A DNA stretch of 64,000 bases from Myxococcota bacterium (GTDB lineage Bacteria > Myxococcota_A > UBA9160 > UBA6930). Location of the stretch: NCBI GenBank assembly GCA_028285625.1, contig JANQOX010000014.1, positions 62,001 through 126,000 on the forward strand, given 5' to 3'. Made by a program: the position numbers and the translations under genes. The notes under the pieces were generated by a model, which saw only the letters and a list, made by a program, of their open reading frames with translations, did no database searches and was not told the origin of the DNA. Shown here piece by piece: positions 1-64,000 of the stretch. The stretch's first letter is position 1, and the number at the start of each line of letters is the position of its first letter.

Positions 1-1043
1 TCCGCGTCGTGATCGACTCCGAGGGTCGCGTGGCCGGCTTTCGGATCCTGCCGCACGAACGCGCGCCGAAGGGCGAGAACGACGAGCCCCCGGTTCGCCA
101 AGAGCAGGTGGCGGTGGGGCAGGGCGACGACGCACTGCCTGGGGTCCTCACGCTGCCCGACGGCGAGGGGCCGTTCGCCGCGGTGCTGCTGGTGCATGGC
201 TCGGGGCCGCTCGACCGCGATGCGACGGTGGGGCCGAACAAGCCGTTTCGCGACCTTGCCCACGGGCTTTCGGCCCGCGGGGTCGCCGCACTTCGCTACG
301 ACAAGCGAACGCTGGTGCGCCCCGAATCGATCCTCGCGTTGGGCGATGCGCTGACCGTTCGGGAGGAGGTGCTCCTCGACGCCGCCGAGGGCCTCGCATT
401 GCTCCGTGGTCACCCGCAGGTGGATGCCTCCAGGATCTTCGTACTCGGTCACAGCCTGGGCGGCGCGCTGGCACCTCGCATTGCGGGTCTCGGTCCCCTT
501 CCGGCGGGCCTGGTGTTGCTCGCACCGAGCGCGTTCCCACTCTATGAGAAAGTGCTCGAACAGGGTCGCCAGATCGTGGCGCTCGACGGCGAGGTGACCG
601 CCGAAGAGCAGCAGCAGCTCGCGACCATGGAGGAGCAGGTCGCCCAGCTGCGGAGCGCACTGGCGGGAGAGGCACCCGACCCGAGCGGACCCGTCCTGGG
701 TGCGCCCGTGGGCTACTACCGCGATCTCGAAGCCCACGACGCGCCCCAGGATGCTGCGGCGCTCGGTCTTCCGGTGCTGCTGCTCCAAGGCGGCCGAGAC
801 GATCAGGTGGGAGACGCCGACTTCGCGCGTTGGCGCGAGGCGCTGGCCAGTGCGCCGGACACCTGCCTGCACCGCTACCCGACCCTCGACCACCTGTTTC
901 GGCCCGGCGAGGGCCCTGCGGGTCCGGAGTCCTACGCGCGTGCGGCGCCGCTCGACCCGCGCGTGGTGGACGCGGTGGCCGAGTTCGTGAACCGGGGTGT
1001 CTGCCCCGAGAGCGATCCCGTCGAGGACGACGCCGCGAACTAG
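1..1043 (+). CDS. Alpha/beta hydrolase, dienelactone-hydrolase/BAAT-like (5' truncated)
   Basis: The frame is open to the window edge, so the true start lies upstream. The first visible residues (RVVIDSEGRVAGFRI) look like the end of a DUF3887-type domain, which commonly precedes this hydrolase fold. Counting from the GTG at 9, the oxyanion segment HGSG lies near residues 63-66 and the nucleophile elbow GHSLGG near 147-152 (Ser149). A candidate acid is in the GGRDDQ segment near 260 and a candidate histidine in TLDHLF near 298, giving a plausible Ser-Asp-His triad. The substrate cannot be told from sequence; family members are esterases, lipases or acyl hydrolases. The TAG stop shares a CTAG palindrome with the convergent substrate-binding protein gene. 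Confidence 0.85.
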   Translation, partial: RVVIDSEGRVAGFRILPHERAPKGENDEPPVRQEQVAVGQGDDALPGVLTLPDGEGPFAAVLLVHGSGPLDRDATVGPNKPFRDLAHGLSARGVAALRYDKRTLVRPESILALGDALTVREEVLLDAAEGLALLRGHPQVDASRIFVLGHSLGGALAPRIAGLGPLPAGLVLLAPSAFPLYEKVLEQGRQIVALDGEVTAEEQQQLATMEEQVAQLRSALAGEAPDPSGPVLGAPVGYYRDLEAHDAPQDAAALGLPVLLLQGGRDDQVGDADFARWREALASAPDTCLHRYPTLDHLFRPGEGPAGPESYARAAPLDPRVVDAVAEFVNRGVCPESDPVEDDAAN

Positions 1044-1909
1044 GGCGCGCCGACCTCGCCGGCAGATGCGGCCGGCTCGGCCAGCGGGTGGAAGAGCGTT
1101 TCGCCCTCGAGCTGGAACGCCGCGATGCGGGCCTGGCCGATGGGCGACACCAGCCAGTCGGCGAAGCGTCGCGCGTCGGCCGCATTGACGTGTGGGTGCC
1201 GCGCCTGGCTCACCACCAGGACGCCGTAGACGTTGCGCAGGGCCGGGCCGCCCTCGAACACCACTCGCAGCCCGCCGCGGTTGCCGAAACGCAGCCAGGT
1301 TCCGCGGTCGGCCAGGGTGTAGGCGCCCATTTCGGCGGCGGTGTTCAAGGTGGCGCCCATGCCGGCGCCGCTCTCGCGGTACCAGGTGCCCGAGTCCGGA
1401 CGCGGGTCGAGACCCGCACGCATCCAGCAGCGAAGCTCGGCCTTGTGGGTTCCGGAGTCGTCGCCGCGTGACAAGAACCAGGAGCGGCTGGCGGCCACCC
1501 CGCGGAGCGCCTCGCCGATGTCGGGTGCGTCTCGAACGCCGGCCGGGTCCGACGCGGGCCCCACCAGCACGAAGTCGTTGTACATGACCTTGCGCCGCAG
1601 CTCCCCGAAACCGGCCGCCATGAAGCGCTCTTCGGAGGCCGTGTCGTGCACCAGCAGCAGGTCCACGTCGCCGCGCTCGCCGAGCTTGAGGGCGCGCCCG
1701 GTTCCCATGGCGACCGTGCGGACGACGATGCCGGTCTCTTCGGTGAAGGCGTCCACCAGCCAGTCGGTGAGTCCCGAATCGCGCGTCGACGTCGTGGAGC
1801 CCAGCACGAGCTCGCCTGGGGCGGCCGCCGCGGGACCGGCGAACGCCAACAGTGTGCTGCCGGCGAGGCCCAACACGGCCCAGGCGAGCCAGGGTGCACC
1901 GCGCCTCAA
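1040..1909 (-). CDS. tupA: Tungstate-type ABC transporter, periplasmic substrate-binding protein (TupA-like)
   Basis: A signal peptide (hydrophobic WLAWAVLGLAG, Ala-rich cleavage zone near residue 28) is followed by a binding domain starting LVLGSTTSTRDSGL. The STTSTRDSGL stretch is typical of TupA tungstate-binding proteins and distinguishes them from ModA. Length is 289 aa. It should capture tungstate (possibly molybdate) in the periplasm and deliver it to the permease encoded two genes upstream. The start is TTG and overlaps the stop of the ATPase gene as TTGA, implying translational coupling; no in-frame ATG is nearby. Gene order in the operon is permease, ATPase, binding protein, so the binding protein is last, unlike the usual tupABC order. 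Tungstate specificity is inferred from family resemblance. Confidence 0.82.
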   Translation of the reverse strand: MRRGAPWLAWAVLGLAGSTLLAFAGPAAAAPGELVLGSTTSTRDSGLTDWLVDAFTEETGIVVRTVAMGTGRALKLGERGDVDLLLVHDTASEERFMAAGFGELRRKVMYNDFVLVGPASDPAGVRDAPDIGEALRGVAASRSWFLSRGDDSGTHKAELRCWMRAGLDPRPDSGTWYRESGAGMGATLNTAAEMGAYTLADRGTWLRFGNRGGLRVVFEGGPALRNVYGVLVVSQARHPHVNAADARRFADWLVSPIGQARIAAFQLEGETLFHPLAEPAASAGEVGAP

Positions 1910-2661
1910 GGGGCGGGCTCTCCCTCGAGGAAGGCGCGCGCTTCGGCGCTCTCGGGTCGGTCGAAGAAGCTCGCATTCGGGGCTCGCTCGAGCAGGCGGC
2001 CGCGGTGCAGGAACAGCACCTCGTCGGCCATGCGCCGGGCCTGTTCGAGGTCATGGGTGGTCATCACGATCTTGGTCCCCGTGTCGGCCAGTTCGCGGAC
2101 GATGCGTTCGAGTGCGCGGGAGGCCGGCGGGTCGAGCGCGGCGGCGGGCTCGTCGAGGAAGACGACCTGGGGCGACAGGGCCCAGGCCTGTGCCAGGGCG
2201 AGCCGCTGTTGCTCGCCTCCAGAGAGCAGCCGCGCCGGGCGCTCGGCCAACGCCACGAGCCCCGTGGCCCGCAGCGCTCGTTCGATGCGATCGCGTCGTG
2301 CGGCCTTCGGCACCCCGCGCAATCGCAGGGGGTAGTCCACGTTGGCGGCGGCGCTGCGTTTCAGCAGCACCGGCCGCTGAAAGACCATGGCGCACCGGTC
2401 GGCGGCTTGCGCGGCCCCGGCGCCGCACCAGTGCACCTGGCCGCGCGTGGGCGTGAGCAGGCCGTGGCACACGCGCAGCAGCAGCGACTTGCCCGCGCCG
2501 TTCGCACCCAGCACCACCGAGAGCGGCCCCGGGCCCAGCTCGAGATCGATGCCGTCGAGCAGGGCGAGCCCATCCACCTCGAAGGACACGCCCTCGAGCC
2601 GCAGCGGCAGCACCCCCGCCTCGGGTACCGCGGCGTGGTTGCCCGGTTCAGCCGACGCCAC
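1906..2661 (-). CDS. tupC: Tungstate-type ABC transporter, ATP-binding protein
   Basis: A single-domain ABC ATPase of 251 aa. Walker A is GANGAGKS, the signature is LSGGEQQRLALAQ, Walker B is VVFLDEP, and the switch histidine lies in MTTHDLEQ. It would power the permease encoded just upstream. The GTG at 2661 is chosen because a GGAGG ribosome-binding site lies 9 nt before it; a longer reading from 2694 would start inside the permease gene with no such site. The gene overlaps the permease 3' end by 14 nt and the binding-protein gene by 4 nt, so all three look co-translated. Confidence 0.85.
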   Translation of the reverse strand: MASAEPGNHAAVPEAGVLPLRLEGVSFEVDGLALLDGIDLELGPGPLSVVLGANGAGKSLLLRVCHGLLTPTRGQVHWCGAGAAQAADRCAMVFQRPVLLKRSAAANVDYPLRLRGVPKAARRDRIERALRATGLVALAERPARLLSGGEQQRLALAQAWALSPQVVFLDEPAAALDPPASRALERIVRELADTGTKIVMTTHDLEQARRMADEVLFLHRGRLLERAPNASFFDRPESAEARAFLEGEPAP

Positions 2662-3343
2662 GTCCGGCGGCCTCCTGCAGCAACTGGGCAGCACCGTTCA
2701 CGGCAATGGAGAGCCCCACCAGGATCAGGCCGAGCGCGAGCGCCAGCGACAGGTCGCCGCGGCTGGTCTCGAGCGCGATGGCCGTCGTCATCACGCGGGT
2801 CAGGTGCGCGATGTTGCCGCCCACGATGATCACGGCGCCCACCTCGGCGAGCGCGCGGCCGACCCCGGCGAGCACCGCCGTGGCGAGGGGGTAGCGGCCT
2901 TCCACGAGAAGCGTCGCGGCGGCGCGCAGGCGCGAAGCACCGAACGCCCGGAGCTGCTCACCGTACTCGCGCCAGAGGTCCTCGAAGACCTGGCGCGAGA
3001 GTGCGGTCACGATCGGCAGGATCAGCACCGTCTGCGCGATCACCATGGCGCTCGGGCGAAACAGCAGCGCCAGCGAGCCAAGGGGCCCGGAGCGCGAGAG
3101 CATGAGGTAGACGACCAGGCCCACGACGACGGGGGGCAGCCCCATGAGTGCGTTCACCACCACCACCACGGCTCGGCGGCCCGGAAAGCGCGTGATGCCG
3201 AGCAGCGCACCGAGCGGCAGGCCCACCAGGCAGGCGAGGCCCACGGCGGTGAGGCTCACGCGCAGCGAGAGCGACACGATCTCGAACAGGTCGGGATCGA
3301 GTCGCGCGATCAGCCCGAAGGCCTGCGCGAAGGCGTCGCCCAT
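2648..3343 (-). CDS. tupB: Tungstate-type ABC transporter, inner-membrane permease
   Basis: A 231-aa protein with about five hydrophobic spans and the cytoplasmic coupling (EAA-type) segment around AFGASRLRAAATLL near residues 130-150. It fits the BPD_transp_1 family and the TupB branch by context: the next two genes are an ABC ATPase and a TupA-like binding protein. The ATG at 3343 is preceded by a GGGAG ribosome-binding site. Its 5' neighbour, a zinc alcohol dehydrogenase, ends 36 nt upstream on the same strand, so the permease is probably the second gene of a four-gene unit. Oxyanion specificity rests on the TupA-like protein, not on this gene. Confidence 0.82.
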   Translation of the reverse strand: MGDAFAQAFGLIARLDPDLFEIVSLSLRVSLTAVGLACLVGLPLGALLGITRFPGRRAVVVVVNALMGLPPVVVGLVVYLMLSRSGPLGSLALLFRPSAMVIAQTVLILPIVTALSRQVFEDLWREYGEQLRAFGASRLRAAATLLVEGRYPLATAVLAGVGRALAEVGAVIIVGGNIAHLTRVMTTAIALETSRGDLSLALALGLILVGLSIAVNGAAQLLQEAAGRGVG

Positions 3344-3379
3344 CTCTCCCAGGGTGGCTCTCCGGGCACACGGCGCCGT

Positions 3380-4447
3380 TCAGACGACGACGCTCACCTT
3401 GACCGCACCGGCGCGCTTGTCGGCCGCCAGGTCGAACGCCGACGGTGCCTCGGCGAGCGGTACGCGGTGGCTCAGCAACGCGCCGATCCGGTCGGGTTCT
3501 TCGGCGAGCATCGCGACGGCCTCGGCGAACTCGGCCACGCGTCCAGGCGCACTCGGGGTGGCCTCCGCCTCGCGTCGCGGTCCGTGCGCGTGGTGGTAGC
3601 AGTACGACCAGACGAGGCTGACCTCCTTCAACAGGAGCGGCATGGTGTCGAGTGCGACCGGAGCCATCCAGACGCCGAGTACGGCGACGGTGCCGCCGGG
3701 CCGCACGGCCGCGGCGGCGTCGTTGAGGGTGTCGGCCGTGCCGCCCACGGTCTCGACGGCCAGGTCGATGGGCGCCTCGCGGCCCAGCGAGGCCAGGGCT
3801 TCGCGGGAGGCCTCGGTCTCGGACAGGACGCGATGGGCGCCGAGCGCCAGGGCCTGCCGGGCTTGATGGGCGTGGCGTGCCGTGACCCATACCTCGCCCG
3901 CGCCGAGCTTGTGCGCGGCGAACGCGGCGAGCTGTCCCACCGCGCCCGCGCCCACGATCAGGACACGACTTCCCCGGGTGAGGCCGCCGCGTCGCAGTCC
4001 GTGCAGCGATACGGCCAACGGCTCGGCCATGGCGAGCACCTCGGGCGCGAGCGCCTGGGGCGCGCGAAAGAGCCGTCGCGCATCGGCGACCACCGACTCG
4101 GCCATGCCCCCGGGCATGTGGATGCCGAGCAGTTTGCCTTCGCTGCAGAGCGGGTCCCAGCCGTTCCGGCACTCGGCGCACGCGCCGCAGGACGAGAACG
4201 GCTCGACGGCGACCCGGTCGCCCTCCGAGACGCCTTCGACGTCGGGGCCCAGCGCCTCGACGGTGCCCGCGAACTCGTGCCCCGGGATCAATCCCGGCGG
4301 ATACGCGCCGACGCCGCGAAGGGTGAGGTCACTGCCGCAGATGCCGCATGCGCCCACCGAGACGCGGACCTGCCCCGGCCCCGGCTCGGGCCGCGGGACG
4401 TCTTCGAGGCCGAGCGCTGCGCCCCCGCGCGCCACCACCGCACGCAT
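3380..4447 (-). CDS. Zinc-dependent medium-chain alcohol/polyol dehydrogenase
   Basis: An MDR-superfamily oxidoreductase of about 355 aa. The catalytic zinc region is GACGICGSDL and GHEFAG. The structural zinc lobe carries four Cys in CGACAEC followed by a later C (WDPLC). The Rossmann nucleotide motif is VGAGAVGQLA. These match threonine/sorbitol/butanediol-type dehydrogenases, but the substrate is not predictable. The ATG at 4447 begins MRAVV, a typical start for this family; a GTG at 4462 would add five residues, and neither has a clear ribosome-binding site. It is the promoter-proximal gene of the unit that continues into the tungstate transporter, although zinc MDR enzymes do not use tungsten. 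Confidence 0.82.
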   Translation of the reverse strand: MRAVVARGGAALGLEDVPRPEPGPGQVRVSVGACGICGSDLTLRGVGAYPPGLIPGHEFAGTVEALGPDVEGVSEGDRVAVEPFSSCGACAECRNGWDPLCSEGKLLGIHMPGGMAESVVADARRLFRAPQALAPEVLAMAEPLAVSLHGLRRGGLTRGSRVLIVGAGAVGQLAAFAAHKLGAGEVWVTARHAHQARQALALGAHRVLSETEASREALASLGREAPIDLAVETVGGTADTLNDAAAAVRPGGTVAVLGVWMAPVALDTMPLLLKEVSLVWSYCYHHAHGPRREAEATPSAPGRVAEFAEAVAMLAEEPDRIGALLSHRVPLAEAPSAFDLAADKRAGAVKVSVVV

Positions 4448-4533
4448 GGTGTCTGCGCTCACAGAAGGAGGGCCCGCTTGGATTCCATGAATTCGAGAGC
4501 GTATCGCAACGGGCCGCTCGCCGAGGCGCGTAG

Positions 4534-4587
4534 GCGGGTCGCCAACCGAGTGGCTCGAAGGCGGGCCGCTAACCGAGTGGCGCGAGC
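4534..4587. repeat. Two 27-bp tandem copies spanning the 3' end of the DUF255 gene
   Basis: Positions 4534-4560 and 4561-4587 match at 22 of 27 bases. The second copy contains the last codons and TAG stop of the minus-strand gene ending at 4569; the first lies just downstream, where the stop triplet has become TGG. A more degenerate third copy may lie at 4505-4533. It looks like a tandem duplication of a gene end followed by drift. Confidence 0.7.
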
Positions 4588-6629
4588 TGCTCGGGGTCGG
4601 TCACCGGTAGCGAACACACGGTTCCGCGGCAGACGTAGGCCGTCGCTCGACCCTCGACACGGGTGCGTCCCGCGACCCAGGCCGGGTCGAGGCCCGGTGG
4701 CCGCGCCTCCTCGTGCGCAATCACGACCACGGCTTCTTCGGGCGCCAGAAGGCGCCGGGCCGCGCCGGCCAGCGCCGCCGTCTCGGCTGCGTCGGCATCG
4801 CCCACGACCACCGCGGCCGACAGACCCTGCTCGGCCCAGTAGGCGGCGCGCACCAGGGTGGGCCAGGCCAGGGGCTGGGCCCTGAGCGACGCCGCGTAGC
4901 GACGAAGCACCCGCTCGGCCGTTGCACGCAGGTCGGACCGGCCCGAGAGCGAGGCCGCCCGCAGCAGCCCCAGCACCGCCAACGACGCCGAGTGCGGCGT
5001 CGCGCCGTCGGGGTCGGAGCGGGGCCGGTGGGGAAGGGGGTCGCCGTCGTTTGCGACCAGGAAGAGGTCGCCTTCTTCTTCGTCGAAGAAGCGCGCCGCG
5101 ATGTCGTCTGCGAGGTCGAGCGCATGCTGGAGGTAGCCGTCGCCCGCACCTGCACGGTGGAGGTCGAGGCAGGCCGACAACATGCCCGCATGGTCGTCGA
5201 GAAACGCCGGCACCTTGGCCTGTCCCTCGGCATGGATGCGCAGCAGACGTCCGCCCTCGTCTCTCATTTCGCTCAGCACGAAGTCGGCTGCAAGGCGGCC
5301 CCGTTCGAGGAGGTCCGGGTCGTCGAGCCAGCCCGCCGCGTGCGCCAGGCCCGAGATGGTGAGGCCGTTCCAGGCCGCCACGATCTTTCGGTCGGTGTCG
5401 GGCGGCGTGCGCTCGGCGCGGGCCGTGCGCATGCGGTCGCGCAGCGCGGCCGTGGCCTCGCGTGGGGGGCCGGCCCGATCGGCCAGCACACTCGCGCCCC
5501 CCTCGAAGTTGCCACCCGGCGTCACGCCAAAGGCCTCGCAGAACGCCTGGGCGTCGTCGCCGTCGAGCACCTCGCCGACCTGCTCGGGCGTCCAGACGTA
5601 GAAGCGCCCCTCTTCGCCCTCGCTGTCGGCATCCTGGCTGGCGACGAACGCGCCGCCCCCTGCCGTCATCTCACGGCCCAGCCAGGCTGCGGTCTCGCGC
5701 ACGGGCCAGGCGAGGTCGGTCGCGTCTCCGCCCGCCAGCCGCGCCACCTCGTCGTAGATGCGCATGAGTTGGCCCTGGTCGTAGAGCATCTTCTCGAAGT
5801 GGGGCACAGCCCACCGCGCATCCACGCAGTAGCGGTGGAAGCCACCCCCCAGGTGGTCGTAGAGCCCGCGCCGCGCCATCGCGTCGCAGGTGGTGCGCAG
5901 GAAGGCCGCCACGCGTTCGGCGTCGTCCTGGCCCAGGTGGGGAAGCGCCAGGAGAAGCAGCTCCAGGTGGACCGGCGTCGGAAACTTGGGCGCGTCACCG
6001 AGGCCGCCGTGCACGGTGTCGAGGCGCGGCAGGAGCGCCTCGGCAGCCGCAAGGAGCTCGGCTCGGCCGGGCAGGGCAGCCGAAGTCTCCTCAGCGCCGG
6101 CCGATGCCGCGGCCCCGAGTGCGCCCAGGATCTGCGAGGCCGACGCGAGCACCTCGTCGCGTTGCTGCGCCCAGACCGTGGCCACCTGGCGCAGCAGCGC
6201 CGTGAAGGCCGGCAGCCCGTGGCGTGGCTCCGGCGGGTAGTAGGTGCCCCCGAAGAAGGGGGAGCCGTCGGGCGTGCAGAACACCGTGAGCGGCCAGCCG
6301 CCGTGCCCGGTCAACCGCGTGACCGTCTCCATGTAGATCTGGTCCACGTCGGGTCGCTCTTCGCGGTCGACCTTCACGGCGATGAACGACTCGTTCAGGA
6401 TCGCCGCCGTGGCCGGGTCTTCGAACGACTCGCGCTCCATCACGTGGCACCAGTGGCAGGCGCTATAGCCGATCGACACGAAGAGCGGCCGGTCGGTCTC
6501 CTTGGCGCGCGCGAGCGCCTCCGGACCCCACGGGTGCCAGTCCACCGGGTTGTGCATGTGCTGGCGGAGGTAGGCGCTGGTCTCGCGGGCCAGCCGGTTG
6601 GTGGGGCGAGAGGACTCGTCGTCGGTCAT
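4569..6629 (-). CDS. Thioredoxin-domain protein of the DUF255/YyaL (SSP411, spermatogenesis-associated 20) family
   Basis: The 686-aa length is usual for the family. The N-terminal 170 residues form a thioredoxin-like domain with a CHWCHVM motif (CxxC) near residue 59, preceded by HNPVDWHPW, the family hallmark. The remainder resembles an alpha/alpha-barrel glycosidase-like (six-hairpin) domain. The family has no firmly assigned reaction. There is no signal peptide, so it is cytoplasmic. The ATG at 6629 has no ribosome-binding site, but a TAGCTT hexamer lies 6 nt upstream, suggesting a leaderless transcript. The divergent neighbour at 6741 shows the same arrangement. The 3' end has been tandemly duplicated beyond the stop (4534-4587). 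Confidence 0.88.
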
Positions 6630-6635
6630 GGGCGG

Positions 6636-6641
6636 AAGCTA
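6636..6641 (-). promoter_or_regulatory. -10 hexamer TAGCTT of a probable leaderless promoter (DUF255 gene)
   Basis: TAGCTT on the minus strand is followed by 6 nt and then the ATG at 6629. That puts the expected transcription start on the A of the start codon. There is no Shine-Dalgarno sequence. Confidence 0.5.
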
Positions 6642-6726
6642 ACGCTCCCCTCCGCGAGGTCCCGGTGCGACCTCGACTCCCCCGCCAGGCGGCGGGTGCG
6701 GCGTCCCCATCTCCCGGTCGGTCGCC

Positions 6727-6732
6727 TAGGAT
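6727..6732 (+). promoter_or_regulatory. -10 hexamer TAGGAT of a probable leaderless promoter
   Basis: TAGGAT is followed by 8 nt and the ATG at 6741, with no ribosome-binding site between. It is divergent from the similar element at 6636-6641. Confidence 0.5.
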
Positions 6733-6740
6733 CTCGCGCC

Positions 6741-7499
6741 ATGTCCGACCCCAGGCCGAAGGTCCCCGCACCGGTTCGCGCACGCCGCTTCGTCGAATCG
6801 CACGGCGAGGCGCGCGACCGGGCCGTCGCCGCGGTGATGGTGGGCGCGGCCCAGCCCGAGCAGGTGGCCCAGGCGGTGGCCGGCGAGGTCGGTGAGCCGC
6901 TGGCGCGGTTGCACGCACTGCTCTTCGTGGGTCTCGGCGCGCATCCGCAGTCCGAAGCGCTAGTGGCCGAGCTCGAGCGGACGCAACGCGACGATGGGAG
7001 CTTCGCCGGTCGCCAGGAAGGCCCCGACGCCGAGGACGAGCTTGCCGAGCGCATCTCGTACACGGGAGAGGTGGCGGGTGTGCTGGCACGCACGCCCTAC
7101 GCGAGGCGCTCGACCCTCGATCGCGCCGCGGCCTTCATGGGCGCGCACTGGTCGGTGGAGCGGGTACAGGGGCCCACGTACGAGCCGATCCTCGCCTACT
7201 TCGAGCTGCTGGCGAGTCATCCGACCGACCTCGCGGACGAGGCGCTTCAGTGGTGCGGCCGCGAGCTCGAACGCGGCTTTCGCACCGGTGTGTTCGATGC
7301 CGCGCGGGTGGCCCGGGTGTTCGTCCGCTGCGCGGCCCGTGCGCTCCCGGGGACGCCACTGGGCGTGGACGAGCTTGCCCCGTCCCTCGTGGCCGCCCAG
7401 GCCGAAGACGGCGGTTTCGGCCCGACCGATGCGCCCGCTGGGGATCGCGTGGCGGCCACGATCGACGCGCTGGTCGTCTGGAGCGGCGGGCAGGACTGA
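6741..7499 (+). CDS. Predicted alpha/alpha-toroid protein (prenyltransferase/squalene-oxidase-repeat-like), function unknown
   Basis: A 252-aa soluble protein without signal peptide. Two segments, ERTQRDDGSFAG and AAQAEDGGFGPT, resemble the Q..DG.F/W repeats that cap helices in terpenoid-cyclase/prenyltransferase toroids. The intervening sequence is helical and Ala/Leu rich. The catalytic DxDD of squalene cyclases is not seen, so enzymatic activity is doubtful. I choose the ATG at 6741 because a TAGGAT hexamer lies 8 nt upstream and the reading frame further upstream is antisense to the DUF255 gene. The gene runs divergently from DUF255 and 53 nt ahead of an acyl-CoA synthetase that has its own leaderless-type promoter. 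Confidence 0.7.
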   Translation: MSDPRPKVPAPVRARRFVESHGEARDRAVAAVMVGAAQPEQVAQAVAGEVGEPLARLHALLFVGLGAHPQSEALVAELERTQRDDGSFAGRQEGPDAEDELAERISYTGEVAGVLARTPYARRSTLDRAAAFMGAHWSVERVQGPTYEPILAYFELLASHPTDLADEALQWCGRELERGFRTGVFDAARVARVFVRCAARALPGTPLGVDELAPSLVAAQAEDGGFGPTDAPAGDRVAATIDALVVWSGGQD

Positions 7500-7540
7500 G
7501 CCGCCGCGCCCTGGCGCGGGCGAGGCGCGCCGCGCCGGGC

Positions 7541-7546
7541 TAGAAC
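7541..7546 (+). promoter_or_regulatory. -10 hexamer TAGAAC of a probable leaderless promoter (acyl-CoA synthetase gene)
   Basis: TAGAAC stands exactly 6 nt before the ATG at 7553. No Shine-Dalgarno sequence is present, so translation probably begins at the very 5' end of the mRNA. Confidence 0.45.
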
Positions 7547-7552
7547 CCCCGC

Positions 7553-9187
7553 ATGCTGAACCTCGCCGCCCTGCACGAGGCCATCGCCGATCGACTGGCC
7601 GACCGGGAGTGCCTGGTCTTTCGCGACCGGCGCTTCACGTGGTCCCAGCTCACCGACCGCACGCGCCGCCTGGCGTCCGTCCTGCGCGAGGCCGGTCTGG
7701 GCTGCCACCGCGAGCGCGACGCGGGTCTCGCCAACTGGGAGTCCGGGCAGGACCACGTCGGGCTCTACCTGTTGAACGGCAACGAGTACCTCGAAGGTCT
7801 CCTCGGAGGCATGAAGGCGCGCTGCGCCCCGTTCAACGTGAACTACCGGTACGTGGACGAAGAGCTCGTCTACCTCTTCACCAACGCCCATGCGACGGCG
7901 GTGATCTACCACGCCACCTTCGCGCCGACCCTGGCGCGCATCCGCGATGCGCTGCCGCGGGTGCGGCTGTGGCTGCAGGTGGACGACGGGTCGGGGGAGC
8001 CCTTGCTGCCGGGCGCGAAGGACTACGAGCAGGCGCTGGCCGACGCGCGCCCCGACCCGCCGGAAGGCCTCTCGCCCGACGATCTCTACATCCTGTACAC
8101 GGGCGGTACGACGGGCATGCCCAAGGGCGTGCTCTGGCGGCAGGAGGAGATCGTGCGGGCGGCGCTCTTGCCGCCGCGGGTGGAGCCCGCGCTGCCGGCG
8201 ATCGTCGAGCGCGCGGCCCGGGGCGATGGCCCCCGCGCACTGCCCTCACCCCCGTTCATGCACGGGGCGGCCCATTGGGCGGCGCTCACCATGTGGCACG
8301 TGGGCGGGACGGTGATCGTGCAATCCGACACCACGCATCTCGACCCCCACGACATCTGGGCCACGGTCGAGCGCGAGCGGGTGCAGCAGATGACGCTGGT
8401 CGGCGATGCCTTCGCGCGCCCGCTGCTGCAGGCGCTCGGCGAACGCAGCTACGACCTGTCGTCGTTGCGCACGATCACCTCGGGCGGCGCGATCCTCACC
8501 GCCGCCACCAAGGACGCCTTGCTCGAAGCGATCCCCGGCGCGCGCATTCTCGACGTGCTGGGCTCGTCCGAGAGCGGCCAGCAGGCCACCCAGGTCTCCC
8601 GCGGTGGCGAACGGGCCAGCACGGGCGACTTCGACCTCTCGGACCAGAACGTGGTGCTGCGCGAAGACCTTTCGGGTGTGGTCGAAGCGGGTTCGGGAGA
8701 GCGTGGCTGGCTAGCGCGCAGCGGGCCGGTGCCGCTCGGCTATCTGGGCGACGCCGAGAAGACCGCGCGCACCTTTCCCGAGATCGACGGCGTTCGCTAC
8801 TCGGTGCCCGGCGACCGCGCCATTGCCGAGACCGGCGGGCGGCTCACGCTGCTCGGCCGGGACTCGGTCACCATCAACTCCGGTGGCGAGAAGATCTTCG
8901 CCGAAGAGGTGGAGCACGCGCTCAAGCACCACCCGTCGGTCTTCGACGCCGTGGTGGTGGGCACGCCGCACGAGCGCTTCGGGCAGCAGGTGACGGCGAT
9001 CGTCCAGCTGCGCCCAGGCACCACGGCCGACGACGATGCGCTGCGCGAGACGTGTGAAGCGCACATCGCCCGCTACAAGCTGCCGCGCGCCGTGGTCTAC
9101 GTGGACCAGGTGCTGCGCGCGCCCAGTGGCAAGGCGGACTACCGCTGGGCGCGCGAGACGGCGCAGGCCGCACTCGGCAGCGCCTAG
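7553..9187 (+). CDS. Acyl-CoA synthetase (AMP-forming, ANL superfamily)
   Basis: A 544-aa adenylate-forming enzyme. The P-loop-like A3 motif is YTGGTTGMPKGV near residue 181, an aromatic A5-type motif is LGSSESGQQ, the hinge region is LGRDSVTINSGGEKIF, and the A10 catalytic lysine is in APSGKADYRW at the C-terminus. The enzyme would convert a carboxylic acid, ATP and CoA to acyl-CoA, AMP and PPi. It resembles fatty-acid/steroid-side-chain CoA ligases (FadD3/FadD19-like), but chain length cannot be assigned. It is cytoplasmic. An enoyl-CoA hydratase lies just beyond the next gene, so the pair could act in beta-oxidation. The TAG stop shares a CTAG with the convergent DUF1499 gene. Confidence 0.88.
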   Translation: MLNLAALHEAIADRLADRECLVFRDRRFTWSQLTDRTRRLASVLREAGLGCHRERDAGLANWESGQDHVGLYLLNGNEYLEGLLGGMKARCAPFNVNYRYVDEELVYLFTNAHATAVIYHATFAPTLARIRDALPRVRLWLQVDDGSGEPLLPGAKDYEQALADARPDPPEGLSPDDLYILYTGGTTGMPKGVLWRQEEIVRAALLPPRVEPALPAIVERAARGDGPRALPSPPFMHGAAHWAALTMWHVGGTVIVQSDTTHLDPHDIWATVERERVQQMTLVGDAFARPLLQALGERSYDLSSLRTITSGGAILTAATKDALLEAIPGARILDVLGSSESGQQATQVSRGGERASTGDFDLSDQNVVLREDLSGVVEAGSGERGWLARSGPVPLGYLGDAEKTARTFPEIDGVRYSVPGDRAIAETGGRLTLLGRDSVTINSGGEKIFAEEVEHALKHHPSVFDAVVVGTPHERFGQQVTAIVQLRPGTTADDDALRETCEAHIARYKLPRAVVYVDQVLRAPSGKADYRWARETAQAALGSA

Positions 9188-9903
9188 GCTCCGCCGAGCG
9201 CCTGCTGGAAGGTGCGAATGCGTGCGGCGTTGGCGCCGACGTCGCCCTGGCCGTCGCGCGACTTCGAGCGGATGTCCACCTCGGAGCCATTGCCACTCGG
9301 TCGCACGCGGACCACCACGTCGTCCACGAACTGGAAGATCCGGGTGGTCTCCCGCGCCTCGAGCGTTCCAGCCGCCTCGTCGACCGAGACGATCTCCCAG
9401 CCGAGGGACTCGGCGGTCGTGCGCACGGCGGCCAGCGTGGTCGCGGGATCGGTGGCGACGATCTGGGTGGCCAGGTCGGGATAGGCCTCGCGGACCTGGG
9501 GCACGAAGTCGGCGGGGTAGGTCATGTCCCGACCGCGGTCGGAGGGGTCGCCGGCGAACGCCGGCGGGTCTTCGAGGTCGGTGGTGATGTCGTTGATCCG
9601 CGGCAGCCCCTGGCCCGGGCTGCTGGAAACGAGCAGCAGGCCCACGAGCCCCACGCCGCAGGCGATGCCCGTCCACGCCAGGCCGCGGCCCGAGCGGCCC
9701 GAGCCCTCCCGGGTGCGCCAGAGGGCGAACAGGCCCACCAGCAGCGCCAGCAGGCCTTCGAACAGGCCGAGCACGAACAACCACTGGAAGCCGAACATGG
9801 GCGAGACCAGTCCCAGGTGGATGAGCACCGGTGCCAGCAGGACGTCGAACACGCCCAGCAGGCCCAGGCCTCCGGCAACCACCGCCGCCACCGATCGCTT
9901 CAT
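9184..9903 (-). CDS. DUF1499 family membrane-anchored protein
   Basis: A 239-aa protein. Residues 1-90 contain three hydrophobic spans (LGLLGVFDVLLAPVLIHLG, then FVLGLFEGLLALLVGLFAL, then GIACGVGLVGLLLV). The rest is a soluble domain typical of DUF1499 (PADFVPQVREAYPDL, GWEIVSVDEAAGTLEARE, FVDDVVVRV). The function of DUF1499 is unknown; the soluble domain probably faces the periplasm. The ATG at 9903 is fixed by a strong AGGAGG site 7 nt upstream; longer readings into 10338 would lie antisense to the enoyl-CoA hydratase gene. The stop overlaps that of the acyl-CoA synthetase gene at CTAG 9184-9187. Confidence 0.85.
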   Translation of the reverse strand: MKRSVAAVVAGGLGLLGVFDVLLAPVLIHLGLVSPMFGFQWLFVLGLFEGLLALLVGLFALWRTREGSGRSGRGLAWTGIACGVGLVGLLLVSSSPGQGLPRINDITTDLEDPPAFAGDPSDRGRDMTYPADFVPQVREAYPDLATQIVATDPATTLAAVRTTAESLGWEIVSVDEAAGTLEARETTRIFQFVDDVVVRVRPSGNGSEVDIRSKSRDGQGDVGANAARIRTFQQALGGA

Positions 9904-10086
9904 GCGCGTCCTCCTAGCGGGGCCTGCGAAGGCGCCCCGCGCGCGAGCCCCTTGGGGGCGAGGCACGATACCACGGAGGGCCGACAAACACGCACCTCGC
10001 GCGCAACTTGCGCCCCGCGCCGAGCGCGCGAGTCTCTGCGGCCGCGAAGGGCGGAGCCGCCCGACGCCGGGAGGAAGCAGGCGCCT

Positions 10087-10863
10087 ATGGATCTGGTGGA
10101 GCTCACGTGGGAGGGGCCGGTCGGCGTGCTGACCCTGAATCGGCCCGACGCGCTCAATGCCCTCAGCAGCGCGATGCTGGAGGCCCTCGGCACCCGCATT
10201 GCCGAGGTGGCGGCTGCGCCCGACGCCCGGGCCGTGGTGGTGACCGGCGCGGGGCGCGCCTTCGCAGCTGGGGCCGACATCGCCGAGATGAGCGGCAAGA
10301 CCGCGCTCGAGGGCCAGGCCTTCAGCCGCCTGGGCCACGAGACCTTTTCGGCGCTCGAGGCACTCGAGATTCCCGCCATCGCGGCCGTGAATGGCTTTGC
10401 GCTCGGCGGGGGCTGCGAGCTGGCCCTGGCCTGCGACTGGATCTACGCCAGCAAGAAGGCGCGCTTCGGGCAGCCCGAGGTGAGCCTGGGCCTGCTGCCG
10501 GGCTTCGGGGGCACGTCGCGCCTGGCGCGCCGGGTCGGTGCCGGCTGGGCGCGCGAGCTGGTGCTCACGGGCGAGCCCGTGGATGCCGATACGGCCCTGG
10601 CCATGGGTCTCGCCAATCGCGTCTTCGAAGACCCCGAGGCGCTGCTGGCTGCGGCGGTCGCCGCGGGTCAGACGATCGCCAAGAAGGGCCCCGTGGCCGT
10701 GGCCGCCGCCAAGCGCGTGATGCAGGCGGCGGGAGACGCCGACCTCGACGTGGCCAACGCCCTCGAGCAGGCGACCTTCGGCGCCGTGTTCGCATCCGAG
10801 GACCGGGCCGAGGGCATGGCCGCCTTCCTCGAGAAGCGCGATCCCAAGTTCGGGGGCCGCTAG
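10087..10863 (+). CDS. Enoyl-CoA hydratase/isomerase family protein (crotonase)
   Basis: A 258-aa crotonase-fold enzyme of normal length. The oxyanion-hole segments are AFAAGADIAEM near residue 58 and AVNGFALGGGCELALACD near 100-117. The two catalytic glutamates of short-chain hydratases are represented by GGCELAL and GQPEVSLGLLPGFGGT. It would hydrate trans-2-enoyl-CoA to 3-hydroxyacyl-CoA in the cytoplasm. An upstream GGGAGGAAG supplies the ribosome-binding site for the ATG at 10087. The next gene starts with a GTG that overlaps this stop by one base (TAGTG), so the hydratase and epimerase are probably co-translated, although their pathways are not obviously related. Confidence 0.9.
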   Translation: MDLVELTWEGPVGVLTLNRPDALNALSSAMLEALGTRIAEVAAAPDARAVVVTGAGRAFAAGADIAEMSGKTALEGQAFSRLGHETFSALEALEIPAIAAVNGFALGGGCELALACDWIYASKKARFGQPEVSLGLLPGFGGTSRLARRVGAGWARELVLTGEPVDADTALAMGLANRVFEDPEALLAAAVAAGQTIAKKGPVAVAAAKRVMQAAGDADLDVANALEQATFGAVFASEDRAEGMAAFLEKRDPKFGGR

Positions 10864-11840
10864 TGCCGCGCTACCTGCTGACCGGGGCTGCCGGATTCAT
10901 CGGGGCTCGCACGGCCGAGTTGCTGCTCGAGAGCGGCGCCGAGGTCGTGGGCGTCGACAACCTCTCGGCGGCCTACGACGTACGCGTGAAGCGCCACCGT
11001 CTGGAGCGCCTGGCCGCGCGCCCGGGCTTTGCCTTCGAGACGGGCGACATCGGCGACCGCGCCCTGTTCGAGCGGCCGGCCCTGCGCGAGAGTCGCTTCG
11101 ACGGGCTGCTCAACCTGGCTGCGCGCGCCGGCGTACGCGCCAGCGTGGACGACCCGTGGGTCTACCTCGCCACCAACGGCACCGGCACGCTCAACTGCCT
11201 GGAGTTCTGCCGCCGGCAGGAGATCCCGAAGCTGGTGCTGGCGAGCACGTCGAGCCTGTACGGGACGTCCAACGAGGTGCCGTACACCGAAGACCAGGAC
11301 ACCAGCCGGCCGATCTCGCCCTATGCCGCCAGCAAGGCCGCCGCCGAGGCCATGTGCCATGCGTACCACGCGCTGCATGGCATCGACGTGACGGTGCTCC
11401 GCTACTTCACGGTCTACGGTCCGGCCGGCCGCCCGGACATGAGCGTCTTCCGCTTCACCCAGCGCATCCGCGAGGGCGAGCCGATCTTCGTGTACGGCGA
11501 CGGCAGCATGTCGCGCGACTTCACCTACGTGGACGACATCGCGCGTGGCACCATCGCGGCGCTGCGCCCCCTCGGTTACGAAATCATCAACCTGGGAAGC
11601 GACCGCCCCTTCACGGTGCGCGAGCTGATCGGCGTGGTCGAGAAGTCGGTGGGCCAGAAGGCGCAGATCCAGTACCAGGATGCCCACCCGGCCGACGTCC
11701 CCAGCACCTGGGCCAACATCGAAAAGGCCGCGCGCCTGCTCGACTGGCACCCCCAGGTGGCGCTGCCCGATGGCGTCGCCCGCGCCGTCGCCTGGTACGA
11801 GGCCGAGCGCGAGTGGGCGAAGGGCGTGAACGTCTACTGA
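10863..11840 (+). CDS. NAD-dependent nucleotide-sugar epimerase/dehydratase (SDR extended)
   Basis: A 325-aa protein of the GalE/UDP-glucuronate-4-epimerase type. The Rossmann motif is TGAAGFIG at residues 7-14, the Ser/Thr catalytic segment is ASTSSLYG, and the catalytic pair Tyr-Lys is in SPYAASKAAAE. RYFTVYGPAGRPDM and GSMSRDFTYVDDI match UDP-sugar epimerases. It would act on UDP-sugars for envelope polysaccharide. The GTG start at 10863 shares one base with the preceding stop (TAGTG). The stop lies 11 nt before the tandem repeat derived from the leuD 3' end. The exact sugar (glucose, glucuronate or xylose) is not resolved. Confidence 0.88.
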   Translation: MPRYLLTGAAGFIGARTAELLLESGAEVVGVDNLSAAYDVRVKRHRLERLAARPGFAFETGDIGDRALFERPALRESRFDGLLNLAARAGVRASVDDPWVYLATNGTGTLNCLEFCRRQEIPKLVLASTSSLYGTSNEVPYTEDQDTSRPISPYAASKAAAEAMCHAYHALHGIDVTVLRYFTVYGPAGRPDMSVFRFTQRIREGEPIFVYGDGSMSRDFTYVDDIARGTIAALRPLGYEIINLGSDRPFTVRELIGVVEKSVGQKAQIQYQDAHPADVPSTWANIEKAARLLDWHPQVALPDGVARAVAWYEAEREWAKGVNVY

Positions 11841-11850
11841 TTCGCCCCGC

Positions 11851-11930
11851 GAATCCGCCTGTCGGCCAGCCCGCGAGTCCGCGTGTCGGCTAGCCCGTGA
11901 ATCCGCGTGTCGGCTAGCCCGTGAATCCGT
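11851..11930. repeat. 24-bp tandem repeat (three units plus part of a fourth) containing the leuD stop codon
   Basis: Units at 11851-11874, 11875-11898 and 11899-11922 are near identical, with a partial fourth beginning at 11923. Units two and three contain GTGTCGGCTAGCCCGT. On the minus strand the unit at 11899-11922 reads through the last leuD codons (acg ggc tag), so the repeats are successive copies of the leuD 3' end placed beyond its own stop. Confidence 0.85.
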
Positions 11931-12519
11931 TCAGGTAGGGCACGCGTTCGGCGGCCGTTTCGATCGTCGCGCCGGCCTCGAGCAGTACCGCCGTGGCATC
12001 CCAGGTGCCCTCGAGCAGCTGCTGGCGGGTGCCGTCGCGGATGCCGGCCTCGAACGTGCCGGCCTTGCAGCGCACCTGGCGCGCCTCGATGTCGATCGCC
12101 ACCTCCTGGCTGGGATCCAGCTCGACGCTCTCCATCAGGCTCGCCAGGTCGCCGGCCTCGAGCGTGACGCAGGGCAGGCCGAGCGCGGTGCAGTTGCCCG
12201 CGAAGATCTCGGCGAACGAGCCCGCGATGAAGGCCCGGAAGCCAGTGCGCATCAGCGCCTGCGGCGCGTGCTCGCGCGACGAGCCACAGCCGAAGTTGTC
12301 GCCCGCCACCAGGATCGAGGCCCCCTCGTAGCGCTCGTCGTCCAGCGGATGGTCGCCCTTGGCCTGGGCGCGATCGTCGTGGAACGCGTACTCGCCCAGC
12401 CCGTCGAAGGTGACGCAGCGCATGAAGCGGGCGGGGATGATGCGGTCGGTGTCGATGTCCGCTCCGCGCAGCACGGCGGCGCGGCCGGTGAACCCGTCAA
12501 TGCGTTTTTCGTTGGCCAT
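11914..12519 (-). CDS. leuD: 3-isopropylmalate dehydratase small subunit
   Basis: A 201-aa swivelling-domain subunit of isopropylmalate isomerase. ADIDTDRIIPARFM near the N-terminus, GDNFGCGSSREHAP and IAGSFAEIFAGNC are diagnostic. With LeuC it isomerises 2-isopropylmalate to 3-isopropylmalate in leucine biosynthesis. Its ATG overlaps the leuC stop by one base (TAATG), which indicates a two-gene operon with translational coupling. The C-terminus reads YLNGFTG, and the DNA encoding its end has been tandemly copied downstream. No leuA or leuB lies in the window. Confidence 0.95.
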   Translation of the reverse strand: MANEKRIDGFTGRAAVLRGADIDTDRIIPARFMRCVTFDGLGEYAFHDDRAQAKGDHPLDDERYEGASILVAGDNFGCGSSREHAPQALMRTGFRAFIAGSFAEIFAGNCTALGLPCVTLEAGDLASLMESVELDPSQEVAIDIEARQVRCKAGTFEAGIRDGTRQQLLEGTWDATAVLLEAGATIETAAERVPYLNGFTG

Positions 12520-13925
12520 TAGAGGACTTCCCGGACATCGGTGACGCAGCCCTTGATGGCTGCGGCGGCCACCATGGCCGGCGACATGAGGAGCGTTCGG
12601 CCCGTGGGCGAGCCCTGGCGCCCCTTGAAGTTGCGGTTGCTCGAGCTGGCGCAGATCTCGCGGCCGACCAGCTTGTCGGGGTTCATGGCCAGGCACATCG
12701 AGCAGCCGGGCTCGCGCCACTCGAAGCCCGCGGAGCGGAAGACCTCGTCGAGGCCCTCTGCTTCGGCTTCGCGCGCGACGGCCTGTGAGCCCGGCACCAC
12801 CAGGGCGCGCACGCCGGCCGCGACCTTGCCGCGCTTGGCCACGCGTGCGGCCTCGCGGAGATCCGAGATGCGGCCATTGGTGCACGAGCCGATGAACGCC
12901 ACGTCCACCGCGGTGCCCGCCAGGGGCTCACCCGGTCGCAGCTCCATGAACGCGTAGGCCTCTTCGACCGAGGCCCGCTCGTCGTCGGGCATGTCCTCCA
13001 CCCGGGGCAGGCGCTCGTTCACGCCGCAGTTCTGCCCGGGGTTGATGCCCCAGGTGACCGACGGCTCGATCTCGGCACCCGCGAGCGACACGCGGTCGTC
13101 ATAGGGGGCGTCGGCGTCCGTGGCGATGTCGCGCCAGAACGCCACCGCGCGGTCCCAGGCCTCGCCGCGCGGGGCGTACTCGCGTCCGGCCAGGTAGTCG
13201 AAGGTGGTTTCGTCCGGGTTCACGTACCCCACCCGCGCCCCGCCCTCGATCGACATGTTGCAGAGGGTGAGGCGCTCTTCGAGCGTCATGGCGTCGACCA
13301 CGTCGCCGCCGTATTCGTAGGCGAAGCCCACGCCGCCCTTCACGCCCAGGCGGCGGATGATCGCGAGCGCCACGTCCTTCGAGTAGACGCCGCCTCCGAG
13401 CTTTCCGGTCACGTCGATGCGGCGCACGCCCGGCCGCGCCATGGTGAGGCACTGGGTCGCGAGCACGTCGCGCACCTGGCTGGTGCCGATGCCGAAGGCG
13501 ATCGCTCCGAAGGCGCCATGGGTCGAGGTGTGGCTGTCGCCGCAGGCGATGGTCATGCCGGGCTGGGTGAGGCCCAGCTCCGGCCCGATCACGTGCACCA
13601 CGCCCTGGTGGCCGCTCGGCGTGTCGAACAGCGCGATGTCGTGCTCGCGGCAGTTGCGTTCGAGCTCGACCATCATCGCCTCGGCCAGATTGTCCGACAG
13701 CGGTCGGATCTGCGAGTCGGTCGGGATGATGTGGTCCACCGTGGCGAAGGTCCGGCGCGGGAAGCGCACCGAGAGCCCGGCCTCGCGCAGCATGGCGAAG
13801 GCCTGGGGGCTCGTGACTTCGTGGATCAGGTGGAGCCCGATCAGCAGCTGGGTCTGGCCGGTGGGCAGCTCGCGCACGGCGTGCAGGTCCCAGACCTTGT
13901 CGAAGAGGCTCTTTCCGGGGGGCAT
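12519..13925 (-). CDS. leuC: 3-isopropylmalate dehydratase large subunit (4Fe-4S)
   Basis: A 468-aa aconitase-family subunit. Cys ligands of the labile 4Fe-4S cluster appear in FIGSCTNGR and GCSMCLAM, and [10 protein letters not shown] and [14 protein letters not shown] are typical of the family. It acts with LeuD in the isomerisation step of leucine biosynthesis. The ATG at 13925 has no ribosome-binding site; CTAAAT stands 7 nt upstream, so the mRNA may be leaderless. A GC-rich imperfect hairpin lies further upstream (13956-13980), but I see no leucine-rich leader peptide. Confidence 0.95.
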
Positions 13926-13932
13926 CCGGTGG

Positions 13933-13938
13933 ATTTAG
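13933..13938 (-). promoter_or_regulatory. -10 hexamer CTAAAT of a probable leaderless promoter (leuC)
   Basis: On the minus strand TG-C-TAAAT, resembling an extended -10, ends 7 nt before the leuC ATG. No Shine-Dalgarno sequence follows it. Confidence 0.4.
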
Positions 13939-14029
13939 CAGATGGGGCATTGATCGCCCCGAGCCGGTCACGGCCGGGGCTGCGCCGTTCTGCGAGGCTC
14001 GCCGAGGAGGCGCCCGATGCCGGGACCGG

Positions 14030-14035
14030 TATCCT
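14030..14035 (+). promoter_or_regulatory. -10 hexamer TATCCT of a probable leaderless promoter (carboxylesterase gene)
   Basis: TATCCT is followed by 9 nt and the ATG at 14045. The leader would be three bases or fewer, and no ribosome-binding site is present. Confidence 0.45.
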
Positions 14036-14044
14036 CGGCCGCCC

Positions 14045-14731
14045 ATGGACCTTCTCTACACCGCACACGTACCGCCGGGCGATGGCCCGTTTCCCACCAT
14101 CCTGGCCCTGCATGGCTTCGGGGCCAGCGCCCACGACCTGATCGGGCTGGCCAGCATCCTGCACGGCGGCGCGGCGATGGTGCTGAGCCCCCAGGGCCCG
14201 CTGGCCTTCCAGATGGGCACGCCCGAGCAGGGCGGCGGCATGGTGGGCTTCGGCTGGGCCACGCCGCCGTCGGCGCCGGGTGCCGACCCGGGCTTCGCCG
14301 AGTACGAGCGTGCCGCCGACCAGGTGCGTGCCTTTCTCGACGGCGCCATGGAGCGCTACCCCATCGATCCCCGCAAGATCCTGCCCCTGGGCTTCAGCCA
14401 GGGCGGCGTGATCGCCTACGACCTGGTGCTGCGCGACCCCGGGCGCTTCTGCGGGATGGTGTCCATGAGTAGCTGGCTACCGGGCGAGCTCGATGCGTCG
14501 ATCCCGGCACAGGATGGGCACGAGGGCTTCCCGGCCCTGGTGCTGCACGGCACCGACGACCCGATGATCCCGGTCGACCGCGGCCAGGAGTCGCGCGACC
14601 TGCTGCTGAAGCGCGGCATGAACGTGTCGTTCCGCGAGTACCCGATGGGCCACGAGATCGCCCCCGAAGCCCTGCGCGACCTCGTGGGCTGGGTCGAAGA
14701 GAAGGCCTTCACCGTCATCCAGCTCGCCTAG
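14045..14731 (+). CDS. Phospholipase/carboxylesterase family alpha/beta hydrolase
   Basis: A 228-aa cytoplasmic serine hydrolase of the YpfH/acyl-protein-thioesterase type. The nucleophile elbow is LGFSQGGVIAYD near residue 118, the acid is in HGTDDPMIPVD, and the histidine in YPMGHEIAPEA. The N-terminal LALHGFGASAHDL supplies the oxyanion hole. Substrates in this family are lysophospholipids or short esters; none can be singled out. The stop (14729-14731) and that of the convergent membrane-protein gene (14753) both sit in CTAG tetramers 22 nt apart. Confidence 0.87.
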   Translation: MDLLYTAHVPPGDGPFPTILALHGFGASAHDLIGLASILHGGAAMVLSPQGPLAFQMGTPEQGGGMVGFGWATPPSAPGADPGFAEYERAADQVRAFLDGAMERYPIDPRKILPLGFSQGGVIAYDLVLRDPGRFCGMVSMSSWLPGELDASIPAQDGHEGFPALVLHGTDDPMIPVDRGQESRDLLLKRGMNVSFREYPMGHEIAPEALRDLVGWVEEKAFTVIQLA

Positions 14732-14752
14732 CGACGGGGCGAGAGAGCGGGC

Positions 14753-15478
14753 CTAGGCGCCCGAAGGGGCCGCGGCAGCGGCGCGCGCCTCGACGCGGCG
14801 CAGGTAGGCGGCCGGCGGGGCGAAGGCCAGCCACAGGCTGATGCCGCCGACCAGGCCCACCAGGGACGTGGTGGCGAGCACGGCCGGCGTCTCGGCGGGG
14901 TTCAGGCCCTGGAGCCGACTCACCAGGAAGACGGCGAAGCCGATCACCACGGCGATGCAGCAGATCGACCAGAGGCGGAAGCGGTCGAGCACGACGGGGC
15001 TCACCAGGCCGAGCGCGTGGCGGCGTCGCAGGAGTCCCAGATAGCGAACGGACTCGAAGGCCGACCACGCGAAGGCGCCGCCGCGGCCCGCCCAGCCCAG
15101 CCAATAGAGCGCGCCCGAATCGGCGCCGCTTCCGGGGACCGAGATCGCGAGCGCCACCGCGGCCACGGCGACGACCGCGCGCGCCCAGGTGCGGTCGGCG
15201 CGAAACACCCGCCAGGTGGCCACGTAGAGCGCGAGGCACGCCAGGTTCTGGATGGCCAGCGCCGTGGCGAGCCAGACCCCGCGGTCTTCGGCGGCGCCCA
15301 GCAGGCCCGCGCGAACGGCCAGCGAGAGCGGCAGGCCGACGCCCCCCAGCAGCAGGCAACACGCACCCATGGCCAGCTCCGGCAGCTGTCGGGTGCGCCG
15401 GGCGAGCAGAAGCAGCCGGACGCCGATCACGGCGTCTGCTACGAGCTGCACGACGATGCCCAGGCCGAGAAGTGCCAC
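14753..15478 (-). CDS. Conserved multi-pass membrane protein of unknown function
   Basis: A 241-aa protein with about seven hydrophobic segments: residues 1-25, 35-60, 70-92, 103-115, a less hydrophobic stretch near 120-140, then 170-190 and 200-220. It has a short charged tail (RRVEARAAAAAPSGA). I recognise no enzymatic motif; the 7-TM layout resembles sensor modules found in front of histidine kinases, but no kinase domain follows. The start is GTG at 15478, with GAGGGG just upstream acting as ribosome-binding site. It is a single gene, convergent with the carboxylesterase and separated from the BON-protein operon by a strong terminator hairpin. Confidence 0.7.
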   Translation of the reverse strand: MALLGLGIVVQLVADAVIGVRLLLLARRTRQLPELAMGACCLLLGGVGLPLSLAVRAGLLGAAEDRGVWLATALAIQNLACLALYVATWRVFRADRTWARAVVAVAAVALAISVPGSGADSGALYWLGWAGRGGAFAWSAFESVRYLGLLRRRHALGLVSPVVLDRFRLWSICCIAVVIGFAVFLVSRLQGLNPAETPAVLATTSLVGLVGGISLWLAFAPPAAYLRRVEARAAAAAPSGA

Positions 15479-15522
15479 GCCCCTCTATCGGCCAGACTGC
15501 GGTCCGGGTGGATTGGGGCAAA

Positions 15523-15565
15523 CCCCGCCCGGGCCCCGGAGGTTGCGTACGGGGCCCGGGCGGGG
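15523..15565 (-). terminator. Strong GC hairpin terminator of the hibernation-factor/YebE/BON operon
   Basis: Perfect 15-bp arms at 15523-15537 and 15551-15565 enclose a 13-nt loop. The hairpin begins 21 nt beyond the BON gene stop on the minus strand and is followed by TTTGCCCC. A hairpin with the same CCCCGCCCGGG core ends the second hibernation-factor-like gene (27066-27101). Confidence 0.75.
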
Positions 15566-15586
15566 GGCCGGCGTGGGAGGGGCCGG

Positions 15587-16144
15587 TCAGGCTGCGGCGG
15601 CGTCCTGCGCGGGCACGCGGCGCTGCGCCACGAGCTGCGCATCGATTTCCACCGCCAGCACGCCGGGCACCGCGGCGATGCGGTGCTTCAAGCGCAGCAC
15701 GTCCGTGGGGTCCTGGAACATGCCGCGGATCGAGACCAGGCCGTTCGCGACCCGCAGCTCGAGCGTGGTGTCGAGGAAGCGGCCGTCGCCCTTGATGATC
15801 AGGCGGACCTCGCGCTCGATGGCCACGTCGCCCTGGGTGCCGGGCGTCACGCGCAGCTCGTTGTCCACGTCGATCACGCCCGGCGTCCGCCACGCCGCCT
15901 GTTCGGCTCGCAGGCTCTGCTCGAGAACGCGCACCGAGCCCTGCAGGACGACCTCACCGTTGCGCACCGCCACGCGGACGTCTGCACCCTCGCGGTCGTC
16001 CAGCGCGGCGAGGTTGGCTTCGATGCGTTCGCGCAGGGCCGCATCCTGGGCCGAGGCGGCCGCCCCCGCAGACTGGTTCGCCAGGGCGAAGGCCCCACTC
16101 ACGGCCAGGATGGCCAGAGCGCTTCGGACCGGCATCGCGCTCAC
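15587..16144 (-). CDS. BON-domain exported protein
   Basis: A 185-aa protein. A signal peptide (LAILAVSGAFALANQSAGAAASA) is followed by one or two BON-type beta-alpha-beta modules with alternating motifs such as VRVAVRNGEVVLQGSV and LELRVANGLVSIRGMF. BON proteins of the OsmY type are periplasmic, induced by osmotic or membrane stress, and bind phospholipid. The GTG at 16144 overlaps the preceding stop as GTGA; an ATG at 16135 is an equally possible start. It is the last gene of a three-gene stress unit starting at the hibernation-factor-like gene and ends just before a strong terminator. Confidence 0.78.
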   Translation of the reverse strand: MSAMPVRSALAILAVSGAFALANQSAGAAASAQDAALRERIEANLAALDDREGADVRVAVRNGEVVLQGSVRVLEQSLRAEQAAWRTPGVIDVDNELRVTPGTQGDVAIEREVRLIIKGDGRFLDTTLELRVANGLVSIRGMFQDPTDVLRLKHRIAAVPGVLAVEIDAQLVAQRRVPAQDAAAA

Positions 16145-16821
16145 GACGCGGCCCGGGCCAGGGGCTCGGCCGCCTCGGTGTCGAGCTCTTCGTGGATCGA
16201 TGCGACCAGGGCCTTCGGCAGGCCCAGCCGTGCCGCGAGCAGCTCGAGGTAGGCGCGCTCTTCGGGCGTGTCGATCTCGATCGCCAGCAGCGAGACGGCG
16301 TAGATCTCCGATGCGATCTCGGGCGTGCGCGCTGCGCGCACCAGCTCGTTCAGGTCGACGGGACGATCGAGGACGCCGAGCAGGTCGAGCTTCTCCGCAT
16401 CGGTGAGGTCGAGCGAGCGGACGCGCGCGTGCAGCGCCTCGCGTTCGACCGCATCGAGGCGGCCGTCGGCCTGAGCCGCCGCGATCATTGCGCGCAGCAG
16501 GGTGAGGCCCAGGTTCTCGGCGTCGGGGCCATCGGCGGTCGCAGGGACGAAGCGATCGATGCCGGGCGAAACGGGTAGCGACGCGACGGCGGGCTCGGAG
16601 GCCGGCACGCCCGAAGCCTCCCCGGCCCGATGACGCTGCCAGGCGGCGTAGGCGAGCCCTCCTACCGCGGCAATGCCGCCCACCTGGAGCGCCTTCTTGC
16701 CGAACTTGCGCCCACGCTTGCTGGTGAGCATCCCGCCGGCGAGAGAGCCGGCGAGGCCCCCTGCGAACCCGCTGGCCGCACTGCTTCCGAGCAGCTGCGA
16801 AAGGATGCGATCTGCGCTCAT
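16141..16821 (-). CDS. DUF533/YebE-like inner-membrane protein with TerB-like domain
   Basis: A 226-aa protein. The N-terminal part is Gly/Ala rich with a lysine-rich patch (SKRGRKFGKKALQ) and one hydrophobic span (VGGIAAVGGLAYAAW). The C-terminal 140 residues form a TerB-like helical domain (LLRAMIAAAQADGRLDAVEREAL, and IDTPEERAYLELLAARLGLP). This is the architecture of E. coli YebE (DUF533), whose role is unknown but which is envelope-stress induced. The ATG at 16821 is fixed by AGGAGG 7 nt upstream. It lies 66 nt behind the hibernation-factor-like gene, with a short GC hairpin between (about 16862-16880), and overlaps the BON gene by 4 nt. Confidence 0.8.
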   Translation of the reverse strand: MSADRILSQLLGSSAASGFAGGLAGSLAGGMLTSKRGRKFGKKALQVGGIAAVGGLAYAAWQRHRAGEASGVPASEPAVASLPVSPGIDRFVPATADGPDAENLGLTLLRAMIAAAQADGRLDAVEREALHARVRSLDLTDAEKLDLLGVLDRPVDLNELVRAARTPEIASEIYAVSLLAIEIDTPEERAYLELLAARLGLPKALVASIHEELDTEAAEPLARAAS

Positions 16822-16887
16822 GGTCGTTCCTCCTGGGTGAGAAGCCGTCAGCGGGTACGGGCGGGTCGTGCGCGACCCGCGCACGGG

Positions 16888-17235
16888 CTAGCGAAGCGCG
16901 ATGCGGCTTCGTCCGCGCTCCGCGCCCGCTCGCGGCAGGGTGCTCCGGCGCCGATCGAGCCGGTGGGCGAGCCGCCAGGCCACGGCATCGGCGGCGGCGC
17001 GAACGCTCTCGGCCTGGTCTTCCACCACCAACCGCTCGTCCGCGCGAAGCCGCAGGTGGGCGCGGCAGCGCCAGCCGCGGCCGGCCAGCCGCGGGTCGGT
17101 GTGGGTCGACACCGTCACGTGGACGGCCTCGATCGCTGCGACGTGTCGCCCCAACGCCAGCCGAAGCTTGTGGTCGACGGCGCTGCGCGTCTCGGCGGAA
17201 AGCTCGAGGTGAGGGCTGCGAATCCGAAGCTGCAT
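16888..17235 (-). CDS. Ribosome hibernation-promoting-factor-like protein (HPF/RaiA fold), copy 1
   Basis: A 115-aa protein. Residues 1-95 follow the beta-alpha-beta-beta-beta-alpha pattern of HPF/YfiA/sigma-54-modulation proteins: LRIRSPHLELSAETRSAVDH, then VHVTVSTHTD, WRCRAHLRL, and VEDQAESVRAAADAVAWRL. The C-terminus is Arg rich. Family members bind the 30S decoding region and silence ribosomes in stress. It lacks the long C-terminal dimerisation domain of long HPF. A GAGGAG ribosome-binding site precedes the ATG at 17235. The upstream region shared with the divergent LysR gene carries the motif found at three other promoters in this island. It leads a three-gene stress operon. Confidence 0.78.
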   Translation of the reverse strand: MQLRIRSPHLELSAETRSAVDHKLRLALGRHVAAIEAVHVTVSTHTDPRLAGRGWRCRAHLRLRADERLVVEDQAESVRAAADAVAWRLAHRLDRRRSTLPRAGAERGRSRIALR

Positions 17236-17261
17236 GGGGCGTCTCCTCGCGACACACCGAA

Positions 17262-17293
17262 CCTAGGGGGTCCGCATATATCCACAAATAGGA
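17262..17293 (-). promoter_or_regulatory. Shared island promoter/operator, site A (hibernation factor 1 / nhaR-like intergenic region)
   Basis: On the minus strand CTATTT (17291-17286) is followed by 18 nt and CCTAGG (17267-17262), about 30 nt before the start codon. Overlapping it on the plus strand is TCCACAAATAGGA (17281-17293), a T-N11-A box of the LysR type with TCC-N7-GGA dyad symmetry. Its position between the divergent genes suits autoregulation. Confidence 0.6.
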
Positions 17294-17337
17294 AATGTCT
17301 CCGCTAGAATTCGATAAATACGAAGGGAGGATCGGCC

Positions 17338-18237
17338 GTGGATTGGCTCAACTACCACCACCTGCTCTACTTCTACACCGTCGCACGGGAGGGCAGCGTG
17401 ACGCGCGCGTCCGAGGTGCTGCGGCTGGCGCAGCCCACCTTGAGCGGCCAGATCCGCAAGCTCGAGGAGTCCCTCGACGAGAAACTCTTCGTGCGCGAGG
17501 GGCGCAACCTGGCGCTCACCGACGTGGGGCGTCTCACCTATCGGTATGCCGACGAGATCTTCTCGCTCGGTCGCGAGATGATGGACGCGCTGCGCGGCCG
17601 GCCCACCGGTCGCCCGGCTCGGCTGCTGGTCGGCATTTCCGACGTCGTCCCCAAGCTCGTCTGCCACCGCCTGCTGGAGGCCGCCATCGTGGGCGACGAG
17701 CCGGTCCAGCTGGTGCTGCACGAAGGCAAGACCAACGAGCTCATGGCCGCGCTCGCGGTGCAGGAGTACGACATGGTGCTGACCGACGCGCCGCTCGGCC
17801 CCCAGGTGCGCGTGAAGGCCTTCAACCATCCGCTCGGCGACTGTGGGATCGGCTTCTTCGCCGAGCCCGCGATCGCGCGGCGGCACCGCAAGGGCTTTCC
17901 CAAGAGCCTCGATGGAGCGCCGATGATCCTGCCCACGCCGAATACGGCGCTGCGTCAGTCGCTCGATCGCTGGTTCGACGATCTGGACGTGCGCCCCCGG
18001 ATCATGGCCGAGATCGAGGACACCGCCCTCATGAAGGTGTTTGGACAGCACGGCATGGGCATCTTCGCGGCGCCGATCGTCGTGGGCGACGAAGTGCGCA
18101 AGGTGCATGGCGTCCAGCTCGTCGGCCGGTCCGAGGACGTGCGGGAAGCCTTCTACGCCATCACGGTGGAGCGCCGGATCACGCATCCTGCCGTGGCGGC
18201 GATCGCCGACGCCGCGCGGGGCAATATCCTGTCCTAG
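17338..18237 (+). CDS. nhaR: LysR-family transcriptional activator, NhaR type
   Basis: A 299-aa LTTR. The winged helix-turn-helix is at residues 1-62 (LNYHHLLYFYTVAREGSV, RASEVLRLAQPTLSGQIRKL). The start LNYHHLLYF is characteristic of the NhaR branch, which activates sodium/proton antiporters in response to sodium. The effector domain follows to the C-terminus. GGGAGG precedes the GTG at 17338. The gene is divergent from the hibernation-factor operon and converges with the universal stress protein gene, sharing a CTAG stop. An Mrp sodium antiporter operon 1.6 kb away is an obvious target, so the NhaR assignment suits the neighbourhood. Binding to the TCC-N7-GGA boxes is a proposal. Confidence 0.82.
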   Translation: MDWLNYHHLLYFYTVAREGSVTRASEVLRLAQPTLSGQIRKLEESLDEKLFVREGRNLALTDVGRLTYRYADEIFSLGREMMDALRGRPTGRPARLLVGISDVVPKLVCHRLLEAAIVGDEPVQLVLHEGKTNELMAALAVQEYDMVLTDAPLGPQVRVKAFNHPLGDCGIGFFAEPAIARRHRKGFPKSLDGAPMILPTPNTALRQSLDRWFDDLDVRPRIMAEIEDTALMKVFGQHGMGIFAAPIVVGDEVRKVHGVQLVGRSEDVREAFYAITVERRITHPAVAAIADAARGNILS

Positions 18238-19205
18238 ACGGAGTCGGCGCCGGACGCCGTCGGATCGCTCGACTGCTCCAGAAGGCTGGTGAACCCGGGC
18301 GGCTTCACCACGAGGACCGCGCAGCGCACCGAACGCACCAGCGTCTCGGCGGTGTCGCCGATCAGGAGACCCCGGACCCCGGTACGGCCGAGGCTGCCCA
18401 TCACGAGCAGGTCGGGCGCCAGGCGATCGACCAGCGCGGGCAGCACGTCGGAGGGCTCGCCCTTCACCAGGTGGGTGCGCTCGGGCGGCACCGGCTCACC
18501 CAGGCAGGCCGTGGCCTCGGCCAGGCCGGTCTGGGCCTCTTCTCGGGCGGCCTCGACATAGTCGGCGAGGTCGGTCCTCGACATGCGGCCCTGCAGCATC
18601 ATCTCGCCGGCTGCGCGCCAGACCGAGGCGATCTGCACCTCGCCGTCGTCGCCCGCGACGGTGGTGGCGAGTCGCAGCACGCGCCGGGCCACGTCCGGCC
18701 GCTGGTCGCCCGCCGCGGGGTCGACCGCCGCGAGCACGCGCTTGGGCGCGGTCTTGCCGGGCGTGTGCGCCACCCAGACCGGGCACGGACACTTGCGGAT
18801 CAGGTGCAGCGCCGTGGAGCCGAAGAACAGGCCCTTGTTGCGCGTGGCACCCTCCGCCGCCTTCACCACCAGGTCGTGGCCGTCGCGGAGAACGGCGTAG
18901 ACGAGCTCCATCCAGGGCGTGCCCCAACGCACCTGGACGTCGATCGGGATGCCTTCGCTGCGCAAGGGCGCGACCCGTGCCTCGAGCTGCTCGAGCTCGG
19001 CTTCGGCCAGCAGGTCGCGCAGGTTCTGCCCATCGCGCGCGCGGCGGGACCATCGCAGTAGACGGCTGCCGGGCTCGAGCACCCGCATGACCCGGATCTT
19101 GCCGCCGCTCTCGCGGGCCAAGGCGGCGGCCTGCTCGACGGCCACGAATCCCTCGTCGCTTTCCGGCGCATAGGCGAGGATGTCTCGGAAGGGCGTCTCG
19201 GGCAT
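18234..19205 (-). CDS. Tandem-domain universal stress protein (UspA family)
   Basis: A 323-aa protein with two Usp domains. Domain 1 (about residues 5-145) starts with RDILAYAPESDEGFVAVEQAAAL and ends at CPVWVAHTP. Domain 2 (about 150-305) starts with KRVLAAVDPAA and has the nucleotide-loop motif MGSLGRTGVRGLLIGDTAE, ending AVLVVKPP. Domain 1 keeps a partial loop (FFGSTALHLI). Tandem Usp proteins bind ATP and are stress or stationary-phase induced. The ATG at 19205 is set by GAGGAGGAA, which lies inside the end of the preceding TerB-like gene (gap 4 nt), so the two form an operon. Its stop shares CTAG 18234-18237 with nhaR. Confidence 0.85.
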   Translation of the reverse strand: MPETPFRDILAYAPESDEGFVAVEQAAALARESGGKIRVMRVLEPGSRLLRWSRRARDGQNLRDLLAEAELEQLEARVAPLRSEGIPIDVQVRWGTPWMELVYAVLRDGHDLVVKAAEGATRNKGLFFGSTALHLIRKCPCPVWVAHTPGKTAPKRVLAAVDPAAGDQRPDVARRVLRLATTVAGDDGEVQIASVWRAAGEMMLQGRMSRTDLADYVEAAREEAQTGLAEATACLGEPVPPERTHLVKGEPSDVLPALVDRLAPDLLVMGSLGRTGVRGLLIGDTAETLVRSVRCAVLVVKPPGFTSLLEQSSDPTASGADSV

Positions 19206-19209
19206 GGGG

Positions 19210-19788
19210 TCATTCCTCCTCGTCGGGAACGTGCGGGCCGAGGGCGTGTCGAATGCGGCCGAGGACGGCGCGCTCCGCGCCCGAAACCATGGCGAAGCCG
19301 AGCACGCCGCCGGCCGCCTCGGCGACGTCTTCGGCGCCGGCCAGCAGGGCGCGGGCCTGGGCCGCCGTGGCGGGCGCAGCACGGCGCCGCCGGGCCAGCG
19401 TCTCCCAGGCCTCGAACAGGGCGCGTTCGGGTCGGCGCCGCAGCCACAGCTCGAGCTGCGCATGGGCCGGCCCGCCCAGTTCGAGACCAAAGGCCGTCGC
19501 GCGGGCGAGGACGCGCCAGCGCTCTTCGGCCATGACGGTGCCGTCGGCCCAGGCCACTTCGACCAGAGGGATGGCCTCGAAGGAGGGCGCCGTTTCGGCC
19601 GAGACGCCCAGCGCCATCAGCCGGTCCAGCAGGCTGCCCTCGCGCACGCCCAGTTCGCGGGCCAGCTCGCGGCGGGGCCGGTCCGCCCCGCCCTCCCGGC
19701 TCTCGCGCCGGCGCTCGGCGGAGCCGGTCTGGCGGACCCAGATCTCCTCCAGCGCGCGTTCGGGGGCCCTGGCCGGGTGGGATTCCAT
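19210..19788 (-). CDS. TerB-like helical protein, function unknown
   Basis: A 192-aa soluble protein. The N-terminal 45 residues are charged and Arg rich. Residues 60-130 resemble TerB/DjlA-like domains: MALGVSAETAPSFEAIPLVE, then VAWADGTVMAEERWRVLARA. The ADG plus ER pair is the usual TerB signature. No enzymatic motif is visible. A GAGGAGG site precedes the ATG at 19788, and the shared island promoter (site B) lies about 25-55 nt upstream, behind the end of mrpG. It is co-transcribed with the universal stress protein gene. A TerB-like domain also occurs in the YebE-like gene 3 kb away. Function inferred only from neighbourhood: general stress response. Confidence 0.62.
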   Translation of the reverse strand: MESHPARAPERALEEIWVRQTGSAERRRESREGGADRPRRELARELGVREGSLLDRLMALGVSAETAPSFEAIPLVEVAWADGTVMAEERWRVLARATAFGLELGGPAHAQLELWLRRRPERALFEAWETLARRRRAAPATAAQARALLAGAEDVAEAAGGVLGFAMVSGAERAVLGRIRHALGPHVPDEEE

Positions 19789-19809
19789 GGCGTCCTCCTC
19801 GAATCCGAG

Positions 19810-19845
19810 CCTAGGCTCGGGAGGAGCCGCGGAAAAATAGATAAT
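19810..19845 (-). promoter_or_regulatory. Shared island promoter/operator, site B (TerB-like/Usp operon)
   Basis: On the minus strand CTATTT (19840-19835) is followed by 19 nt and CCTAGG (19815-19810). AAAAATAGATAAT on the plus strand resembles sites A and C, but the TCC half of the LysR box is replaced. It lies between the mrpG stop and the TerB-like start. Confidence 0.5.
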
Positions 19846-19866
19846 GTGGGACGCTGAGATCGGCTT

Positions 19867-20220
19867 TTACGAACTGTCCGGCTCGCCCCGGCGCCGGGAC
19901 AACTCGGGCGCCAGGTCGTCGCGCACGGTGCCTTCCCAGCGGGGTACGTTCGAGATGCGCGCGGCGCGCCCCAGGCGATGGGCGGCCACCGGTGCCGTCA
20001 GCAGGAAGAACAGCACGATCAGGAGCGCACGCGCCGCGATGCCGAGGTCGCCCGCATGCACGGCCAGAGCCGCCACCAGCAGGGTCACGCCCAGTGTCGC
20101 CGGCTTGGTGCTCGCGTGCATGCGCGTGTAGAGGTCGGGCAGGCGCAGCACCCCCACGCTCGCCACCAGCACCAGCGCCGACCCGGTGACGGCGAGCACG
20201 GCCACGACGAGAGTGATCAC
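19867..20220 (-). CDS. mrpG: Multisubunit Na+/H+ antiporter subunit G
   Basis: A 117-aa protein with three hydrophobic segments. The segment VGVLRLPDLYTRMHASTKPATLGV is diagnostic for MrpG/MnhG/PhaG. It is a small membrane subunit of the Mrp complex. The ATG at 20220 overlaps the mrpF stop by 4 nt. The C-terminal tail (VRDDLAPELSRRRGEPDSS) is hydrophilic and presumably cytoplasmic. It is the last gene of the nine-gene sbtA-sbtB-mrpABCDEFG run; no clear hairpin terminator follows, and the next promoter motif begins at 19845. Confidence 0.92.
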   Translation of the reverse strand: MITLVVAVLAVTGSALVLVASVGVLRLPDLYTRMHASTKPATLGVTLLVAALAVHAGDLGIAARALLIVLFFLLTAPVAAHRLGRAARISNVPRWEGTVRDDLAPELSRRRGEPDSS

Positions 20221-20492
20221 GACTCGCCCTCCCGCTCGATGGCACGGGCCAGCGCGACGGTGCCCAGGAAGGTCACCAGCGCGATCGCCAGCGCCACGTC
20301 GATGAAGACGGCGAGCCCCGTACCGAGGGCCAGCAGCACCGAGGCCGCGACCACGGTGGCGGCGATCAGGTCGAGTGCGACCACGCGGTCGGGGAGACTC
20401 GGGCCCCTCGCGAGACGCACGAACGCCAGGACGATCGCGATGGCGAGCAGCCCGAGGCTGAGTCCCACGGCCGTGTCGAGCAGATCAGGCAT
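20217..20492 (-). CDS. mrpF: Multisubunit Na+/H+ antiporter subunit F
   Basis: A 91-aa protein with three membrane spans. LARGPSLPDRVVALDLIAATVVA is the MrpF/MnhF signature, and FIDVALAIALVTFLGTVALARAI ends it. I choose the ATG at 20492 over a TTG at 20513 because a GGAGGG site stands about 10 nt before it and the resulting length (91) is normal. It is separated from mrpE by 24 nt, the largest gap between genes in the operon, and overlaps mrpG by 4 nt. Confidence 0.92.
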   Translation of the reverse strand: MPDLLDTAVGLSLGLLAIAIVLAFVRLARGPSLPDRVVALDLIAATVVAASVLLALGTGLAVFIDVALAIALVTFLGTVALARAIEREGES

Positions 20493-20516
20493 GCTGGCCG
20501 CCCTCCGTGGCAACGC

Positions 20517-21011
20517 TCATCGCAACAGCTCCAGGACGCGTCTTTCGAAGCCGTCCTTGATCTCGCGACGGCACGCCTCGACGTCGTCGAGGAACATGAC
20601 GTGCACGTAGAGCACGCTGCGGTCGTCGGAGACGTCCAGGCTCAGGCTGCCCGGGGTCAGGCTCACCAGGTTCGCGAGCAGCGTGATCTCCGCATCGGTC
20701 TCGGCGTCGAGCGGGACGGCCACGATGGCGGGGCGCGCCTGGTGCGTGGGCGTCAGCACGTCGGATGCGACCCGGATGCTCGAGAGCAGCAGCTGGCCCA
20801 GGAAGAACGCCGCGAACTCGACGAAGCGCAGCGACTTCTCCGGGTACCGCGAGGTGCCGAAGGCGCCGCCGCCCACGGCGAGAATCGCGAAGCCCAGGGC
20901 GAAGCCCACGCCGAGGTTCACGAGCGAGAACTCCCCCAGCGCCGCCGCCCAGACCGCGGCGAGGGCGAGGTTCCAGCCGAGAAGGCCCGGCGTACCGGTC
21001 GGGGCGCTCAC
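20517..21011 (-). CDS. mrpE: Multisubunit Na+/H+ antiporter subunit E
   Basis: A 164-aa protein of the MrpE/MnhE family. An N-terminal hydrophobic pair (GWNLALAAVWAAALGEFS, LGVGFALGFAILAV) is followed by RYPEKSLRFVEFAAFFLGQLLLSSIRVA and a soluble domain with LVSLTPGSLSLDV and LYVHVMFLDD, both classic for the family. Usual length is 158-170. The start is GTG at 21011, overlapping the mrpD stop as GTGA. Reading further upstream would be antisense-like shadow sequence within mrpD. Confidence 0.92.
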   Translation of the reverse strand: MSAPTGTPGLLGWNLALAAVWAAALGEFSLVNLGVGFALGFAILAVGGGAFGTSRYPEKSLRFVEFAAFFLGQLLLSSIRVASDVLTPTHQARPAIVAVPLDAETDAEITLLANLVSLTPGSLSLDVSDDRSVLYVHVMFLDDVEACRREIKDGFERRVLELLR

Positions 21012-22501
21012 GAGCGTGCCCCGAGGACGGCGCGCACATAACGTTCGGGCTCGAGCAGCGTGGCCGCGGCTTCGTTCGCGAGTTGCCAGAGCCCTTCGGC
21101 GCCCAGGCCCAGCGCGACGGTGAGGAGGGCGAGCCCCGCGCTCGCGAATACGGCGCCGCGCGGCAGCGTCGGGTCCGGTGCAGCGTTCTCCGGAGCCTCG
21201 CCCCAGAACGCCTCGATCCAGATCTTGGCCATGGAGAACAGCGTGAGCAGGCCCACGGCCACGGCGATGAACACGGCCACGAACGCCTCGGCGTCGAGGC
21301 CCGCACGCAGGAGCTGGAGCTTGGCGAAGAAGCCCGAGAGCGGCGGCACCCCCGCCAGCGAGAGCGCCGGCACCGCGAACAGGACCGCCAGTCCCGTGCG
21401 ACGCACCGCCAACGCACCGAGTTCTCCGAGGGCCTCGCTGCCCCCGGCCCGCCGGATCAGGCCACCCACCAGGAACAGGTTGGTCTTGGTGACGATGTGA
21501 TGCAGCACGTAGAAGATGGCGCTCGCAAGCGCGAGCGGCGTGGCCAGCGCCAGGCCGAGCACCATGTATCCGATCTGGCTCACGATGTGGAAGGAGAGGA
21601 TGCGGCGGACGTGGGCCTGCGATGCGGCGGCCAGCACGCCACAGATCATGGTGGCCGAGGCGACGGCGACCAGGGCCACCGAGCCACCGGCGTCCTGTAG
21701 CGGGAAGAGCAGGGTGAACACGCGGATCAGCGCGTAGACGCCCACCTTGGTGAGCAGACCCGCGAACAGGGCCGAGACGGCCACCCCAGCGGTCGGGTAG
21801 GACGCGGGCAGCCAGAAGAACACCGGAAACAGCCCGGCCTTGATGCCGAAGGCCACGAGCAGAAGCGCCGCCACGGGCCGCGCCGCCTCGCGCGCCTCGG
21901 GCTGGCCGAGCTTCACGGCCAGATCGGCCAGATTGAGCGTGCCGGCCACTCCGTAGAGCACGGCGACGCCCACCAGGAAGAAGGCCGAGGCCAGCAGATT
22001 CAGGCTCACGTAGGCCAGGCCACTTCGCAGCGCGCTCGGTCCGGCCGTCGCGGTGAGCAGTACGAACGAGGCCAGCAGCATGACCTCGAACCACACGTAC
22101 AGGTTGAACAGGTCGCCGGTGAGGAACGCACCGCACACGCCCATCAGCAGCACGTGAAAGAAGGGAAAGAACCCCGCCCCGAGGGCACGGGCATCGTTCT
22201 CGGACGCGGCATAGACGGCGACGCAGAGGGCCACCACGCCCGTGACCAACACCATCAGCGCCGAGAAGAGGTCGGCCACCAGGGTGATGCCGAAGGGCGC
22301 GGGCCAGTTTCCGAGCTGCGTGGTCGCAATGCCCGTCGCGTGCACGTGCACGACCAGCGCGACGGCCGAGGTGAGCAGGGCGCCCGCACCCGCGACGCCG
22401 ATCACGCGCTGGGCGGTGGCGCGCCCGGCGGCCAGCGCGCCCGCGATCGCCGAACCCAGCGCCGCGAGCAGCGGCGCGACGAGCAGCAGGTCGTTCGTCA
22501 C
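21008..22501 (-). CDS. mrpD: Multisubunit Na+/H+ antiporter subunit D
   Basis: A 497-aa proton-pumping-type subunit homologous to NuoM/NuoN, with about 14 membrane spans. FNLYVWFEVMLLASFVLL carries the conserved membrane glutamate, and GLFPVFFWLPASYPTA the lysine-to-histidine region of the channel. AGVPPLSGFFAKLQLLRAGL is the usual downstream motif. It forms part of the ion path of the Mrp complex. The start at 22501 overlaps the mrpC stop by 4 nt, and its stop overlaps mrpE by 4 nt. Confidence 0.94.
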   Translation of the reverse strand: MTNDLLLVAPLLAALGSAIAGALAAGRATAQRVIGVAGAGALLTSAVALVVHVHATGIATTQLGNWPAPFGITLVADLFSALMVLVTGVVALCVAVYAASENDARALGAGFFPFFHVLLMGVCGAFLTGDLFNLYVWFEVMLLASFVLLTATAGPSALRSGLAYVSLNLLASAFFLVGVAVLYGVAGTLNLADLAVKLGQPEAREAARPVAALLLVAFGIKAGLFPVFFWLPASYPTAGVAVSALFAGLLTKVGVYALIRVFTLLFPLQDAGGSVALVAVASATMICGVLAAASQAHVRRILSFHIVSQIGYMVLGLALATPLALASAIFYVLHHIVTKTNLFLVGGLIRRAGGSEALGELGALAVRRTGLAVLFAVPALSLAGVPPLSGFFAKLQLLRAGLDAEAFVAVFIAVAVGLLTLFSMAKIWIEAFWGEAPENAAPDPTLPRGAVFASAGLALLTVALGLGAEGLWQLANEAAATLLEPERYVRAVLGARS

Positions 22502-22845
22502 CCGCGATCTCCGCCGTAGGCGTCGATGTCGTCGGTCTTGGCGTCACGCCCCGCACCGAGCCCCAGCACCAGGGCAAAGGCCAGCACCGCGAACGCGATC
22601 ACGATCGCCGTCAGCACCAGCGCCTGAGGCAGGGGGTCGGCGGCACCCGCGGCAGGAGCGAGGGCCCCCTCGAGCGCCAGCGGCGGGCCGCCCGCCACCA
22701 GCCCCCCGGCGGCGAACAGCAAGAGGTGGGTGCCGTGACTCAGCAGCGCCAGGCCCAGCAGCAGGTGCCACAGCGTGCCCTGCAGCAGCAGCCGCAGCGA
22801 CACCGCGAACACCACGCCGACGGCGAGGGCGACGGCCAGGCTCAC
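22498..22845 (-). CDS. mrpC: Multisubunit Na+/H+ antiporter subunit C
   Basis: A 115-aa NuoK-like subunit with three membrane spans. [21 protein letters not shown] is the core segment, and [21 protein letters not shown] ends it, as in MrpC/MnhC. The charged tail [12 protein letters not shown] is cytoplasmic. In most MrpC the first motif reads GxxxLxNAxNL; here it is SHGTHLLLF, a modest deviation. It overlaps mrpB and mrpD by 4 nt on each side. Confidence 0.92.
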
Positions 22846-23243
22846 GAGCCCTCCTCCATCAGCGCGAACAGGATCGTGAGCACCACGCCGACGACCGTCA
22901 GGTACACCCCGACGTCGAAGAGCAGCGGGGTGCCCAGGGCAATGCCTGCCTCGGGCCAGAGGCCCGTGAGGAAGGGGCGACCCAGGACGAAGGCGCCGAG
23001 TCCTGCCACCAGGCTGGTGGCGAGGCCCACCGGTACCAGACGGACCGGCGCGATGCGCAGCAGCCGCCGCGCGGCCGACGTGCCGTCGGCGATGGCCAGC
23101 AGCACGAAGGCCGTCGCCGCCACCAGTCCGCCGACGAACCCGCCGCCCGGCTCGTGATGCCCGCGCCAGAGCAGGAACAGCGAGAACAGCAGCAGCAGCG
23201 GCATCAGGTACCGCGTGGCGGTGCGCACGATCAGGGTGGTCAC
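22842..23243 (-). CDS. mrpB: Multisubunit Na+/H+ antiporter subunit B
   Basis: A 133-aa protein with four membrane spans. [30 protein letters not shown] is split here by the conserved Gly-rich turn [11 protein letters not shown], diagnostic of MrpB/Mnh[20 protein letters not shown] is the second signature. It is a separate subunit, distinct from the MbhD/MbhE-like C-terminal portion carried by MrpA. It overlaps both neighbours by 4 nt, so translation is tightly coupled. Confidence 0.93.
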
Positions 23244-25558
23244 GGCGCAGGCTCCCCGCGGCGGTGGGTGGCGAGCAAGGCGAGGATGCCGAGCGCGGCC
23301 ACGCCGAGCACCGTGATTTCGCCCAGGGTGTCGAGCGCGCGGAAGTCGACGAGGATCACGTTCACCACGTTGCGGCCGTGGGCAGCGGGCACGCTCTGCG
23401 CGCTGAAGTAGTCGGAGATCGGCTCGGCGAGCGGCGGCGCCGAGGCCACCAGGGCGAGCGCCGCCATGGTGAGCCCGCCCAGCAGGGCGAGGCCGGTGCG
23501 CGCAGCACCCGGAGACCGGGGTGCGCCGTCCTTCGCGCGGGGCAGGTGCGGCAGGACCAGCAGCAGCAGCACCACCGTCAGCACCTCGATCACGAGCTGC
23601 GTGAGCGCGAGGTCGGGGGCGCTGTAGACGAGGAAGAAGAGCGCCACGCCGAAGCCCACGGCGCCGAGGGACGCCACGGCCACCAGCCGGGTGGCGGCAC
23701 GTGCGGCGAGGAGCGCACCGCCGACCACGAGCAGGGTCGCGGCGAGCGCCAGCCCCACCAGCGCGGGGCCCTCCGACGGCAGGGCCAGCGCGTTCCAGGC
23801 GCGATCGAGCGGGGTCCGGCCGAGCGCCGCGAGCACCGTGACCAGTGCCGCCCCGAGCGTGATGGCGAGGTAGCGCCGCAGCGAGCCGTTCTGGAGCGTG
23901 CGCGTCTGCCAGGCCGCGAAGCGAAGCAGGCCGTCGAGGCCTGCGGTGTACGCGCGCGCCGGGCCCATGCGCGCGAGCGGTGCCAGCGCGGGCGCGCGAG
24001 AGAGCAGCGCGTCGCGCGCGCGGAAGAGCCCCGCGCCAAGCGCCAGCGTGAGTGCAGAGAGCGCGAGGATCGGCGTGAATCCGTGCCAGAGGGCCAGCCC
24101 GGTCGGCGCCTCCTGCTGGAGAATGGCGCTGGCGGCGGGCGCCACCAGCAGGCGCTCGGCCGGACCCACCAGCAGGCCCGTCAAGACGCCTGCGCCGGCG
24201 AGCACCACCGGCCCCAGTCGCATGGCCGGGGCCGGATCACGCGGGGTGCGTTCGGTGGGCCGCGCGGCGCCGTAGAAGGGCTGCAGGCCCACCCGCAGCG
24301 CTGCGAAGACCAGGCACACGCCGGTCAGCACGGTGGCGGTGCCCACCAGCCAGGACGCGTGGGGGGCCTCGAGGGCGGCCTCGTAGGCCGTCTCCTTCGC
24401 AAGGAAGCCGAACAAGGGGGGGCCGCCGGCCATGGAGAGCGCGGCGACCGCTGCCGCACCCGCGGTCCACGGCATGGCGCCGCGCAGCCCGCCGAGCCGC
24501 TCGAGCGAGCGTGTCCCGGTGGCCTTGTCGACGTTGCCCGCCACGAGAAAGAGCGTGCCCTTGTAGAGCGCATGCGCGAGCAAGGTCACCGCGAAGGCGC
24601 GCGCTGCGATCGGCGTGCCCAGGCCGAGCAACATCGTGAGCAGGCCGAGCACGCTGATCGTCGAGCCCGCGAGCAGTCGCTTCAGGTCGTCCTGGCCCAG
24701 GGCCATCACGGCACCGAGCAGCATCGTGATGCCGCCGACCCCGACGAGCGTCACCTGCCAGGCGTCGGTGCCGCCGAGCACGGGCGAGAGCCGCGCCAGC
24801 AAGAACACGCCCGCCTTCACCATGGTGGACGAGTGCAGGTAGGCGCTGACCGGGGTGGGGGCCTGCATGGCCCCGGGCAGCCAGAAGTGGAAGGGCCACT
24901 GCGCCGACTTGGTGAACGCCCCCACCGCGATGCCCGCGAGGATGAAGGGGTAGTGCGGGTGGCTGCGTACCACGTCGCTGCGCAGGATCTCCGACAGCGA
25001 CGAGGTGCCCGCGGCATCGACCAGCAGCAGCAGCCCCACGAGCAGGGCGAGCCCGCCGGCGACGGTCACGATCAACGACTGGCGCGCCGCATCGCGCGAC
25101 GCCTGGCGGTGGGCATCGAAGCCGATCAGCAGGAACGACGAGACGGTGGTGAGCTCCCAGAACACGAAGAGCAGCAGCACGTCGTCGGCGGCGGCGATCC
25201 CGAGCATTCCGGCCATGAACACGAACAGGAACGCGAAGAACCGCCCCAGCTGCGCGTGGCCGCGCAGGTAGGCGGCGGCGTAGAGCACCACCAGTGCGCC
25301 GATCCCCGCCACCAGCAGCACCAGCAGGTTCGCGAGACCGTCCACCCGGAAGGCCCAGGCCACGTCGAGGCTGGGGATCCAGGGTGTACGCCAGGCCGGG
25401 ATCTCGCCGCGGGCGATGGCCGCCTGGCCCGCTGCGGCCCAGGCCGCCACGCCGGCGGGTACGACCGCCAGGGCCGGGGCCGCACGCTCGCCCAGACGGC
25501 GAATCGCCAGCGGGGCGACCAGGCCGGTCGCCAGCACCAGGAGGACGATCCAACCCAT
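23240..25558 (-). CDS. mrpA: Multisubunit Na+/H+ antiporter subunit A
   Basis: A 772-aa NuoL-like subunit. The antiporter core contains [20 protein letters not shown] (channel glutamate) near residue 135, [33 protein letters not shown], read here in two parts, near 220-250, and [12 protein letters not shown] near 380. The C-terminal third adds MbhD-like ([18 protein letters not shown]) and MbhE-like ([16 protein letters not shown]) segments, standard for group-1 MrpA. The complex exchanges sodium for protons across the inner membrane. It starts 3 nt after the sbtB stop, which places it in the same transcript as the bicarbonate transporter. Confidence 0.95.
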
Positions 25559-25561
25559 GGA

Positions 25562-25864
25562 CTAGATGTACTTGTCGCCCCGCACCACGGCCACGTTCTC
25601 GACGAACGCCACCACGGCGTAGTTCTCGAAGTAGCGCTCTGCGAGTTCTTCGAGGATGCGCTCGGCCGTGGCCTCGGAGACCAGGCACTCGAGTCGGATG
25701 TTCGCACCCTCGACGTCGCCCACGCGCCGCCCCCGCGAGCCCTCGCCCGAGACCTCGCTGCGGGTGAAGCCCTTGGCGCCCAGCCGGCGGATGTCGTTCA
25801 CGAGACGGTGCTCGAGCACCGACTCGGCGATGATCGTGACGAGCTTCACCTGGGTGGTGTCCAA
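25562..25864 (-). CDS. sbtB: PII-like signalling protein of the SbtB type
   Basis: A 100-aa ferredoxin-fold protein. VKLVTIIAESVLEHRLVNDI is the first strand and helix, GFTRSEVSGEG opens the T-loop, and ILEELAERYFENYAVVAFVENV the second repeat. Trimeric SbtB binds adenine nucleotides (cAMP, AMP, ADP, ATP) and gates SbtA. The C-terminus (VRGDKYI) lacks the CGPxGC redox motif seen in some cyanobacterial SbtB. The start is TTG at 25864, supported by GAGGAGG 8 nt upstream; no better start is in frame. It lies 13 nt after sbtA and 3 nt before mrpA. Confidence 0.85.
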   Translation of the reverse strand: MDTTQVKLVTIIAESVLEHRLVNDIRRLGAKGFTRSEVSGEGSRGRRVGDVEGANIRLECLVSEATAERILEELAERYFENYAVVAFVENVAVVRGDKYI

Positions 25865-25877
25865 CGGGTCGCCTCCT

Positions 25878-26831
25878 CTAGGCCATCCAGCGCGCGAGAG
25901 CATGGAGCGCTGGGATGCCCACCGTCAGGTTGAACGGGAAGGTCACGGCCAGCACGGGGGTGAGATACACGCTCGGGTTCGCCTCGGGCAAGGAGAGCCT
26001 CACGGCGGCGGGGGCGGCGATGTAGGAGGCGCTGGCCGAGAGGATGCCCAGCGAGAAGGCGCCGCCTTCGGAGAGCCCGGTCCAGGTGCCGATCGCGACA
26101 CCGATCACCCCATGGACGAGCGCCGCAACGGTGGCGAAGACCAGCAGGAAGGCGCCCGAGCTCTTGAGGTCTTCGAGGCGTCGCGCAGCGACCCGCCCCA
26201 TCTCGAGCAGGAACAGGCAGAGCACCCCCTGGAAGGGGTCGACGAAGAAGGGCGCGACCTTCTCGAGGCCGGCCGTGCCCGTGAGCATGCCGATGGCGAG
26301 GCCGCCCGCCAGCAACACGATGCTGCGGCCCGTGAGGGTCTCGCGGATGCCCTCGGCCAGGTTGCGCGTGCCGCCCATGCCGCGCTGGGCCAGGACCAGG
26401 GCAACGGCGATGCCGGGGATCTCGAGCAGCGCTGCGAAGGCCGCCACGAATCCCTCGTAGGCGACGCCGATCGAGTCGAGGTAGGCCAGGCCCGCCATGA
26501 AGGTCACGATCGAGATCGATCCGTAGTGGGCGGCCAGCGCTGCAGAATCGGGAACGTTGAGCTTGCCGAAACGTCGAAGCAGCGCGTAGCTCCAGACCGG
26601 GGTGGCCGCGCCCAGCAGCAGGGCCGCGACGGCGGGCAGTGCGATCTCGCCGAATGAAGATTCGGACAGGGACGCGCCGCCCTTCAGCCCGATGGCGAGC
26701 ACCAGGTACATCGACAACGTGGCGTATACCGGGTCGGGCAGCTTGAGGTCGCTGCCCGCGCGCGCGGCCACGGCCCCCAGGACGAACGCCAGCACCACGG
26801 GGTTCAGCAGGTTCGTCTGGACGAGATCCAC
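25878..26831 (-). CDS. sbtA: Sodium-dependent bicarbonate transporter, SbtA family
   Basis: A 317-aa membrane protein with about ten spans in two inverted halves. NPVVLAFVLGAVAARAGSDL, LPDPVYATLSMYLVLAIGLKGG and ALAAHYGSISIVTF match the SbtA family (formerly DUF897); the second half has LLEMGRVAARRLEDLK and ILSASASYIAAPAAVRL. SbtA imports bicarbonate with sodium. A GTG at 26831 is chosen because GAGGAG lies about 10 nt before it; an upstream GTG at 26894 has no such site. The promoter motif (site D) lies about 80 nt upstream. It is the first gene of the nine-gene operon. Alternative anions cannot be excluded. Confidence 0.87.
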   Translation of the reverse strand: MDLVQTNLLNPVVLAFVLGAVAARAGSDLKLPDPVYATLSMYLVLAIGLKGGASLSESSFGEIALPAVAALLLGAATPVWSYALLRRFGKLNVPDSAALAAHYGSISIVTFMAGLAYLDSIGVAYEGFVAAFAALLEIPGIAVALVLAQRGMGGTRNLAEGIRETLTGRSIVLLAGGLAIGMLTGTAGLEKVAPFFVDPFQGVLCLFLLEMGRVAARRLEDLKSSGAFLLVFATVAALVHGVIGVAIGTWTGLSEGGAFSLGILSASASYIAAPAAVRLSLPEANPSVYLTPVLAVTFPFNLTVGIPALHALARWMA

Positions 26832-26911
26832 GGCCGACGGGCTCCTCGTGCCGGCACGACGAAGCCCCACGAAACCGCTCGGGGGGCCGCGCACCGGGCG
26901 GCATCAAGCTT

Positions 26912-26942
26912 ATTAGGCCGAATCGTGGCTTCGATCCAATAG
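26912..26942 (-). promoter_or_regulatory. Shared island promoter/operator, site D (sbtA operon)
   Basis: On the minus strand CTATTG (26942-26937) is followed by 19 nt and CCTAAT (26917-26912). The upstream context TTTTCTATTGGATC resembles the other sites, but the dyad is shortened by two bases. The leader to the sbtA GTG would be about 75 nt. Confidence 0.45.
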
Positions 26943-27065
26943 AAAAGAAGAGGTCGATGGATCGGAATTCGCGAATCGAGTAGCGGGTCGGGATCGCGGC
27001 AGTGGCCTGCGGCACCGCGTGGCAGATCGCCCCGATGGGTGCGGCGGCGCTCGCCGAAACGCAAA

Positions 27066-27101
27066 GCCCCGCCCGGGGCCGCGAGGCGGCCCGGGCGGGG
27101 C
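27066..27101 (-). terminator. Intrinsic terminator of the hibernation-factor-like gene, copy 2
   Basis: Arms GCCCCGCCCGGG (27066-27077) and CCCGGGCGGGGC (27090-27101) pair perfectly, with further pairing possible toward the loop. On the minus strand it is followed by TTTGCGTTTCGG. It begins 28 nt past the stop at 27129. Confidence 0.75.
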
Positions 27102-27128
27102 GAGGGGGGCGCGGTGTCCGGGCTGGGG

Positions 27129-27566
27129 CTAGCCCGCGCTCGCGACTCCTGCCGGGGGAAACGGCATGTCGTGGGAGCGGCCCGGGGTCGCCGGGCGGGA
27201 CGGGGCTCCGCGCCAGAGGGGAGCGGTTCTCGGTGCGACGCGAACGCTATCGAGCGCCGGGGCGCCGCCGCGAGGTCCATGGAGAGCGAGCTCGAGCAAC
27301 TCGGCGGCGTCGCGGATGGCTTCGCTGGCGTCGGCGCCGGTGGCCCCCGACGCGAGCACCTCGCCATCCTCCATCACCGCGCGAAGCCCGCAGCAGACGT
27401 AGGCTCCATTTCCCGTGCCGCCGGGGTCGCCGACGGCGTCCAGGCGGGCGTGGACGTCCGACACGCGCTCTTCCTGATGCCAGGTGGCGAAGGTCACCGT
27501 GGTGCGGAGGAAGTCCTCCAGGAAGGGGTCGGCCGCAACGCCACAGGCTTTCAGATGGATCCTCAT
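27129..27566 (-). CDS. Hibernation-promoting-factor-like protein, copy 2
   Basis: A 145-aa protein. Residues 1-100 share the HPF-like layout of copy 1: MRIHLKACGVAADPFLEDFL, VSDVHARLDAVGDP, GAYVCCGLRAVMEDGEVLAS, and ASEAIRDAAELLELAL. The match is by secondary-structure pattern and scattered identities, so the assignment is tentative. The C-terminal 45 residues are Arg/Pro rich and unstructured. AAGGAGG precedes the ATG at 27566, which rules out the longer reading from 27638. The best copy of the shared operator (site C) is upstream, and an intrinsic terminator follows. It is a single-gene unit placed just beyond sbtA. Confidence 0.65.
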   Translation of the reverse strand: MRIHLKACGVAADPFLEDFLRTTVTFATWHQEERVSDVHARLDAVGDPGGTGNGAYVCCGLRAVMEDGEVLASGATGADASEAIRDAAELLELALHGPRGGAPALDSVRVAPRTAPLWRGAPSRPATPGRSHDMPFPPAGVASAG

Positions 27567-27591
27567 CACTCGCCTCCTTGTGATAAAGGCA

Positions 27592-27626
27592 GTATCGGGA
27601 ACGGGGCTCCATTCCAAAAATAGGAA
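27592..27626 (-). promoter_or_regulatory. Shared island promoter/operator, site C (hibernation-factor-like copy 2)
   Basis: The plus strand carries TTCCAAAAATAGGAA (27612-27626), a perfect TTCC-N7-GGAA dyad containing a T-N11-A LysR box. On the minus strand CTATTT (27623-27618) is followed by 20 nt and CGATAC (27597-27592). The start codon is at 27566. Confidence 0.6.
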
Positions 27627-27728
27627 ATTCGACCGCAACGCTTCGGCCAGGCCGATGTATCGGGTGTGCCGGAGTGCGCCCGCCGTGCGGTGGCTGCAGC
27701 CCCTCGAGGGGGACCTCGCAGAGCGGAA

Positions 27729-28718
27729 TCAGTAGAGCGAGATCGGCTGGCCGAAGCGCGGCAGCTCGACTCGTGCGCCCTGCGCTTCCGCCAGGCCGAC
27801 CAGCAACGAGAAACCGGCGACCGGGTCGTCCACCAGGCGCGGCGGCGTGCGGATCACGCCGTAGGGCTGCATGAAGTCGTCCCAGTGCACGGGGATCACG
27901 CGCTTTGCGCCGGTGGGCGCCACGACTTCTTGCCAGTAGCGGTCCGTGTAGTCCTCGCCCAGCCGGCCGAGCCCGCCCACGCCCAGGAACACGACGTCGG
28001 CCGCCCGCCCCTCGAGCGCGCCGGGCACGAAGCCCGCGCTGCCCTGCACGAGCGTCGTGCCGCGTGGGTGCGCCAAGAAGATCGAGTAGCTCGCGCCTTC
28101 CTTCCACGCCGAGACGCGGGCCGGTGGCACCAGCGGTTCGTCGATGGTGCCGGGGAAGGGCGGGTTGCCCGCATCGTCGATGGGCATGTGGCGCGATCGA
28201 ATCAGCGTCACTTCGAACTCCCCGAAGCGGAGGCTTCCGCCGTCGGTGAGATCGACCAGGCGCGCGTCGTCGAGCCCGGCGCCGCGCGCGAGCTGGAGCG
28301 TCGACCGCGACCCCAGCACCATCGCGCCGGTGCGCTTGGCAACCTCGGCGGTATCGAGTGCGTGGTCGTAGTGCGAGTGCACGGGCGTGATGGCCGCGAC
28401 CGAGGTGATGCCCGCCTGGGCCAGCGCCGCGTCGATGCCGGCTGCGTCGGGTTCAATCAGCAGGTCGCGCACCACCGTGAGGGTGTCCGGCCGCGAGAAG
28501 AACCCATCGATGAGGATGCGCGTCTCGCCGTCGTCGAACAGCAGCGTGGTCACGCCGAGCCACGTGGCGCGCACCCCGCCCACGTCGCTCGCCACCGGAG
28601 CGAAGGCCAGCCCCGCCTCGGCCGGGTCCGGCCGGTCCTGGAACGCCCACCAGCCCGCGAAGCCCGCGGCGGCGGCCAGCAGCACCAGGACGAGGAGCGC
28701 TCCCCGCAGCAGGCCCAT
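27729..28718 (-). CDS. Membrane-anchored metallo-beta-lactamase-fold hydrolase
   Basis: A 329-aa protein. An N-terminal hydrophobic anchor or signal (LLRGALLVLVLLAAAAGFAGWW) precedes an MBL fold with the zinc motif PVHSHYDHALD (HxHxDH) near residue 118. Further ligand histidines are in LIRSRHMPIDD and VIPVHWDDF near 284. It resembles NAPE-PLD/UlaG-like enzymes; the substrate is unknown. The ATG at 28718 is preferred because AAGGGGGA lies about 10 nt upstream; a GTG at 28742 is possible. It is a single gene lying between the stress island and tRNA-Pro. Confidence 0.83.
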   Translation of the reverse strand: MGLLRGALLVLVLLAAAAGFAGWWAFQDRPDPAEAGLAFAPVASDVGGVRATWLGVTTLLFDDGETRILIDGFFSRPDTLTVVRDLLIEPDAAGIDAALAQAGITSVAAITPVHSHYDHALDTAEVAKRTGAMVLGSRSTLQLARGAGLDDARLVDLTDGGSLRFGEFEVTLIRSRHMPIDDAGNPPFPGTIDEPLVPPARVSAWKEGASYSIFLAHPRGTTLVQGSAGFVPGALEGRAADVVFLGVGGLGRLGEDYTDRYWQEVVAPTGAKRVIPVHWDDFMQPYGVIRTPPRLVDDPVAGFSLLVGLAEAQGARVELPRFGQPISLY

Positions 28719-28839
28719 GGGTCCGTCCCCCTTGGCTGCCACGCTAGCCCTTCCCAGGGCGCTCTCGCCCGGGTTCGTCTGCCTCGTGCCGCGCCAGGCC
28801 TTCGGCGGTGCCCAGGCTACTCGGCTAGCTTGGCAGGGT

Positions 28840-28915
28840 CGGGGTGTAGCTCAGTGGCCAGAGCCGGAACTTTGGGGGTTCCGCGTCGCGGGTTCGAATC
28901 CCGCCACCCCGACCA
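28840..28915 (+). tRNA. tRNA-Pro (anticodon TGG)
   Basis: A complete 76-nt cloverleaf. The acceptor arms are CGGGGTG and CACCCCG, the D-stem GCTC/GAGC, the anticodon stem GGAAC/GTTCC with loop TTTGGGG (anticodon TGG, reading CCA), a 5-nt variable loop, and the T-arm GCGGG-TTCGAAT-CCCGC. CCA is encoded (28913-28915). No integrase or direct repeat suggesting an integrated element was found beside it. Confidence 0.96.
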
Positions 28916-28962
28916 CCGGTCGGCTCGCGCGGGCAGCGTTTCAGCAAGACGACGGGGCGACG

Positions 28963-30432
28963 CTAGAAGCGCCACTGCCTCGTGAGCGACTCGCGATCGA
29001 CGAGCTTGCCGTTCGTGAAGACGTACCGGATGTTGCGCGTGTCCGAGATGTTCTCGGCGGGATTCCCTTCCACCACGAGCAGGTCGCCCTCGAGCCCCGG
29101 TCGGATGGAGCCGGTGCGGTCGTCGATCTTGAGGATCCGAGCGTTGTCCCAGGTGGCGGCCTGGATCGTGCGCAGCGGCGCGATGCCGGACTCGTTCACC
29201 CAGATCTCCATCTCGCGGTGCATCGACTCCCCGAACCACACGGAGGGGTAGGTCGCATCGGTTCCCAGACCCACCAGCACGCCGTTGTCGACCATGATCT
29301 TGTTCCACGCCACCGCCTGCGCACGCGCTTCGTCGGGAGAGACGACGTCTCCCAGGATGGCCTCGGTGATCGCCGCGTAGCGTTCCAGGGACGCGACGAG
29401 CCCTCCGCGATCGTGCGCCTCCAGGTAGTGCGGGGGTTGGACGTTCCGGATCAGCGGGTTGCCCCGGGTGTAGTCGATACCCTCTTGCGCCAGACGGGCG
29501 CCCGAGAAGGTGTCCATCAGGACCGTCGTCGCGATGACGAAGGTGCCCTCCGCGGCGAGGAGCCGGGCGTCCTCGGCCGTGGGGGCTTTGGCCATGAAGG
29601 TGTTGTGGGCGTAGCCGTCGAGGTGGGTCTGTCGGGCGATCCAGGGATTGCCGTTGTTGTGCCAGAGGTCGCAGACCACGCGCATCTGCCGCGCGTGCGC
29701 CGCCGCGACGAGCACGCGCAGGACCTGGGAGCTGATGCCGCTGTGGCACTTCACCATCTCGACGCCGTAGACCGACTTCATCGAGTCGAGCTGCGCGCCG
29801 ATGTAGGTCGCGTCCGGAACGGGCAGCAGCGTATTCGAGCCCACCGCGCCAACCGGGGCGGTCTCGAAGTAGGTGCCCGCGATCGTCAGATCCGGCCCCA
29901 TCCAGCCACCAGCGGCGAGGATGTCTCGCGCGTCGGCTGCGCGATCCGGGATGTTCCCGATGTCGTAGGCGTGGGTGACCCCGGCGTAGAGCAGCGCGAG
30001 CAGGTCCCACTTCAGGGTCAGTGGGCGGGGGCCATTGTCGTTGCCCCCGCGCCAACCGCCCTGCAGGTGCATGTGGGCGTCGATGAGGCCCGGCATCGCC
30101 GTCAGGCCCGTGCCCTCGAGAACCCGCACATCCGCGGGGACGTCGAGCGTTCCCGACGGGCCGATCGCGTGGATCCGACCGTCCGCGAGGAGGACGTCCT
30201 GGCCCTCCGCCGGGGCCCCGCCGCGACCGTCGATCACGCGGACGTCCTGCAACAGCGAGGCGCCCTCCCATGCGTAGCCCGGCCGGGCGGGATTCAACTC
30301 CGACTCGTCGTACACGACGATGGGCTCGCGCTCGGACACGATGGTCGAGGCCTGGCCGAAGGTCGCGGCCGGCAGACCGAGTGTGATCAGGGCGCCGATC
30401 GCGGCCCCCAGCTTCAGGTGGTGGGCGGACAT
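28963..30432 (-). CDS. Exported metal-dependent amidohydrolase
   Basis: A 489-aa protein with a signal peptide (KLGAAIGALITLGLPAATFG). The amidohydrolase barrel has the HxH metal motif LIDAHMHLQGG near residue 118. Later metal ligands or catalytic residues are in MVKCHSG, GYAHNTFM and LGTDATYPSVW. The final GSIRPGLEGDLLVVEGNP is typical of imidazolonepropionase-like and Xaa-Pro-type amidohydrolases. The ATG at 30432 has a GGGAGG site. It follows the serine hydrolase gene by 21 nt, so the two exported enzymes form an operon. No substrate can be assigned. Confidence 0.87.
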   Translation of the reverse strand: MSAHHLKLGAAIGALITLGLPAATFGQASTIVSEREPIVVYDESELNPARPGYAWEGASLLQDVRVIDGRGGAPAEGQDVLLADGRIHAIGPSGTLDVPADVRVLEGTGLTAMPGLIDAHMHLQGGWRGGNDNGPRPLTLKWDLLALLYAGVTHAYDIGNIPDRAADARDILAAGGWMGPDLTIAGTYFETAPVGAVGSNTLLPVPDATYIGAQLDSMKSVYGVEMVKCHSGISSQVLRVLVAAAHARQMRVVCDLWHNNGNPWIARQTHLDGYAHNTFMAKAPTAEDARLLAAEGTFVIATTVLMDTFSGARLAQEGIDYTRGNPLIRNVQPPHYLEAHDRGGLVASLERYAAITEAILGDVVSPDEARAQAVAWNKIMVDNGVLVGLGTDATYPSVWFGESMHREMEIWVNESGIAPLRTIQAATWDNARILKIDDRTGSIRPGLEGDLLVVEGNPAENISDTRNIRYVFTNGKLVDRESLTRQWRF

Positions 30433-30453
30433 CGGGCCTCCCTTCGCGGGCGT

Positions 30454-31785
30454 CTACCCGCCGGTCAGGTGTGCGATGACGGCGTCGATCCCGTCGTACG
30501 TGTAGGTATCGAAGTACGGGTCCGCGGACCTCGGCTGGGACGAGTGCTTGACGACCCCGACGCCTCGCGTGACGTCGAGGTAGATGTACTGGCCATGGAT
30601 GCCGAGGGCCGTGAACGCTTCCTTGCCCGGGGTGTGCCGGACCCACCACTGGGCGCGGTAGCTCCAGTCCCCCTGGTCCTGCGGAGGCACCTTCCCGTTG
30701 GGACCCATCGAGAAGCCCTCGACGGACCCGCCCTTCGCGAGCTTGTCGATCACGCTCGAAGGAACGACCTGCTGGCCGGCGAACCGGCCCTCGTCCAGCA
30801 TCATCATGGCGAAGCGGGCGAGGTCGTAGGGTGTCGCGTTCAGGCCGCCGCCTGCGAAGAGCGTGCCGTTCTTGTCCAGTAGTACGTAGGTCTCTCCGTC
30901 GGTGCCCAGCTTGGACCAGAGCTTGTCGACCATCTCATCCTGGAAGGAGCGGCCCGTCGCCCGGTTCGTCACCCAGTTCACCACGTCCGTCTTCGGTGTC
31001 TGGTAGTGGAAGATCTCCCCGTGCTCGTGCGCAGGATCCTTGCCCAGGGTCGGCAGGTAGTCGTAGATGCTGGCGGCGTAGGTGCGGCCCCCTACCGGCT
31101 CCATGAGCCCCAGCACGACGCCGTAGTGCCGGATGCCCGAGTCCGGATCCGCATAGACCTCGGTGAAGTCCATCGAGTTGGTCATGTCGAGCACCTGCCC
31201 GAACGTGGCGTCGCCGAAGGCGCCCGACGCTGCCAGCTCGGGGACGTGGTCGGCCACGCGGTCCGACTCGCCCAGCTTGCCTTCGGCGACGGCCATGAGA
31301 CCGAGCAGGCCCGCGAACGACTTGGTGACGGACATCATCTGGTGGGGCTGATCCGCGTGCATGCCGTTCAGGAACCGCTCGAACACCACGGCGCCGTCCT
31401 TCACCACCACGAAGGAGTCCGTGTAGGTCTCCTTCAGGAACGTCTCGAAGTCGACCTCCTGACCCGTCTCGGGGTTTCGGACCTCGAGCGCCGCGATCCC
31501 TGCATCGAGCGCCTTCCGGACCGGCACGGGCGTCGCCGCGTTGGCGATCGCGGCCGAGGGATAGACGCTGCGCATGTTCAGGTAGGACCAGCGGTTGTAG
31601 GGAGGCGTCAGCAGGGCATTGCTGCGGTCGACGCGCTTGTCGGGCGGCGGAGGGAAGCCCTCCATGAGGCCCAACTCGGCGGCGGTCGCGTAGTCGCGCG
31701 TCGTCTCTGCGACGAGCGGGCCAGCGGCCAGCACGAGCAGGGCCGATGCGAGAACAGCCGCAGGGCGCGGCTTCGGGAGATTCAA
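30454..31785 (-). CDS. Exported serine hydrolase of the beta-lactamase/esterase family (class C-like)
   Basis: A 443-aa protein with a signal peptide (AAVLASALLVLAAGPLVAE). The SxxK nucleophile motif is MSVTKSFAGL near residue 155. WSYRAQWWVRH and LGIHGQYIYLD hold the likely Tyr and third motif of beta-lactamase-type hydrolases. Such proteins may be esterases, D-amino-peptidases or beta-lactamases. The start is TTG at 31785, supported by TGGAGG 9 nt upstream; no in-frame ATG occurs nearby. It is the first gene of a two-gene operon with the amidohydrolase. Confidence 0.85.
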   Translation of the reverse strand: MNLPKPRPAAVLASALLVLAAGPLVAETTRDYATAAELGLMEGFPPPPDKRVDRSNALLTPPYNRWSYLNMRSVYPSAAIANAATPVPVRKALDAGIAALEVRNPETGQEVDFETFLKETYTDSFVVVKDGAVVFERFLNGMHADQPHQMMSVTKSFAGLLGLMAVAEGKLGESDRVADHVPELAASGAFGDATFGQVLDMTNSMDFTEVYADPDSGIRHYGVVLGLMEPVGGRTYAASIYDYLPTLGKDPAHEHGEIFHYQTPKTDVVNWVTNRATGRSFQDEMVDKLWSKLGTDGETYVLLDKNGTLFAGGGLNATPYDLARFAMMMLDEGRFAGQQVVPSSVIDKLAKGGSVEGFSMGPNGKVPPQDQGDWSYRAQWWVRHTPGKEAFTALGIHGQYIYLDVTRGVGVVKHSSQPRSADPYFDTYTYDGIDAVIAHLTGG

Positions 31786-32020
31786 GGTTCACTGCCTCCA
31801 TTGCGCGGCCGGCCAGGCCGCGCCCGCGGCGGACTATAGGCTCCCCTCGGATTCCGCCATCCCGGCCGGGGCGCGACGTCGGTCGACGGACTCCCTGGGC
31901 GGCGGGACGCGGCCTTCGAACTCGCCTGCCTTCAGCCAGTCGTGCCTTCCCAAGCGGCACGACCAGCAGCGGCCATCGCGGTGCACTAGGCTCGCCGGGC
32001 GCCCCCGTTCGGAGTCCCTC

Positions 32021-33238
32021 ATGCGCGTCGGATCGATGGTCTGTCGAGCGGGTTGGCTCGCGGCCGCCCTCGGGGCGCTCGTGTTCTGGCCGGGTGGCTC
32101 GCGCGCCACGGGCGCGGCGCAACCGGCGGCACCCGTCGCGCCATCGATCGAGGCTTCGCTCGCGCAGGGGCTCGCGCACCTCGCCGACGGCGAGTACGAG
32201 GCCGCCGATGCCACCTGGGCGCGTCTGCGCGAGCTCGCGCCCGCGCATCCGGCTGCCTACGTGCATGCGGTGGACACCCTCTATTGGCGCGACATCCACG
32301 TGGACGACGGTTCGGGATTCGATCCTGCCATCGAGCAGGGGGCCACGCTGGCGGTCGAGCGCGCCCGGGCCTGGGCCGAGGGCCGCTCGCGCGACCCGCT
32401 GGCTCAGCTCTACCTGGGCCAGGCGCTGATCCAGCTCGGTCGCTTCCACGGCACCCGCCTGCGCATCGTGAAGGCGGGGGGCCTCGGCGAAGAGGGTCGC
32501 AAGTCGTTGGGCCGCGCGCTCGCGCTCGACCCGGCGCTCGCAGACGCGCGCTACCCGCTGGGTCTCTACCAGTACTACGCCGGGCAGATCCCGAACCTGC
32601 TGAGCTGGCTCAAGTTCTTGTGGTTCATGCCGGAGGGCGACGTGCAGGGCGGGCTCGCCAACCTCGAACGCGCACGAGAGGGCGGCGACCGCTACCGGTT
32701 CGACGCGGCGTTCTACCTGACGAACATCCGCGCCTATCACGAGAGCGTCCGCGACGTGGACTGGGCGGTGCGCGAGACGCGCGTGCTGCACGACCGCCAC
32801 CCGCGCAATGCGCTGGTGCACTTCGAGCTGCTCGAGCTGCTGGCCATGCAGGGCGAGTACGAGGCTGCGCGGCTCGAAGCGCAGAAGCTCGAGGCGCATC
32901 CGGGTCGGGCCACCAGCGCCGAGGCCCGTGGTCGAGCCAACATGGCCACGGTCTGGCGCGCCCGCGCCGAGCTCGCACTGGGACAACCCGAGCGCGCGCT
33001 CGGCACGCTTCACGGCTTTGGCGAGGATGGACCCAGCGAGCCCGACTGGGGAGCGCGCTGGGTGCAGGTCACCCGGGGGCAGGCCCTCGATGCGCTCGGC
33101 CGCCGTGACGAGGCGATCGCCCGCTACGAGCGGGTCGTGGCCCTCGACCTCGACGACGACTCGCGCGCCCGGGCCGAGGCCGAGGCCGGACTCGCGGCGC
33201 CGCCTGCGGTCGCTTCGGGGCCACCCGAGGTGCAGTGA
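32021..33238 (+). CDS. Exported TPR-repeat protein
   Basis: A 405-aa protein with a Sec signal peptide (residues 1-34, hydrophobic LAAALGALVFW). Several tetratricopeptide-like repeats follow: residues 45-80 (HLADGEYEAADATWARLREL), 130-180, 250-290 (LLEMQ-like LELLAMQGEYEAARLEAQKL) and 340-375 (GQALDALGRRDEAIARYERV). It is probably a periplasmic scaffold with no enzymatic motif. GGAG lies 6 nt before the ATG at 32021. The upstream 235-nt gap also contains a possible minus-strand 50-codon frame. It is monocistronic in appearance. Confidence 0.8.
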   Translation: MRVGSMVCRAGWLAAALGALVFWPGGSRATGAAQPAAPVAPSIEASLAQGLAHLADGEYEAADATWARLRELAPAHPAAYVHAVDTLYWRDIHVDDGSGFDPAIEQGATLAVERARAWAEGRSRDPLAQLYLGQALIQLGRFHGTRLRIVKAGGLGEEGRKSLGRALALDPALADARYPLGLYQYYAGQIPNLLSWLKFLWFMPEGDVQGGLANLERAREGGDRYRFDAAFYLTNIRAYHESVRDVDWAVRETRVLHDRHPRNALVHFELLELLAMQGEYEAARLEAQKLEAHPGRATSAEARGRANMATVWRARAELALGQPERALGTLHGFGEDGPSEPDWGARWVQVTRGQALDALGRRDEAIARYERVVALDLDDDSRARAEAEAGLAAPPAVASGPPEVQ

Positions 33239-33335
33239 GCCCTCGGCCCGGGCCTAGCCGCTCCATGCGCTCCTCCCGGCTGAGCCGGCCACACCCCCGG
33301 GGCGTGCCTTCATCCGGCCCGCGTCGTTCGTGGGC

Positions 33336-33341
33336 TAGCCT
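33336..33341 (+). promoter_or_regulatory. -10 hexamer TAGCCT of a probable leaderless promoter (acyltransferase gene)
   Basis: TAGCCT is followed by 9 nt and a GTG at 33351. It favours that start over the ATG at 33384, which has only a weak GGGGG before it. Confidence 0.4.
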
Positions 33342-33350
33342 CCGCCTGCC

Positions 33351-33947
33351 GTGCCCCATGACTTGCACGGCATCGGGGGTTCGATGCTGAAGCTGGTGGC
33401 GCGGGTGCTCCTTCGCACGGCGGGATGGCGCGCGGAGGGCGGCCGCCCCGTGCCCGATCGCTACGTACTGATCGCGGCACCCCACACGAGCAACTGGGAC
33501 TTCGTCTGGCTGCTCGCGTTCGCGGCCTACTACGAGGTGCGCATGCAGTTCCTCATGAAACACACGCTGTTTCGCGGGCCGTTCGGGTGGGCGCTGCGCA
33601 AGCTGGGCGGCGTGCCCGTTCGCCGAGAGCGTCGCGGCAACCTGGTCGACGCCATGGCCCAGGTGTTCGACGACCCGCGGCCGCTGGCGCTGGTGATCCC
33701 CGCCGAGGGCACGCGCGGCTACGCGCCGCACTGGAAGTCCGGGTTCTACCACATCGCCCGCCAGGCCCAGGTGCCGATCGTGATGTCGTTTCTCGACTAT
33801 TCGCGCAAGGTCGGCGGCTTCGGGCCGGCCTTCGAGCCCAAGGGCGACGTGCGCGCCGACATGGACGAGATCCGCGCCTTCTACGCCGACAAGAAGGGCA
33901 AGTACCCCGAGCTCCAGGGCGACATCCGCCTCAAGGAGGAGATGTAG
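33351..33947 (+). CDS. Lysophospholipid acyltransferase-like protein (PlsC/LPLAT superfamily)
   Basis: A 198-aa protein. The acyltransferase H(x4)D motif is APHTSNWDF near residue 46, the acceptor or phosphate-binding segment is PVRRERRGN, and the EGT(R) motif is [20 protein letters not shown] near 120. These are motifs I to III of glycerol-phosphate acyltransferases in the short single-domain group. It would transfer an acyl chain to a lysophospholipid at the inner membrane. The start could be GTG 33351 (leaderless context) or ATG 33384. A transketolase gene follows after 145 nt. Confidence 0.83.
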
Positions 33948-34092
33948 GCCGGCCCTGCCGGGCCAGGGTGCGCCCAGGCGCCCCGAGGCCTCCCCGGTCC
34001 GCCGTCGGCGCGCCCTGCCACCTTTCCCGTCGGTGGGGGGGCCGTTATCGTCCCGCCGTCTCTCCGCCCATCCTCCCCTAGATGGAGCCCTC

Positions 34093-36102
34093 ATGGCGAC
34101 CGAGCTGTCTCCCGAACTGCGCCGCAGCATCGAAAACACGATCCGCGGCCTCACCATCGATGCGGTCGAGCGCGCCGGCATCGGCCACCTGGGTGCGCCC
34201 ATGGGACTGGCGCGGCCGGTGTTCCAGCTGTGGGATCGGCACCTGCGCTTCGACCCCAGCGACCCCGACTGGGCACTGCGCGACCGCTTCGTGCTCTCGG
34301 CCGGGCACGCGTCGATGCTGCTCTACTCGCTGCTCCACCTCTTCGAGTACGAGCTGTCGCTCGACGACATCAAGGCGTTCCGCCAGCTCGGGTCGCGCAC
34401 GCCCGGGCACCCCGAGTTCGGCGAGACGGCCGGTGTCGAGATCACCACCGGCCCGCTGGGCCAGGGCTTCGGCCACGCCGTCGGCATGGCACTGGCGGGC
34501 CGCCTTGCGCGCGAGCGATTCGCCACGGGCAGCGAGGGTCCGGGACACCACTTCGTGTATGCGGTGGCCAGCGACGGCGATCTCATGGAGGGCATCTCCT
34601 ACGAGTCGGCCTCGCTCGCGGGGCACCTGGGTCTCGGCAACCTGATCGTGCTGTACGACGACAACCAGGTCACGATCGACGGGCCCACCAGCCTGACCTT
34701 CAGCGAAGACGTGCGCGCGCGCTTCGAGGCCCAGGGCTGGCACGTGCAGGGCGTGGACGGAGACGACACCGCCGGTCTCGACGCCGCGCTCGAGTCGGCG
34801 CGGGCCGAGGGCGGCCGCCCCTCCATCGTGATCACGCGCACCACCATCGGCGAGGGCAGCGGCTGGGCCGGCCTCTCGAAGGCCCACGGCGGCCCCTTCG
34901 GCGCCGACGAGGTGCGCGCCACCAAGGAGAATCTGGGCATCCCGCTCGATCCCGAGTTCTTCGTACCGGACGAGGCGCGTACCTACCTGGCCGGTCGCGC
35001 TGCCGCCAAGCGCGAAGCACGCGCGGCCGACGACACCCGGCTGTCGGCCTGGCGCGAGGCCGAGCCCGAGCGCGCGAAGGCGTGGGATGCGGCGCGTGGT
35101 CGAACGCTGCCCGCGGATCTGGCGGTCACGCTCGCCGACGGGCTCGAGGGCAAGGCCGACGCCACGCGCAAGCACTCGGGCTCCGTGCTCCAGAAGCTGG
35201 CCGAAGTGGCGCCCATCCTGGTAGGGGGCTCGGCCGACCTGGCGGGCTCGAACAACACCACCCTCAAGGGTGCGAGCGACGTCGGGCAGGGCGAGACGCC
35301 CTTCGCCGGCGGCAACGTGCACTACGGCATTCGCGAGCACGCGATGGCCGCCATCGTGAACGGCATCGCACTCGACGGCACCTTCTTGCCCTACGCGGGC
35401 ACCTTCATGGTGTTCAGCGACTACATGCGGCCGTCGATTCGGCTGGCCGCGCTCATGGGCATCCGCTCGACCTACGTGTTCACCCACGACTCGATCTTCG
35501 TGGGCGAGGACGGCCCCACCCACCAACCCGTCGAGCAGCTCGACGCGCTGCGCGCGATCCCGGGTCTCACGGTGTTCCGACCCGCCGACGGGCCAGAAAC
35601 GGCAGCCGCATGGGCCTACGTCGCGTCGCAGGCCGAGGGCCCGGTGGCGTTCGCGCTCTCGCGCCAGGGGGTGCCGGCCGTCGAGCGCGCCAAGCCGTTC
35701 GCGGCCGAGGACGTCTGGCGGGGCGCCTACGTGGTACGCGACCCGGCGAGTACCCCGGACGTGGTCGTGCTGGCCAGCGGCAGCGAAGTGCCCCTGGCGG
35801 TCGACACGGGCAAGAAACTCGAGGCCGAGGGCGTGCAGGCGCGCGTGGTCTCGGTGCCCAGCCTCGACCTGTTCACGCGTCAGCCCGACGACGTGATCGA
35901 CGGCATGGTGCCCCGCGACGTGCCCACCGTGGCCGTGGAAGCCGGTCTCGGCGAGAGCTACCGGCGGCTCGTCGGTCGCGACGGGCTGGTCTACGGCATG
36001 AAGGGCTTCGGGGCTTCGGCTCCCTGGAAGCACCTGGCCGACCACTTCGGCTTCACGCCCGACAAGCTCGCGGCGGCCATTCGAAGCCACCTGGGGCGCT
36101 GA
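34093..36102 (+). CDS. tkt: Transketolase
   Basis: A 669-aa full-length enzyme. The thiamine-diphosphate motif is [33 protein letters not shown], seen in parts, near residues 155-185. The metal and pyrophosphate contacts TTGPLGQG and the transketolase motif with [19 protein letters not shown]-like sequence ([19 protein letters not shown]) near 465 are intact, as is the catalytic glutamate in GIREHAM. The usual N-terminal SGHPGAPMG reads [10 protein letters not shown] here. It transfers two-carbon units in the pentose-phosphate or Calvin cycle. GGAG lies 5 nt before the ATG at 34093. A short membrane protein gene starts 3 nt after it. Confidence 0.94.
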
Positions 36103-36105
36103 GCC

Positions 36106-36426
36106 GTGGGGGGCCTCGCACCGCTGCTGCAGGTGGCGATCGCCTGCGCGGGGCTTCTCGTGCTTGCGTGGCTCGGGGTCTCGTTCACGGGCGGAGCGGC
36201 AAAGAACCGGCTGGCCTGGCTCGCCACGCTCTGCATGTACGTGGGCTTCGCCAGCTTCTTCACCCACCTGTTCCTGGGCTCGATGGCCTCCGGTAGCTGG
36301 CCGGGCCGCATCGGCTTCGGCTTCCTGATGGGCATGTTCTGCGCAGGCGTGCTGGTGGCGACCGTGCGCACCCTCGGGTCGCTTCGCAGCGCCGGCGCAG
36401 CGGGCGACGTCGACGCCACCCACTAG
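36106..36426 (+). CDS. Small membrane protein of unknown function
   Basis: A 106-aa protein with three hydrophobic spans: residues 3-27 (LQVAIACAGLLVLAWLGVSF), 35-60 (LAWLATLCMYVGFASFFTHLF) and 66-92. The tail is short and polar. I recognise no family. The GTG start follows the transketolase stop as TGAGCCGTG, the same junction seen between the cation exchanger and FAD oxidoreductase genes, which suggests coupled translation. Its last bases (ACCCACTAG) are repeated downstream around a 36-bp palindrome. Confidence 0.65.
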   Translation: MGGLAPLLQVAIACAGLLVLAWLGVSFTGGAAKNRLAWLATLCMYVGFASFFTHLFLGSMASGSWPGRIGFGFLMGMFCAGVLVATVRTLGSLRSAGAAGDVDATH

Positions 36427-36445
36427 CACCCCGCGACCCACTAGC

Positions 36446-36481
36446 GGGGACGTTCTTGCGCAATTGCGCAAGAACGTCCCC
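36446..36481. repeat. 36-bp perfect palindrome (REP-like or small mobile palindromic element)
   Basis: GGGGACGTTCTTGCGCAA is followed immediately by its exact reverse complement. ACCCACTA occurs upstream (36418-36425 and 36437-36444) and again downstream (36488-36495). It lies between convergent genes and could also act as a transcriptional stop, but it has no T tract. It differs from the GC hairpins used as terminators elsewhere here. Confidence 0.85.
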
Positions 36482-36505
36482 ACTCACACCCACTAATCTC
36501 CCCAC

Positions 36506-39500
36506 TCAGTGGAAGTCGTGGGAGCCGGGGAGGGTGCTGCCGAGGTCGAGGGGGCGTAGGTCGCGGACACGGACGTGGACCACGCCGTCCACGTTCTGCA
36601 CGGGGCCGGCGATCTCGAGCATGGCGGCGGTGTGCAGCGGGGCGCGAAAGCGCTCGAACTCGTCGGGCATCATCACGCCGTTGGTGGTGCCGGTCTCGTC
36701 CTCGAGGGTGAGAAAGCAGACGCCGCTGGCCGAACCCGGGCGCTGGCGCACGATCACGTGCCCGGCGGTGCGGACGAAGCGGCCGTTGGGCACGTCGCGC
36801 ACCTCGCGGGTGGCGAGTACGCCCCGCTTGCGCAGCCCTTCGCGCAGGTGCGCCATCACGTGCGGGCCGGTCGTGATGCCGGTGGTGCGGTAGTCGGCCA
36901 GCGTGTCTTCGAGCGGCGAGAGCTCGGAAAGAGGGGAGGGCGCATCGGCGCCGGTGGGCTCGGCCCCGGCAAAGAGCGAGCGCGGATCGCGCTCGACGGC
37001 GGCCACCTGCCAGAGCGCCGCGCGTCGCCCGCCGGCGCGTGCGTCGATGCCGTGCAACGCCCCCGACTCGGCCAGGGCCTCGATCTCGTGGCGCTTCGGG
37101 GCGGCGCGTCGCGCCAGGTCGGCCGTGCCCGCGAAGGGGCGTCTGCGCCGTTCGACGGCAAGACGCTGCCCGGTGTCGGCCGAGAGCTGCCGCACGTAGC
37201 GAAGCCCGAGCCGCACGCAGGGGGGGCCGGGTGCGTCGCTCTCGAGGGTGCAGCGCCAATCGCTGTGCGCCACGTCGATGGGCCGCACGGCCACGCCGTG
37301 GCGCTGGGCGTCCTTCACCAGGGTGGCGGGGTTGTAGAAGCCCATGGGCCAGGCGTTGAGCATGCCGGTCAGGAACGCCGCGGGGTGGTGCGCGCGCAGG
37401 TAGGCCGACGCATACGCGATCAGCGCGAACGAGGCCGAGTGCGATTCGGGGAACCCGTAGAGCGCGAACGAGGTGATGCCGCGCACCACCTCTTCCTGCG
37501 CCTCGCCGGTGATGCCGCGGGCGGTCATGCCCGCGCGCAGGCGCTCCTCGATGCGCTCCATCTTCTCGACCGAGCGCTTGAAGCCCATGGCCCGGCGCAG
37601 CTCTTCGGCCTCGCCACCGGTGAAGCCCGACGCCTCCATGGCCAGCCGCAACAGCTGCTCCTGGAAGATCGGCACGCCGAGCGTGCGCTTCAGGATGGGC
37701 TCGAGCGAGGGATGCGGGTAGATCACCGGCTCGCGTCCTGCGCGGCGGTTGAGATAGGGGTGCACCATCTGTCCCACGATGGGGCCCGGGCGGATGATCG
37801 CGATCTCCACCACCAGGTCGTAGAAGCAGGCGGGCTTCATGCGCGGCAGCGTCACCATCTGCGCGCGGCTCTCGATCTGGAACACACCGACCGTGTCGGC
37901 GCGCTGGATCATCGCGTAGGTCTTGGGGTCGTCCGGCGGCAGGTGGGCGAGGTCGATGGCCACCCCCTCGTGCGCCTCGATCAGCGGGATCGTCTCTTCC
38001 AAGGCCTGGAGCATGCCGAGGCCGAGCAGGTCGATCTTGATGAGCCCCAGGTCTGCGCAGTCGTCCTTGTCCCACTGGATGACGCGGCGCCCCTCCATGG
38101 CGGCGGGCTCGATGGGCACGGCCTCGTCGAGCCGCCCCGCGGCGATCACGAGCCCGCCGGTGTGCTGCCCCAGGTGTCGCGGGAGCCCGCGCACCTGCTC
38201 GACCAGGTCGAGCAGCAGGGCGATGCGCGGAGACTCGGGGTCGACCTTGGCCTGGCGCAGCATGGCGGGCAGGTCGTCCATGCCCTCGCGAAAGCGCAGG
38301 CCGCCCAGCAGCTTGGCCAGCCGGTCGAGTGCACGCTCGGCCATGCCGAGGACCTTGCCCATCTCGCGTACGGCCGAGCGCGTGCGGTAGCTGATCACCG
38401 TGGCGGTCATGCCCACGCCGTGGGGCCCATAGCGGTCGTAGACGTACTGGATGACCTCTTCGCGCGGGTCGCCCGAGGGCAGGTCGAGGTCGATGTCGGG
38501 CCACTCGCCGCGCTCTTCGGAGAGAAAGCGCTCGAACAGCAGCTCCATGCCCACGGGATCGACCGCGGTGATCGCGAGCGCGTAGCAGACGGCGCTGTTG
38601 GCAGCGGAACCGCGGCCCTGCACCAGGATGCCCTCGTCTCGCGCGTGGCGGGCGATGTCGTGGACGATCAGGAAGTAACCGGCCAGGTCGAGCTTGGCGA
38701 TCACCGCAAGCTCGTGCTCGAGCTGCGCACGCGCGCGCCGCGGCAGGGGGTCGCCGTAGCGGCTGCGCGCGCCCTCGAAGGTGAGGCGCCGAAGCCAGCT
38801 GTCCTGGTCGTGGCCGCCGGGTACGGGAAAGGCGGGGAAGCGGTACTCGAGGTCGGCCAGGCTGAAGGCACAGCGCTCGGCGATCTCGCGGGTGGCGCGC
38901 ACCCACGCGGGCTGATCGGCAAAGCGCGCGGCCATTTCTTCGGGGCGGTGCAGCACGCGCTCGCCGTTGGCGAGCAGCACGCGGCCCGCGCGGTCGAGCG
39001 TGGTCTTGGCGCGCAGGCAGGCAAAGGCGTCGAGCAAACGCCTGCCCTGGGGCCGCGCCACGCGCACGTCGCCGGTGGCCACCACCGGAACCCCCTGGGC
39101 CTGGGCCAGGTCGATGGCACCGCGGCAGGCCGCCTCGAGCCCGCGGTCGCGCGCACGGGCCACGGCCAGCCAGGTGCGCCCGCCGAAGCAGGCTCGAGCG
39201 CGGTCGAGAAACGCCGGCGTGAGCGTGGCCTGGGCGGGCACCAGGGCCACCAGATCACCGGCGGCGTCCTCCACTTCGTCCCACGACACGCGCGCCTCGC
39301 CCTTGGGTGCGTTGCCCTGGGCCGTGGTGAGCAGGCGCGCCAGGTTGCGCCAGCCCCGCGGCGACTCGGCCAGCAATTGCAGCGGCAGGCCCTCCACGTC
39401 CGACAGCTCGGCCCCGTGGATCTCGCGCACACCGCTCGCCTGGCAGGCCCCATGAAAGCGCGGCGAGCCGTAGAGCCCATCGCGATCCGACAGCGCCAGG

Positions 39501-39622
39501 GCCTGATGGCCCAGCTCTCCGGCTCGCTCCGCCAGATCTTCGGGGTTCGAGGCGCCCTCGAGAAACGAGAAGGCGCTGCGGGCGCGCAGCTCGACGTAGT
39601 CGCTCGGGGGGGCCGGGCACAT
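36506..39622 (-). CDS. dnaE2: Error-prone DNA polymerase III alpha subunit
   Basis: A 1038-aa C-family polymerase of DnaE2 length. The PHP domain starts at YVELRARSAFSFLEGASNP. The catalytic palm has VQGRGSAANSAVCYAL near residue 340 and the aspartate triad region PDIDLDLPSGDPREEVIQYV. Middle motifs include HTGGLVIAA and LLGLGMLQAL; the C-terminus has an OB-fold region (HVIVRQRPGSASGVCFLTLED). DnaE2 performs translesion synthesis with ImuA and ImuB. The ATG at 39622 is chosen because the frame upstream to 39658 is promoter sequence. That promoter carries a CGAAAA direct repeat also found at imuA, so damage-induced co-regulation is likely. Confidence 0.93.
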   Translation of the reverse strand: MCPAPPSDYVELRARSAFSFLEGASNPEDLAERAGELGHQALALSDRDGLYGSPRFHGACQASGVREIHGAELSDVEGLPLQLLAESPRGWRNLARLLTTAQGNAPKGEARVSWDEVEDAAGDLVALVPAQATLTPAFLDRARACFGGRTWLAVARARDRGLEAACRGAIDLAQAQGVPVVATGDVRVARPQGRRLLDAFACLRAKTTLDRAGRVLLANGERVLHRPEEMAARFADQPAWVRATREIAERCAFSLADLEYRFPAFPVPGGHDQDSWLRRLTFEGARSRYGDPLPRRARAQLEHELAVIAKLDLAGYFLIVHDIARHARDEGILVQGRGSAANSAVCYALAITAVDPVGMELLFERFLSEERGEWPDIDLDLPSGDPREEVIQYVYDRYGPHGVGMTATVISYRTRSAVREMGKVLGMAERALDRLAKLLGGLRFREGMDDLPAMLRQAKVDPESPRIALLLDLVEQVRGLPRHLGQHTGGLVIAAGRLDEAVPIEPAAMEGRRVIQWDKDDCADLGLIKIDLLGLGMLQALEETIPLIEAHEGVAIDLAHLPPDDPKTYAMIQRADTVGVFQIESRAQMVTLPRMKPACFYDLVVEIAIIRPGPIVGQMVHPYLNRRAGREPVIYPHPSLEPILKRTLGVPIFQEQLLRLAMEASGFTGGEAEELRRAMGFKRSVEKMERIEERLRAGMTARGITGEAQEEVVRGITSFALYGFPESHSASFALIAYASAYLRAHHPAAFLTGMLNAWPMGFYNPATLVKDAQRHGVAVRPIDVAHSDWRCTLESDAPGPPCVRLGLRYVRQLSADTGQRLAVERRRRPFAGTADLARRAAPKRHEIEALAESGALHGIDARAGGRRAALWQVAAVERDPRSLFAGAEPTGADAPSPLSELSPLEDTLADYRTTGITTGPHVMAHLREGLRKRGVLATREVRDVPNGRFVRTAGHVIVRQRPGSASGVCFLTLEDETGTTNGVMMPDEFERFRAPLHTAAMLEIAGPVQNVDGVVHVRVRDLRPLDLGSTLPGSHDFH

Positions 39623-39627
39623 CAGTC

Positions 39628-39658
39628 TATTTTCGTCTTGTTTTCGCCTTCGCGTCAA
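39628..39658 (-). promoter_or_regulatory. Candidate damage-response promoter of dnaE2
   Basis: Reading the minus strand: TTGACG (39658-39653), then CGAAAA at 39646-39641 and again at 39635-39630, 11 nt apart, then AAAATA (39633-39628) five bases before the ATG. The same arrangement precedes imuA. No ribosome-binding site is present, so the mRNA would be leaderless or nearly so. Confidence 0.65.
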
Positions 39659-39719
39659 GCGGGATCTACGGGGCAGCCTGTCTCTGGCAGCCGTGCGCCG
39701 GTCCGCTCATCCTCCCCAC

Positions 39720-40097
39720 GTGCCCGAGCGCCCCTTGACCGTGCTGGTCGCCGACGATGAGCCCGCGCTGCTGCGTCTGGTGACCCGGCTGCTCGAGCCC
39801 GAGGGGTTCCGTGTGTTGCCGGCCGCCGATGGGACCGAGGCGGCGGCCCTGCTGGCCACGGCCGATCCCTGCGTCGAACTCGTCCTGCTCGACGCCGGGC
39901 TCCGGCCCCAGGGCGCCGACCCGATCCTGAAAACCATTGCCGAAGAGGGGCTGCGGGTCGGCGCGGTGCTGATGAGCGGCAGCCGCCTGTCCGACGCGGC
40001 GCGCGGCTTGCTCGACGTCTGCGGTGGCCGCTACATCGCCAAGCCGTTCGCGCCCGACGACCTGGTCGAGGCGCTGCGCGCGGTCGCCCCGGCGTGA
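39720..40097 (+). CDS. Stand-alone response-regulator receiver domain protein
   Basis: A 125-aa single receiver domain. LTVLVADDEPALLRL carries the acidic pocket, VLLDAGLRP the phosphoacceptor aspartate near residue 60, LMSGSR the switch Ser, and YIAKPFAPDDL the conserved Lys-Pro. There is no output domain, so it is a CheY/Spo0F-like relay. The GTG at 39720 (preceded by CATCCT six bases upstream) removes a poorly conserved extension from the GTG at 39693. The next gene overlaps its stop as GTGA. It is divergent from dnaE2. Confidence 0.8.
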   Translation: MPERPLTVLVADDEPALLRLVTRLLEPEGFRVLPAADGTEAAALLATADPCVELVLLDAGLRPQGADPILKTIAEEGLRVGAVLMSGSRLSDAARGLLDVCGGRYIAKPFAPDDLVEALRAVAPA

Positions 40098-41047
40098 AGT
40101 CCGACCGTCGGTCCCTCGCGACGGGGGTCGGCCGCACCGCGATCGCCTGGCTCACCTATCCGTCGGCGTTGATCGGGTCGGTCTGGCTCGGAGGTGGGCT
40201 GCTCGACGGCGGCCTCTCGCCCGCCGGCACCGTGGCTTGCGTCGGCGCTGCCTTCCTCGTGCTGTGCTTCGCGCTCGAGCGTGTCTCGCCCGAGACGCCC
40301 CGCTGGGACTGGTCGCGGCTCGAGCTGCGCACCGACGCGCTTCATGCGCTGCTCACCAACACGATTCCCTCGGCGCTTTTTCGGCTGCTCTTCTACAGCG
40401 GGTTGGTCGGTCTCGCGGACGCGTTCGACCAGCGACTCGGTTCCTCGCTCTGGCCCGACGGGGCGCCGCGGCTCGTGCAGCTCGCGCTCGCGCTGCTGCT
40501 GGCCGAGGCCGCCGCCTACGCGATCCACCGCGGGCTCCATCGCTCGCGCCTGTGGCCGCTGCATGCGGTGCATCACAGCTCGCGGCGCTTCTACTTCCTG
40601 CTGGCGGCGCGCAAGCACCCGATTCAGGCGTTCGTCACCTATGGGGGCCGGCTCTCGGTGCTCTGGGTCGTGGGTGTTCCGGCCGACGTGATCGCGCTCT
40701 ACACCTGCCTCGCTGCAGCGGCCAGCTACGTGCAGCACGCCAACCTGCACCTGCGTACCGGTGTGCTCGGCTGGGTGTTCGCCACGCCCGAGTTGCACCG
40801 ATTGCATCACGGCCGCGAGCCGAGCGCCGCCAACTGCAATTTCGGCGACGTCCTCATCGTCTACGACGTGCTCTTCGGCACGCGCCGGACGCCGCCCCCC
40901 GCCGAAGCGCTGCACGATGGCCTGGGCCTTCCCGACGAGATCGCCGTGGATCACCACTACCGCGGGCACCTGGCGCTGCCCTTCGTGTGGCCCGCTTCGG
41001 CTCCGGCCGCCGACACTGCCGGCGGTGCGTCCTCCGACTCGAGCTAG
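40094..41047 (+). CDS. Sterol desaturase/fatty acid hydroxylase superfamily protein
   Basis: A 317-aa membrane protein with four or more spans and the di-iron histidine clusters of the family: AIHRGLHRS near residue 148, LHAVHHSSRRF near 162, and ELHRLHHGREP near 240. It would hydroxylate or desaturate a lipid using oxygen. The GTG start overlaps the receiver-domain gene by 4 nt, an unusual pairing that could place the enzyme under signalling control. The stop shares CTAG 41044-41047 with the convergent peptidase gene. The substrate is unknown (sterol, hopanoid, carotenoid or fatty alcohol are possible). Confidence 0.83.
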   Translation: MKSDRRSLATGVGRTAIAWLTYPSALIGSVWLGGGLLDGGLSPAGTVACVGAAFLVLCFALERVSPETPRWDWSRLELRTDALHALLTNTIPSALFRLLFYSGLVGLADAFDQRLGSSLWPDGAPRLVQLALALLLAEAAAYAIHRGLHRSRLWPLHAVHHSSRRFYFLLAARKHPIQAFVTYGGRLSVLWVVGVPADVIALYTCLAAAASYVQHANLHLRTGVLGWVFATPELHRLHHGREPSAANCNFGDVLIVYDVLFGTRRTPPPAEALHDGLGLPDEIAVDHHYRGHLALPFVWPASAPAADTAGGASSDSS

Positions 41048-42852
41048 ACCTCGGCCAGCCGCTCGGCCTCGTCGACCATGCCTTCGAGGATGCGCAGGCC
41101 GCCCTTCCAGAAGGCCGGGTCGGTGATGTCGAGCCCCACCTTCGAGACCAGGGCCGGCGGGCTGTCGGATCCGCCGGCGGACAGCAGCTCGAGGTAGCGC
41201 GGCACGAAGGCATCGCCCTCTTCGTCGTAGCGCGCCACCAGCGCCAGTACGAGCAGCTCGCCGAAGGCATAGGCGTAGCAGTAGAAGGGCGAGTGCACGA
41301 AGTGCGGGATGTAGAGCCACCACCACGCGTAGTTCTCGGTCAGCGTGACGGCATCGCCCAGCATGGGCTGGTTGGCCTCGAGCCACAGCTCGTTCACGCG
41401 CTCGATCGCCAATTCGCCCTCGGCGCGCCGCGCCTGGTGGAAGGCCTGTTCGAAGCGGGTCATCGACACCTGGCGGAACACCGTGGCGAAGCTGTCTTCG
41501 AGCTTGCCGCAGAGCAGCCGCAGGCGCGTCTGGGGGTCGGTCTCCTCCCGCATCAGCCGTCGGAAGACCAGCATCTCGCCGAACACGCTGGCCGTCTCGG
41601 CGGTGGTGAGCGGCGTGTCCTGCTCGAAGAGACCCCGTTCGCGGGCCAGGTACTGGTGCACCCCGTGCCCCAGCTCGTGGGCCACCGTCATCACGTCCCG
41701 CAGGTTGCCGGTGTAGTTGAGCAGCACGTACGGGTGCACGCTCGGCACGGTACTCGCCGAGAAGGCGCCGCCGCGCTTGCCCTCACGCAGCTCGGCGTCG
41801 ATCCAGCGCTCGTCGAAGAAGCGCCGGGCGATGTCGGCCATCTGAGGCGCGAAGTCGCCGTAGGCCCCGAGCACCAGGTCGCGCGCGTAGTCCCAGTCGC
41901 GCGTCTCCTGGACGTCGAGCAGCGGCGCATAGCGGTCGTAGTCATAGAGGGGCTCGAGGCCCAGCAGCTTGCCCTTCAAGCGGTAGTAGCGGTGGACCAG
42001 CGGAAAGGCCTCTTCCGAAGCCGTCATCAGCGCCCGGACCGATGCGCCGTCGATCTCGTTGGCCAGGTTGCGCTCGTCCATGGCGTCGTCGTAGCGGCGC
42101 AGGCGGTCCTCGACGGCCTTGCTCTGCACGAGCGTGTTGAAGATGAACGACAGCACCCGGCTGTTCTTCTTGAGCCCGTCGGTCAGGCCCTCGGACGCGG
42201 CCTTGCGGCGGTCGCGGTCGGGCTCGTAGAGCATCGCCAGGACTTCTTCTTCGGACAGCTCCGCGCGTTCGCCGTCGACCTGCACGTCGAAGCGCGCAGC
42301 CCCCATCACCTCGTCGAACAGCCGCGCAAAGGCGCGAGGGCCGGTGTTGGCGGCCTCTTCGAGGATGCGCTCTTCGGGCTCGGTGAGGACGTGCGGCCGG
42401 TAGCGGCGGAGCGACTCGAGCAGGTGCCGGCGGCCGGCGAGGGCCTCGTCGGCGAGCAGGCGGTCGCAGCGCGCGGGGTCGACGGCGACCCACTCGAGCT
42501 CGAAGAACACGAGCGCGTTGCGCACCTGGCTGCCGCGCTCTTGCACGCGCTGAAGCAGCGCGCCATGGGCGGGCGCCTGGGTGTCGTCGGCGAATAGCAG
42601 GCCTGCAAAGACGTTCGCCCGCGCGAGCGGCTCCTGGAGGGCCTCGTACTCGTCGAGCGCCTCCACCAGCTCCGTGGCGTTCAGCACGGCGACGCGGTCC
42701 CGGTAGGTCTCCTGAAACGCGTCGGCGCGGCGCACGGCTTCGTCGAGGGCGGCATCGAGGGCCGGGTCGTCCGGGCCCGCGAACAGGTCGCCCAGGTTCC
42801 AGCGCACGCCCGCAGCCGGACCGGCGCCTCGGCCGTTGGTGGAGTCGTTCAC
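41044..42852 (-). CDS. pepF: Oligoendopeptidase F (M3 family metallopeptidase)
   Basis: A 602-aa cytoplasmic metallopeptidase. The zinc motif is VAHELGHGVHQYLA near residue 390, with the third ligand Glu in TAETASVFGEMLV. The N-terminal GVRWNLGDLFAGPDDPAL and C-terminal YAYAFGELLVLALVARY are typical of PepF. It cleaves short peptides. The first in-frame start is GTG at 42852. This overlaps, as GTGA, the stop of a nine-codon reading frame beginning at 42878, which has its own TANNNT-type promoter. Translation of pepF may therefore depend on reinitiation. Confidence 0.88.
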   Translation of the reverse strand: MNDSTNGRGAGPAAGVRWNLGDLFAGPDDPALDAALDEAVRRADAFQETYRDRVAVLNATELVEALDEYEALQEPLARANVFAGLLFADDTQAPAHGALLQRVQERGSQVRNALVFFELEWVAVDPARCDRLLADEALAGRRHLLESLRRYRPHVLTEPEERILEEAANTGPRAFARLFDEVMGAARFDVQVDGERAELSEEEVLAMLYEPDRDRRKAASEGLTDGLKKNSRVLSFIFNTLVQSKAVEDRLRRYDDAMDERNLANEIDGASVRALMTASEEAFPLVHRYYRLKGKLLGLEPLYDYDRYAPLLDVQETRDWDYARDLVLGAYGDFAPQMADIARRFFDERWIDAELREGKRGGAFSASTVPSVHPYVLLNYTGNLRDVMTVAHELGHGVHQYLARERGLFEQDTPLTTAETASVFGEMLVFRRLMREETDPQTRLRLLCGKLEDSFATVFRQVSMTRFEQAFHQARRAEGELAIERVNELWLEANQPMLGDAVTLTENYAWWWLYIPHFVHSPFYCYAYAFGELLVLALVARYDEEGDAFVPRYLELLSAGGSDSPPALVSKVGLDITDPAFWKGGLRILEGMVDEAERLAEV

Positions 42853-42878
42853 GATGTCGTTCGCTTGGGGTGGCTCAT
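42849..42878 (-). CDS. Possible nine-residue leader peptide upstream of pepF (MSHPKRTTS)
   Basis: An ATG at 42878 stands 8 nt after TACGCT, matching the leaderless-start pattern of other genes here. The frame runs nine codons and ends in a TGA that overlaps the pepF GTG by the GTGA arrangement. It may be a translated leader that delivers ribosomes to pepF. The evidence is positional only. Confidence 0.35.
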   Translation of the reverse strand: MSHPKRTTS

Positions 42879-42886
42879 GCGCGCCG

Positions 42887-42892
42887 AGCGTA
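42887..42892 (-). promoter_or_regulatory. -10 hexamer TACGCT upstream of the pepF leader frame
   Basis: TACGCT on the minus strand lies 8 nt before the ATG at 42878, not before the pepF start. It is divergent from the dinB promoter element at 42925-42930. Confidence 0.4.
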
Positions 42893-42924
42893 ACGGCTCG
42901 CGCCGGGCCGTGCCGCGGGGCTGG

Positions 42925-42930
42925 TACCTT
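42925..42930 (+). promoter_or_regulatory. -10 hexamer TACCTT of a probable leaderless promoter (dinB)
   Basis: TACCTT is followed by exactly 6 nt and the GTG at 42937. The CGAAAA direct repeat of dnaE2 and imuA is absent here. Confidence 0.45.
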
Positions 42931-42936
42931 GGGGCC

Positions 42937-44232
42937 GTGTCCCGCCCCCGCACCATCCTGCACGCGGACATGGACGCATTCTACGCGTCCATCGAGCAGC
43001 GCGATCGCCCCGAGCTGCGCGGCCGGCCCGTGATCGTCGGCGGCACCGGAAGCCGCGGGGTGGTGTCGGCCGCGAGCTACGAGGCGCGCCGCTTCGGCGT
43101 CCACTCGGCCATGCCCGGCGCCCAGGCCCAGCAGCTCTGCCCCGACGGCGTCTTCCTTCGCGGCGACATGAAGAAGTACGCCGCCGAGTCGAAGCGCATC
43201 TTCGAGGTGTTCCGACGCTTCACCCCCGCGGTGGAGGGGCTGTCCCTGGACGAGGCGTTTCTCGACATGACGGGCACCGAGCGCCTGCTCGGGCCGGTGG
43301 CGGTCGTGGGCGAGCGGCTGCGCGCCGAGGTGCGCGAAGAGACAGGCCTCGCGATCTCGGTGGGGATCGCGCCGATCAAGATGGTGGCCAAGATCGCCAG
43401 CGACGTCGCCAAGCCCGATGGCCTGCTGCAGGTGCCCGAGGGCCAGGTGAACGCGTTTCTCGACCCGCTGCCCATCGAGCGCATCTGGGGGGTGGGGCCG
43501 GTCACCGCCGAGCGGCTGCGCGGCCAGGGCTTCGACACCATCGGAAGCCTGGCGGCCGCCGATCCCGAGCGCCTGAAACGCATGCTCGGCGACTTCGGCC
43601 CGCGCTTCGCGCGCCTGGCCCGGGGCGACGACCTGCGCGACGTCGAGCCCTACCGCGCGCCCGTCTCGATGAGCGAGGAGAACACCTTCGGCAGCGACGT
43701 GGCCGACCGCCGCGTGCTGGAGGGCGCGATCTGGACCCACGCCGAGGCCGTGGCCAGGCGCCTGCGCAAGAGCGGCTTCGAGGCGGGCACGGTCGTGCTC
43801 AAGCTCAAGCTTGCGCGTCGGCGGCGACCCGGTCCGCGCGGCTATCCACTGATCACGCGGCGCACGACGCTCGCCGAACCCACCGACGACGGGGAGGTGC
43901 TGGCCCGCGAGGCGTGCGACCTGCTCGCCCGTGCCGAACTGGGCGAACCGGTGCGGCTGGTGGGGGTGGGTACCACGGGCATCCGCGAGTCGGGCACACG
44001 GCAGCTCCAGCTGTTCGGGCCCGCGGCGGAGAAGCAGCGCCGCAAGCGGCTGAATGCCGCACTCGACAAGCTCTCGGACCGCTTCGGCCAGGGCGTGGTC
44101 AAGCGCGCGGGCCAGTCCGAGGTGCAGCGCGCGGCGTTGTCGTTCCAGATCAAGCACGGCGAGGACGACACGCCCAGCGAGGACGAGCGCCGCGGGTCTC
44201 CCCAGGCGATCCCCAGGAGCGATCAGTCGTAG
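42937..44232 (+). CDS. dinB: DNA polymerase IV (Y family)
   Basis: A 431-aa translesion polymerase. Catalytic acidic residues are in LHADMDAFYASIEQRD at the N-terminus and VEGLSLDEAFLDMTG near residue 100. The helix-hairpin-helix region is RIWGVGPVTAERLRGQGF near 185. A beta-clamp-binding motif, RQLQLFGP, is near 355, followed by a basic tail. The GTG at 42937 starts the protein three residues before the conserved core, and the TACCTT hexamer six bases upstream supports it. The gene converges with imuB and overlaps its 3' end by 10 nt. It is not in the imuA-imuB operon. Confidence 0.94.
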   Translation: MSRPRTILHADMDAFYASIEQRDRPELRGRPVIVGGTGSRGVVSAASYEARRFGVHSAMPGAQAQQLCPDGVFLRGDMKKYAAESKRIFEVFRRFTPAVEGLSLDEAFLDMTGTERLLGPVAVVGERLRAEVREETGLAISVGIAPIKMVAKIASDVAKPDGLLQVPEGQVNAFLDPLPIERIWGVGPVTAERLRGQGFDTIGSLAAADPERLKRMLGDFGPRFARLARGDDLRDVEPYRAPVSMSEENTFGSDVADRRVLEGAIWTHAEAVARRLRKSGFEAGTVVLKLKLARRRRPGPRGYPLITRRTTLAEPTDDGEVLAREACDLLARAELGEPVRLVGVGTTGIRESGTRQLQLFGPAAEKQRRKRLNAALDKLSDRFGQGVVKRAGQSEVQRAALSFQIKHGEDDTPSEDERRGSPQAIPRSDQS

Positions 44233-45845
44233 AAGGCGTCGATCTGCCAGCTGCGGGTGGTCCAGTCGAAGCGCAGCCGCACCACCAGGCCGTCGCTGGT
44301 CTGCACGTCGAAGTGGTCGAACGCATAGCGTTCGGTCTCCGACCACCAGTGCCCCGTGGTGCGCCAGGGGCCCGCACAGTGGACCACGTCGCCATTGGCC
44401 AGGGCGCTGCGAACGTACACCGGGGTACCGCCGGCCGATCGCACCTGGGCGCCCAGCGGTGGACGCAGGGCGCGCACGGCCAGGGCCGTGGGCTCGGGCG
44501 AGGGCGCCGCGTCTTCGAGGGTGAGCTGGTGGCCGGTGTGCCGCACGCCCCGGTCGTCGGCCCTGCGTGCGCCAGCGCGGAAGGTCTCGAGGGCATGACC
44601 GTCGGGGCGATGGGTGTCGGCGACGGCAGGTGCGCCCACCCGGCCGCTGCCGCACAGGGCCGTGAGTTCGGCCACGGTGCGCGAGAGCACGGCCGGCGTG
44701 GGGCCCGCCGGGCGAAAGAAGTCGAGCTGATCGCCGCGTACGGCGGCGCCCTCGGTGGCCACGCGCACGTACAGCACGCAGTCGGGCGGGGGCCGTGATT
44801 CGAGCGACAGGGCGATCAGCCTCAGGATCACGGCGACGTCGAGGGTGGGGGCGGCGATGCCCACGCGCCGCGCGTCGCGGCCGCCGCCGTCGAGGCCGAG
44901 CCGCAGTTCGAGGTCGGCGAAGGCGAGTCCGCGGCAATCGAGCCGTTCGGCCAGCCGCGAGAGCATGCCGCGCAGGGCGAACAGCAGGGGTTCGACCCGA
45001 TCCACGCCGATCTCGAGATCCATGCGTTCGACGAAGTCGCTGCGTACGGGGACGGCGGGTGGGGCCTCGCGCACGGTACCGCGCGCGAGGGCGAGCAGCG
45101 GCGCCACCGAGGCGCCGAGCCGCGTTCCGAGGGCGTCGGCCGGGATGCGCAGCAGGTCGTCCACCGTGCGCAGGCCGAAGCGGGTGAGCGCCTGGGCGAG
45201 GGCGTCGTCGGGGCCGAGCAGGTCGAGGGGCAGCGGCGCCAGGAAACTCGCGTCGTCGCCGGGGGCAATCACGCACGTGGTCTCGGCCCCGTCGCGGAGC
45301 CGGCGTGCGGCGATGCGTGCCACGCCGGCCGAGCCGGCCACGGCCACCACGGCGGGCAGCCCCACGCGTGCGGCGCGTTCGGCCAACGCACCGGCAAAAC
45401 CGGTCTCGCTACCGAACAAGGGCCCCACGCCTCCGGCATCGACCACCAGCGCGGCCTCCTGGGCCCAGGGGCCGGTGCCAGGCGGGGACGGCTCTGCCCG
45501 GGGAGAGACCCCGAGTGCGGCGTCGAGCAGGGCTTCGCGCGCGGCGCGCACCAGGGCGGGGCGGCTCGGGCGCACACACAGATCGGCGCAGGCGGCGCGC
45601 CCGTGTACCGCGGTGGCGCCCGGCAGCACGCCATGGCGAGCGGCCTCGGGCGAGACCGACAGGATCTCGGCACGCGGTCCCTCGCCGTCGACCACCGCCA
45701 CTGGACGTTCCTGGAGTTCGGGATGCACCCGCATCTCCGCAGCCAGGGGCAGGTCGGGCACGAGCAGGCAGGCGCGTCGCGCGGCCGTTTCGGGCCTCGC
45801 GTGCGGTCCGGAGTGGGCGTCACCGCGTCGGGTAGGGGGGGCCAC
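44223..45845 (-). CDS. imuB: Inactive Y-family polymerase-like mutasome protein ImuB
   Basis: A 540-aa DinB-like protein. The N-terminal strand that should carry catalytic DxD reads LLVPDLPLAAEMRV, and the SLDEA motif is replaced by LVVDAGGVG, so the active-site acids are missing, as is normal for ImuB. An HhH region (FGLRTVDDLLRIPADALGTRLG) is present near residue 235. The C-terminal region ending WQIDAFYD is typical. ImuB is the hub linking DnaE2, ImuA and the beta clamp. The GTG at 45845 lies 15 nt after the imuA stop, so the two form an operon. Confidence 0.9.
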   Translation of the reverse strand: MAPPTRRGDAHSGPHARPETAARRACLLVPDLPLAAEMRVHPELQERPVAVVDGEGPRAEILSVSPEAARHGVLPGATAVHGRAACADLCVRPSRPALVRAAREALLDAALGVSPRAEPSPPGTGPWAQEAALVVDAGGVGPLFGSETGFAGALAERAARVGLPAVVAVAGSAGVARIAARRLRDGAETTCVIAPGDDASFLAPLPLDLLGPDDALAQALTRFGLRTVDDLLRIPADALGTRLGASVAPLLALARGTVREAPPAVPVRSDFVERMDLEIGVDRVEPLLFALRGMLSRLAERLDCRGLAFADLELRLGLDGGGRDARRVGIAAPTLDVAVILRLIALSLESRPPPDCVLYVRVATEGAAVRGDQLDFFRPAGPTPAVLSRTVAELTALCGSGRVGAPAVADTHRPDGHALETFRAGARRADDRGVRHTGHQLTLEDAAPSPEPTALAVRALRPPLGAQVRSAGGTPVYVRSALANGDVVHCAGPWRTTGHWWSETERYAFDHFDVQTSDGLVVRLRFDWTTRSWQIDAFYD

Positions 45846-45860
45846 CCGCGCGCGCCCGGC

Positions 45861-46556
45861 TCAGGCGGCCACGCGCAATCGCACGGCCACCACCTGTTGG
45901 GTGGGTCCCGTGCGATTGCGCACCAGGCGGGCACGGACTTCGAGCTCTTCGAGCCAGTCGGGGCGCTGCGAGAAGCGCGCACGGGCAGGCTCCATCTCCA
46001 CGGCCAGGTCGGCCGTGGGCCCCGCGATGCGCTGCGTGGCCAACAGCAGCAGCACGGCATCGGTGCCTGCGGCGATCCGACGCAGGCGGGTGAGGGACGC
46101 GGCGGCCACACCCGATACCTCGGCGCCGGCGAGGTCGATTCCGACCAGGGCGAACCCCCCGGCCACCAGGATGCGCTCGGCGCTGCGCAGCGCGGCGGCC
46201 GCATCGGGTGGGCGCGCCCAGAGCACGCGTTCGAGCGCCGTACCGGCCGTGCTGGCCGAGGCCGGGTCGAACGCATCGGGTACGTCGATCCAGGCGGCCA
46301 GGTGGCCCTCCTGGGTGGTTCGTGCGAGCAGGGCGTGGGCCAGCGAGGTGCGGCCAGAACTCGCGGGGCCGGCCACCTCGCACAGGCGCCCGCGCGGCAG
46401 CCCCCCGCCGAGCATCTGGTCGAGTTCGGCGAGTCCCGTAGGCCGGGGGGGCGCAGGGGGGCACGGGCGCTCGCCCCGGTGGACGTCCGCGCCGAGATCT
46501 CGGAGCAGGTGGACCAGTCGGGACTCGCGCCCCGGGTTCCGGGGGGGTGAGAGCAC
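45861..46556 (-). CDS. imuA: ImuA, RecA/SulA-like mutasome protein
   Basis: A 231-aa RecA-fold protein. The P-loop-like segment reads AGPASSGRTSLAHALLA near residue 64, with Arg in place of the usual Lys, and AWIDVPDAFDP and FALVGIDLAG follow. This is normal for ImuA, which need not hydrolyse ATP. The N-terminus has TGLAELDQMLGGGLPRGRL, shared with RecA. It is required with ImuB for DnaE2 mutagenesis in characterised systems. The GTG at 46556 stands 7 nt after the promoter -10 region, with no ribosome-binding site, so the transcript is probably leaderless. imuB follows after 15 nt. Confidence 0.87.
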   Translation of the reverse strand: MLSPPRNPGRESRLVHLLRDLGADVHRGERPCPPAPPRPTGLAELDQMLGGGLPRGRLCEVAGPASSGRTSLAHALLARTTQEGHLAAWIDVPDAFDPASASTAGTALERVLWARPPDAAAALRSAERILVAGGFALVGIDLAGAEVSGVAAASLTRLRRIAAGTDAVLLLLATQRIAGPTADLAVEMEPARARFSQRPDWLEELEVRARLVRNRTGPTQQVVAVRLRVAA

Positions 46557-46563
46557 GAACGCC

Positions 46564-46593
46564 TACTTTCGTCTCGTTTTCGCCTCGGGTCAA
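46564..46593 (-). promoter_or_regulatory. Candidate damage-response promoter of imuA-imuB
   Basis: On the minus strand: TTGACC (46593-46588), then CGAAAA (46582-46577) and CGAAAG (46571-46566) 11 nt apart, then AAAGTA (46569-46564) seven bases before the GTG. It aligns closely with the dnaE2 promoter over about 30 bases. Confidence 0.65.
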
Positions 46594-46634
46594 GTGAAAA
46601 CGACCGGGCGAGACGATCGAGGCTCTTCGGGCCC

Positions 46635-46640
46635 TATTCT
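46635..46640 (+). promoter_or_regulatory. -10 hexamer TATTCT of a probable leaderless promoter
   Basis: TATTCT is followed by 9 nt and the ATG at 46650, with no ribosome-binding site. It is divergent from the imuA promoter. Confidence 0.45.
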
Positions 46641-46649
46641 CCCCGCGCC

Positions 46650-47657
46650 ATGGCCCCACTGAACGCCGCGCGCTCGTTCCTTCGGCTCTCCCTGCTCGCC
46701 GTCGCTGCCTCGATGATGGGCTGCAGCGAGGCAGCCGATTCGCCCCGCGCGACGGAGGCTCCTGCCGTCGTCGAGAGCGAGCGGGCGAAGGCCTCGCGCC
46801 GTGGCATCGCCTGGATGGTGGCGAACGCCGACCGCTTTCCGCGGGGCTGGGCCCATCCCTTCCTGCTGCGCATCCACCGGGTGGCGCCGGACGACGCGAC
46901 CGCCGCGTCGATCGTCGAGGCCCTGCGCAACGACGCGCAGCGCCGGCCGCTCCCCGACGATCTCTCCGATCCCGCGCTGCTCGGGCCCAAGCCGCTGCGC
47001 CCGATCCTCAACGAGCTGGTGCGGCGCAAGACCAGCGGCGAGCCCTACCGAGAGCAGGTCGAAACGCTCGCCGCGTCGATGGCTCGCGATGGCTTTGCGT
47101 TCTGGGACGACCTGCGCCCGCTGAATCAGCTCACCTTCCTGTACAAGTTCCAGGCCCTCGGTCTCGAGGCGCCGACCGACTTCGACACACTGGCCAACCG
47201 GACCCGCGCCGAGGTGCTGCAGCGCTCGGTCGCGGACGTCGCCGAGGACATCCCCACGCTCTACGTGTTGACCCACCTGGTGCTGGTGCGCTCGGGCTAC
47301 TTCCGCACCTGGGTCACCTCGGGCGAGTTCGACTATCTGGTGCCGTACTTCGTCGCCGCGCTCGGCAAGAACTTCGTGGAGACGGCGTCGCATCGACAGG
47401 TGGATCTGTCGGCCGAGATCCTCGCGTGCCTGTCGCTGATGCGGACGCCTCCCATGCCGCAGATCGAAGGCGCCATGGCGTTCCTGCTCTCGATCCAGCT
47501 CCCCGACGGCAGCTGGGGCGGCAAGCGCAAGCCGATGCGTGGGCGCGCCCACACCACCTTGCTGGGCGTGCTCGCCACCGCCGAGCCGGCGGTCTTGCGG
47601 CCCGATCCCGACCTGCGTAGTTCGGCGGATGCGCCGGGATCGGCCCCCAGGAACTAG
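46650..47657 (+). CDS. Predicted lipoprotein with alpha/alpha-toroid-like features, function unknown
   Basis: A 335-aa protein. A lipoprotein signal peptide ends in the lipobox AASMMGC (Cys near residue 24). The remainder is helical; the C-terminal QLPDGSWGGKRKPM resembles the Q..DGSWGG cap of terpenoid-cyclase-type toroids, and FLYKFQALGLEAPTDFDTLA and LTHLVLVRSGYFRTW suggest DUF6895-like helices. I cannot assign a function. It would sit in the inner or outer membrane facing the periplasm. The gene is divergent from imuA, but its promoter element has no CGAAAA repeat. It shares CTAG 47654-47657 with convergent purN. Confidence 0.72.
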   Translation: MAPLNAARSFLRLSLLAVAASMMGCSEAADSPRATEAPAVVESERAKASRRGIAWMVANADRFPRGWAHPFLLRIHRVAPDDATAASIVEALRNDAQRRPLPDDLSDPALLGPKPLRPILNELVRRKTSGEPYREQVETLAASMARDGFAFWDDLRPLNQLTFLYKFQALGLEAPTDFDTLANRTRAEVLQRSVADVAEDIPTLYVLTHLVLVRSGYFRTWVTSGEFDYLVPYFVAALGKNFVETASHRQVDLSAEILACLSLMRTPPMPQIEGAMAFLLSIQLPDGSWGGKRKPMRGRAHTTLLGVLATAEPAVLRPDPDLRSSADAPGSAPRN

Positions 47658-48298
47658 CTGGCCGACCCGGCCGAGTCGGCCATCCGGACGCGCCGACCTT
47701 CGATGCGCAGCCGGCCCTCGGCAAAGAGTCGAATCGCCTCGGGCACCAGACGCCGCTCGACGGCCTGCACCCGTTCGGAAAGCGTCGCGCGCGTGTCGTC
47801 GTCGCGCACGGCGACCGCCTCCTGGAGAATGATCGGGCCGTGGTCGTACTCCTCGTCGACGAAGTGCACGGTGGCGCCGGTCACCTTCACGCCTTTTTCG
47901 AAGACGGCGTCGTAGACGTGGCGGCCGTACATGCCCCGGCCCGAGAAGGCGGGGATGAGGGCGGGGTGCACGTTGATGCAGCGCCCCTCGTAGCGGCCGC
48001 GAAGCTGGAACGGCGAGAGAAAGCCCAGGCACGCCACGAACTCGACGCCGTGCTTCTCGAGCTGTTCGTGGATGCGGTCGTTGAAGGCGTCCACGTCCGG
48101 ATGCTGCTTGCGCGACACCGCCACCGCGGGGATGCCCCGTCGCTCGGCCCGCGCGAGGCCTCCGGCCCCGGGCTTCGAAGCCAGCACCAGGGCGATGGTG
48201 GCGGGCACCTCGCCGGCATCGACGCGTTCGCACAGGTTCTCGAGACTGGTGCCTTCGCCCGACAGCAGGACGCCGACGCGGAGCGGGCGCGTGCTCAC
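47654..48298 (-). CDS. purN: Phosphoribosylglycinamide formyltransferase
   Basis: A 214-aa enzyme. The GAR-binding N-terminus is VGVLLSGEGTSLENL. The catalytic Asn-x-His pair is in INVHPALIPAF near residue 108 and the catalytic Asp in VHFVDEEYDHGPII near 148. It transfers a formyl group from 10-formyl-THF to GAR in purine synthesis. The GTG at 48298 overlaps the metF stop as GTGA, so metF and purN are translationally coupled; both handle folate one-carbon units. The stop shares CTAG with the lipoprotein gene. Confidence 0.92.
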   Translation of the reverse strand: MSTRPLRVGVLLSGEGTSLENLCERVDAGEVPATIALVLASKPGAGGLARAERRGIPAVAVSRKQHPDVDAFNDRIHEQLEKHGVEFVACLGFLSPFQLRGRYEGRCINVHPALIPAFSGRGMYGRHVYDAVFEKGVKVTGATVHFVDEEYDHGPIILQEAVAVRDDDTRATLSERVQAVERRLVPEAIRLFAEGRLRIEGRRVRMADSAGSAS

Positions 48299-49164
48299 GC
48301 CGCGTTCAGCCGTTCGTGTACACGGCGCGTCGCAGGAGATCGGTTCAGCGTGTAGAAGTGGATGCCCGGTGCGCCGCCGTCGAGCAGGGCGCGGCATTGC
48401 AGCGTCGCCCACTCGACGCCGATCTCGAAGGACCGCTCGGTGTCGCCCTCGGCTTCTTCCAGCGCGATGCGCAGCTCGTCCGGCGTGCGCGACCCGGGCG
48501 ACAGTCGCATGGCGGCGCGGAGGTTCTGGATGCCGGTCATCGGCATGACCCCCGGCACGATCGGAACGGTGATCCCGCGGACCCGCGCGCGTTCGACGAA
48601 GCCGAAGTAGTCGTCGGCATCGAGGAAGAGCTGCGTGATCAGGAACTCGACCCCGGCGTCGACCTTGCGCTTCAGGTGGTCGAGGTCGGCCTCGGGGCTC
48701 TCGGCCTCGTGGTGCTTTTCGGGGTAGCAGGCGCCGCCCAGCGAGAAGCTCCAGCGAGACTTCACGAAGGCGGCCAACTCGTCGGCATGGCGGAAGCCGC
48801 CCGGCACTGGCTGCCAGTCGGGCTGGTCGCGCGGCGGGTCGCCGCGCAGCGTGAGGACGTTGCCGACGCCGGCGGCGTCGAGCCGGTCGAGTGTGGCGGC
48901 CAGCTCTTCGGCGGTCTGACCCGTGCAGGTCATGTGCGCCATCGCCGTCAGCCCGAGCTCCTGCTCGATGCGGATCACCAGGTCGGCGGTCTTGGCCCGC
49001 GTGGACCCCTGCGCGCCGCACGTGACCGAGACGAACCCCGGCCCGAGTCGTTTCAGGTCGGCAATGGTCCGGAACAGCGTCCGGTAGCCGGCGTCCGTCT
49101 TGGGCGGGAAGAACTCGAAAGAGTAGACGGGAGCGCCGGCCGCATACAGCTCGGAGATCCGCAT
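48295..49164 (-). CDS. metF: 5,10-methylenetetrahydrofolate reductase
   Basis: A 289-aa FAD-dependent TIM-barrel enzyme. FEFFPPKTDAG near residue 17 carries the catalytic Glu, and VSVTCGAQGSTR, HMTCTGQT, VLTLRGDPP and ITQLFLDADDYFGF are family signatures. It reduces 5,10-methylene-THF to 5-methyl-THF for methionine synthesis. The ATG at 49164 has TAAGCT 8 nt upstream and no ribosome-binding site, so the mRNA is probably leaderless. That leaves no room for a SAM or B12 riboswitch. It forms an operon with purN. Confidence 0.94.
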   Translation of the reverse strand: MRISELYAAGAPVYSFEFFPPKTDAGYRTLFRTIADLKRLGPGFVSVTCGAQGSTRAKTADLVIRIEQELGLTAMAHMTCTGQTAEELAATLDRLDAAGVGNVLTLRGDPPRDQPDWQPVPGGFRHADELAAFVKSRWSFSLGGACYPEKHHEAESPEADLDHLKRKVDAGVEFLITQLFLDADDYFGFVERARVRGITVPIVPGVMPMTGIQNLRAAMRLSPGSRTPDELRIALEEAEGDTERSFEIGVEWATLQCRALLDGGAPGIHFYTLNRSPATRRVHERLNAA

Positions 49165-49172
49165 GGCTCCGG

Positions 49173-49178
49173 AGCTTA
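49173..49178 (-). promoter_or_regulatory. -10 hexamer TAAGCT of a probable leaderless promoter (metF-purN)
   Basis: TAAGCT on the minus strand lies 8 nt before the metF ATG. No Shine-Dalgarno sequence intervenes. Confidence 0.45.
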
Positions 49179-49371
49179 CCCCCGCGGGCGGCGACCCGCC
49201 CGGGTCGCGGGGGTCGAGCCCCCCGCCGTGGGCGCCATTGACCATCTGCGGGGTCGAGGCAAAACTGCCGGGCCGGGCGTGTCCCGGTTGCCGGTGGCTT
49301 GCCGGTTGCGGGGCGTTGCGCGAGGCAACGGCACGAACGACGAGCAGGACGGGAAGCGGAGGAACGCGGAC

Positions 49372-50307
49372 GTGGCGGTGTTGTGTACGGGCTCGATCGC
49401 GGTGGACCACATCATGGTCTACCAGGGTCGCTTCAAGGAAGTGATCCTCCCCGACAAGATCCACGTGTTGAACGTGGCGTTCCACGTTCCCGAGATGCGC
49501 AGGAGCTTCGGCGGCTGCGCGGCGAACATCGCCTACGGGCTGCGCCTGCTCGGCGACGATCCGATCCTGCTCGGCACCGTGGGCCGGGACTTCGGCGACT
49601 ACGCGGCCTGGCTCGAGGAGTGCGGGATCCGCCGCGACTGGATCGTCGAGCTGTCCGACGAGGCGACGGCCGGCTGCTACATCACCACCGACCTCGACGA
49701 CAACCAGATCACCGGGTTCCACCCCGGTGCGATGGATCGCGCCCACGAGGCCCCGGTGTCCGGCGTGTCCTCGCCCATCGACGTGGGCATCGTATCGCCC
49801 AACGGCAAGCAGGCCATGGTCGACCACGCGCGCGCGCTCAAGCAGGCGGGCGTGCCCACGGTGATCGATCCTGGTCAGGGGCTCCCGCTGTTCGAGTCCG
49901 ACGAATTGCTCGAGCTGCTGCAAGGCGCCGACACCTACATCGTGAACGACTACGAGTGGTCGCTCACGGCCGACAAGACCGGGCTCACGCCCGAGAGCAT
50001 CCTCGAACACGTCGAGACGCTCGTGGTGACGCGAGGAGAGCAGGGCTCGTCCCTGCACACGCGCGACGGCCAGGCCAAGGTGCCGCCCGTGCCGGCGCGG
50101 GAGGTGGTCGATCCCACCGGCTGTGGCGACGCGTACCGCGCGGGCTACCTGCACGGCCGCCGGCGTGGGCTTCCGATCGAGACCTGCGTGCGGCTGGGCT
50201 CGTTGATGGGCTCCTACGCGGTCGAGAAGGCCGGTACCCAGAGCCTCACGTTCGAGCGGGCCGGCTTCGACGAGCGCTACGAGAGCGCGTTCGGCGAAGC
50301 ACCCTAG
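49372..50307 (+). CDS. PfkB-family carbohydrate/nucleoside kinase
   Basis: A 311-aa ribokinase-fold enzyme. RRSFGGCAANIAYGLRLLG near residue 45 is PfkB signature 1, and REVVDPTGCGDAYRAGYLHG near 243 is signature 2, containing the catalytic Asp. The usual GAGD reads GCGD here. It resembles bacterial adenosine kinases of this family (LLGTVGRDFGDY, TDLDDNQI), so adenosine or a sugar is the likely substrate. GGAGG lies about 8 nt before the GTG at 49372. The 207-nt gap upstream to metF holds no recognised structure beyond short GC repeats. Confidence 0.87.
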   Translation: MAVLCTGSIAVDHIMVYQGRFKEVILPDKIHVLNVAFHVPEMRRSFGGCAANIAYGLRLLGDDPILLGTVGRDFGDYAAWLEECGIRRDWIVELSDEATAGCYITTDLDDNQITGFHPGAMDRAHEAPVSGVSSPIDVGIVSPNGKQAMVDHARALKQAGVPTVIDPGQGLPLFESDELLELLQGADTYIVNDYEWSLTADKTGLTPESILEHVETLVVTRGEQGSSLHTRDGQAKVPPVPAREVVDPTGCGDAYRAGYLHGRRRGLPIETCVRLGSLMGSYAVEKAGTQSLTFERAGFDERYESAFGEAP

Positions 50308-50324
50308 GCCCGGGCGGCCGCCGC

Positions 50325-51524
50325 ATGGAAGGGGCCGTCGACCGGGGCAGCTGGCGCGACGCGGCCTGGCTCGTCGCCTCGCTGCTGCTGCCGCTGCCCT
50401 GGGTGGCGTGCCATACGCTCGCCATCGACGTCTCGCCGGAGGTGACGGCCCCGCTGGCGGGCCTTGCGATCCTGGGCGCCGCGTTCCTGCTGTCGTTCGC
50501 CACCGAGCTGGGCGAGCAGGACATGCCCCAGTCGCTGGCGCTGCTCTTCCTGGCGCTGGTGAGCGTGCTCCCGGAGTACGCGGTGGATCTGCACTTCGCC
50601 GTGCAGGCCGCGCACGACCCGAGCTACGCGCAGTACGCCATCGCCAACATGACCGGCGCGAACCGGTTGCTGATCGGCCTGGGCTGGTCCGCGGTGATGC
50701 TGCTCGCCGCGGCACGCTCGCGTGGGGCGCCGCTGGTGCTGCACGACAACCAGCGGCTGGAGCTCCGCTTCCTGCTGCTGGCGACGCTCTACGCGTTCGT
50801 GGTTCCGCTCTCGGGCACCCTCAACCTGTTCGATGCCGCCGTCCTGCTGGCGTTGTTCGCCGCCTACGTGCTGGCCGCGACCAGGAGCCCGTCCGAAGAA
50901 GTCGATCTGGTGGGTCCTGCGGCCTGGGTCGCGAGCCGCACCGGAGATCGCGGACGGCGTCTGTGGGCGATCGGCTTGCTGCTGTTCGCGGCCTGGGCGA
51001 TCTGGGTCTCTGCAGAGCCCTTTGCCGAGAGCCTCGTGCACATCGGCCGCAACTACGCCGTGGACGAGTTCCTGCTGGTGCAATGGGTCGCTCCCCTGGC
51101 CTCGGAGAGCCCGGAGTTTGCGATCGCCATCCTCTTCGTGATGCGCGGCCGCGCCGCCATCGGGATGGCAGCGCTCATCTCCGCCAAGGTGAACCAGTGG
51201 ACGCTGCTGGTCGGAGCGCTGCCGGTGGCCTACGGAATCTCCGGGTCGACCCTTTCGGGCCTGCCCCTGGACACCCGCCAGGCCCAGGAGGTCTGGCTGA
51301 CGGCCGCCCAGTCCATGCTCGCGCTGGTCTTCGTGGTGCGGCTGCGTCTCTATCGGATGGAGGCGGTGGCGCTGATCTCGCTGTTCGTCGTGCAGCTATT
51401 GATCCCCACACCCGACGTGCGGGTGGCCTTCTCGCTGCTCTACCTGGTCCTGGCCGGGGGGCTGCTGGTACACGGTGCAGACCGCCGTCAGGCGCTGTTC
51501 GGCCTGTTTCGATCCGGGGGCTGA
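50325..51524 (+). CDS. Sodium/calcium exchanger-like membrane protein (CaCA superfamily)
   Basis: A 399-aa protein with about eleven spans. Two alpha-repeat-like segments are seen. The first is LALVSVLPEYAVDLHFAV with ANMTGANRLLIGLGW near residues 84-125. The second is APLASESPEFAIAILFVM with ALISAKVNQWTLLVGALPV near 265-310. The central glutamates (LPEY, SPEF) match the ion-binding Glu, but the second motif lacks the usual GSN (Asn/Ser) pattern. It is probably a cation exchanger of uncertain ion. The ATG at 50325 gives a charged N-terminus. The next gene begins 3 nt after its stop. Confidence 0.78.
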   Translation: MEGAVDRGSWRDAAWLVASLLLPLPWVACHTLAIDVSPEVTAPLAGLAILGAAFLLSFATELGEQDMPQSLALLFLALVSVLPEYAVDLHFAVQAAHDPSYAQYAIANMTGANRLLIGLGWSAVMLLAAARSRGAPLVLHDNQRLELRFLLLATLYAFVVPLSGTLNLFDAAVLLALFAAYVLAATRSPSEEVDLVGPAAWVASRTGDRGRRLWAIGLLLFAAWAIWVSAEPFAESLVHIGRNYAVDEFLLVQWVAPLASESPEFAIAILFVMRGRAAIGMAALISAKVNQWTLLVGALPVAYGISGSTLSGLPLDTRQAQEVWLTAAQSMLALVFVVRLRLYRMEAVALISLFVVQLLIPTPDVRVAFSLLYLVLAGGLLVHGADRRQALFGLFRSGG

Positions 51525-51527
51525 GCC

Positions 51528-52649
51528 GTGCGCCGAGACCTGGACGTCGTGGTGGTGGGGGCCGGCGTCGTGGGCCTGGCGACCGCCGCGGCCCTGGCGC
51601 GCGCGGGCCGGGACGTGGTCGTGCTCGAGCGGCACGAGCGCCTGGCCGCCGAGACCTCGAGCCGCAACAGCGGTGTGATCCACGCGGGCCTCTACTACCC
51701 CGAAGGCAGCCACAAGGCGCGCCTGTGCACCCGGGGTCGTGAGCTCGTCTATGCGCGCTGCGCGGAGCACGGCATCGGCCACCGTCAGGTGGGCAAGTGG
51801 GTGGTCGCATGCGAAGACGCGGAGGTCGCGACGCTCGAGCGGCTGTGCGAACTCGGCACGCGCAACGGCGCGCCCGGGCTCGAGGTGGTCGACGGCGCCG
51901 AGGTGACCCGCGCGGAACCCCACGTCCGCGCGGTGGCGGGCCTGCGCTCACCCCGGACGGGCATCGTCGACGCCCACGCGCTCTGTCTCTCGTTTGCGGC
52001 CGAGGCCGAGGCCCACGGGGCAGCGATCGGGTTGCGCGTCGAACTGCTCGAAGTCGCCGGGCAAGGCGGCGGTCTCGCGCTGACCGTGTGCGACGCGGGC
52101 GGCGAGCGGTCGACGCTGCGCTGCCGGGCTCTGGTGAATGCTGCGGGGCTCGAGGCCGATGCCGTCGCCGCATGCGCAGGGATCGACGTCGATGCGGCGG
52201 GCTACCGACAGCACCCCTGCAAGGGCGACTACTTCGCCCTGGCGCCGGGGGCGCCCCTGCGGCCACGGGGGCTCGTGTATCCGGCACCCTCGGGTCCGGG
52301 GCTGGGCATCCACGTGAGCCTCGACCTCGGAGGGCGCGTGCGGCTCGGCCCGGATGCCACCTACGTCGAGGTTCCGCACTACGACGTCGAAGCCGGCAAG
52401 GCCGACGCATTCGCGGCCGCCGCCGGCCGCTACCTGCCGGGCATCGAAGCGCGCTGGCTCACGCCGGACGGCGCGGGCGTGCGCCCCAAGCTGGCGGGCC
52501 CAGGCGAACCGTTTCGCGACTTCGTGATCGCCGAGGAGAGCGCGCGCGGGCTACCGGGTCTGATCAACCTGCTCGGCATCGAGTCGCCGGGGCTCACCGC
52601 CGCACCCGCGCTGGCCGACGAGGTCGTCGCGCTGCTCGGGGCCGACTAG
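51528..52649 (+). CDS. lhgO: FAD-dependent oxidoreductase, L-2-hydroxyglutarate oxidase-like
   Basis: A 373-aa DAO-fold flavoprotein. The dinucleotide motif VVVVGAGVVGLATAAALA is at residues 7-24. TSSRNSGVIHAGLYYPEGSHKARLC, read in two parts, is the LhgO/L2HGDH hallmark. QHPCKGDYFAL and LGIHVSLDLGGRVRLGPDA complete the family pattern. It would oxidise L-2-hydroxyglutarate to 2-oxoglutarate, passing electrons to the quinone pool or oxygen. The GTG start sits 3 nt after the exchanger stop (TGAGCCGTG). Its stop shares CTAG 52646-52649 with the phosphatase gene. Confidence 0.87.
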   Translation: MRRDLDVVVVGAGVVGLATAAALARAGRDVVVLERHERLAAETSSRNSGVIHAGLYYPEGSHKARLCTRGRELVYARCAEHGIGHRQVGKWVVACEDAEVATLERLCELGTRNGAPGLEVVDGAEVTRAEPHVRAVAGLRSPRTGIVDAHALCLSFAAEAEAHGAAIGLRVELLEVAGQGGGLALTVCDAGGERSTLRCRALVNAAGLEADAVAACAGIDVDAAGYRQHPCKGDYFALAPGAPLRPRGLVYPAPSGPGLGIHVSLDLGGRVRLGPDATYVEVPHYDVEAGKADAFAAAAGRYLPGIEARWLTPDGAGVRPKLAGPGEPFRDFVIAEESARGLPGLINLLGIESPGLTAAPALADEVVALLGAD

Positions 52650-53473
52650 CGTTCGGCCGGGGCCTCTTCGCTCTGGATCCAGAGCACGGCGGCCGAGGCG
52701 TTGTCTCCCGCAGCCTGCTCGCGCTGAGCCGACATCGCGACTTCGGCCACGCCGCGCGCGGTCTCGAGGGCGCGGACCGCTTCGGGGCGGCTCTCGCAGC
52801 GGTCTACGACCGCTCGGACCTCGGCGGCGGGGTCCGCCACGCCGATCCCCTTCTCGGAGAGCCCGTCCGAGGCGAGCACCAGCGCGCGCGTTCCACCCAG
52901 CGGTCGCGCCTCGATGCGCATCTTGGCCTCCAGCGACTTCTCGTCCTCCTCCTGGTGTCCGAGGAAGTAGCGCTCGGCGGCGTGGTCGCGGGCGAGGTCC
53001 TGCACGGTGCCCCGGCCCACCCGGAAGACGTGGCAGTCGCCCATGCTCGCGGTCAGCAGCAGGCGGGGTGCGTGCAACACCAGCGCCATCGAGAGCGTGG
53101 TGCGTGCGCCGCTCGCGGCATCGCCCCGCGCCGCCAGCATGCCCCGGTTGGCGTCGAGAAAGCTCGCCCGTGCGTGCCGGGGCCAGCTGCGCGCGTCGAC
53201 GCCGCCGTCCGAGGTCCAGGGCAGGGCGGGGCCGTCGACGAGCAGGCGCAGCGCCAACTCGGACGCCTCGTGCCCGTTGTGTCCATCGGCGACGGCGACG
53301 AGACTGCCGGCAGGCCCCAACGCGAACGCCACGGCGTCCTCGTTGGGGCTGGTGTAGGCGTAGTTCTTCGGGGCACCGCCCCGAGACAGCGCCAGTGCCG
53401 CAGCCCCTTCGGCCACGACCTCGAGTGCGCCGATCTCCAGGTGATCGCGCCCGCGGAGAAGGGCGGTCCTCAC
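52646..53473 (-). CDS. PP2C-type protein phosphatase-like protein
   Basis: A 275-aa protein with PP2C (PPM) motifs in order: NEDAVAFAL near residue 44, VAVADGHNGHEAS near 60, TASMGDCHVFRVG near 140, LVLASDGLSEKG near 198, and AAGDNASAAVLWI near 257. The metal-binding Asp of DGH and the later DG and GDN are conserved, so it should be an active Mn/Mg phosphatase acting on Ser/Thr. No partner kinase is encoded nearby. The GTG at 53473 lies 22 nt after the ferredoxin gene stop, with GACGGGG upstream. Confidence 0.83.
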   Translation of the reverse strand: MRTALLRGRDHLEIGALEVVAEGAAALALSRGGAPKNYAYTSPNEDAVAFALGPAGSLVAVADGHNGHEASELALRLLVDGPALPWTSDGGVDARSWPRHARASFLDANRGMLAARGDAASGARTTLSMALVLHAPRLLLTASMGDCHVFRVGRGTVQDLARDHAAERYFLGHQEEDEKSLEAKMRIEARPLGGTRALVLASDGLSEKGIGVADPAAEVRAVVDRCESRPEAVRALETARGVAEVAMSAQREQAAGDNASAAVLWIQSEEAPAER

Positions 53474-53495
53474 CCCGTCGCGGGCCCCGGCCCGG

Positions 53496-53918
53496 TCACC
53501 CGGCTCCGTCGCCGGTCGGTGCGGGGAGCGGGTTGTCGGCGAAGCGCAGCCCCTCGACCGGGCGCCCCCCGATCAGGTGCTCCTGGACGATGCGCTCGAG
53601 TGCGTCGGGCGTGCAGTGCCGGTACCAGGTGCCTTCGGGGTAGACCACGGCGATCGGGCCGTCGCGGCAGATGCGTAGGCAGTTGGCCTGGCTTCGGAAC
53701 ACCCCACGCTCGGCCTCGGCGAGCCCGAGTTCGCGAAGCCGCTTCTTGAGGAACGCCCAGCTCTCCTTGGCGGAGTCTCCCGGGGCGCAGTCCCCGTGCG
53801 TGCACAGGAAGATGTGCCGTTGGTAGCGGCCGATGCCCAGGCTCTGGCTCATGCGGACCGCGAGGTCCGCCGGCTCGGCGCCTCCGGGCGATCGGTCTTC
53901 GGTTTCGTTCTCGGCCAT
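53496..53918 (-). CDS. Thioredoxin-fold [2Fe-2S] ferredoxin
   Basis: A 140-aa protein of the NuoE/Shethna-like ferredoxin group. Two Cys pairs that can ligate the cluster are in FLCTHGDCAPG near residue 39 and QANCLRICRDGP near 82, with the typical QRHIFLC lead-in and a DGPIAVVYPEGTWY hairpin. It is a low-potential electron carrier, partner unknown. The ATG at 53918 has TATGTT nine bases upstream and no ribosome-binding site. It heads a two-gene unit with the PP2C phosphatase. Confidence 0.85.
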   Translation of the reverse strand: MAENETEDRSPGGAEPADLAVRMSQSLGIGRYQRHIFLCTHGDCAPGDSAKESWAFLKKRLRELGLAEAERGVFRSQANCLRICRDGPIAVVYPEGTWYRHCTPDALERIVQEHLIGGRPVEGLRFADNPLPAPTGDGAG

Positions 53919-53927
53919 GGCGCCCGT

Positions 53928-53933
53928 AACATA
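53928..53933 (-). promoter_or_regulatory. -10 hexamer TATGTT of a probable leaderless promoter (ferredoxin gene)
   Basis: TATGTT on the minus strand is followed by 9 nt and the ATG at 53918. The divergent Gfo/Idh gene 40 nt away instead has a GGGAGG ribosome-binding site. Confidence 0.45.
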
Positions 53934-53973
53934 CCGGGCACGCCGGGGGATTCACCCGGTGGGGAGGTGAGGC

Positions 53974-55242
53974 GTGGTCGAGGCCGTGCTGGTGGGATGT
54001 GGCAACCGGGGCCGGTTCACCTACGGAGCCTATGCGCGGCGCAACCCCGAACGCCTGCGGATCACGGCCCTGGCCGAGCCGGACCCCGCGCGGCGCACCG
54101 CGGCAGCCGACGAGCACGGCCTTTCGGGTGAAGCCGTGTTCGACGACTGGCGCGCCCTGCTGGCCGGGCCCCGCCGGGCCCAGGTCGCGATCATCGCCAC
54201 GGGCGACATGCTGCATACCGAGCCCGCGCTGGTGGCGCTGGAGGCGGGCTACGACCTGCTTCTCGAGAAGCCGATCGCGCCGGACCCGGCCGAGTGCGTC
54301 CGCGTGGTGGAGGCTGCGGAGCGCGCCGGGCGCCTGCTCCAGATCGGCCACGTGCTCCGCTACACGCCCTTCTACCAGAAAGTGGCCGAGATCCTCGCCA
54401 GCGGCGTGCTGGGCGACCTCGTGCATCTCGATCTCAAGGAGCACGTGGCCTACTGGCACATGACCCACTCCTACGTGCGTGGCAAGTTCCGGCGGCGCGA
54501 AGAGGCCGCGCCGATCCTGCTGGCGAAGTCGTGCCACGATCTCGATCTGCTGGTCTGGTTCGCCGCGGCGTCCCCGGTGTCGGTCGCCTCGGCCGGGAGC
54601 CTGTTGCACTACCGCGCGGAGCAGGCGCCCGCGGATGCGCCGGCCCGCTGCACCGACGGCTGCCCGGCACAGGCCGCTTGCCCCCACGATGCCGAGCGCT
54701 TCTACCTGGGTGTCGACGACGACCTGGCCCGTCACTGGCCCTGGGCGGACCTGGGGCCCGATCCCTCGCGAGATGCGCGAAGACGTGCGCTGCAGACGGG
54801 CCGCTACGGCCGCTGCGTCTATCGATGCGACAACGACGTGGCCGACCACCAGCAGACCCTCGTGACGTTCGAGGGGGGGCACACGGGCTCGGTGACGTTG
54901 CATGGCCACGCCTCCGAAGAGCGCCGCACGATCCACCTGGCGGGCACGCGCGGTGAGCTGCGCGGGGTGTTGCAGCGGGGCACGCTCGAGGTCACGCGCC
55001 ACGGCGTGCTCGGCGTCGAGCGGTACGAGGTCGCCGCGTCGGGGCTGGACCACTACGGGGGCGACGAGGGCCTGCTCGAGCACTTCACCGAGGTCGCGCC
55101 CCAAGGCCGGCCCGACGCGGTGCGGGCTTCGGGCTCGGTCTCGCTCCAGAGCCATCTGCTGGGCTTCGCCGCCGAACGCGCACGCGAACAGGGCCGCGTC
55201 GTGGATGTGCGCGCGTTCGAGCGCGGCCTCGCCCGGGGTTGA
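53974..55242 (+). CDS. Gfo/Idh/MocA family oxidoreductase
   Basis: A 422-aa NAD(P)-dependent enzyme. The Rossmann start is VLVGCGNRGRFTYGAYA at residues 4-20, the catalytic-lysine motif is LLLEKPIAPDP near 94, and GHVLRYTPFYQKV near 122 and SCHDLDLLVWF near 188 match sugar dehydrogenases of the MviM type. An unusual Cys-rich insertion (CTDGCPAQAAC) near 230 could bind metal. It probably oxidises a sugar or inositol derivative. GGGAGGTGAG precedes the GTG at 53974. Confidence 0.87.
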   Translation: MVEAVLVGCGNRGRFTYGAYARRNPERLRITALAEPDPARRTAAADEHGLSGEAVFDDWRALLAGPRRAQVAIIATGDMLHTEPALVALEAGYDLLLEKPIAPDPAECVRVVEAAERAGRLLQIGHVLRYTPFYQKVAEILASGVLGDLVHLDLKEHVAYWHMTHSYVRGKFRRREEAAPILLAKSCHDLDLLVWFAAASPVSVASAGSLLHYRAEQAPADAPARCTDGCPAQAACPHDAERFYLGVDDDLARHWPWADLGPDPSRDARRRALQTGRYGRCVYRCDNDVADHQQTLVTFEGGHTGSVTLHGHASEERRTIHLAGTRGELRGVLQRGTLEVTRHGVLGVERYEVAASGLDHYGGDEGLLEHFTEVAPQGRPDAVRASGSVSLQSHLLGFAAERAREQGRVVDVRAFERGLARG

Positions 55243-55293
55243 AACCGGCCGCCCGACGTCTTGGCTGGCCTGACGACTGGAGGGCGTGGCCGG

Positions 55294-55299
55294 TATGCT
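55294..55299 (+). promoter_or_regulatory. -10 hexamer TATGCT of a probable leaderless promoter
   Basis: TATGCT is followed by exactly 6 nt and the GTG at 55306. CTGACG (55270-55275) is a possible -35 with an 18-nt spacer. Confidence 0.5.
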
Positions 55300-55305
55300 G
55301 GCCCC

Positions 55306-55944
55306 GTGGCGATACGAAGTGTGCGCGGCCCGTCGGACCTGGTGCGGCCCCTATGCCACGAGATCGGCAACCTGATGGCCGGCATCCGGCTCACGGCGCA
55401 CGTGCTCGGGGGGGAGCGCGACGTCCCCGACCGGATGGCGTTGGCGCGCGACCAGCAGCGCATGGTCGCCCATGCCGGCGCGCTGCTGGCGCTGGTGCGA
55501 CCGCTGGTCTCACCCGATTCGGTCGAGCGCCGGCCCGTGGGCACGGCAGACCTGCTGGCCGCCGTCTCGCGCGGGCTTGGAGACGTGGTCCCGGTCGATC
55601 AGCGCCTGAGTGTGCCGAAGGGGCGAGGTCTGCCCGACGTGCGGGCCGATGCAGACATCGCCCATCACGGCCTGGTGGCGCTGCTTCTGGCCTCGGTCGA
55701 GGCCGCGGGAGCGGAGGGCCACGTGCGCCTGCGGGCGGTGCGCGAGGACCGCAAGCTGCTGCTCACGCTCACGGATCCGGGTGCCCCGGCCGAGCCGGCT
55801 GCGCGCGGCGAGACGCCGCACGGGCGGGCACTGCAGATCGCCGCGGTGGACGCCGCAATGCGAGCGGCGGGCGGGCGCGTGCGCGCCGTGGACGCGCCCC
55901 GGGGCAGCCGGATCGAGATCGTGCTGCCGGTTGCGCGCAGCTAG
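55306..55944 (+). CDS. Histidine-kinase-like/phosphotransferase-like protein
   Basis: A 212-aa soluble protein. RPLCHEIGNLMAGIRLTAHVL near residue 15 resembles an H-box, with the phosphorylatable His followed by Glu, then a helical hairpin. The C-terminal half is a reduced GHKL-type domain (KLLLTLTDPGAPAEP, GRALQIAAVDAAMRAAGGRV, SRIEIVLPVA), with the N-box unclear. The layout recalls ChpT-type phosphotransferases or kinase cores lacking sensors. No response regulator is adjacent; a lone receiver is encoded at 39.7 kb. The GTG at 55306 is supported by TATGCT six bases upstream. Confidence 0.6.
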   Translation: MAIRSVRGPSDLVRPLCHEIGNLMAGIRLTAHVLGGERDVPDRMALARDQQRMVAHAGALLALVRPLVSPDSVERRPVGTADLLAAVSRGLGDVVPVDQRLSVPKGRGLPDVRADADIAHHGLVALLLASVEAAGAEGHVRLRAVREDRKLLLTLTDPGAPAEPAARGETPHGRALQIAAVDAAMRAAGGRVRAVDAPRGSRIEIVLPVARS

Positions 55945-55968
55945 CCGCGCCGACGCCCCGCGTTCGGC

Positions 55969-56889
55969 TCAGGCGGCTTTCGGCAGGTCCTCTTCCTGGG
56001 TCGGGTAGACCACCGAGCGGGGCGGCTCGCGCAGGTCCCAGACCAGGCCCACGGCCGCCAGCGCGCGCAGGATGTAGTACGTGAAGTCGTACTCCCACCA
56101 GCGGAAGCCGTTGCGGGCCGACGCCATGTAGTAGTGGTGGTTGTTGTGCCAACCCTCGCCGAAGGTGATGAGCGCCAGGAACCAGTTGTTGCGGCTGTCG
56201 TCCTTGGTCTCGTAGCGGCGGGTGCCGAACTTGTGCGCCAGCGAGTTGATCGAGTAGGTGGCGTGCCACAGCAGCGTGGTGGAGAGCGCATAGCCCCAAA
56301 CCAGACCGGGGAAGCCGGCGACCAGGTAGCAGATCACGGCGAGCGTGATCGGCCCGACCATGTGGTTCTGGTTCAGCCAGACGAGTTCCGGGTACTTCGC
56401 GTAGTCCCGGATGCCCTCCATGTTGGTCCCGCCCCACTTGTCGTCGAAGATCCAGCCCTGGTGCGCGTACCAGAATCCGTCGCGCACGGGCGAGTGGGGG
56501 TCGCCTTCCTGGTCGCTGTAGCGGTGGTGTCGGCGGTGCGTGCTGGCCCACCACAGCGGGCCCTTCTGGGTGGCCATGGTGCCGATGAAGGCGAGCACGA
56601 ACTGGAAGACGCGGCTCGTCTTGTAGCCCTTGTGCGAGAAGTAGCGGTGATAGACGCCAGTGATGCCGAATACGCGGATCGAGTAGGTCGCCACGCACAG
56701 CAGCACGGCTTCCAGCGGTGCGCCCACCACGAACACCAGCAGGCTGGCCGCGTGGATGCCCCAGTAGATGCTGCGCGAGAGCATGTCGGTGCGCGTGAGC
56801 CAGCCATCGGCTCGCGTGAATTCGCTCTGGGTGCCCTGCGGTTCCTTGTGGGCAGTCGATCCGGGGGCCGTCGAAGCGGGGTTCGCCAT
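55969..56889 (-). CDS. Acyl-CoA/fatty acid delta-9-type desaturase
   Basis: A 306-aa membrane desaturase with four spans. The three histidine boxes are YHRYFSHKGYK near residue 80, STHRRHHRYSD near 115 and GEGWHNNHHYYM near 258, all intact. NNWFLALITFGEGWHNNHH is shared with stearoyl-CoA desaturases. It would introduce a double bond into membrane acyl chains using oxygen. GAGGAG lies 11 nt before the ATG at 56889. A TTTTACA direct repeat upstream (56959-56976) may be its operator. Confidence 0.9.
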   Translation of the reverse strand: MANPASTAPGSTAHKEPQGTQSEFTRADGWLTRTDMLSRSIYWGIHAASLLVFVVGAPLEAVLLCVATYSIRVFGITGVYHRYFSHKGYKTSRVFQFVLAFIGTMATQKGPLWWASTHRRHHRYSDQEGDPHSPVRDGFWYAHQGWIFDDKWGGTNMEGIRDYAKYPELVWLNQNHMVGPITLAVICYLVAGFPGLVWGYALSTTLLWHATYSINSLAHKFGTRRYETKDDSRNNWFLALITFGEGWHNNHHYYMASARNGFRWWEYDFTYYILRALAAVGLVWDLREPPRSVVYPTQEEDLPKAA

Positions 56890-56958
56890 CGCGATCACAT
56901 CTCCTCTAGAAGACGCAGCGGAACATACGAACCTCCTCGGCGAGCGACGGGTTCGGCC

Positions 56959-56976
56959 TGTAAAACTCATGTAAAA
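56959..56976 (-). promoter_or_regulatory. Direct repeat TTTTACA x2 upstream of the desaturase gene
   Basis: TGTAAAA occurs at 56959-56965 and 56970-56976 on the plus strand, 11 nt apart (one helical turn); on the minus strand it reads TTTTACA twice. Downstream, TATGTT (minus strand, 56927-56922) is a possible -10. CGAACC (56928-56933) pairs with GGTTCG (56950-56955). Confidence 0.4.
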
Positions 56977-57071
56977 GCCCGGAATCGTGCCGTTTTGGTG
57001 AAATCCGAGCCGGGGCGGTGGGGCGCGCCGGTGCTGGCAGCGCTGCGCGCTTTCGTTCACAATCGCCGGCC

Positions 57072-57923
57072 ATGACACGGAGCGACATGCAGGCGCGCGA
57101 CCTGGCACTGACCGCGGCGGAATCGCGCGCGTGGCGTGAGGACGGCTTCTTCATCCGCCGCGCGGCGTTCGACGCGGACGAGCTGCGCATGCTGCAGGCC
57201 GCGGCGGAACGCGTGGTGGAACGCACCGAGCGGGCGCTTCCCCACGGCCACGATCGTTATGCGATCGACGGAAACCAGTACGTGGAAACCCCGGTCGCCG
57301 ACCGGGATTCCACGGTGCAGATGGAGCACGCGGCCGGCTCCACGACCATTCGCGTCATCGAGCCGTTCCACCACATCGACGACGCCTTCGAGGCGCTGGT
57401 GGACGATTCCCGGATCGTCGTGCCGATGTGTGGCCTCGTGGGCACCGAGCGGGTCGCCATCTTCACCGACAAGCTCAACCTGAAGCGACCCCGCGAGGGC
57501 TCGCGTTTCGGCTGGCACCAGGACTCGCCGTATTGGGCGCACTTCTGCGACCACCTGGACCAATTGCCCAACGTGATGCTGGCGCTCGACGATGCCGGCG
57601 AGGACAACGGGTGCTTCCGCGTGATTCGCGGGAGCCACCGCCAGGGCATGTTGCCCGGTCGCGAAGGGGACGGGGTGCTCGGACCGCTGTTCACGCACCC
57701 CGATGTCATCGATCTCGAGGCCCAGGTCCCCGCAGCCGTGCCGGCGGGCAGCCTGGTCTTCTTCAGCCCCCACACCGTGCACGGCTCCGAGCCCAATCGC
57801 TCCGAGTCCGATCGGCGCGCGCTGGTCCTCACCTACCAGCCCGCCGGCCTGCGGATGTTCAAGCTCGATCTCGTACGCGACGCCGGGGCGCCGACCCAGG
57901 CCAGCGCGGCCGCCGCGGGCTAG
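57072..57923 (+). CDS. Phytanoyl-CoA dioxygenase family protein (PhyH)
   Basis: A 283-aa Fe(II)/2-oxoglutarate oxygenase. The HxD iron motif is FGWHQDSPYW near residue 157, the distal iron histidine and the Arg that binds 2-oxoglutarate are in FFSPHTVHGSEPNRSESDRRAL near 235, and CFRVIRGSHRQG is the conserved turn. It hydroxylates a small or lipid substrate in the cytoplasm; families are too diverse to name it. The ATG at 57072 is used; CACAAT stands 8 nt upstream. Its 3' end (GCGGGCTAGCCGAG) is repeated at the end of the convergent thrH gene. Confidence 0.87.
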   Translation: MTRSDMQARDLALTAAESRAWREDGFFIRRAAFDADELRMLQAAAERVVERTERALPHGHDRYAIDGNQYVETPVADRDSTVQMEHAAGSTTIRVIEPFHHIDDAFEALVDDSRIVVPMCGLVGTERVAIFTDKLNLKRPREGSRFGWHQDSPYWAHFCDHLDQLPNVMLALDDAGEDNGCFRVIRGSHRQGMLPGREGDGVLGPLFTHPDVIDLEAQVPAAVPAGSLVFFSPHTVHGSEPNRSESDRRALVLTYQPAGLRMFKLDLVRDAGAPTQASAAAAG

Positions 57924-57953
57924 CCGAGGCGGCGGTGTTGCGGGCTAGCCGAG
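57915..57953. repeat. Duplicated 14-bp gene end carrying both convergent stop codons
   Basis: GCGGGCTAGCCGAG occurs at 57915-57928 and identically at 57940-57953. The first copy contains the PhyH stop and the second the thrH stop on the other strand. It looks like a formerly shared CTAG stop palindrome separated by a 25-bp duplication. Confidence 0.65.
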
Positions 57954-58568
57954 CGTCGCCATCGCACGCTCGAACTCGGCGCGTAGCGCGTCGTAGTCGT
58001 TCGTCACCGGGAACTGCGGGAACTCGCGCACCACGTTGTCCGGCGGGCAGAACAGGATGCCAGCGTCGGCCTCGGCCAGCATCGTGGTGTCGTTGTACGA
58101 GTCGCCTGCGGCGATGGTGCGGAACTCGAGCCCGTGGAACGCCTGAACCGCCTTGCGCTTCTGGTCGGGCTGACGCAGCCGGTAGGCGGTGATGCGCCCG
58201 TTCGCGTCCACGTCGAGCGAGTGGCAGAAGATCGTGGGCCAGCCGAGCTGCTTCATGAGCGGCTTGGCGAAGGGGTAGAACGTGTCGGACAGGATCACGA
58301 CCTGGAGCCGCTCGCGCAGCCAATCGAGAAAGGCGGCCGCGCCGGGCAGGGGCTCGAGCGTGGCGATCACCGCCTGGACGTCGGGCATCCCGAGCCCGTG
58401 CTCGTCCAGGATCTGGAGCCTTCGGGTCATCAGCTCGTCGTAGTCCGGGATGTCGCGGGTCGTGAGCCGCAGGTCGTCCACGCCACTGCGCTCGGCCACG
58501 CCGATCCAGATCTCGGGGACGAGGACGCCCTCCAGGTCGAGGCAGGCGATCACGGGGCCTTCGCGCAT
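57945..58568 (-). CDS. thrH: ThrH-type HAD phosphatase (phosphoserine phosphatase/homoserine phosphotransferase)
   Basis: A 207-aa HAD enzyme of ThrH length. Motif I is [14 protein letters not shown] (nucleophile Asp near residue 11), motif II is [10 protein letters not shown], the Lys of motif III is in [12 protein letters not shown], and motif IV is [22 protein letters not shown] separates ThrH from SerB. ThrH dephosphorylates phosphoserine and can transfer phosphate to homoserine. GGAGG lies 6 nt before the ATG at 58568. Confidence 0.88.
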
Positions 58569-58634
58569 GGGGATCCTCCGGGGCGCGGGAGTGTTCCCCG
58601 TCCCGGGCGGGAACGCCAACGATCGGGGACGGGC

Positions 58635-58640
58635 TAACCT
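58635..58640 (+). promoter_or_regulatory. -10 hexamer TAACCT of a probable leaderless promoter (RND efflux operon)
   Basis: TAACCT is followed by exactly 6 nt and the ATG at 58647. It favours this start over the ATG at 58722. Confidence 0.4.
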
Positions 58641-58646
58641 CGCCGG

Positions 58647-59846
58647 ATGCCCGCTCCCCGGCAAGACCGGCGCGTTCCGTTCCACCCATCGCGGCGAGGC
58701 CCGGTCCATGGCCCCAAGCGGATGTGCCCGGGGGCCGTCGCGGCGCTTACCTGCCTGGCGCTTCTGGCCGTGCTGGGCTGTGGGGCGGAGCCCGAGTCCC
58801 GGGGCGGCTCGGATCGGCCGCGGCCGGTGGTCGAGGTGATGCGGGTCGAGCCCGGCCCGCTGCGCAACGTGGTGAAGATCCCGGGCCAGCTCGCGGCCGC
58901 CGCAACGGTGGTGCTCAAGACCGAGCGCGAAGGCGTGCTGGAGTCGATCGCGTTCGAGGAGGGCGCCCAGGTCAAGCGGGGCCAGGCGCTGTTCCAGCTA
59001 CGCAACGACGAGGAGGAGGCGATCCTCCAGGAGGCGCTCGCCGAGCTGGCTCTGGCCGAGGCCACCTATGGCCGCCGCAAGGCGTTGGTCAGCCGCAACG
59101 TCGCGTCCGAGGCCGAGCTCGAGCGGGCCGCGGCCGAACGCGACGTGGCGGCCGCACGCGTCGAACGCGTGCGCGTGGACCTCTCGCGCATGACGATGCG
59201 AGCGCCGTTCGACGGCGTGGTCGGCGCGCTGCTGGTGGCCCCCGGCGAGGCGCTTCGCGAGCAGACCGAGATGGTGCGCATCGACGCGATCGATCGCCTC
59301 CAGCTGCTCTTCGCGCTTCCCGAGAGCGCGCTTCGCATCGTGCGCGTGGGCGCGCCGGTGAACGTTCGCGTGGCGCCGTACCCCGATGACCTCTTCCCCG
59401 GAGAGGTCTACTTCGTTTCGCCCTCGGTGGATGCCGAGGCGCGGCGGGTTCAGGTCAAGGCGTGGATCCCCAACCCCGACCAGCGGTTGCGCCCGGGGCT
59501 GTTCGCCGAGATCGAGGCCGAGATCGCCAATCGCGACGACGCGCTGCGGATCCCCGAGTCGGCGCTGGTCTTCGGCCTCGAGGGCACGCGCGTCTGGGTG
59601 GTCGACGGAGAGGAGCGCGTCGCGGCGCGCCCCGTGGTCGTGGGCCTCCGGCAGGAGGGCCTGGTCGAGATCACCGAGGGCCTCGCCCCCGGCGAGGTGG
59701 TGGTCTCGAGCGGCGTCCACAAGGTCTCCGACGGCGAGCTCGTGCGCGCGGTGCCCGCGGCTTCGGTCGCGGCCGAGCCGCCGACCGATGCCAGCACCGC
59801 GCATCAGACAGACGAGGATCGCCCCGCCGGGGGAGACGCCTCGTGA
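58647..59846 (+). CDS. RND efflux periplasmic adaptor (membrane fusion protein), lipoprotein
   Basis: A 399-aa adaptor, or 374 aa from the ATG at 58722. A lipobox (LLAVLGC) at residues 40-46 anchors it. The biotinyl-lipoyl half-motifs are [22 protein letters not shown], read in parts, and [18 protein letters not shown], flanking a short coiled coil ([21 protein letters not shown]). The beta-barrel and membrane-proximal domains follow. It links the inner-membrane pump to an outer-membrane channel. The next gene starts in a GTGA overlap with its stop. No TolC-type channel gene is nearby. Confidence 0.87.
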
Positions 59847-62800
59847 GGATCAGCGAGGTCTGCATCGAGCGCCCGGTGTTGGCCACCGTGATGTCGGTGG
59901 TGATCGTGCTGTTCGGGCTGCTCGCCCTCACGCGGCTCTCGAACCGGGAGCTTCCCGACGTGGACCCGCCGGTGGTCTCGGTCACCACGGTGTTTCCGGG
60001 CGCAGCTGCCGAGGTGGTGGAGACCTCGGTCACCGAGCCCCTCGAAGACCAGCTGATCGGGATCGAGGGCGTGAAGCACGTCGTGTCGGTCTCGCGCGAG
60101 CAGGTCTCGCAGGTGACCGTGGAGTTCGACCTCGGCCGTGACGTCGAAGCGGCCGCCAACGACGTTCGCGACCGCGTGGCGCGTGCCCGCGGGCGACTGC
60201 CAGAAGAGGTGAACGATCCGATGGTGGCCAAGCGCGACGGGGACGCCTGGCCCGTGTTGTGGCTCGGGCTCTCGTCTCCCGACCGCAACCAGATCGAGCT
60301 CTCGCGGATCATGGAGACCCAGGTCGCCGACCGTCTGGGCAAGCTCCCGGGCGTGGCCGACACCATGGTGTCGGGCGAGCGCCGCTACTCCATGCGCATC
60401 TGGGTCGAGAACGATCAGCTCGTCGCCCACAACCTGACGGTGGCCGATCTGGTGGCCGCCCTCGAACGCGAGAACGTGGACCTGCCCTCCGGACGCGTGG
60501 AGGGGACCGATCGCGAGTACACGGTGCGAAGCCTCGGCGAGCTGCGCACGGTGCAGGGCTACGAGGACCTGATCGTGGCGACCGTCGGGGGGGAGCCCGC
60601 GCGCCTGCGCGACCTGGCGCGGGTCGAGGTCGGCCCGGAAGACGAGCGCAAGATCGTGCGATTCAACGGTGCACCGGGCGTGGGCATCGGCGTCGTCAAG
60701 CAGTCGAAGGCGAACACCCTGGAAGTGGCTGCCGCCGTTCGTGCCGAGGTGGCGGCGCTGGCCGACGAGCTACCACCAGGCGTCCGGCTGGACATCGCCT
60801 ACGACGGTTCGCGGTTCATCGAAGAGTCCATCTCCGACGTCTCGCGCACGATCTTCGAGGCGATCGTGCTGGTCGTGCTGGTGATCTACCTGTTCTTGCG
60901 CAGCGCCCGCGCGACCATCATCCCGGCCGTCGCGATCCCGGTCTCGATCGTCGGCACCTTCGCCGTCCTCTACTTCACGGGCTTCACCATCAACACGCTC
61001 ACGATCCTGGGCATGACCCTCGCGATCGGGCTCGTGGTGGACGACGCGATCGTGGTGCTCGAGAACATCACGCGTTGGGTCGAGTCGGGCGTGCCCCCCA
61101 AGGAGGCCGCGCGCCGCGGCATGAAGGAGATCTCCTTCGCCGTGGTGGCCGCCACCGTGTCGGCGGTGGCGGTGTTCGTGCCGCTCACGTTCCTGACCGA
61201 TACGGCGGGACGCCTGTTCCGCGAGTTCGCGGTGACGGTGGGCTCGGCCCTGCTGATCTCGGGGTTCGTCGCGCTTACGCTCTCGCCGGCGCTGTGTGCG
61301 CGGGTGCTGCGTGGAGGCGTGCAGGAGAGCCCCCTCAAGCAGCGCCTGGCCAATGTCTTCGACCGGCTCTCGGCGCGCTACGCGAAGCTCCTCGACGGCG
61401 TCCTGGGGCGCCCCGGACTCACCGTGGCGGTGGGCCTGCTCTGGGTCGCGGCGGGCGGGCTGCTCTACCCGCAGATCGGTCAGGAACTGATCCCCACGGC
61501 CGATCGGGGCACGGTGCTGGCGATCACCGAGGCGCCCGAGGGCGCCACCATCGAGTACACCGACCGCTACCACCGCCAGGCCGAGCAGATGGCGATCGAT
61601 ACGCCCGAGATCGAGCGCGTCTTCTCCGTGGTGTCCCTGGGGATCGGGACACCCGGGCTCGTGAACCAGGGCTTCCTCTGGACGTCCCTGGTGCCCCAGG
61701 CCGAGCGCGATCGCTCGCAGCAGGACATCGTGCAGGACCTCGGCGACCGCCTGGCCGACGTCCCTGGGATCAAGGGGTTCGTCTTCAACCCGTCGCCCCT
61801 GCGCGGGTTCCGCGGCTCCCCGGTCTCGATGGTGCTGCAGGGGCCCGAGCTGCTGCCCCTCGAGGCGCACTCGCGCGAGATCGTGCGGCGCATGGAGGAG
61901 GATGGGCGGTTCAAGGGCGTGAACACCGACCTCTACATGAACAAGCCGCAGCTCGAGGTCGAGATCGACCGGGAGCGCGCCAGCGACCTGGGCGTTTCGG
62001 TGCGCGACATCGCCACCACGTTGCAGATCCTGCTCGGCGGGCTCGACGTCTCGACCTTCAAGCTCGGCGGCGAGACCTACAACGTGATGCTCCAGCTCCC
62101 GCGGCAGGCGCGCTCGACGCCGCGCGACCTGCTGCTGCTCTACGTGAAGGGCCGCGATGGCGGCTTGGTTCCGCTCACGTCGGTGGTGCGGGCCCGAGAG
62201 ACCGTCGCGCCCCGCGCGCTTCCGCACTTCGACCGGCGCCGCGCCGTCACCATCAGCTCGCGGCTGGGGAGCGGCGCCGACCAGGGCGAGGCCCTGCGGG
62301 TCGCCAAGCAGATCGCCGAGGAGGTGATTCCGGAGGGGGAGGGCTACCGCGTGACCTTCTCCGGCGAGTCCGAGCAGTTCATCGAGTCGGGCAACGCGCT
62401 GGCCTTCGCCTACGCCCTCGCGATCCTCGTCGTCTACCTGGTGCTCGCCGCGCAGTTCGAGAGCTTCGTGCACCCGCTCACCATCCTGGTGGCGGTCGCG
62501 CTCTCGTTCACCGGCGCGCTGGTGGCGCTGATGCTGGTGGGGCACCTGCACCAGCAGGGTCTCGTGCGGGTCCCAGGCACGCTCAACCTGTACAGCAAGA
62601 TCGGGTTGGTGATGCTCGTCGGGCTCGTGACCAAGAACTCGATCCTGATCGTCGAGTTCGCGAACCAGCTCCGGGCCCAGGGCATGGCGCTGCGCGAAGC
62701 GATCCACGAAGCGGCGCGGACCCGGTTCCGGCCGATCCTGATGACCGCGCTGGCCACCATGATGGGCATCCTCCCGATCGCCCTCGGCCTGGGCGCCGGC

Positions 62801-62980
62801 GGCGAGAGCCGCGCGCCCCTGGGCATCGCGGTGGTGGGCGGCATGTTCTTCTCCACGATCCTCACGTTCTTCGTGGTGCCCTCGGTCTATCTGGCCGTGG
62901 AGCGGCTGCGGGGTGGGGCGCGTGAGCCGGCAGCCGATCCGCCCCCGGCCCCCGTCGCCCTGGGCGCCGAGGCGCCGTAG
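59843..62980 (+). CDS. RND-family multidrug efflux transporter (AcrB/HAE1 type)
   Basis: A 1045-aa proton-driven pump with twelve spans and two large periplasmic loops. The proton-relay aspartates are in AIGLVVDDAIVVLENI (TM4), and the TM10 lysine is in [38 protein letters not shown] is the typical N-terminus. The start is GTG at 59843, overlapping the adaptor stop. Substrates are unknown; drugs or lipids are likely. Its frame downstream of the pump ends 45 nt before uppP. Confidence 0.93.
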   Translation: MRISEVCIERPVLATVMSVVIVLFGLLALTRLSNRELPDVDPPVVSVTTVFPGAAAEVVETSVTEPLEDQLIGIEGVKHVVSVSREQVSQVTVEFDLGRDVEAAANDVRDRVARARGRLPEEVNDPMVAKRDGDAWPVLWLGLSSPDRNQIELSRIMETQVADRLGKLPGVADTMVSGERRYSMRIWVENDQLVAHNLTVADLVAALERENVDLPSGRVEGTDREYTVRSLGELRTVQGYEDLIVATVGGEPARLRDLARVEVGPEDERKIVRFNGAPGVGIGVVKQSKANTLEVAAAVRAEVAALADELPPGVRLDIAYDGSRFIEESISDVSRTIFEAIVLVVLVIYLFLRSARATIIPAVAIPVSIVGTFAVLYFTGFTINTLTILGMTLAIGLVVDDAIVVLENITRWVESGVPPKEAARRGMKEISFAVVAATVSAVAVFVPLTFLTDTAGRLFREFAVTVGSALLISGFVALTLSPALCARVLRGGVQESPLKQRLANVFDRLSARYAKLLDGVLGRPGLTVAVGLLWVAAGGLLYPQIGQELIPTADRGTVLAITEAPEGATIEYTDRYHRQAEQMAIDTPEIERVFSVVSLGIGTPGLVNQGFLWTSLVPQAERDRSQQDIVQDLGDRLADVPGIKGFVFNPSPLRGFRGSPVSMVLQGPELLPLEAHSREIVRRMEEDGRFKGVNTDLYMNKPQLEVEIDRERASDLGVSVRDIATTLQILLGGLDVSTFKLGGETYNVMLQLPRQARSTPRDLLLLYVKGRDGGLVPLTSVVRARETVAPRALPHFDRRRAVTISSRLGSGADQGEALRVAKQIAEEVIPEGEGYRVTFSGESEQFIESGNALAFAYALAILVVYLVLAAQFESFVHPLTILVAVALSFTGALVALMLVGHLHQQGLVRVPGTLNLYSKIGLVMLVGLVTKNSILIVEFANQLRAQGMALREAIHEAARTRFRPILMTALATMMGILPIALGLGAGGESRAPLGIAVVGGMFFSTILTFFVVPSVYLAVERLRGGAREPAADPPPAPVALGAEAP

Positions 62981-63025
62981 GCTCCGCGTCGCGAAGTCGG
63001 GCCCCCGCGGGCCGAGGAGGAGTCG

Positions 63026-63811
63026 TTGGAATCGCTGCGTGCGGTCTGGCTCGGGCTGATCCAGGGCCTGACCGAGTTCTTGCCCGTTTCGAGTTCGGGC
63101 CATCTGGTGATCGGGGAGACCCTGCTCGGCGGCGTGGGGGAGGGCATCCTGTTCGAGGTGGCCGTCCACGTCGGGACACTGGGCGCCATCCTGCTCTTCT
63201 ATCGGGCGCGCATCTTCGAACTGATCGGCGGTGTGCTGCGGCGCGACGCCTCGGCCCTGCGCTACGCCGCCAAGCTGGTGGTGGCGACCCTGCCCGCCGT
63301 GGCGGTGGGCCTGCTGCTGAAGGACACCGTCGAGGCGGCCTTCGACAACCCCGCGCTGGTGGGCGTCGCACTCCTCGGGACCGGGGCGATCCTGCTCACG
63401 ACCAAGAGGACGGTGCATACCGGCACCCTGGAAGAGCCCTCGTGGGGGCAGGCGCTGGGCATCGGCTTCGCTCAGGCCTTGGCGATCGTGCCCGGCATCT
63501 CGCGCAGCGGCACCACCGTGGCGGCGGGTATGGCGCTGGGCCTCGCGCCCATGGCCGCCACCGAGTTCTCGTTCTTGATGGCGGTGGCCGCGATCTCCGG
63601 GGCCGCGATCCTGGCGCTGCCCGACGCCCAGGCGGCCTCGCCCGAGGTCGTGCGGGCCTGCCTGATCGGTGGCGCGGTCGCGCTGGCTTCGGGCCTGGCA
63701 GCGCTCTGGCTCTTCGTGCGTCTGCTTCGCGACCGGCGCTTCCACCTGTTCGCCTGGTACGCCTTCGCCGCCGGAGCGAGCTTCCTCGCCTACCTGGCCC
63801 TGGCCGGGTAG
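63026..63811 (+). CDS. uppP: Undecaprenyl-diphosphatase
   Basis: A 261-aa integral membrane phosphatase with eight spans. Motif I is IQGLTEFLPVSSSGHLVIGE at residues 13-32 and motif II is IVPGISRSGTTVAAG near 157, both intact. It recycles undecaprenyl pyrophosphate for cell-wall synthesis and gives bacitracin resistance. The start is TTG at 63026, supported by GAGGAGG 6 nt upstream. A strong hairpin (63838-63867) follows, also reachable from the convergent sigma-factor gene. Confidence 0.94.
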   Translation: MESLRAVWLGLIQGLTEFLPVSSSGHLVIGETLLGGVGEGILFEVAVHVGTLGAILLFYRARIFELIGGVLRRDASALRYAAKLVVATLPAVAVGLLLKDTVEAAFDNPALVGVALLGTGAILLTTKRTVHTGTLEEPSWGQALGIGFAQALAIVPGISRSGTTVAAGMALGLAPMAATEFSFLMAVAAISGAAILALPDAQAASPEVVRACLIGGAVALASGLAALWLFVRLLRDRRFHLFAWYAFAAGASFLAYLALAG

Positions 63812-63837
63812 ACGCCCGCGCTGAAGCCGGAACGAGA

Positions 63838-63867
63838 ACGGGCCCGGGGGTGGATCCCCGGGCCCGT
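63838..63867. terminator. Probable bidirectional terminator between uppP and the sigma-factor gene
   Basis: Perfect 12-bp arms ACGGGCCCGGGG (63838-63849) and CCCCGGGCCCGT (63856-63867) enclose a 6-nt loop. It is 26 nt past the uppP stop and 26 nt past the convergent sigma-factor stop. GGTCTTTC follows on the plus strand and TCTCGTTCC on the minus strand. Confidence 0.8.
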
Positions 63868-63893
63868 GGTCTTTCAGGCGATCGGCGCGCCGA

Positions 63894-64000
63894 TCAGGGC
63901 TCGAGCACCGGGTGCAGATGCTGGGCGTCCTTCTGGTCGCGCAGCTTCTTGAGCGCCCGGGCCTCGAGCTGGCGCACGCGCTCGCGCGAGAGCCCCAGCG
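63894..64000 (-). CDS. RNA polymerase sigma-70-family factor (C-terminal fragment, runs off the window)
   Basis: The minus-strand frame from the window edge reads LGLSRERVRQLEARALKKL and ends in a tail (RDQKDAQHLHPVLEP) and TGA at 63896-63894. The first part is the region 4.2 helix-turn-helix that binds the -35 element, as in RpoD/RpoS/RpoH. Only about 35 residues are visible, so the group cannot be told. It converges on uppP across a shared hairpin. Confidence 0.8.
   Translation of the reverse strand, partial: LGLSRERVRQLEARALKKLRDQKDAQHLHPVLEP

Follow-up and report, generated by a model that had tools for sequence, protein, structure and literature searches.

Genes and promoters of the locus

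The stretch of DNA analysed here (the window) is 64 kb long and carries dnaE2, the pair imuA-imuB, and dinB (Table 1). The minus-strand promoter of dnaE2 reads TTGACG-CGAAGG-CGAAAACAAGACGAAA-ATAGACTG-ATG, with AAAATA following the box, and that of imuA reads TTGACC-CGAGG-CGAAAACGAGACGAAA-GTAGGCGTTC-GTG, with AAAGTA in the same place. The element common to both is a direct repeat, CGAAA-N6-CGAAA, with a period of 11 nt. The original prediction of two aligned minus-strand promoters sharing a CGAAAA or CGAAAG repeat with this period agrees with the sequence at both sites, as does its statement that dinB lacks the motif: upstream of dinB the matrix scores no higher than -11.6 bits.

Table 1. Genes and promoter features of the 64-kb window
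Feature	Position	Strand	Evidence
dnaE2, error-prone DNA polymerase	36506..39622	-	NCBIfam NF004225, 1240 bits
Putative -10 of dnaE2, GAAAAT, overlapping the second half-site	39629..39634	-	final T kept in 25/27 relatives; putative function
LexA-type box of dnaE2, CGAAAACAAGACGAAA	39631..39646	-	pattern match; 36.0 bits; same element in 27/30 relatives
Putative -35 of dnaE2, TTGACG	39653..39658	-	sequence; TTGAC here is the consensus in relatives
dinB (DNA polymerase IV), box-less control; start approximate	42865..44232	+	PF00817, PF11799
imuB (Y-family polymerase homologue); start approximate	44223..45845	-	PF00817
imuA (RecA-like), GTG start	45861..46556	-	PF00154; NF033429 ImuA, E 4.6e-15, under curated cut-off
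Putative -10 of imuA, GAAAGT, overlapping the second half-site	46565..46570	-	T kept in 27/29 relatives; putative function
LexA-type box of imuA-imuB, CGAAAACGAGACGAAA	46567..46582	-	pattern match; 27.4 bits; same element in 29/30 relatives
Putative -35 of imuA, TTGACC	46588..46593	-	sequence; consensus in relatives

With at most one mismatch allowed, CGAAAAC-N4-CGAAA matches the window exactly twice, at dnaE2 and imuA, against 0.15 matches expected, and none of 100 dinucleotide shuffles of the 64 kb reached two. A 20-position scoring matrix, trained on relatives with the window's own two sites included, exceeds 9 bits nowhere else in the window.

A gene for a stand-alone response-regulator receiver protein (39693-40097, plus strand) lies head-to-head with dnaE2, on the other side of the boxed promoter region. 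A homologue stands divergent to dnaE2 likewise in 22 of 30 relatives, the window's own locus counted in, and because this position is kept, the receiver protein may share the dnaE2 operator.

Further boxes in the same genome

The original prediction had also pointed to other repair genes of the genome, and a scan did find the exact box at lexA and beside a gene of the PA0069 family of radical SAM proteins. In the 5.67-Mb genome, where site lists derive from pattern searches, CGAAA-N6-CGAAA occurs exactly eight times, against two for a reversed-pattern control; three of the eight are the sites at dnaE2, imuA and lexA, and a fourth abuts the radical SAM gene, a few bases before its start. The promoter of lexA, the only copy in the genome, carries the box in reverse orientation, the coding strand reading TTGACTTTCGCCTCGATTTCG.

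Three further strong boxes were found in this genome. The first (L035 1501-2733, G000:C10:575968; 26.6 bits) precedes a tyrosine recombinase gene with an adjoining tRNA-Gly, possibly the LexA-controlled integrase of an integrative element. The second (L243 ~1501-1670, G000:C6:75475; 32.2 bits) accompanies TTGACT-17-CATAGT near a tRNA-Lys and has no clear downstream gene; an inverted repeat, GGTGCCCG...CGGGCACC, is present, an Rfam search of the locus matched only the tRNA, and the transcript may be an SOS-controlled small RNA. The third (L256 3-1448, G000:C21:174708) is embedded in a good promoter (TTGACT-17-TAACAT); the protein encoded downstream, 482 aa or longer, has no match in Pfam or NCBIfam. 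Weak sites, including L003, L005 and L248, are located in coding regions and were set aside.

Conservation of the box in relatives

In the upstream regions of relatives, we counted as a match any direct pair of CGAAA at period 11 with at least 9 of the 10 bases. By this measure the box precedes imuA in 29 of 30 relatives, dnaE2 in 27 of 30, the radical SAM gene in 28 of 30 and lexA in 73 of 81 loci, where shuffles lead one to expect 0.3-2.1 per set overall and 0.3-0.6 for the imuA, dnaE2 and radical SAM sets. In the imuA and dnaE2 sets, exact direct pairs of CGAAA concentrate at period 11 and scarcely occur at other periods, and inverted CGAAA pairs are not enriched. The consensus is TTGAC...aGGCGAA.AaAArRCGAAAaT for imuA and dnaE2, gAcTTTCGcttTAcTTTCGCC followed by the start codon for the radical SAM gene, and TTGACTTTCGCct...TTTCG for lexA. 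A second, opposite box (8/10 or better) is present in 37 of 63 boxed lexA promoters, mostly 27-33 nt downstream. That the window itself holds just two sites might be put down to chance similarity, or to a recent duplication of one promoter in this genome, yet for each gene the element is conserved in about 30 genomes whose flanking sequences have diverged, where 0.3-2 would be expected, and lexA and the radical SAM gene have independent sites of their own; this leaves the explanation a negligible probability, and we reject it.

Three observations on the wider set of loci may be added here. The gene groES stands head-to-head with lexA in 59 of 80 lexA loci (L031; L072-L151), giving lexA and the chaperone gene a common control region. 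A distant operon of the imuA-imuB-dnaE2 type in genome G050 (L053), whose DnaE2 is 37% identical, has the same box at 33.9 bits; it looks as though the same control had been extended to a different operon. In a single genome (G046, L061 1499-1620), a 24.9-bit box lies some 106 bp upstream of mraZ, the gene that usually opens the division and cell-wall cluster.

The gene recA is a classical LexA target, and its control by the same operator is common, although not universal. The original prediction had staked its case on the recA and lexA promoters, and the outcome is divided: the box is present at lexA, in this genome and its relatives alike, and it is present in none of the 30 recA upstream regions of relatives, with no site of 14 bits or more by matrix in the whole recA loci. 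The sole weak upstream site (9/10, position 3417 of L068), considered as a means of control for the recA operon, lies inside a coding frame, is absent in relatives and was rejected. A recA gene that lacks the box is not fatal to the LexA reading, and we do not treat recA as defining.

Promoter architecture

The box overlaps the core promoter of imuA and of dnaE2, and in both its position with respect to TTGAC and the start codon is fixed. Such constant spacing would suit a motif that is part of an alternative sigma factor promoter and not a repressor site. Against this, the box is reversed at lexA and at the radical SAM genes and its register varies, lying right after TTGAC at the former and over the putative -10 at the latter; moreover, sigma-70-like -35 sequences, separate from the box, are visible next to it. 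We reject the alternative-sigma explanation, which we judge highly improbable, on the grounds of reversibility and differing registers: an element that can be turned around and shifted relative to the -35 and -10 is therefore an operator and not a promoter element.

Counted from the start of the box, the commonest distance to the first in-frame start codon is 24 nt in dnaE2 (10/26) and imuA (13/28); for the radical SAM gene it is 20 nt (14/28). Since the putative -10 elements place the start of transcription at or next to the commonest start codon, the mRNAs of imuA, dnaE2 and the radical SAM gene are probably leaderless.

LexA and its lineage

The single LexA of the genome (TIGR00498, 183.6 bits) is of the self-cleavable type, keeping the A-G cleavage site and catalytic Ser130 and Lys168, all of them invariant. 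The neighbours of this LexA that bear names belong to MAGs with the label Deltaproteobacteria, Myxococcales or Myxococcota, among them UBA6930, UBA4427, UBA9160 and TMED88, and the lineage is most likely an uncultured order of Myxococcota. LexA of the order has a recognition helix of the SSVATVHKHV type, as against the RSTNGVNDHL type found in nearly every other family of the phylum that was sampled. In a LexA tree, indicative only because its sample was drawn by peptide pattern, the order is separated from the rest of the phylum (support 100/95) and joins Acidobacteriota-like sequences, a subset of which likewise have the box at their lexA genes.

The box follows this division. In a phylum-wide sample, 9 of 12 lexA promoters of order members have it at 9/10 or better; outside the order, a 9/10 match at lexA occurs in one near-identical genome pair alone, where it is weak and lies about 157 nt upstream. 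Within the order, a clear box is missing from a few lexA promoters, for instance L106, L109 and L123. None of 17 dnaE2 loci outside the order has the box, and a few of these promoters carry TGAAC/GTTCA-like palindromes instead; GAAC-N2-7-GTTC was not found in the sampled lexA promoters of the order.

Two genomes of the same family, G004 and G007 (2.8 and 2.2 Mb, each about 91% complete), have neither lexA nor imuA nor dnaE2, so that the SOS mutagenesis module appears to have been lost in its entirety, and their radical SAM loci are the sole 2 of 30 without the box. In the 7 of 30 genomes tested for this association, the 5 with lexA all have a boxed radical SAM gene and the 2 without lexA do not (exact p = 1/21).

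A proposed SOS operator

What the sequences directly establish is the motif itself, where it lies, how well it is conserved and that it goes with one type of LexA; LexA binding, repression, damage induction and leaderless transcripts are what we infer. LexA is the best candidate for the binding protein because lexA itself carries the box. The same reading is supported by the box being common to imuA, dnaE2 and the radical SAM gene, which are typical LexA targets (PMC8565304, PMC7739468), and because the box tracks the LexA helix type and goes missing in genomes that have no lexA. The feature is real, and its reading as a LexA site is strongly supported by these sequence comparisons; we are confident that the motif is the SOS operator (LexA box) of the lineage, wiring together imuA-imuB, dnaE2, lexA and the radical SAM gene. 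The predicted sharing of an operator among damage-tolerance genes is borne out, at the level of sequence, by the sites at these genes.

A second damage regulator other than LexA, for example an XRE regulator like DdiA of Myxococcus xanthus, might bind the box and control lexA too. In M. xanthus, dnaE2 is under DdiA-dependent control, being activated by DdiA and not via LexA alone (PMC12288472), and a recA gene that lacks the box would fit such a regulator. We consider it unlikely, however, as the distribution of the box in the phylum matches that of the LexA recognition-helix type, and as the box sits in the promoter of lexA itself, is gone where lexA is gone and has a half-site similar to the CGAAC of Bacillus LexA (PMC9578287).

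With LexA as the preferred binder, a dimer would bind TTTCG-N6-TTTCG (CGAAA-N6-CGAAA on the other strand), with one half-site on each turn of the helix. In the imuA and dnaE2 promoters the box takes up the spacer between the -35 and the -10 and forms part of the latter, such that bound LexA would block RNA polymerase. Upon damage, activated RecA would trigger self-cleavage of LexA and thereby release imuA-imuB, dnaE2, lexA and the PA0069-family radical SAM gene.

More broadly, and with somewhat better than even confidence, we propose that the order has a LexA subfamily (SVATVHKH) set apart from the rest of the phylum and closer to that of Acidobacteriota. Its operator would be the CGAAA/TTTCG direct repeat instead of palindromes, and would, leaving recA aside, connect imuAB, dnaE2, lexA and the radical SAM gene through compact promoters that fuse operator, -10 and leaderless start codon.

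Comparison with known LexA boxes

The LexA motifs reported so far differ widely among phyla, and direct repeats are among them, in Alphaproteobacteria (PMC8565304, PMC9578287) and in Balneolaeota (PMC7739468); recognition of direct repeats by LexA seems to have arisen several times (PMC7739468). The original prediction, which knew of no LexA box like this one and proposed an undescribed damage-response operator, needs to be narrowed accordingly. Direct-repeat LexA boxes with a period of 11 nt were already known, and the element, present at the lexA promoter, is best read as a LexA box; what appears to be new is the CGAAA/TTTCG half-site in this lineage. A direct-repeat LexA box of this exact spelling was not found described in a partial literature search, which is not proof of novelty, and the same search returned nothing relevant on a LexA motif of Acidobacteria or on a LexA repeat built from TTTCG. 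What emerges is a well-defined and testable SOS operator in an uncultured lineage for which none was found described, and prediction of the regulon in the genomes of the order becomes possible. Set beside the known systems, the box compares as follows:

(i) In Balneolaeota, LexA recognizes the direct repeat TTACACATATTTTWTACATA, and translesion polymerases belong to the regulon, as they do here. That motif was found via the same comparative route and then confirmed by gel shift (PMC7739468). The half-site is unrelated, and recA lies inside the regulon there and outside it here (PMC7739468). Radical SAM proteins, for their part, are members of the SOS core regulon in Gram-positive bacteria (PMC7739468).

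(ii) In Alphaproteobacteria (Caulobacter), the box GTTC-N7-GTTC is likewise a direct repeat of period 11 and controls lexA and imuA-imuB-dnaE2 (PMC8565304, PMC9578287). The half-site there is GTTC (GAAC), whereas the consensus here is TTTCG (CGAAA).

(iii) LexA of Bacillus subtilis has a recognition helix, T-V-H-x-H, similar to that of the order. Its box, CGAAC-N4-GTTCG, has a half-site (CGAAC) very similar to the CGAAA found here (PMC9578287). The arrangement differs, being an inverted repeat with a 4-nt gap in B. subtilis and a direct repeat with a 6-nt gap in the order.

(iv) LexA of M. xanthus has the recognition helix of the phylum's other families (S-T-N-G-V-N-D-H). The likeness lies in a LexA-linked damage response in which dnaE2 is affected by LexA, and in the Myxococcota label of the LexA relatives described here; the M. 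xanthus box, CTRHAMRYBYGTTCAGS, is an imperfect palindrome, in contrast to the direct repeat of the order (PMC9705874). A palindrome and a direct repeat within one phylum, each paired with a different recognition helix and with outgroups at hand, make a good system in which to follow a global repressor and its binding sites as they change in concert.
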